Notes under the pieces: model-generated | The model's input: only the letters and a program-made list of their open reading frames with translations | What the model was told of the DNA's origin: nothing | The model's database searches: none | Program-made: the position numbers and the translations under genes | Part shown: in pieces, positions 1 through 20,964 of the stretch | How positions within the stretch are numbered: position 1 is the stretch's first letter | Layout: each line of letters opens with the position of its first letter | Source: a virus | IMG/VR virus record: IMGVR_UViG_3300020262_000001 | Coordinates: 1 to 20,964 of that record | DNA: 20,964 bases | Reading direction: 5' to 3' (one strand)

Positions 1-908
1 CTTGTATCAAACGTATATCTGTATCCTGGAATTGCTCCATCTTCTCCAGAAGGAGTAAAGGATAGAAAAACTTTATCTTCATCCGTTAAGGATCCAGCGC
101 CATCAATAAATGTTAATGGAATTTTTGTATAACCTGTGGCATCTGTAACCGCTGCATTAACACGATAAACATTCCAAACACCTAGATCACTTGCTTTGTG
201 TATTTTTACTCTTCCTCTGTTTGTTGCGTTTCCTGAAACGTCATCAAAACTTTGTACCCATGCGGATACATCTGTTGCGTTATATTCAAGATCATCAACA
301 TACATATTGGTTGCGGAACTTGGCGTAGCGTTATCCAAACGGAGAAAGCCTCCACCTGGATCGGAATCTGTTGTAGTTGTTGAATATTGGAATAAAGCTG
401 AATCTCCACCGACAGGATTAAAATCTGCAATGGTTGTTAAGTCTCCAGAACTATCAAATCCAATTGCTTTGTTTGCTCTGTCTGTTGCAGATGTTGTAAA
501 TTCAGACGAAGTAATCGTATTCGTTCTTGATACTTTAAAGCTTCTATCAATCTGTTCTTGTAATTCCTGAGCTATGGATAAATTTTTATCATAAGCGGTT
601 TCCAAACTATTAGCTGGCATTGGATCGTTTTCAATTAAATCCAGAGCCTGAGTTTGAGTAGTTGATCTTCTTAAAACTAAGGTTTCGCCAGTAGCCGGAG
701 CTGTAACCATTGTTACGGTTCCAGAATCATCTCCTACACCTGAAACGGTGTAGTGTGTTGTTTTAGTTTTTACAGTTTCGTTTCCATCGCTATCTCTTAT
801 GATAACCTGGATAAAATCTTCATCGGCAACTTTAAAATTATAAGTGAATGCCGTAGTTGAATCATTGCCTGAATAGCTGTCTTTAATTGTTGTTGTTGAT
901 ATTGTCAT
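1..908 (-). CDS. T7-type tail fibre protein, N-terminal part (cut by window edge)
   Basis: The frame is open without a stop from the ATG at 908 to the window edge, giving 302 residues of an incomplete protein. Residues 8-85 (YSGNDSTTAFTYNFKV, then a stretch ending ETLVLRRST) look like the N-terminal domain of phage T7 tail fibre proteins (Phage_T7_tail family), which anchors the fibre to the tail. It is followed by residues 90-130 with ENDPMPANSLETAYDKN, the usual end of that domain, and then beta-rich, Thr/Ser-rich sequence typical of a fibre shaft. The receptor-binding tip would lie outside the window. The start overlaps the stop of the preceding internal virion gene by one base (TAATG), so translation is probably coupled. 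The position after the ejection proteins matches T7 gene 17. The family call is from recognition by eye. Confidence 0.85.
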   Translation of the reverse strand, partial: MTISTTTIKDSYSGNDSTTAFTYNFKVADEDFIQVIIRDSDGNETVKTKTTHYTVSGVGDDSGTVTMVTAPATGETLVLRRSTTQTQALDLIENDPMPANSLETAYDKNLSIAQELQEQIDRSFKVSRTNTITSSEFTTSATDRANKAIGFDSSGDLTTIADFNPVGGDSALFQYSTTTTDSDPGGGFLRLDNATPSSATNMYVDDLEYNATDVSAWVQSFDDVSGNATNRGRVKIHKASDLGVWNVYRVNAAVTDATGYTKIPLTFIDGAGSLTDEDKVFLSFTPSGEDGAIPGYRYTFDT

Positions 909-3775
909 TATTGATTACTCCAATGTTTCGTAGCCTTTGGATGTACAAAACCCAAATTATCTTCGATTAATGGTTTTCCTCCTTGTTCTGATAGTATTTT
1001 TTTATTTTTAATTTCGTCTCCTCTTATTTGTAAATTTTCTAAAAATCCGTATTTTTCATTTAACAATTGATCTTTTGCATCTGATCGTGCATCCGATAAA
1101 GCTTTGGTAATTAATTTCTTTTTAACGATTTCTTCTGTTTCAGGTTTCCATAAAGGATTTTTAAAAACTTCATTTTTCATTCTGTTTACAAAATTGATTC
1201 CAGCGTTTTTTTTATAGAATCTTAATTCATCGGATTTCAAAGGTATTTGAACACTCATGCCATTTGCATAAGTGTATTCAATATTATCTTTGATTGGTCT
1301 TATGTTTGGCATGACTTCTTCAACCGCTCTTGATACGTCTGTTTTTTTAATGAATGAAAGAAAACCAAATTTTTCTATTCGGTTTCCGTACATATCGTAA
1401 TCCCACTCCAGGTTTTCTTCGTTAATATTTCTGAGCATAAACTCATCCCACTCTATGAATATCTTTCGATAATCATCGTTAAGCCAATCAATTTTTCCTT
1501 CTTCAAAAGTTGGAGCGTTTTTTCCAACCCATTTAAAAAGACCTGGAACGAATGCAGATGAAAATTTATTCCACCATTTTTGCGCACCTTTATTGGACCT
1601 ATCTCCAGCTAAAAATTTTCCTAAATTACTTGTATCCTTAGCCAGGTTGGTAACACCCATTAAGAATGTGCTGTTTGAAAGCAGTTCTCCATATCCATAA
1701 GTCAAAGCAAACAGATGAGATGCTAAAGCTTCTGGATCCCCACCTGAATGCAAAACCAAATTAAGTGCCTGACCACTATTTGCTGCATTTGCAATCAACA
1801 GATTAATTGGATCAAGACCAGTCAGATTAATCTGCACAGACTCATTTTCTCCAATCGGTAATCTTAAAGAATTTGGCTGATAGCCAAAACCTTTCATTAA
1901 TTCGTATTTGCCGCCTGTTGTTGCTCCTGGAATTTGAATGTCCGTTCCTGAAGCTGCTCCAAAATATCCAGCCGTTCCCGCTGCCATATAAAACATATAG
2001 CCTAGCTGTAATCGTGTTTTAGCCATTTGCGCTCTTGCACCGCCAGCAGCAATTTCAGCACTATACCGAGATACTAAACTTGCCAAAATTGGTGTACGTT
2101 CAGTAACAAAACTAGCAATGTTGGTTGGTGTCTGTACAAAAGGTAAATAATAATTTGCAAGCCAACTCATATAGCTTGATTTAGTTTTTCCTTTTTGTAT
2201 TAAATTTCCAAAACTTGCTAATTTATTTCCAGGTTGTTTACCTAATTTAGTTTGATAGGTAACATAGTGAGCTGCATCGTAAGCCACCTCTTGCATTGCT
2301 TTTGTTGGATTAACAACACGATCAGCAATATAAGCTGCAATATTATTTTGTTTAAGCCAGCCTTCTCTCCACATCTGTAAAGCTTCTCGATATGCCGTTG
2401 CATAAAGTTCAGAGCGGTATTCCTGGTTTTTAAACCAGTTATCCATCACCGTTAGGAAACGTGTTGGAACTCTTCCTAAAGTTAATAGCTGACCAATGGA
2501 ATCTATGGTTGTTGCACCAAATTTATTTCCAACACTAAAATTTTCTGCTGTTAGTTTTTTTCCGTGCAGTTCTATTTTTGATGTTCCTCCAAAATTGGAG
2601 GCTATGTTTTGATCAAACTCTTTGAAAAATTTTGCAAAACCTTTTGTTCTAAATGCTTCGGCTATGGCTTTTTTCATTTCCTGAGCAGCCATTGTCTTGC
2701 CGTACATTTTAACTATATCTTCGTATTCAGCCAGACCAGTTGCTTCTTTTCCGCCATACATCCTTGATGCAACTCGTCTTTCAAAATTATTAATACCCAT
2801 CGTTACCCAGTTGCCAGCGGTATTTCTGACATGGGTTATCGGATTGGATAAAATGACATTTAAAAATACTTCCGCAATACTATCGGATGCTTTTTTAAAA
2901 TTAGCTTTTAAACCTACATCTTGAGCAAATTTTAATTTAGCCTGTTGGTTCCCGGCAGTTATATATAATTTAGCAACAGCCTGAATATCATCTGCGCCAC
3001 CTAGTTCGATTAATAAACTTTCTTTGTTGAGTTCGTCTAAGTCAACACTTGCATATTTCTTGCTTCGAGCTGGTATTCTAAATTGTTGTAATGCTCTTGC
3101 CGTTTCGGTTTGAACACCTTTTAAAATCTTTTGAAATTCTCCCATCAAGGCAAAATGTTGCCTGAAAGCCAAGATCTCTTCTGGTTTAACTTTTGTTGGA
3201 GAAGATGTAATCTTGATAGCCATTTCATCCAGCTTAGTCATTCCAGCTATCAAAAGTTCTCTTGCCGCTAAAATATATTCAGCATTTAAAGTCTGACCAG
3301 GTTTTAATTCTAATAAGGTTCTTTGTAAATTTTCAGGATTTTTATTAAGTAATGTTGCAAACCTTTTTGTTAATTCGTGAGTTTGTACGCCTCTGGTTCT
3401 ATCGCCTTTAATAGACTGAGCAGTAATCTCTATTAATCTTAAAATATCATCCTTTGTTTTTATTCTATTAATATTAAAATTCTTTAAAACATTCGGAGGA
3501 ATCTTGCTTCCTTTGGTATATTGGAATAAAGCCTCATCGGCTGCTTCCGCACTAATAGCTTCTGGCTTTTTAACCTTAATATCTTTTTTAGTTATCTTGG
3601 TAACAGTTTCAACACCCTCAACAACTTCGGTCTCTTTAGTACCTATCTTTACTGGTGTTTTTTTCTTTTCTAATAATTTCTGAGCTGCTGTGGTTTTGCC
3701 ACTTTTAATTATCTCTTCAACTTTGGGTATTATTGTTTTTGTTACAAATTCTTGTGCTATTTTTGGTCCTACCAT
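908..3775 (-). CDS. Large internal virion (ejection) protein, 955 aa, LPD38-like core
   Basis: This is one of three large proteins between the tail tube genes and the fibre, the place held by T7 genes 15 and 16. Residues 1-100 are Lys-rich and probably helical. The core, about residues 300-760, carries a pattern I associate with large polyvalent-protein domains of phages (LPD38-like): NPITHVRNTAGN at 311-322, YLPFVQTPTNI at 543-553, a nearby TERTP, hydrophobic stretches around 590-608, and YELMKGFGYQPNSLRLPIG at 624-642. The expected role is to be packed in the particle and ejected with or before the DNA. I see no lysozyme or transglycosylase motif. The ATG at 3775 follows an AGG-type ribosome site (CAGGT) about 8 bases upstream and a 136-nt gap. 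The role is inferred from size, order and family resemblance. Confidence 0.7.
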   Translation of the reverse strand: MVGPKIAQEFVTKTIIPKVEEIIKSGKTTAAQKLLEKKKTPVKIGTKETEVVEGVETVTKITKKDIKVKKPEAISAEAADEALFQYTKGSKIPPNVLKNFNINRIKTKDDILRLIEITAQSIKGDRTRGVQTHELTKRFATLLNKNPENLQRTLLELKPGQTLNAEYILAARELLIAGMTKLDEMAIKITSSPTKVKPEEILAFRQHFALMGEFQKILKGVQTETARALQQFRIPARSKKYASVDLDELNKESLLIELGGADDIQAVAKLYITAGNQQAKLKFAQDVGLKANFKKASDSIAEVFLNVILSNPITHVRNTAGNWVTMGINNFERRVASRMYGGKEATGLAEYEDIVKMYGKTMAAQEMKKAIAEAFRTKGFAKFFKEFDQNIASNFGGTSKIELHGKKLTAENFSVGNKFGATTIDSIGQLLTLGRVPTRFLTVMDNWFKNQEYRSELYATAYREALQMWREGWLKQNNIAAYIADRVVNPTKAMQEVAYDAAHYVTYQTKLGKQPGNKLASFGNLIQKGKTKSSYMSWLANYYLPFVQTPTNIASFVTERTPILASLVSRYSAEIAAGGARAQMAKTRLQLGYMFYMAAGTAGYFGAASGTDIQIPGATTGGKYELMKGFGYQPNSLRLPIGENESVQINLTGLDPINLLIANAANSGQALNLVLHSGGDPEALASHLFALTYGYGELLSNSTFLMGVTNLAKDTSNLGKFLAGDRSNKGAQKWWNKFSSAFVPGLFKWVGKNAPTFEEGKIDWLNDDYRKIFIEWDEFMLRNINEENLEWDYDMYGNRIEKFGFLSFIKKTDVSRAVEEVMPNIRPIKDNIEYTYANGMSVQIPLKSDELRFYKKNAGINFVNRMKNEVFKNPLWKPETEEIVKKKLITKALSDARSDAKDQLLNEKYGFLENLQIRGDEIKNKKILSEQGGKPLIEDNLGFVHPKATKHWSNQ

Positions 3776-3911
3776 TAAATTTTACCTGATTTTTTGAAAA
3801 AGAAATATCTGAGGATATTCTTTATTTATCTTTAAAATGTTAGATTTGAAATAGTATTGTTTTGGATGTTATCCGATACTATATTTTATTTATGATGGTT
3901 TTTTTTGCCAT
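3776..3911. other. 136-nt structured intergenic gap
   Basis: This gap lies between two large virion genes in an operon where most neighbours overlap. It holds two inverted repeats. At 3851-3882, atagtat pairs with atactat around an inner ggat/atcc with a three-base loop. At 3806-3821, aatatc pairs with gatatt around a four-base loop; read on the minus strand this is followed by a T-rich run. No coding sequence longer than about 10 codons on the minus strand fits here. A weak terminator or a transcript-processing site is possible, but the function is not known. Confidence 0.4.
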
Positions 3912-6900
3912 TTAATTTAACTTTTTATAATCCTTTAATTTATTAATAATTTGTCCTACTTCTTTCTTTATATAATCGGAAGCTTTACTAAAATCATAAG
4001 TAATAGTATTACCTTCTTTTGTAATGCCAATACCACTACCAGAGGTAATAACATCATCAATATTAATATTGGGATTTTCTATTTCTTTTTTTAATTGATC
4101 TAAACTTTTTTTGGAAAAGTTAGAACCTTCAATAATCTTTATCTTTTTTCCTTGAATAAAACTTTCGATTTCTTCGAAGGCTTTTTCTTCGTATCTGAAT
4201 CCGTATTTTTCTGAGAACTCTTTGTCGAGATTTTTCTTTTTGGAGAGTATATCTCGTAAGAGCTGTCGAATATCGGATCGTCTAATTTGTCCAAGTATTC
4301 CGCTATAAGTTTTCCCATAATCTGTTTTACCTCTAGTTATTAGGTTTCCGTTTTTATAATATATAAGAGTGTAATCGTTATCAACAGCTAATTCTACTAG
4401 GCTTTTGAGTCTTTTTTGAAACTCTATGTTTTGTAATTCGCCAGTTTTTAAAACTAATACACCTTTTTCTTTGGAGATTAATGCGTGACCACCTCCAAAT
4501 TCTTTATCTAAAGCAGCACCTAATTTCTTAACTTGTTCTGCTGAAAATTTATTTCCTGTTTTAATAGCAACTGAGTTTGCATTTTTTTTAGATCCAGCTT
4601 TTATAATTCTGTGATAGCCAATCTCATCTTGTGAAAGAATTATACCTCTTAAAGCTGCATATTTCTCCAACAATTCTTGGCTTGGTGCATCCATTGTTGT
4701 TATATCTTTTCCAGCACCTTTAATTCTTGTGGTAGCTATTTTAGTTTGACCAGATGGATTGGAAACTCCTTTAAAATATCCTGGAGCTTCAAAATGACCT
4801 GGAGATAAAATTCCTAATTTTTTAGAAATAATATCATGACCACTTTCATCCGTTAATAATTTTGAAACTTTAAAATGATATTCAGATTTTATTATAGATG
4901 AAGCATTTTCTAAACCATCTAGATGCTTAGTATATTTACTACCTGGTACTGTTTCCCAAGATACAAATGCTAAATTGTCATCCAGAGTATCTGCAAAATT
5001 AATCGCAGCCTTCTCTATATCCTGTGAAGCAATTTTATAATTCATTGCGGTATTAAATCTTAAATCTGCAAACTCTTTTTCCTTACCTTTAACTGGAACA
5101 ATATGTCCACCCTTTCTTACTCCAACACCGGACTTTAATGCCTTCTCAGAAAATAAACTTTTTGTTGTATCAAATCGTGCTTTTGTGGATACCCAGATTG
5201 CTGCCTGAGCCTGATCAATATCCAATTTCTTTTTCTTGGCAACGGTACCAACTACACTTTCAATAAAGTTATACTTTGGTCCATCCTTTAATTCCTTGTT
5301 AACAAAGCCACCAGCTCTATTCATCCAGAGATCAATTGTTGCTGCTTGTTTTATACTTGGATCAATTTTCTTCATGATGTTGCCATAAAAACTATTTGTT
5401 TTACGACCACCCCAAGCAATATTTTCATTTAACAATAAATGAGCTTTTAAGTCTTTGGCTCTCTCTGCAATGTTTTCGTAGGTACCATGTCGGACAACCA
5501 TGAGATTTCCATCTTCTAGATCAACTAATTCTAATCCTGTGGATTTTTCTCCTTTGACTCTTGCGCCTCCGCCATACTTTGCAAGTAAGTCTTTTTTAAA
5601 TTTTTTAATTTGATTATCGTTTATTTTTTTTCCATTTATATATTCTGGAAGTTTAGCTTTTTCTAATATTTCTCCATCCCAAATCTTTTGTCCTGTTTTA
5701 AACCTATTCCAGGCTTTAATCGCAAACTGTGTATTATGTGGAATTTGTTTTTGTGGTGAATAGATTGCTAAAATTTGAGCAAATTTATCTGCTGCTTTTT
5801 TATCTCCACCTACATATTTTAAAATATTTTCGCCACTTAGTTTATACCAATCTTTTCCAATTTTTCCTTCTTCTGCCTGTTTTAAAAACCTACTTGTGGT
5901 TTTTTTTTCGAAGAGTTTACTTCCGAACTTTTTTAGTGAAGGAAGTACCTCCCCAGCTTTGGTAGATAATAATTTTTCTAAAGCTACTGGACTCATACCC
6001 ATCTTCATTACTTTAGGATCGGTTACATCAATAATTGGCTTTGCGTTTGGATCGATTGGAGGAATTTCTACTTGTTCATTAGGATTCAAAGTATCATAAG
6101 CAGACATACCCAACACACCTGTTGCGGCTGCTCCTTTTGCAAGATCGCTTACCGTTTCCGCTTTAGTATTTCTTTTAATAAATTTTAAAGCTGATCCTAA
6201 ACCTTGAAATAGCTTTGCACTACCCCAACCTTCGAACAATTGAAATGCATCATCCACTAATTTATCTTCTGGTGTATCTGGTAAAACACCAAGTATATGT
6301 TTTAAATTGCTAACAAATTCACTAGGAATATAAAGAGTAGAATTTTCTTCATCTTCCGCAAAAGACATCATGTAACTAATACCGAGTGCTAGTGGCGCTC
6401 TGTGACTTATTTTTTTTATACCAGCTTTTTTCAAAATTCTATCAACGACAACATACGCTGGCACATCCTGAAATATCATACCAACCCAGTCGGATTTTAA
6501 ACCTTCTACATCTTCTCTTTGTTTTTCAAATTTATTTCTGGCGTTTTCTAAATTATCGGACCATTTATTGAATATCTCCGATCTATCATAATTTTCATCA
6601 ATGCTAAAAAGTTTATCAAAGGTATTAAAAATATTAGTTCCAAAATCAGCAACATTAATTAATCCTTCAGGAACTCTTGATTTTATAGATGTAACAATAT
6701 CTGAATCTTTTAGTTCATTGCCAAATTCTAAAAGATCTTCTATAAAACTTTCTTCACTTGCTTTCTGAACTTTCGGATCTTCTTCCTTAATAGGATAGTT
6801 TCCAGCCGCAGTTTCCTTATCAATGCCTAGATATTCGTTAGTATCAACTTTGTTCTCTACTAATAATTTATAAGCTTTGTTATTTCGTAATTCTTTAGAA

Positions 6901-7214
6901 TTATTATAAGTCTGTAATTTTTCTACTAGATCAAAATTTTCTGTTACTTGTTCTTTTTCTTCACGCCATTGTTTAAACTTTTTTAATGTTGGATCATTTT
7001 CAAGAGATTCAAGAATACCTTTTTTTTCTACAATTTTTGGCTCTCCATACATAGATCTCTCTTTCATTTCAGTTGCTACATCGTCTCTTATTTGATTCAT
7101 AACATCAGGTTTCATTCTAAATTTTGGAGGAGCAGCTTTTAAATAATCATTTACTTCTGAATAACTATCCCAGTCAGCTTGTAAGCGTGATCTTGTTGTA
7201 ATTTTTTCCGTCAT
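3912..7214 (-). CDS. Giant internal virion protein, 1100 aa, with a HhH/DUF7178-like region
   Basis: This is a very large protein in the ejection-protein cluster. Residues 1-240 are charged and helical. Residues 240-375 contain several hydrophobic or amphipathic stretches (for example around 246-258 and 272-286) that could contact membrane. Residues about 440-690 resemble a helix-hairpin-helix, DNA-glycosylase-like domain seen in other phage virion proteins (DUF7178-like): ILAIYSPQKQ at 481-490, NSFYGNIMKKIDP at 607-619, and TIDLWMNRAGG at 626-636. The C-terminal 400 residues are soluble and not recognised. The start overlaps the stop of the 551-aa gene by one base (TAATG), which suggests coupling. 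The role as an ejected protein is inferred from position and size. The domain resemblance is by eye and needs a profile search. Confidence 0.65.
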   Translation of the reverse strand: MTEKITTRSRLQADWDSYSEVNDYLKAAPPKFRMKPDVMNQIRDDVATEMKERSMYGEPKIVEKKGILESLENDPTLKKFKQWREEKEQVTENFDLVEKLQTYNNSKELRNNKAYKLLVENKVDTNEYLGIDKETAAGNYPIKEEDPKVQKASEESFIEDLLEFGNELKDSDIVTSIKSRVPEGLINVADFGTNIFNTFDKLFSIDENYDRSEIFNKWSDNLENARNKFEKQREDVEGLKSDWVGMIFQDVPAYVVVDRILKKAGIKKISHRAPLALGISYMMSFAEDEENSTLYIPSEFVSNLKHILGVLPDTPEDKLVDDAFQLFEGWGSAKLFQGLGSALKFIKRNTKAETVSDLAKGAAATGVLGMSAYDTLNPNEQVEIPPIDPNAKPIIDVTDPKVMKMGMSPVALEKLLSTKAGEVLPSLKKFGSKLFEKKTTSRFLKQAEEGKIGKDWYKLSGENILKYVGGDKKAADKFAQILAIYSPQKQIPHNTQFAIKAWNRFKTGQKIWDGEILEKAKLPEYINGKKINDNQIKKFKKDLLAKYGGGARVKGEKSTGLELVDLEDGNLMVVRHGTYENIAERAKDLKAHLLLNENIAWGGRKTNSFYGNIMKKIDPSIKQAATIDLWMNRAGGFVNKELKDGPKYNFIESVVGTVAKKKKLDIDQAQAAIWVSTKARFDTTKSLFSEKALKSGVGVRKGGHIVPVKGKEKEFADLRFNTAMNYKIASQDIEKAAINFADTLDDNLAFVSWETVPGSKYTKHLDGLENASSIIKSEYHFKVSKLLTDESGHDIISKKLGILSPGHFEAPGYFKGVSNPSGQTKIATTRIKGAGKDITTMDAPSQELLEKYAALRGIILSQDEIGYHRIIKAGSKKNANSVAIKTGNKFSAEQVKKLGAALDKEFGGGHALISKEKGVLVLKTGELQNIEFQKRLKSLVELAVDNDYTLIYYKNGNLITRGKTDYGKTYSGILGQIRRSDIRQLLRDILSKKKNLDKEFSEKYGFRYEEKAFEEIESFIQGKKIKIIEGSNFSKKSLDQLKKEIENPNINIDDVITSGSGIGITKEGNTITYDFSKASDYIKKEVGQIINKLKDYKKLN

Positions 7215-8869
7215 TATTTTGTTGTAACTGCTCCAACTGAAGCATCCTGTTTATCTGAAAAAGCAAAATTAATATCACCAATGCCTAGTCTTACTTTAAA
7301 TAAATCTTCCATGACATCGATTGCGGAAAGATCCTCCATATACATATTAATATTAACGCCAGGTTCCGTTTTGTATTTTTCAAGAACTTCTTTTCTTTTA
7401 TCTTCAAAAAATTTAGCTGGATCTTTAACTGTACCTTTTTCAGGCATAGTAATGCTAATAGACATCGGTTGAATTACATTGTAGATCGTTGGCATTGTTT
7501 TATTGCTTGTGTATCTTTTTATTGTTTGAACGTAAGCATCCTCTGGAGCTAGACCGCCTAAAGTTAAATCTCTGTACATTTTCATACCGTTAATTCTAGT
7601 TTTCTGCTGTTTTTTCTCGTCGGTTGCACTTCCGCCTAAAGTATATCCTCCAGAATTTTCAATTTTTCCTAAGTCGGTATCAAGAATATTATGGAAATGT
7701 TGGTAGTTTAACAGTCCTGGTTGATCGGCTTTATACTTTTCAAAAATTGCTTCAAATTTTTCCCAGTCTTTAATGCCTAATCTGGTTACAAATTCTGCAT
7801 CAAAATTAATTTGTCTTTGCAAAACATCTAAATCTTCAACACTTTGAGCTACGGCAAGTTGAGCATTAATCATATCAACAATTCGATCATCGCTAACCTT
7901 ATCTGGATTATCATAAAAATCGATCAAGGCAGCGTATTGAGCTGAGTTGATTTGGTCCAGTTTCCAGAGATCGTTTATATCGTCTAAGGTTGGTATCTTT
8001 TTTAAATAGTCTATATCGTTTTTATTATTTAGCCGTCTAACCACTTCTGCAAAATTAGCAATCTTTTGCGAAGTGTCTGCTTTCTCAGCTTGAATTTCGT
8101 CTAAATCTTTTGATATTTGTTTGCTTACAAAGCTATTAGCGGCATCTTTTAAAATTGATTCTCCTTCTTCCCATCCAACCTCTATCTTAATGTTGTCAAT
8201 ATTATTAATCACAGACATCGGATCATTCCTAATTCCGGCTGCTAATTGAAACTTTCTAGCCTGAGCTAGTGTATCTTCTTTTAATTTTTTAAAATCTGCC
8301 TTTGTGTATTTATCAATATTCGTTAGTTTAAGAAACCAGCTATTAAGTTCTTTATAACCTCTACGCCTGGTATCAGGATCGTTGGCAGCCATCTTAAAAA
8401 TAAATTCATTCAATTCGTCAACGTGTCTGGCTTTTGTTTCGTTAAGATGATTTAATGTAATCTTAGCAATAAGTTTTTGACCAAATGCAGATTGTTCTTT
8501 GAATAAATGATTTCCAACTAATTGCTTTACTCTCTTGTTCGCTTTGTGTTTTTTAAAATTTGATTGATACTTTTTAAGATCGGTACTTGTATAAAATGTT
8601 GTAACATCATCAATTTTGCTGCTCCGTTGATGAGATTCAAATTTTTTTCCTAGATCAAGATCAATTTCTCTTATAATTTTTATAGCATCATTTTCATCCT
8701 GAGTTTCCTTACGTTTGTCTCGTATATCTTTTATTGCCTGACCTAGCTTTGAAAATGCAGTACCTTTTTGTGTTGCTAATTCATAAGGTAAAGCTAAATT
8801 AGCTGCTACCTCTGGAATGGTTGGTACTTTTGCTCCTAATTCGGATTGATAAATTTTAATTTGTGCCAT
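7214..8869 (-). CDS. Internal virion protein, 551 aa (gp15-like position)
   Basis: The protein is mostly charged helical sequence without a signal peptide or clear membrane segment. The N-terminus (VPTIPEVAANLALPYELATQ at about residues 15-34, then a Lys/Glu-rich helical region) resembles the opening of internal virion proteins of podophages, where a short extended segment precedes a long helical body. No catalytic motif is visible. It follows the gp14-like gene with a 6-base gap and is joined to the 1100-aa gene by TAATG. By analogy with T7 gp15 it may form part of the ejected trans-envelope channel. That analogy rests on order, size and helical character, not on a clear match. Confidence 0.65.
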   Translation of the reverse strand: MAQIKIYQSELGAKVPTIPEVAANLALPYELATQKGTAFSKLGQAIKDIRDKRKETQDENDAIKIIREIDLDLGKKFESHQRSSKIDDVTTFYTSTDLKKYQSNFKKHKANKRVKQLVGNHLFKEQSAFGQKLIAKITLNHLNETKARHVDELNEFIFKMAANDPDTRRRGYKELNSWFLKLTNIDKYTKADFKKLKEDTLAQARKFQLAAGIRNDPMSVINNIDNIKIEVGWEEGESILKDAANSFVSKQISKDLDEIQAEKADTSQKIANFAEVVRRLNNKNDIDYLKKIPTLDDINDLWKLDQINSAQYAALIDFYDNPDKVSDDRIVDMINAQLAVAQSVEDLDVLQRQINFDAEFVTRLGIKDWEKFEAIFEKYKADQPGLLNYQHFHNILDTDLGKIENSGGYTLGGSATDEKKQQKTRINGMKMYRDLTLGGLAPEDAYVQTIKRYTSNKTMPTIYNVIQPMSISITMPEKGTVKDPAKFFEDKRKEVLEKYKTEPGVNINMYMEDLSAIDVMEDLFKVRLGIGDINFAFSDKQDASVGAVTTK

Positions 8870-8875
8870 TATTGA

Positions 8876-9316
8876 TTAACCCCATTGATTGGCTCCACTT
8901 AATAAACTTCCACCAGCTTTGACATACTCGGTTGTAGCAGTCATTCGACCTTTGTATATTTCGCCTCTGGCTTTGGCTGCTAATAATATGGATTGATTAA
9001 CAGAATCAATGTTCTCCATTTTTTGGTTATAGTCGGCAATACTAAGATCCAAAGCTTGATTAACTTGAAATTCCAATGCAGCTTCATACGGTGTTCCTTT
9101 AAACTCCACACCAGATGTTAATAGGCTAACAAAAAAATTAGAATAATCCGATGATTGCTTTTTAAGCAGTCTTGGTCGGTCTAAATTTTCATAAACCTTT
9201 TCACGCATGACGGCTTGCTGTTTTGCATAAGCCGCTTGTTGATTATATAAAGCAGCGTTGTATTTACCTATTTGTTGTGCTGCAAATCCGCCTACTATGC
9301 TTCCTATAAATGCCAT
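8876..9316 (-). CDS. Small internal virion protein, gp14-like, 146 aa
   Basis: The protein opens with a short hydrophobic, Gly-rich segment (FIGSIVGGFAAQQIG) and continues as an Ala/Gln-rich helix with many NQQAAYAKQQ-type repeats, a ribosome-independent hallmark of the T7 gp14 class of internal virion proteins. In T7 the gp14 counterpart inserts in the outer membrane during DNA ejection. The length (146 aa) is somewhat shorter than T7 gp14 (about 196 aa). The C-terminus is Gly-rich (KAGGSLLSGANQWG). The ATG directly abuts the TAA of the preceding DUF2833-like gene. The order DUF2833, gp14-like, then large internal proteins is as in T7 (13, 14, 15, 16), which supports the call. Confidence 0.75.
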   Translation of the reverse strand: MAFIGSIVGGFAAQQIGKYNAALYNQQAAYAKQQAVMREKVYENLDRPRLLKKQSSDYSNFFVSLLTSGVEFKGTPYEAALEFQVNQALDLSIADYNQKMENIDSVNQSILLAAKARGEIYKGRMTATTEYVKAGGSLLSGANQWG

Positions 9317-9769
9317 TTAATATATCCTCGCCATTCTTAAATAATCAGATTCATCTGGACCATAAAATTTCATTAAGCCTTCTGGTTTTAAACCCAACCA
9401 GGAAGCAAAACGTATTCCCATTTTGAAATCGTATTTAACTGTTGTTTGTAATCTTTTAATTTTATTTTTTTTGCAAAGTTCGTCTGTTCTTTTTTTAATT
9501 TCTCTACACGCCAAAAGCTTAACATTATAAATATTTTGATTTGCCATTACCCAGCCTTCAGCAACGCCTTTCCATAAAAGAATAATGCCTCCAGCTACAA
9601 CCGGTTTTTTATCAATAAATAAAGTGTAAGCATTTCCTTTATCAGCTTTGCAAATTCGATTATCTTTAAAGCTCGCATCCACTTCCATTAATTTTGAGTT
9701 CATCCCAAATGAAATAATTTCGTCAGCGTGACTTTGTTTAAAAGGTTTTATAATCCAATTACCCATCAT
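9317..9769 (-). CDS. T7 gp13-like protein (DUF2833, GNAT-like fold)
   Basis: About 150 residues. MGNWIIKPFKQSHADEI at the start, KPVVAGGIILLWKGVAEGWV in the middle, and IRFASWLGLKPEGLMKFYGP near the end form the pattern of the DUF2833 / phage T7 gp13 family. This family has an acetyltransferase-like fold and is needed for correct assembly of internal proteins in T7. I do not see evidence that it is an active enzyme. I place the start at the ATG at 9769, with the next ATG at 9766 equally possible. The open frame extends to a TTG at 9778, which I consider too far upstream. The start overlaps the end of tail tubular protein B by 11 bases. There is no clear Shine-Dalgarno sequence, so translation is probably coupled. 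Confidence 0.8.
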   Translation of the reverse strand: MMGNWIIKPFKQSHADEIISFGMNSKLMEVDASFKDNRICKADKGNAYTLFIDKKPVVAGGIILLWKGVAEGWVMANQNIYNVKLLACREIKKRTDELCKKNKIKRLQTTVKYDFKMGIRFASWLGLKPEGLMKFYGPDESDYLRMARIY

Positions 9770-12308
9770 GAGTAACAAGTTCAGGATAAATTGCTAAAAC
9801 ACTTAATGGCAAAGCTTGTTCTTGCTTAACCACGATATAACCGTCTGTGTCATAATCTCCCGGAAACTCTATTACCTTGTCACCTTCTAAAAAGGTACTG
9901 ACCGGTGTATCTAATGGATCTGAAGTTGTACGAAATGGAATTGAATCTAAATTTGTTAAACTGTTGCCTACCTTAGCACCAACAGTTTCAAAAAGTCTTA
10001 ATGTAACTTTGGATATTCTTTTAATTTTGCTTTGTGCGGTTCCGGCATATTCACCAGCTCCACCATCTAGTCGCATCGTCTGTAATATACTTGAGTACGC
10101 TAACCCCACTTTTACTTTTTTGGAGCTTCTATCTAATGTGATTGCTCCTGAACTAACCGTTTTGGTTGCGTGTGTAGCGCCATCTGCAAGGATGGTTACA
10201 GTTTCGCCTTCTAAATGTTCTAAACCTGTAATGCTTGTCGTTGCGGTTCCGTCATAACTTAAACCTGAATCTACAAAATGAAATACCTCTGGATCGGTTT
10301 CGTCAAAATCAAAATCTGAAAAAACTTCTACATAGCGTCTTGTTGTTCCGTTTATTGTTCTCTTACAAATACACCAAAGTTCATCTTCATTGAGCGAGCC
10401 TGATATTGATGCAATACTTTCAACAACCGAATTGCCTTCGCTTGTAACCGCAAGCCTTACATCGTCTGTGCTTGTAATAGTTAATAATCCAGCGCTATGA
10501 GTTGTTTCCCTGACTGTCACAACATTTGATGCTGGGTTTTCTACTGTAAAATCTTCGTGAGCATTAATCGCTGTATAAATATTATCGGCTGTCGTATCGT
10601 TATCCTGATTTGGTCTAAATCCTAATGTTTCATCTGGAGCTGTTCCTCCAGAAGATTCCGAAGTAAATGTTACCGATGTTCCATCGGATTTCGTTAATTT
10701 TAATTTTGTTCCAACTGAAATATTTGAATAGTCAGTTACCGTTATTGTGCATTCACCAAAATGACCGCCAAGTTTATGTCTGGTCCAAGCAACAACATTT
10801 TCAGATCTTTGGTAGCAAAGTGAACCAAGTACACCATCGTCTCTAACAACCCAGATTAAACTGTCCGGACTCTGTTGAAATTCCATTTCATTAACGCCGC
10901 TTTCTGTAACGGCATCATTGAGTATGGTTAAATCTGGAGCTACGTAAGAATCCTGGTCGAAATTATAAGCGAGTTCTCTTATTTTACGTTTTGCTCTTTG
11001 CAAAAAGATAACTGCATTTCCAACCGTTAAAGCATCAACGTTTGCGCTTCCATAGGAAGATTGTTTTTTAATCGTAATATTAGTTGGTGTAACAGCAGCG
11101 TCTGTGCCATCCGCCGATAAAGTATATTCACCGCCAGTTGTACCAATAATTAATGTACGTTGACTCTTCAAGTAGCGAATCGCATTTACAAAATTACTAG
11201 CTATCGTGTAAACCATTGCGTCAGCAGCATCCGTTCCGCTGGTCATGTTTTCATAATCTCCACTTTTGGAAAAGTAAAGAGTTTGAGGTTCATTTGAAGT
11301 AGCTGCAAAGACAAGTCGCTGTTCAAAAAAAGATACGCAAGATGGATGTCCAGTCGTATCGCTGAAGGCTCCTAAAGACCATGTGGTGCTTCCTGATCCA
11401 GTTGCGGCTTCAGTAATAGTCCAGGTGACTACTGTGCCACTTGTGTAAGCTGTAATCGTTCCCCAGCCGTCTCCCAATTCAACTTGTCTGCCAACATCGG
11501 TTGAAGCAAATAAACTTGAGGATGCCGTTAAGGTTCTTCCCGATCCGACTGTGGTTGCGCTTGTCGTTAAAGTTATTGCCGTTGTATTTTCAGAAAGAAA
11601 TGGACCTTTAGTAAAAGACACTTCTGATAAAGTCCACGAAGTATGTCCAGTTCTTTCCAATTTTGAAACTTCATGATTGGGATGCGTGATGTATAAAACA
11701 TCAGCGCTTTGAGCCGTCTTAATTTGAAATAATTCTGCGGTTAAATAATTTGTAGTAATTTGATAAATTTTATTTATAGTTCCAGCGGAGCTATAAGTAG
11801 AATAACCAGAAGTATCTACATTGTTTCCATCGACATCCTGTAATTCAAAAGTGTTGGTTGTTTTACTTGCAACTTTATAAGTCTTTCCATTGACTTGAGT
11901 CATTCCAGCAACTGCGGAAATTATAACAAAATCTCCATCACTGTAGCCGTGAGCTGTAGCTGTAACCACTCCTGGATTAGCTTTAGTTATTCCTGAAATA
12001 GTTATATCTCCCTCAAGGATTTGACCTTTATCTTTAAAGAATCTTATATAGCCGTTGCCAAATTCAAGCATATAAGTCTGTGTTGTGCTGAACTCAAACG
12101 GAATCAGTCTTGTTTTTAAACTACTGGTTTTAACTTCGCTTACAAATTTAGTTCCTATTCTTCTTGATGCCATTCCCTGAGGATGCACCATCATATTCTC
12201 TAAAGTTTTACAACCGGAGGAATACTTTTCGAAATCCGTTCTCCCCGAAAGCTTTGGACCAAATTCGCCAGCAACAAAGGAAGTTAAAGCTAGAGTTGTT
12301 TTTGCCAT
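9759..12308 (-). CDS. Tail tubular protein B (T7 gp12-like), 849 aa
   Basis: This is the nozzle of the short tail. The N-terminus is diagnostic: LTSFVAGEFGPKLSGRTD at residues 8-25, then KYSSGCKTLENMMVHPQG and TYMLEFGNGYIRFF. Later come ADVLYITHPNHE (202-213), RLVFAATSNEPQTLYFS (331-347) and ELWCICKRTINGTTRRYVEVF (643-663). Two extra domains appear inserted. About 100-176 (ITKANPGVVTATAHGYSDGD) is a module common in marine-phage versions. About 519-625 interrupts the stretch between KLGGHFG and VESIASISG with an independent beta-rich segment. The ATG at 12308 has only AT-rich sequence upstream and no Shine-Dalgarno match, unlike the capsid gene. A 147-nt noncoding gap with a plus-strand RNA candidate separates it from the 69-aa gene. 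Confidence 0.92.
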   Translation of the reverse strand: MAKTTLALTSFVAGEFGPKLSGRTDFEKYSSGCKTLENMMVHPQGMASRRIGTKFVSEVKTSSLKTRLIPFEFSTTQTYMLEFGNGYIRFFKDKGQILEGDITISGITKANPGVVTATAHGYSDGDFVIISAVAGMTQVNGKTYKVASKTTNTFELQDVDGNNVDTSGYSTYSSAGTINKIYQITTNYLTAELFQIKTAQSADVLYITHPNHEVSKLERTGHTSWTLSEVSFTKGPFLSENTTAITLTTSATTVGSGRTLTASSSLFASTDVGRQVELGDGWGTITAYTSGTVVTWTITEAATGSGSTTWSLGAFSDTTGHPSCVSFFEQRLVFAATSNEPQTLYFSKSGDYENMTSGTDAADAMVYTIASNFVNAIRYLKSQRTLIIGTTGGEYTLSADGTDAAVTPTNITIKKQSSYGSANVDALTVGNAVIFLQRAKRKIRELAYNFDQDSYVAPDLTILNDAVTESGVNEMEFQQSPDSLIWVVRDDGVLGSLCYQRSENVVAWTRHKLGGHFGECTITVTDYSNISVGTKLKLTKSDGTSVTFTSESSGGTAPDETLGFRPNQDNDTTADNIYTAINAHEDFTVENPASNVVTVRETTHSAGLLTITSTDDVRLAVTSEGNSVVESIASISGSLNEDELWCICKRTINGTTRRYVEVFSDFDFDETDPEVFHFVDSGLSYDGTATTSITGLEHLEGETVTILADGATHATKTVSSGAITLDRSSKKVKVGLAYSSILQTMRLDGGAGEYAGTAQSKIKRISKVTLRLFETVGAKVGNSLTNLDSIPFRTTSDPLDTPVSTFLEGDKVIEFPGDYDTDGYIVVKQEQALPLSVLAIYPELVTHDG

Positions 12309-12316
12309 ATAATTTT

Positions 12317-12345
12317 TTGACTATCTATCTGAGTAATTTATTAAT
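12317..12345 (+). promoter_or_regulatory. Candidate sigma70-type promoter for the plus-strand RNA
   Basis: TTGACT at 12317-12322 matches the -35 consensus in five of six bases. A -10-like element lies 16-17 bases further on (tattaa at 12339-12344 or attaat at 12340-12345, each four of six). The predicted start, about 12350-12352, coincides with the base of the long hairpin that follows. AT-rich DNA yields such matches by chance, so the evidence is mainly positional. Confidence 0.4.
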
Positions 12346-12349
12346 TATG

Positions 12350-12457
12350 TTAATTGGAACGACATAACCAAAAGGAGTAAAAAGTTGTTCTGATTAAAAC
12401 ACTATATACACAGCACAGAGGTGATTGGTTTTTGACGGATCAGTCACCTCTTTTTTT
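12350..12457 (+). ncRNA. Candidate small structured RNA, antisense to the operon direction
   Basis: About 108 nt, entirely inside the gap between the 69-aa gene and tail tubular protein B. Hairpin 1: TTAATTGGAACGAC (12350-12363) pairs with GTTGTTCTGATTAA (12384-12397), 14 bp including three G-U pairs. Its 20-nt loop shows AAGGAG at 12372-12377. A 19-nt A-rich linker follows. Hairpin 2: AGAGGTGATTGGTTT (12417-12431) pairs with GGATCAGTCACCTCT (12437-12451), 15 bp with up to four G-U pairs and a 5-nt loop, and runs straight into seven Ts. All wobbles become A-C mismatches if the minus strand is read, so the plus strand is the one that folds. The only coding overlap is two bases of the T tract with the stop codon of the 69-aa gene. 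No reading frame of more than a few codons is present. Function unknown. Confidence 0.7.
12417..12457 (+). terminator. Intrinsic terminator on the plus strand
   Basis: A 15-bp stem with a 5-nt loop (TTGAC) is followed immediately by TTTTTTT at 12451-12457. The outer eight pairs are perfect Watson-Crick (AGAGGTGA/TCACCTCT). On the minus strand the same stem is followed by GTGCTGTG with no T run, so it would stop transcripts moving left to right only, while all protein genes run right to left. Confidence 0.8.
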
Positions 12458-12665
12458 ATGCGTATTTCTTTTTCCAAATTTCTTTTTGGCTTAAATTTTT
12501 TTCATCGTCTTTTTGTTTTGTTTTGTGATCGATAATACCTGGATTAAATATTTCCACTAAAGCGTATCGATAAACCTTTTCAGATTTTCCCCATTGGAAA
12601 TGAATTAAGAATCTTGGTTCATTATACTGGGTAATATTTCTTGGATCGAATGCCGCTAAAGTCAT
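12456..12665 (-). CDS. Unknown 69-aa protein between tail tubular A and B
   Basis: I do not recognise this protein. It begins with a compact, possibly beta-rich half (residues 1-47, with FLIHFQWGKSEKVYRYALVE) and ends in a highly charged Lys/Asp/Glu-rich tail (48-69, KTKQKDDEKNLSQKEIWKKK). There is no signal peptide or membrane segment. The start overlaps the stop of tail tubular protein A by one base (TAATG), and the last codons of that gene supply a GAGG ribosome site. Position suggests a neck or tail accessory protein, but nothing in the sequence proves it. Its stop codon lies within the T tract of the opposing plus-strand terminator. Confidence 0.7.
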   Translation of the reverse strand: MTLAAFDPRNITQYNEPRFLIHFQWGKSEKVYRYALVEIFNPGIIDHKTKQKDDEKNLSQKEIWKKKYA

Positions 12666-13243
12666 TATAACCTCGCATCTACAAACTCTCCAGATTCTAT
12701 TGTATCCACGCTGTTCTCCGTAGCATCAATGAAACGTGCTTCACGTAATCGCTCGTTTGCCAAATCTCGATATTTAGTTGCCAGACTAGCATTATTCGTG
12801 ATCGAATAAGTAAGATCGGCAGCCAGGCTGGTTGCCAAAGCTTCGTATAAATAAGCATCATAATTAGTCGGATCAACATCAAGAGCAATGTAAACAAGAT
12901 ACACAGTCGTTTGTTCGGTTAACATATTTTTACCTTCAATTTTATACGGCAAATCCGCAGCGATGCTATCTGTTGTGCCGTTGTGAATTTTTACTACCCT
13001 TAGAAAATCTGCCGGAAGCGCATATGAATAGGTATACTCACAAACAGGTGCCGTTGAATTTCTCCCGAGTTCTATTCTCTTGATTAGACAGTTCCAGTTG
13101 TGACTCCTGAGAATTCTGTTGCGAATTGGAACAAATCGTTGATTGCACAAACGAGCGTTCTTTGTATCTTCTGTTATTGAAGAAATTGTGCTTGCACCCA
13201 AAAGATTTAAAGCACTATTACAAATATCTACTATTGAAGCCAT
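12665..13243 (-). CDS. Tail tubular protein A (T7 gp11-like), 192 aa
   Basis: This is the gatekeeper ring that joins the portal to the tail nozzle. The family pattern is clear: VDICNSALNLLGA at 5-17, RNRILRSHNWNC at 41-52, YALPADFLRV at 74-83, and an Ala-rich helix with DAYLYEALATSLAADLTYSITNN in the last third. The length is close to T7 gp11 (196 aa). A GGAG ribosome site sits in the end of the upstream 74-aa gene, whose stop overlaps this start (TAATG). Its neighbours, a 69-aa unknown and then tail tubular protein B, fit the T7 order 11-12 with one small insertion. Confidence 0.9.
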   Translation of the reverse strand: MASIVDICNSALNLLGASTISSITEDTKNARLCNQRFVPIRNRILRSHNWNCLIKRIELGRNSTAPVCEYTYSYALPADFLRVVKIHNGTTDSIAADLPYKIEGKNMLTEQTTVYLVYIALDVDPTNYDAYLYEALATSLAADLTYSITNNASLATKYRDLANERLREARFIDATENSVDTIESGEFVDARL

Positions 13244-13467
13244 TAACTATATTCTCCATGTTGATTAATTTCTTTGCACCATACATTTACTTGTGATGGC
13301 ACACCTATTTTGTTCATTCGATCAAACATTTCATTACCTAAATTTTTTCCAATTTCCAAACATTTATCCAAATCCGTATAAATAACTGGTTCTGGTTTTT
13401 CATAAAAATTAAAGCATTCGACGGAATTAATACAAATTAATCCCACGATTAAGTAGGTCTTGATCAT
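13243..13467 (-). CDS. Small exported protein of unknown function, 74 aa
   Basis: Residues 1-18 (MIKTYLIVGLICINSVEC) look like a Sec signal peptide: a positive start followed by a hydrophobic core. There is no good lipobox, because the residue before Cys18 is Glu. The mature part holds two Cys residues (C36 and C64) that could form a disulfide, around a helical segment (CLEIGKNLGNEMFDRMNK). A periplasmic location during infection is therefore likely by inference. The gene sits in the tail module between the capsid-side hairpin and tail tubular protein A. It does not look like a spanin or holin. The start has no clear ribosome site. Confidence 0.65.
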   Translation of the reverse strand: MIKTYLIVGLICINSVECFNFYEKPEPVIYTDLDKCLEIGKNLGNEMFDRMNKIGVPSQVNVWCKEINQHGEYS

Positions 13468-13492
13468 TATTTTTTTGTAAATTTATTTGAAA

Positions 13493-13518
13493 GACCTGGC
13501 GGATTTCTCCGCCAAGTC
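13493..13518 (-). terminator. Hairpin after the capsid genes, terminator-like
   Basis: On the minus strand GACTTGGCGGA and TCCGCCAGGTC form an 11-bp stem closed by a GAAA tetraloop. One U-G pair forms only in the minus-strand sense. It is followed by TTTC and an AT-rich stretch rather than a pure T run, so termination is probably partial. The position, just after the capsid-decoration block and before tail genes, is like that of the T7 late terminator after gene 10. It could equally serve as an RNA-stability or processing hairpin. Confidence 0.6.
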
Positions 13519-13527
13519 AGTTAATGC

Positions 13528-14049
13528 TTAGTGAACGTAAGTCACTTGCATTGTTATATCTCCATCAGCAGCAGAACTCGCTACTGTTTCGATAGTTAGC
13601 GCAATTCTCAAAGGAACGCCTGGATCGCTGGATAAACCAGCATCTTCCCAAACGAAGTTTGAAATATCACTTATGTTCCTAACTTCATAAGCAACTTCTG
13701 TACCTACTATTACAGCCGATTGAAGAGCTGCTGATGCCGTAGCATAGCAATCTCGATCAATAACTGCATTCGCAGCGTAATCAGAAGTTTTGATAGGTCC
13801 GTTATACACTCCAACGTCAGTTGCTAAGTTTGAACCACCATCCAATGCGTCATTGAATAGTTTAATACTTAGGATTTTTGCGTTACTAGGAACTTCAGCA
13901 AGTAAGATAATATCGTTATCATCTATATCGCCTGTTACAGCAGCAATTGTATCCATAAATACTTTTACGGTTCCAACAGAGCCTTTTTCTAGGAGTGTTC
14001 TTGGTGTCGTGTCTAGTCTGGTGATTTCTACACCTTTAGCAGTTGCCAT
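13528..14049 (-). CDS. Probable capsid decoration / minor structural protein, 173 aa
   Basis: The sequence is acidic and beta-rich, with few charged clusters, no Trp except near the end, and no signal peptide. Residues 44-82 (DDNDIILLAEVPSNAKILSI..., GSNLATDVGVYNG) resemble a class of small virion proteins encoded directly after the major capsid gene in many phages. The likely role is capsid stabilisation or decoration, inferred from that position. A strong ribosome site (TAGGAGA) precedes the ATG by about 8 bases, within a 15-base spacer after the capsid stop, so high expression is expected. Confidence 0.65.
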   Translation of the reverse strand: MATAKGVEITRLDTTPRTLLEKGSVGTVKVFMDTIAAVTGDIDDNDIILLAEVPSNAKILSIKLFNDALDGGSNLATDVGVYNGPIKTSDYAANAVIDRDCYATASAALQSAVIVGTEVAYEVRNISDISNFVWEDAGLSSDPGVPLRIALTIETVASSAADGDITMQVTYVH

Positions 14050-14064
14050 ATAATTTATCTCCTA

Positions 14065-14937
14065 TTATTCGTTACAAGGAATCTGCACTACTTTTTCTTC
14101 TTCCATACGAGTCGCACCTAAATCCATCGCATAATAAACTTGCGTTGAATATGATTTGTCTGCTCGTTCTGAAATTTTTGCAGAAATATCCTTGCCGATA
14201 CCTAGCTTGACTGCATCCTCTGTGAATGCAAACACTAAGCGATCGGTTGTGTAAGTCGAATCCTTGTTGAGTCTAGTCGACGTTATAAAATTAAATCCAA
14301 GAAAAGAATCTACAGTTCCTGTAGCTAGTGCCTTTACAACAGCATAATCACTAGAAGTGACTTCTGTTACTGCAAGTAAATCTTGAATTTGTTTTGGACC
14401 ACAAACGAGGTATCTCTTCAAAGAAGGATCTACATCGTTGTTATCCAGTATGTATTTAGCAGATCGCAATTTAGCAATTGTCAAACCGTCTGACTGGTCT
14501 GAAGTTGCTGTCTTTTGACTGCTTGGTAGTGGAGTAGAATCTCCGCCACTCACGCCGGTATTTGCAGAAGCGTTCATTGCAGTTATGATTACATCGTCTA
14601 TTGAACGATTCATCGCTGCTGCTGCTGCTTTGGCATAAGTAGAAGTAGGATCAATAAGCATCCTAACTTTGTCGGCGTCATCCACTAAGTCACCCCATTC
14701 GTAGGTATCAAGTGATAATTTCCGCCTACTGTGGGGAGTGTCAATCTGTGGGGTTGATCCATGCCTACTTGTTCGAAGTTGAGCGGCAGTTACACCGATC
14801 TGATCGAAAAAGGCAGATTTCCCACGAATTGATTCCACATCGACAGCATTTCTTAACTTGCTACCAGTTTGTTGTGCCAGTAACGACACGTTCGCCGAAT
14901 ACTGTTCAACAAATGAAGTTGTAATTTGTGTTGACAT
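14065..14937 (-). CDS. Major capsid protein, 290 aa
   Basis: HK97-fold capsid proteins of this phage class carry a conserved centre visible here: TPHSRRKL at 67-74, DLVDDADKVRMLIDP at 83-97, and AAMNRSIDDVIITAM at 107-121. Then come LRSAKYILDNNDVDP (157-171) and a C-terminal LGATRMEEEKVVQI. This is the pattern I associate with the Phage_capsid_2-type family rather than the T7 gp10 sequence itself. It is preceded by the scaffold gene and a 165-nt leader with a strong AGGAG ribosome site nine bases before the ATG, and followed by a decoration protein. The roughly 290-aa length suits an uncleaved capsid subunit assembled on a separate scaffold. The exact family name is by eye. Confidence 0.88.
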   Translation of the reverse strand: MSTQITTSFVEQYSANVSLLAQQTGSKLRNAVDVESIRGKSAFFDQIGVTAAQLRTSRHGSTPQIDTPHSRRKLSLDTYEWGDLVDDADKVRMLIDPTSTYAKAAAAAMNRSIDDVIITAMNASANTGVSGGDSTPLPSSQKTATSDQSDGLTIAKLRSAKYILDNNDVDPSLKRYLVCGPKQIQDLLAVTEVTSSDYAVVKALATGTVDSFLGFNFITSTRLNKDSTYTTDRLVFAFTEDAVKLGIGKDISAKISERADKSYSTQVYYAMDLGATRMEEEKVVQIPCNE

Positions 14938-15102
14938 ATTACAATTCTCCTGTGTTAGTGTTAAACAAATTTTCGGTTGATTATCTTTTTAAAAAGATCT
15001 TCCTGTATTTTATATCTACTCGATATTAGTCTTTCCCAATGTCAACAAAGATCTTGCGATTGTCTTTGTATCTTTCACTCTGCTTGCGCAAAGCAAAACT
15101 CT
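14938..15102 (-). promoter_or_regulatory. 165-nt leader of the major capsid gene
   Basis: This is the longest noncoding gap in the window. Read on the minus strand it contains, in order: a TGCTT/AAGCA hairpin, an ACAAAGA/TCTTTGT hairpin, a perfect TTGACA (15045-15040), an AT-rich TATAAAAT, the perfect palindrome ATCTTTTTAAAAAGAT (14983-14998), and the capsid ribosome site AGGAG (14951-14947). TTGACA and TATAAAAT are about 25 bases apart, too far for a normal sigma70 pair, so a promoter is suspected but not shown. A capsid-specific promoter or an RNA-processing site would fit the need for high capsid expression. Confidence 0.45.
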
Positions 15103-15972
15103 TTATTCAACATCCACTTCATTATTCTTTTGTTGAATTAATGACTGCATTTCTTTTACAGCGGCATCATGATTCAAATGATTTTTATCAAAGTATGCCG
15201 AGCCTGGTTGTTGTAATGCTGCAATTTGTTTGTTGATTTCAGACGTAGTTAAATAAGATGATGGTTCGCCTTTTACAAGACTATCTTCACTTAATTTACT
15301 CGCTAAGTTCGCAAACGCTTTGACAACAGTTGGATTATCTCCAAGCTTACTTCCATCGGCTAACAAAGTATTTGATATAAACTCGTTACCCAATGTGTTG
15401 GTTGCCAAAAGCCTGGCAGCACTTATTTTATCTTTATAAGCTGGTCCAAACTCTTTTCTTAAATTTTTTTCAGCCTCAAGGCGTGATGTTTCAGCCTTTG
15501 AATTAGCATTGATTTCAGAAGCATTTGCTAGTTCCTGATAATACTGAATTATTCCGTCAGCTTGCTGAGGTAATAATCCAAGCTTATGCGCTTGTTCTGA
15601 AAACGCCTTTAATGAATCCGAATCTAATTTACTTTCTTTCGGTAAATTATATTTATATCCATCTGGTGATTCTGGTTTTCCAAGTTTTTGATAAACCTGA
15701 TCCCAATCCGATTCCGTACTGTGCTTATTCGGAATTGCTATTTTATCCAAACCCACCATTCGCTGTGCGTTTAAATATGACTTTACAAAAGAATCCATTG
15801 AAGAAAAATTTTGTAAACTTTTTTCGTCTTGATATTCTTTAGGTATCAAGGTTTTAAAATCAACCGTTTGTTCTTGCGGTTGAGGTGTTTGGTCTGATGA
15901 TAAAACACTTGTAGTTGTCTCATCAGATTGAGTTGGTTGTTCATTAACAACCGCTTCAGTTGTCTGATCCAT
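15103..15972 (-). CDS. Scaffold (capsid assembly) protein, 289 aa
   Basis: The protein is acidic, Gln/Ser/Lys-rich and strongly helical, with a disordered N-terminus (residues 1-36, rich in Thr, Gln and Ser). The order is typical of podophage scaffolds: FKTLIPKEYQDEKSLQNF at about 39-56, SFVKSYLNAQRMVG, GKPESPDGYKYNLP at about 97-110, then long helices with LRKEFGPAYKDKI. It lies between the portal and the major capsid protein, where T7 gene 9 sits. It should direct assembly of the procapsid and leave before packaging. The ATG follows an excellent AAGGAG ribosome site that also encodes the last two residues of the upstream gene. Confidence 0.88.
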   Translation of the reverse strand: MDQTTEAVVNEQPTQSDETTTSVLSSDQTPQPQEQTVDFKTLIPKEYQDEKSLQNFSSMDSFVKSYLNAQRMVGLDKIAIPNKHSTESDWDQVYQKLGKPESPDGYKYNLPKESKLDSDSLKAFSEQAHKLGLLPQQADGIIQYYQELANASEINANSKAETSRLEAEKNLRKEFGPAYKDKISAARLLATNTLGNEFISNTLLADGSKLGDNPTVVKAFANLASKLSEDSLVKGEPSSYLTTSEINKQIAALQQPGSAYFDKNHLNHDAAVKEMQSLIQQKNNEVDVE

Positions 15973-15976
15973 AAGA

Positions 15977-16192
15977 TTACTCCTTTTTATTGACCATGTT
16001 TTTTATAAATATGAGAACGCTTCTTTGACCTTCAAGGAATGCGGTCTCGTGACTGTTGGATTTATCATGAGTGGTCACAAACTCATGGCATCGCTTTTCA
16101 AGATCTGAAAGAACTCGTTTTCCTTCATCACTTGCAAAAACAAATTTGTAGTCTTTGATAAGCTGACTAAGCTTGCTTGTTTGTTGCTTCAT
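15977..16192 (-). CDS. Bbp19-like small phage protein, 71 aa
   Basis: Residues 19-35 (FASDEGKRVLSDLEKRC) and 52-63 (FLEGQRSVLIFI) form the signature of the Bbp19-like family, small proteins found next to portal genes in many podophages. The molecular function is not established to my knowledge; a role in head assembly is inferred from location. The start lies inside the portal gene (26-base overlap in another frame), and the gene ends 4 bases before the scaffold start. Its final Lys-Glu codons and stop (AAG GAG TAA) provide the ribosome site for the scaffold gene. Confidence 0.8.
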   Translation of the reverse strand: MKQQTSKLSQLIKDYKFVFASDEGKRVLSDLEKRCHEFVTTHDKSNSHETAFLEGQRSVLIFIKNMVNKKE

Positions 16193-17792
16193 TCAATTGT
16201 TGCACCATAGGAGCAGCATCTTTGGCAACCTGAGCTTCTTGCATTGCCTGTTGCATTTCGGCTTGTTTTATTTGTTGTTCTTGACGTTCGGCTCGAATTT
16301 CCTCTACTTCAGAATCGGATTTAATCATTGTTGCTGGTAAACCTAAAATTTTAATAAGCTCTTTTACTAAACCGTTTGAATCTAAAAAGTCCATTACAGG
16401 AGCTACTTGAGATATAGAGCCAAAGACTTCCATCCCACGCATAATTCCTGAGAGTTGGGATGCTTTCTGGCTTAATACCATGCTCGAAATATATTCAATT
16501 TCTATTTCCTGATTTGCTAAAATTTCTGGTGCTTCAATAAAGTGTCCGTTACGGAGCATAATATTAAACACTCTGGTAATCATCGGCTGCAAAAGTTCAT
16601 TTTGCAATCTTCCCATTGTTGGTCCTAAAATTTTTAGACGCTCTTCCTGTCTAGCCTGAACTTCTGTAGCAGTTAGCGTTCTTGTTGAACTTGCTTCCTG
16701 AATTAATAATTGATCTACAAAGAAAGCTTTGGCAATTGATCTTCTTCTAGCTTCTTCAAGGTTTAATCCTAATCCTGGATTGGCTCCGATATTCAACGGT
16801 TCAATTTTATCTCTGGCTCCACCACGATAGAAATTCAAAGATCCTGGACTGGTTCTTATAGGTAGAACGGCGCTGTCATCTGGGATTAGCAAAGGAGGAT
16901 TTATTTGTTTGGCTGCCGCTAGTAATTGAGTTTCAACTAATTTATTTAAAACTTTTACATCAGGTAAACATGACATAGCCGGACTTCTTCCCCAAATCTC
17001 ATTGCTGCTTTTAAGCCAGCGAGGAACCAAGTACGGAAATTCTCGAAAGCCGCCTTGACTAATTACATTTTCAGATTCCATTTCAAAATAAATTGAAATG
17101 AACGGCATATTAATTTTGTCCAATTTTCTTGGATCATACATTTCTCTCGGTTTAACAACGTGGCAAAATTCCACTTCGTCAAACGGAGCATTCTTAAATA
17201 TGCTTTGAATATTTTTACTTAAATTTTCTAAACCCCATTTTTCTACTGCTGCCTTTGCAGTCATACTAAATTTACGGTAGATGCAGTTAATTAAACCTTT
17301 ATCATTTTCGGCTATATATATTTCCTTAATGTGTCTAGCACTAAACCTTATAATATCCTCTTCATCCGATTCCAAGAAAACCGCCGCTGTACCGAAGCAT
17401 AATAAATCAAAATAACATTCATAAACCGATTGTTGAAAATTAGAACGAGAAAACGCCAGATACATTTTATCCGTAGAATTTTCGAGCCACTCACGTGCAG
17501 AATCTTCATCGTTTAAAACTGCATTTTTAAATCTTAAACTAAACCATCTTGTTGCACTGCTAGTTAGAGTACCGTGCAAGCTGGATGCGAGCAATTCAAG
17601 TGAATGCGTTGAAGTCGCATCAAAAATTTGTATGTTTCGTTTATCGCCTCTAGTATGCTTTTCAGTAATATCCGCTCTTCGTGGTAAAAATAAATCCGCA
17701 CATTCTTGCCAATGTGATTCCCACGTTTTTCTTTTTTCAATTAACCGAGATAAATTAGCTTTTAATTCTTGCGCAAGCTTTTTATTTTCCAT
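16167..17792 (-). CDS. Portal (head-to-tail connector) protein, 541 aa
   Basis: This forms the dodecameric ring at the packaging vertex. The features are typical of podophage head-tail connecting proteins: ECADLFLPRRADI at 30-42, ASSLHGTLTSSATRWFSL at 69-86, DLLCFGTAAVFLE at 129-141, and RWLKSSNEIWGRSPAM in the middle. Then come ASSTRTLTATEVQARQEERLKILGP around residues 366-390 and a Gln-rich helical C-terminus from about 500 (QEQQIKQAEMQQAMQEAQ). The length matches T7 gp8 (536 aa). The ATG at 17792 has an AGGA ribosome site 8 bases upstream, supplied by the final Gly codon and stop of the 75-aa gene. Confidence 0.93.
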   Translation of the reverse strand: MENKKLAQELKANLSRLIEKRKTWESHWQECADLFLPRRADITEKHTRGDKRNIQIFDATSTHSLELLASSLHGTLTSSATRWFSLRFKNAVLNDEDSAREWLENSTDKMYLAFSRSNFQQSVYECYFDLLCFGTAAVFLESDEEDIIRFSARHIKEIYIAENDKGLINCIYRKFSMTAKAAVEKWGLENLSKNIQSIFKNAPFDEVEFCHVVKPREMYDPRKLDKINMPFISIYFEMESENVISQGGFREFPYLVPRWLKSSNEIWGRSPAMSCLPDVKVLNKLVETQLLAAAKQINPPLLIPDDSAVLPIRTSPGSLNFYRGGARDKIEPLNIGANPGLGLNLEEARRRSIAKAFFVDQLLIQEASSTRTLTATEVQARQEERLKILGPTMGRLQNELLQPMITRVFNIMLRNGHFIEAPEILANQEIEIEYISSMVLSQKASQLSGIMRGMEVFGSISQVAPVMDFLDSNGLVKELIKILGLPATMIKSDSEVEEIRAERQEQQIKQAEMQQAMQEAQVAKDAAPMVQQLNEATNKQA

Positions 17793-17797
17793 TAAAA

Positions 17798-18025
17798 TTA
17801 TCCTAATAAAGTTTTAGTTCCGAGCGTAAGATCTTGATCCACATTTTTTGTGCTGGTTAATAGAGTCGCTCTGCGACCTCTTCTCGCCACATCAATTCTT
17901 CTGCTCTGATCCATTTCAGCTCTTGTCGGTCCTTTAGGTCCTTCTCTAACCGCTTCTCGTTGAACTTCTATTGCAGGCGGATCCATGCCTGTTGCTTTTT
18001 CTATTGCTCTTGAAAATCCACCCAT
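17798..18025 (-). CDS. Small protein with GRRATLLT...KTLLG C-terminal motif, 75 aa
   Basis: This is a basic, probably mostly disordered protein. Its C-terminal third, GRRATLLTST at 50-59 and KTLLG at 71-75, is the same motif as in the next gene upstream (GRRSTILTGT ... KTLLG), while the N-terminal halves differ. I know this GR(A/R)STILT...KTLLG ending from small proteins beside portal and terminase genes in other phages; no function is established to my knowledge. A short linear motif that docks on portal, terminase or scaffold would fit the position, but this is inference. The start has an AGGA site 7 bases upstream within the end of the previous gene. Confidence 0.75.
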   Translation of the reverse strand: MGGFSRAIEKATGMDPPAIEVQREAVREGPKGPTRAEMDQSRRIDVARRGRRATLLTSTKNVDQDLTLGTKTLLG

Positions 18026-18026
18026 A

Positions 18027-18245
18027 TTAATTTCCTAATAATGTTTTTTGATGTAATTCAGGATCATTTGTTAATCCTGTACCCGTTAATATTGTGCTAC
18101 GTCTGCCTTTGCGTTGCCTCTCTCTTTTTTCTAACTTTTCTCTTTCAGCCTTCTCTCTTTCCTTATCTTCAAAGCTGGGAACATCTTTAACTTCTGGCAT
18201 AACCATTGCCGGCATCGCTGGCATTTTTGGCATCAGGAACGACAT
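18027..18245 (-). CDS. Small Met/Pro-rich protein with GRRSTILT...KTLLG motif, 72 aa
   Basis: Residues 1-20 are rich in Met, Pro and Ala, residues 25-46 are a charged Glu/Lys/Arg helix, and the end carries GRRSTILTGT (47-56) and KTLLG (67-71). It is a partial paralogue, at the C-terminus only, of the 75-aa product that follows. Low-complexity Pro-rich N-termini with this same C-terminal motif recur in podophage small proteins near the portal. The ribosome site GAGGA overlaps the terminase stop codon, so expression follows terminase directly. Function unknown. Confidence 0.75.
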   Translation of the reverse strand: MSFLMPKMPAMPAMVMPEVKDVPSFEDKEREKAEREKLEKRERQRKGRRSTILTGTGLTNDPELHQKTLLGN

Positions 18246-18255
18246 TTTGTTTTCC

Positions 18256-19527
18256 TCATATTAATTTAACCTCGCTTATCGCTGTTCTTTGTCTATTCAT
18301 ATTTGTTAACCTTTGTTCTTGAAATCCTGTGGCTAAAATCATTGCTGAATCTGCAAAATGACTTGACCAATCATGCACAGGCTTTGTTTTAAATACTCTA
18401 TCCTTCTCAGAATATTTGCGGTGATAATGCCTTAAAGCATCAATCAACGGCTTGCATTTATCCACGTCAAAAAAACATCGATTCAAAATCATCTTTAATG
18501 CGTGGATGGCATCCTCTTTTATAGTTCTTGGAGCTACACGAAACCTAATGCCGTGTTCGTAAGCTACCTCACGCCTGGTTCGACCTGAGCTGTACTCGCT
18601 AACCTCTATGTCAAACGGCGCAAAATGATTTCCATAAAAATATTCCTTATCTTTTAAAATCTCGGCATAGAAAGGAAATGGCTTGTTTCGATCTGCAAAG
18701 CAATCAATAATATTTATTTGATGACCAACTTCCTGAAAAAAAATAATTGCCGTGTCATCGTTGTATCCAATATCCCAAGCCGTATGCGTTAACAAAGAAC
18801 GGTCATGCGGAACACTGGTTAATTGTTTTTTGTCATCCAAATCCTCTATTTCTTTTCCAAAGATAGAACCTGGATAATCGCCAACCCACGAACAGTTAAA
18901 TTCCTGATCGTACTTGGCTTTTCCCATCATTTGCAAAGCCTGATCAAGTTCTTCCTGGTCCACGATTTTTGTCTCAGAAGCCTTAGCCGTATAGCTAAAC
19001 CATTTCTTATCGCCTTTTGCTTTAAGATAATAATTATAGAAAGTTGATTGCATACCTTGTGGAGTACCAATCAGATACATAAAACCTTTTCTATCCGATA
19101 AGGCTGGAGTTAAAACCTCTTCTATTAAAGAAGCTGGTATCTGACTCATTTCGTCTATGATTACGCCGTTGTAATAATTACCACGAAGATTATCAAAAGA
19201 TTCTGCGCCAAGTAATGTAATCCTTCCACCATTTACAAAGTCGGCTCTTAATTCTGTTTCATTAAATTTAGTACCAGGAATTTTCCCAGCGTAAAATTTT
19301 AAAAAATCCCAAGCTATACTTTTGCTTTGTTTATAGGTTGGACTTATAAAACTGTATCTCGGATTGTGATCCTTACAGGTCAAACAGCGTCTAATTAATT
19401 CATTAAGACACATTGTTGTTTTGCCAAACCGCCTGTGGCAAAGTAATAATGCGTATCTATAACTTTGCAAACTTTTATGTAAATAAGCTTGTTGTAGTCT
19501 CGGTGTATATGGAATTTTAATTTTCAT
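18256..19527 (-). CDS. terL: Terminase large subunit, 423 aa
   Basis: This is the packaging motor and headful/cos nuclease. ATPase domain: Walker A CHRRFGKTT at 30-38, Walker B GVIIDEM at 121-127 with the catalytic Glu after Asp, and coupling motif IGTPQG at 153-158. Nuclease domain (RNase H fold): first acidic site D252 in WDIGYNDD, second D306 in APFDIEV, third D393 in HFADSAM. All key residues are present, so it should be active. It is shorter than T7 gp19 (586 aa) and of the HRRFGKT type common in marine phages. The ATG at 19527 overlaps the Dam gene by 11 bases. In T7 the large terminase lies at the far end of the late genes; here it precedes the portal. Confidence 0.95.
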   Translation of the reverse strand: MKIKIPYTPRLQQAYLHKSLQSYRYALLLCHRRFGKTTMCLNELIRRCLTCKDHNPRYSFISPTYKQSKSIAWDFLKFYAGKIPGTKFNETELRADFVNGGRITLLGAESFDNLRGNYYNGVIIDEMSQIPASLIEEVLTPALSDRKGFMYLIGTPQGMQSTFYNYYLKAKGDKKWFSYTAKASETKIVDQEELDQALQMMGKAKYDQEFNCSWVGDYPGSIFGKEIEDLDDKKQLTSVPHDRSLLTHTAWDIGYNDDTAIIFFQEVGHQINIIDCFADRNKPFPFYAEILKDKEYFYGNHFAPFDIEVSEYSSGRTRREVAYEHGIRFRVAPRTIKEDAIHALKMILNRCFFDVDKCKPLIDALRHYHRKYSEKDRVFKTKPVHDWSSHFADSAMILATGFQEQRLTNMNRQRTAISEVKLI

Positions 19528-19972
19528 TTCTTAAAACAAAACAAGCTATATGCCGACCTGTACCTTTACCTGGAGTTTTATCTTCGGTTGATAACCATTT
19601 AACATCTCCAAGATTTCTAACTTCGGCTCCAGCTTTTAAAAGCATAAGAACCCATTTATCTATCGGATAAACTAAAACAACCTTCTTGCCTTTTTCATTT
19701 TCAGATAAGGCTTTTCTAACCCAAGCGGTTACACCTTTTTTCTTTCCTTTATGTATAATGGAACCAAAAGGCGGATTAACATAATTTGAATTTTTCCAAT
19801 CAACCTCTAAACCGTCAAAGTCATCAGGTTTAGGAAATGGACAAGGATCAAAATCAAACTTAAATTCTTTATTTAGAGTTTCGTAAAGATCAGGTGGTGT
19901 TAGCCAATAATGTTTTCCATCTACACCATTACCTTTATGAAATTTATTATCTTTTGGCTTAATCTTTTTCAC
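19517..19972 (-). CDS. dam: Phage DNA N6-adenine methyltransferase (Dam type), 151 aa
   Basis: The protein transfers a methyl group from S-adenosylmethionine to adenine in DNA. The pattern WLTPPDLY at 23-30, FDFDPCPFP at 39-47 and the catalytic-type motif YVNPPFG at 64-70 fits the small phage Dam family (DNA N-6-adenine-methyltransferase, PF05869 type). The length of about 150 aa is at the short end of that family, but both key regions are present. The start is GTG at 19972, directly after the TAA of the 59-aa gene, with no Shine-Dalgarno site, so it probably relies on coupling. Likely use: protection from host restriction, or marking of phage DNA. The target site cannot be read from the sequence. 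Confidence 0.82.
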   Translation of the reverse strand: MKKIKPKDNKFHKGNGVDGKHYWLTPPDLYETLNKEFKFDFDPCPFPKPDDFDGLEVDWKNSNYVNPPFGSIIHKGKKKGVTAWVRKALSENEKGKKVVLVYPIDKWVLMLLKAGAEVRNLGDVKWLSTEDKTPGKGTGRHIACFVLRNEN

Positions 19973-20152
19973 TTAATGAATCGTTGGCGGTTTTTCCAAA
20001 GATTGATAATTCATCTTTAGTTTTGAAAAAATAAAATCAGCAAATTCTTTTACTTCTTCTCTATCCTGGAATCCGTGAAAGCTGAGTACCAAGCTTTCGT
20101 GTGATCCCATAGAGACAGCCTCGATGTCTTTAAATTTACTTCTTATATCCAT
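19973..20152 (-). CDS. Unknown 59-aa protein upstream of Dam
   Basis: The reading frame from the ATG at 20152 to the TAA at 19973 encodes 59 residues with balanced composition: RSKFKDIEAVSMGSHESLVL at 3-22, then FHGFQDREEVKEFADFIFSK, ending in EKPPTIH. It looks like a compact beta-helix fold, not random translation, and fills the gap between two overlapping genes exactly: its start overlaps the 39-aa gene by 17 bases and its stop abuts the GTG of Dam. An AAAGG ribosome site lies just upstream. I do not recognise a family with confidence. Confidence 0.6.
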   Translation of the reverse strand: MDIRSKFKDIEAVSMGSHESLVLSFHGFQDREEVKEFADFIFSKLKMNYQSLEKPPTIH

Positions 20153-20255
20153 AGCCTTTATCTCTGTTAATCCATCTTTTATTCCAGGACCACGTGCTTA
20201 ACCTGGAGCTTAACCGTTCTATAATTTCTAATATGTGATCAATGACTTCGTTCAT
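20136..20255 (-). CDS. Unknown 39-aa protein with WSWNKRW motif
   Basis: The frame runs from the ATG at 20255 to the TAA at 20136. The N-terminus is an amphipathic helix (MNEVIDHILEIIERLSSRL) and the C-terminus is basic and aromatic (WSWNKRWINRDKGYGYK). Very small phage proteins with a similar W-x-W-x-KRW, then R-x-x-G ending are familiar to me from podophages, but I know of no function. It overlaps the cytosine methyltransferase end by 17 bases and the 59-aa gene by 17 bases in other frames, typical of a packed phage operon. Confidence 0.5.
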   Translation of the reverse strand: MNEVIDHILEIIERLSSRLSTWSWNKRWINRDKGYGYKK

Positions 20256-20964
20256 TTTCCGCTGCCAATATTGCCTTTGCTATTTCGTAGGCAATTTCCG
20301 GTACGATTGAGTTTCCGAGTGCTTTAATTCTGTTGGCTCGATTTTTGTCCAGTCCTGTGCATATCCCATCAGGAATTCCACGAAGTTTTGATTCAATTTG
20401 CCACCAACTTTCGGTTGTTGATAGCCTTGATCTTCCGCCTGTTTTGTTATCTTCGAAACTAAATCGTCTCCTTTCCAGTTCTTTGACATTCGTCTTTGAT
20501 GATAATCCGATGCTGCTGGAGTTGGATACATTTTGTGAACTGCATCCTTCAGCTTCACTCCGAAGCGAACTCCTTTTTTGTTCAGTCTGCTGAAACTTCC
20601 GTTCTTCAATTCCACATTCTTCACTACTCCGCCTTCCAGGTCGCAAGCTCTTGGAGTTGGATACATTACATCCGATGACGAAAATTCTCTTACGTTGATG
20701 CCAAGCACCGACACCTGAAGCTGGAATAATAAGACATTGGACTTGGAAGCCTTCGCTTTCCAAATCTTTCTGTATCTGCTGCAAGACTTTACCGTTTTCG
20801 ATGTTAATAATTCCTGCAACATTTTCGCCAACAATCCACCTTGCTTTGACTTCGGTAATAACTCTAAGCATTTCATCCCAGAGGTATCGGTCGTCATCTG
20901 TTCCTTTTCTTTTTCCTGCAACCGAGAACGGTTGGCATGGGAATCCTCCAGTAACGACATCTGC
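20239..20964 (-). CDS. dcm: DNA (cytosine-5) methyltransferase, C-terminal part (cut by window edge)
   Basis: The frame is open from the window edge at 20964 to the TGA at 20239, 241 residues. It starts inside the protein: GGFPCQPFSVAGKRKG with the catalytic Cys in motif IV (residue 10), GENVAG (motif VI, 46-51), and QRKRIFVIG (motif VIII, 90-98). A low-complexity variable region follows with two VSNS segments (101-104, 146-149), then NRIKALGNSIVPEIA (motifs IX-X, 211-225). Only motif I and the SAM-binding start are missing, beyond the edge. All visible catalytic motifs are intact, so there is no sign of a pseudogene. An ATG at 20871 is internal and not the true start. With the Dam gene nearby it probably modifies phage DNA against host restriction. 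Confidence 0.88.
   Translation of the reverse strand, partial: ADVVTGGFPCQPFSVAGKRKGTDDDRYLWDEMLRVITEVKARWIVGENVAGIINIENGKVLQQIQKDLESEGFQVQCLIIPASGVGAWHQRKRIFVIGCNVSNSKSLRPGRRSSEECGIEERKFQQTEQKRSSLRSEAEGCSSQNVSNSSSIGLSSKTNVKELERRRFSFEDNKTGGRSRLSTTESWWQIESKLRGIPDGICTGLDKNRANRIKALGNSIVPEIAYEIAKAILAAENERSH

Follow-up and report, generated by a model that had tools for sequence, protein, structure and literature searches.

A predicted two-hairpin small RNA inserted against the late genes of HTVC010P-like marine podophages

The window analyzed herein is a whole IMG/VR record of 20,964 bases from an HTVC010P-like podophage. The genes for terminase, portal, capsid, TTPA and TTPB and the large late genes are all on the minus strand. 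A plus-strand RNA element is predicted in the gap that separates TTPB from the small gene orf69 (Table 1). The closest named relatives of the phage are pelagiphages, the phages of SAR11 bacteria, with about 57% TTPB identity. TTPB relatives at 68-76% identity were found in Pelagibacteraceae single-cell genomes, and a relative at 62% was found in one Ascidiaceihabitans genome. From these relatives we infer that the host order is Pelagibacterales.

Table 1 Coordinates of the predicted RNA element, its parts and the genes discussed with it.
Feature	Position in window	Strand	Remarks
Clade-specific insertion, 147 bp, orf69 stop to TTPB start	12309..12455		Gap only in carriers
Tail tubular protein B (TTPB)	9759..12308	-	phrog_376; leader without Shine-Dalgarno match
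orf69, small gene between TTPA and TTPB	12456..12665	-	
Putative sigma-70-type promoter	12317..12344	+	TTGACT 12317-12322, 16 nt, TATTAA 12339-12344
Predicted non-coding RNA, about 108 nt	12350..12457	+	No ORF common to (conserved among) the three versions
Hairpin 1	12350..12397	+	Stem sequence variable, loop UAACCAA(A/U)AGGAGUAAA conserved
Single-stranded linker AACACUAUAUACACAGCAC, 19 nt	12398..12416	+	
Intrinsic terminator, hairpin 2 + U7	12417..12457	+	15-bp stem
Bbp19-like gene, 71 aa	15977..16192	-	PF25181; weak candidate trans target at start region

The orf69/TTPA-TTPB junction measured 145-149 nt in the carriers of the element versus about -29 to +5 in all other measured relatives. 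In the TTPB-based sample, three carriers had the gap and the other relatives had -29 to +3. The MCP-based sample agreed: no gap exceeded 5 at any junction of which the two sides could be located. Among relatives lacking the insert, the nearest ones have an 8-nt overlap of orf69 with TTPB. The element was absent from relatives with a TTPB identity of 77% or less and present in all of the closest relatives (92-98%). An earlier reading of the window, made from its sequence only, had named absence of the hairpins from close relatives as an observation that would speak against a small RNA; the hairpins were found in every one of the closest relatives. By parsimony, the element would have been gained once in the clade by insertion, rather than lost elsewhere. 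The ancestor of a small HTVC010P-like clade would then have gained the 147 bp between orf69 and TTPB. The insert lies between genes that are adjacent in relatives; with its predicted transcription of its own, it is a candidate 'moron'. Judged from the sequence, the insertion moved the TTPB start away from the stop of orf69, and TTPB now has no Shine-Dalgarno match (score +0.1 kcal/mol). Lacking both the orf69 overlap and a Shine-Dalgarno sequence, TTPB is unlike most genes of the window, and its start may be leaderless or follow processing.

The positions of TTGACT, the two hairpins, the linker and the T run were re-derived from the sequence and agreed with those given by the sequence-only reading. 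The arms of hairpin 1 are at 12350-12363 and 12384-12397 (14 bp, 20-nt loop). Those of hairpin 2 are at 12417-12431 and 12437-12451 (15 bp, 5-nt loop), with the T run at 12451-12457. Folding of the plus strand gave an MFE of -33.3 with z = -3.2 (1 of 200 shuffles was equally good) versus -24.1 with z = -1.6 for the minus strand of the same region. Hairpin 2 has the longest stem of all terminator-like sites in a scan of the window, with 15 pairs versus 8 for the runner-up. Together with T6 it scored -19.9 kcal/mol versus -15.4 for the best of 40 shuffled windows. A U run follows hairpin 2 on its 3' side on the plus strand only. The element carries its own terminator (hairpin and U run), as is expected of an intrinsically terminated phage small RNA. 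As had been proposed, this terminator opposes the operon: it is on the plus strand, and the genes of recognised families are all on the minus strand.

The proposed promoter was borne out only in part. TTGACT is present on the plus strand at 12317 and is a 5/6 match to the -35 element, but the -10 candidates TATTAA (16 nt away) and ATTAAT (17 nt away) each match in only 4 of 6 positions. The match is 9/12 overall, with no excess over chance: the AT-rich window has 52 sigma-70-like sites versus 62 expected by chance. Both hexamers are retained in the most divergent version of the element. The putative sigma-70-type promoter is the weakest part of the proposed gene.

Besides the window, five other viral contigs were found with the element (L001/L124, L002/L112, L003, L095/L215, and L146), some of them recorded twice in opposite orientations. 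The six contigs hold three distinct sequence versions, of which the L003 version is the most divergent. Identity between L003 and the window was 86% in the flanking coding DNA, 93% in the linker and terminator, and 66% in hairpin 1. In a structure-based alignment, which was itself fitted to the structure, 15 of the 28 letters of stem 1 were identical and 13 were changed. All 14 pairs of the stem were retained in L003 with one 5-nt bulge; five pairs were changed on both sides, three were changed on one side, and none was broken. When the L003 version was folded alone, the same 11-bp core of hairpin 1 and the same terminator were obtained, and a gap-free alignment of the inner 11 stem-1 pairs had four of them changed on both sides. 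Hairpin 2 of L112 has lost a G-U pair, with one letter deleted from each arm. In the single-stranded parts, 16 of the 20 columns of the hairpin-1 loop and 16 of the 19 columns of the linker were identical between the window and L003.

Across the three versions, 85 of 85 cells of that alignment were paired, versus 33-58% in the slid-partner controls. The non-Watson-Crick cells (19/85, at 8 positions) were all G-U, and A-C was never found. G-U pairs without any A-C exception indicate that the selected structure is that of the plus strand. The six to seven G-U pairs that had been counted on the plus strand only were recounted as three in hairpin 1 and four in hairpin 2 of the window version. The alignment of the gap contains compensatory changes of the kind that the sequence-only reading had suggested as a check, and its non-Watson-Crick pairs favour the plus strand; within three versions, the RNA structure is conserved with compensatory change. 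Coming from three versions only, the covariation support is good, not overwhelming. The compensatory changes, the G-U-only exceptions and the conserved single-stranded parts together give good support to a structured, self-terminated RNA on the plus strand, as the sequence-only reading had proposed. The predicted product is probably a regulatory phage small RNA of two hairpins that runs against all neighbouring genes, and the element is likely a small-RNA gene, with a putative promoter and predicted transcription.

No tRNA was found in the element, and Rfam covariance models gave 0 matches at the gathering score and 0 at E<=5. A coding role was rejected, as the versions share no ORF. The covariance search suggested earlier could be carried out, and it returned no member beyond the five other carrier contigs; the models were run over TTPB and MCP relatives and over pattern-hit loci. 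The covariance model also did not find the element in 7 genomes carrying phage relatives. The element was not found in 197 genomes of the host order either, but here the filters were stricter and no positive control was included, so that this negative result is weak evidence. When the loop, linker, terminator and promoter were used as exact patterns, scans of IMG/VR returned the same five carriers and chance matches. The matches to the 17-mer of the loop were mostly ordinary gene starts, and the linker match in L176 came from an unrelated GC-rich virus; both were rejected. Distant blastn searches in phages gave chance AT-rich matches only.

In the likely host order, Hfq was found in 0 of 97 genomes and CsrA was over the cut-off in 0 of 97, with positive controls in both searches. 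The host Hfq on which an Hfq-dependent trans small RNA relies, and the host CsrA that a CsrA-sequestering RNA would bind, were both not found in this inferred order. RNase III was found in 29 of 30 genomes.

The element is opposite to the minus-strand operon and is, by position, a full complement of the intercistronic part between orf69 and TTPB. From the gene order, a late mRNA would be expected to cross this gap. The element had been described as not antisense to any coding sequence. This stands as far as coding sequence is concerned, as the RNA overlaps orf69 only in the last two bases of the stop codon, but the description misses the full complement that the intercistronic late mRNA would provide.

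Antisense precedents are known in P22 sar, lambda OOP and lambda aQ (PMC12197685, PMC5415839). The reading that we prefer, tentatively as to both target and effect, is that the element would be an Hfq-independent antisense RNA that acts on its own late mRNA. Transcription by host RNA polymerase would begin on the plus strand near 12350 and end at the 15-bp terminator. The product would be stable and about 108 nt long, consisting of a 5' hairpin with its purine-rich loop exposed, an unpaired linker and finally the terminator hairpin. The mRNA of the late operon, once made, would contain a perfectly complementary stretch between orf69 and TTPB, and contacts of the loop or the linker would initiate pairing with it. 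The duplex would then be cut by host RNase III, or read-through from TTPA/orf69 to TTPB would be halted, and TTPB would be uncoupled from upstream expression. Phages of the HTVC010P type probably depend on the RNA polymerase of the host (PMC10504331), which fits a sigma-70-type promoter. The presence of RNase III and the absence of Hfq in the likely host order suit extended antisense pairing. Because the late mRNA would hold an exact complement, nothing more has to be assumed for antisense action on the own operon, and Hfq is not required for it.

The sequence-only reading had taken action in trans, on another phage or host mRNA, as the simplest explanation. The linker and/or the loop of hairpin 1 would do the pairing, and both are conserved while stem 1 drifts. 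A purely cis-acting RNA needs no conserved loop or linker, because its complement changes along with the RNA; the conservation points to a fixed partner and against a purely cis role. The distance of 41 nt between the RNA and the TTPB start also fits such a role poorly. However, an antisense action in cis is no less simple, since the TTPA-to-TTPB mRNA would hold a perfect complement, and the likely hosts are apparently without Hfq. An RNA acting in trans is the main rival reading, and we consider it somewhat less likely than the cis-antisense one. The best phage candidate, which is weakly supported, is the Bbp19-like gene at about -27 to -10, where pairing would block translation. Its start is the best non-self site of the linker (-13.6 for the window and -18.1 for the L003/L215 version), and in a comparison of 12 gene starts the summed energy was not reached by any of 500 paired column shuffles. 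Near relatives that belong to insert-free TTPB groups show weaker pairing there, at about -5 to -9. Against this, shuffled linkers were as good in 50 of 60 cases in a whole-window scan for the window, although in only 1 of 60 for L215, and the co-folding energy of the window pair was unremarkable, with 21 of 199 controls as good. The site is also within the portal coding sequence, which gives its conservation another cause, and the linker and loop were picked for testing after the structure was known. Pairing of the hairpin-1 loop with the Bbp19-like start is lost in L215 and was rejected. The pairing of the linker with this start may be regarded as a lead rather than a result. The Bbp19-like gene sits between portal and scaffold, and its start overlaps the 3' end of portal.

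The strong terminator opposing the operon and the weak promoter match would also be consistent with an insulator, which would do no more than keep stray antisense transcripts from extending up the operon, with hairpin 1 being incidental. We judge this improbable, as it leaves the covarying hairpin 1 and the conserved loop and linker unexplained, and all measured relatives manage without such a terminator. It is quite improbable that the minus-strand form of the structure is the active one, serving processing or translation of TTPB in the late mRNA leader. Such an element would adjoin TTPB upstream, where this gene has neither the orf69 overlap nor a Shine-Dalgarno match, but every one of the 19 G-U exceptions of the plus strand would turn into a C-A mismatch in the minus-strand RNA, and the minus strand has the weaker fold z and no U run after the hairpin. 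Both the cis and the trans action might be combined: a lytic marine podophage clade would have gained a non-coding 'moron' acting on the TTPA-TTPB mRNA and, via the linker, on the Bbp19-like start, balancing virion parts in hosts without Hfq and CsrA. This combination is decidedly improbable. As a discrete insertion of 147 bp that holds two hairpins, the unit could be what is left of a small mobile element whose ends were hairpins; with no terminal repeats or target-site duplication on inspection, a single copy in the window and none elsewhere in the searched sequences, this is very improbable. The loop contains AGGAG and could pair with the tail of a generic 16S rRNA (-8.8 and -6.8 kcal/mol), and GGA also occurs at the tip of hairpin 2, so that the RNA might display a GGA or Shine-Dalgarno motif as a decoy for CsrA or ribosomes. 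This is hardly credible, given the CsrA result above, the enormous amounts that a ribosome decoy would require, and a frequency of the loop 17-mer in IMG/VR that is close to a rough chance estimate.

The antisense reading on the own late mRNA may be compared with known systems. P22 sar (with Sas RNA) is likewise short, intercistronic, against its operon and antisense by position (PMC12197685, PMC2629481). However, sar is 68/69 nt long, blocks ant translation and belongs to a temperate immunity region, whereas the predicted RNA here is about 108 nt and lies among tail genes. Sar covers the start region of its target; the RNA here, with its 5' end 41 nt upstream of the TTPB start, stops short of that start and leaves the region uncovered. 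Lambda OOP is likewise small, terminated and antisense to an operon, and it acts with RNase III, without the need to cover the ribosome site (PMC5415839, PMC12197685). OOP is 77 nt and complementary to the 3' end of cII, whereas the complement here is an untranslated gap; the likeness would be one of action, and no relation in sequence is implied. CfrI of cyanophage S-PM2 is likewise an intergenic antisense RNA of a marine phage (PMC12197685), but that phage is T4-like, and CfrI is about 225 nt long and associated with psbA and a homing endonuclease. HTVC010P, HTVC034P and Skadi have the gene order and tail proteins of the window, but in them this junction has no gap and no such RNA. The Skadi paper found no terminators or RNA switches (PMC10504331).

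No paper on small RNAs of pelagiphages was found in the literature searched. As Pelagibacterales are apparently without Hfq and CsrA, an RNA regulator there must work without the usual chaperones. Being compact, confined to one clade and readily deleted or sought in metatranscriptomes, the element lends itself to testing RNA regulation directly in phages whose hosts are streamlined. The RNA is new and its kind is already known; it is notable for its phage group and hosts.

Other features of the window were also observed. In the gap at 3776-3911, between two large minus-strand genes, the plus strand folds at -23.2 versus -10.8 kcal/mol for the minus strand, and a hairpin AATAGTATTG...CGATACTAT is followed by ATTTT. 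This gap is a possible second plus-strand unit. At 13468-13527 on the minus strand, directly downstream of a 173-aa head gene, an 11-bp GC-rich hairpin GACTTGGCGGA-GAAA-TCCGCCAGGTC is followed by TTTCAAATAAATTT; it is probably a partial late terminator or a processing hairpin after the capsid genes. Fragments of a Dam-like N6-adenine methyltransferase and of a C5-cytosine methylase are located at 19517-19972 and 20239-20960, respectively. The cytosine methylase is in two overlapping reading frames at the end of the record, and this end is 83% identical to the uncultured phage KT997847.
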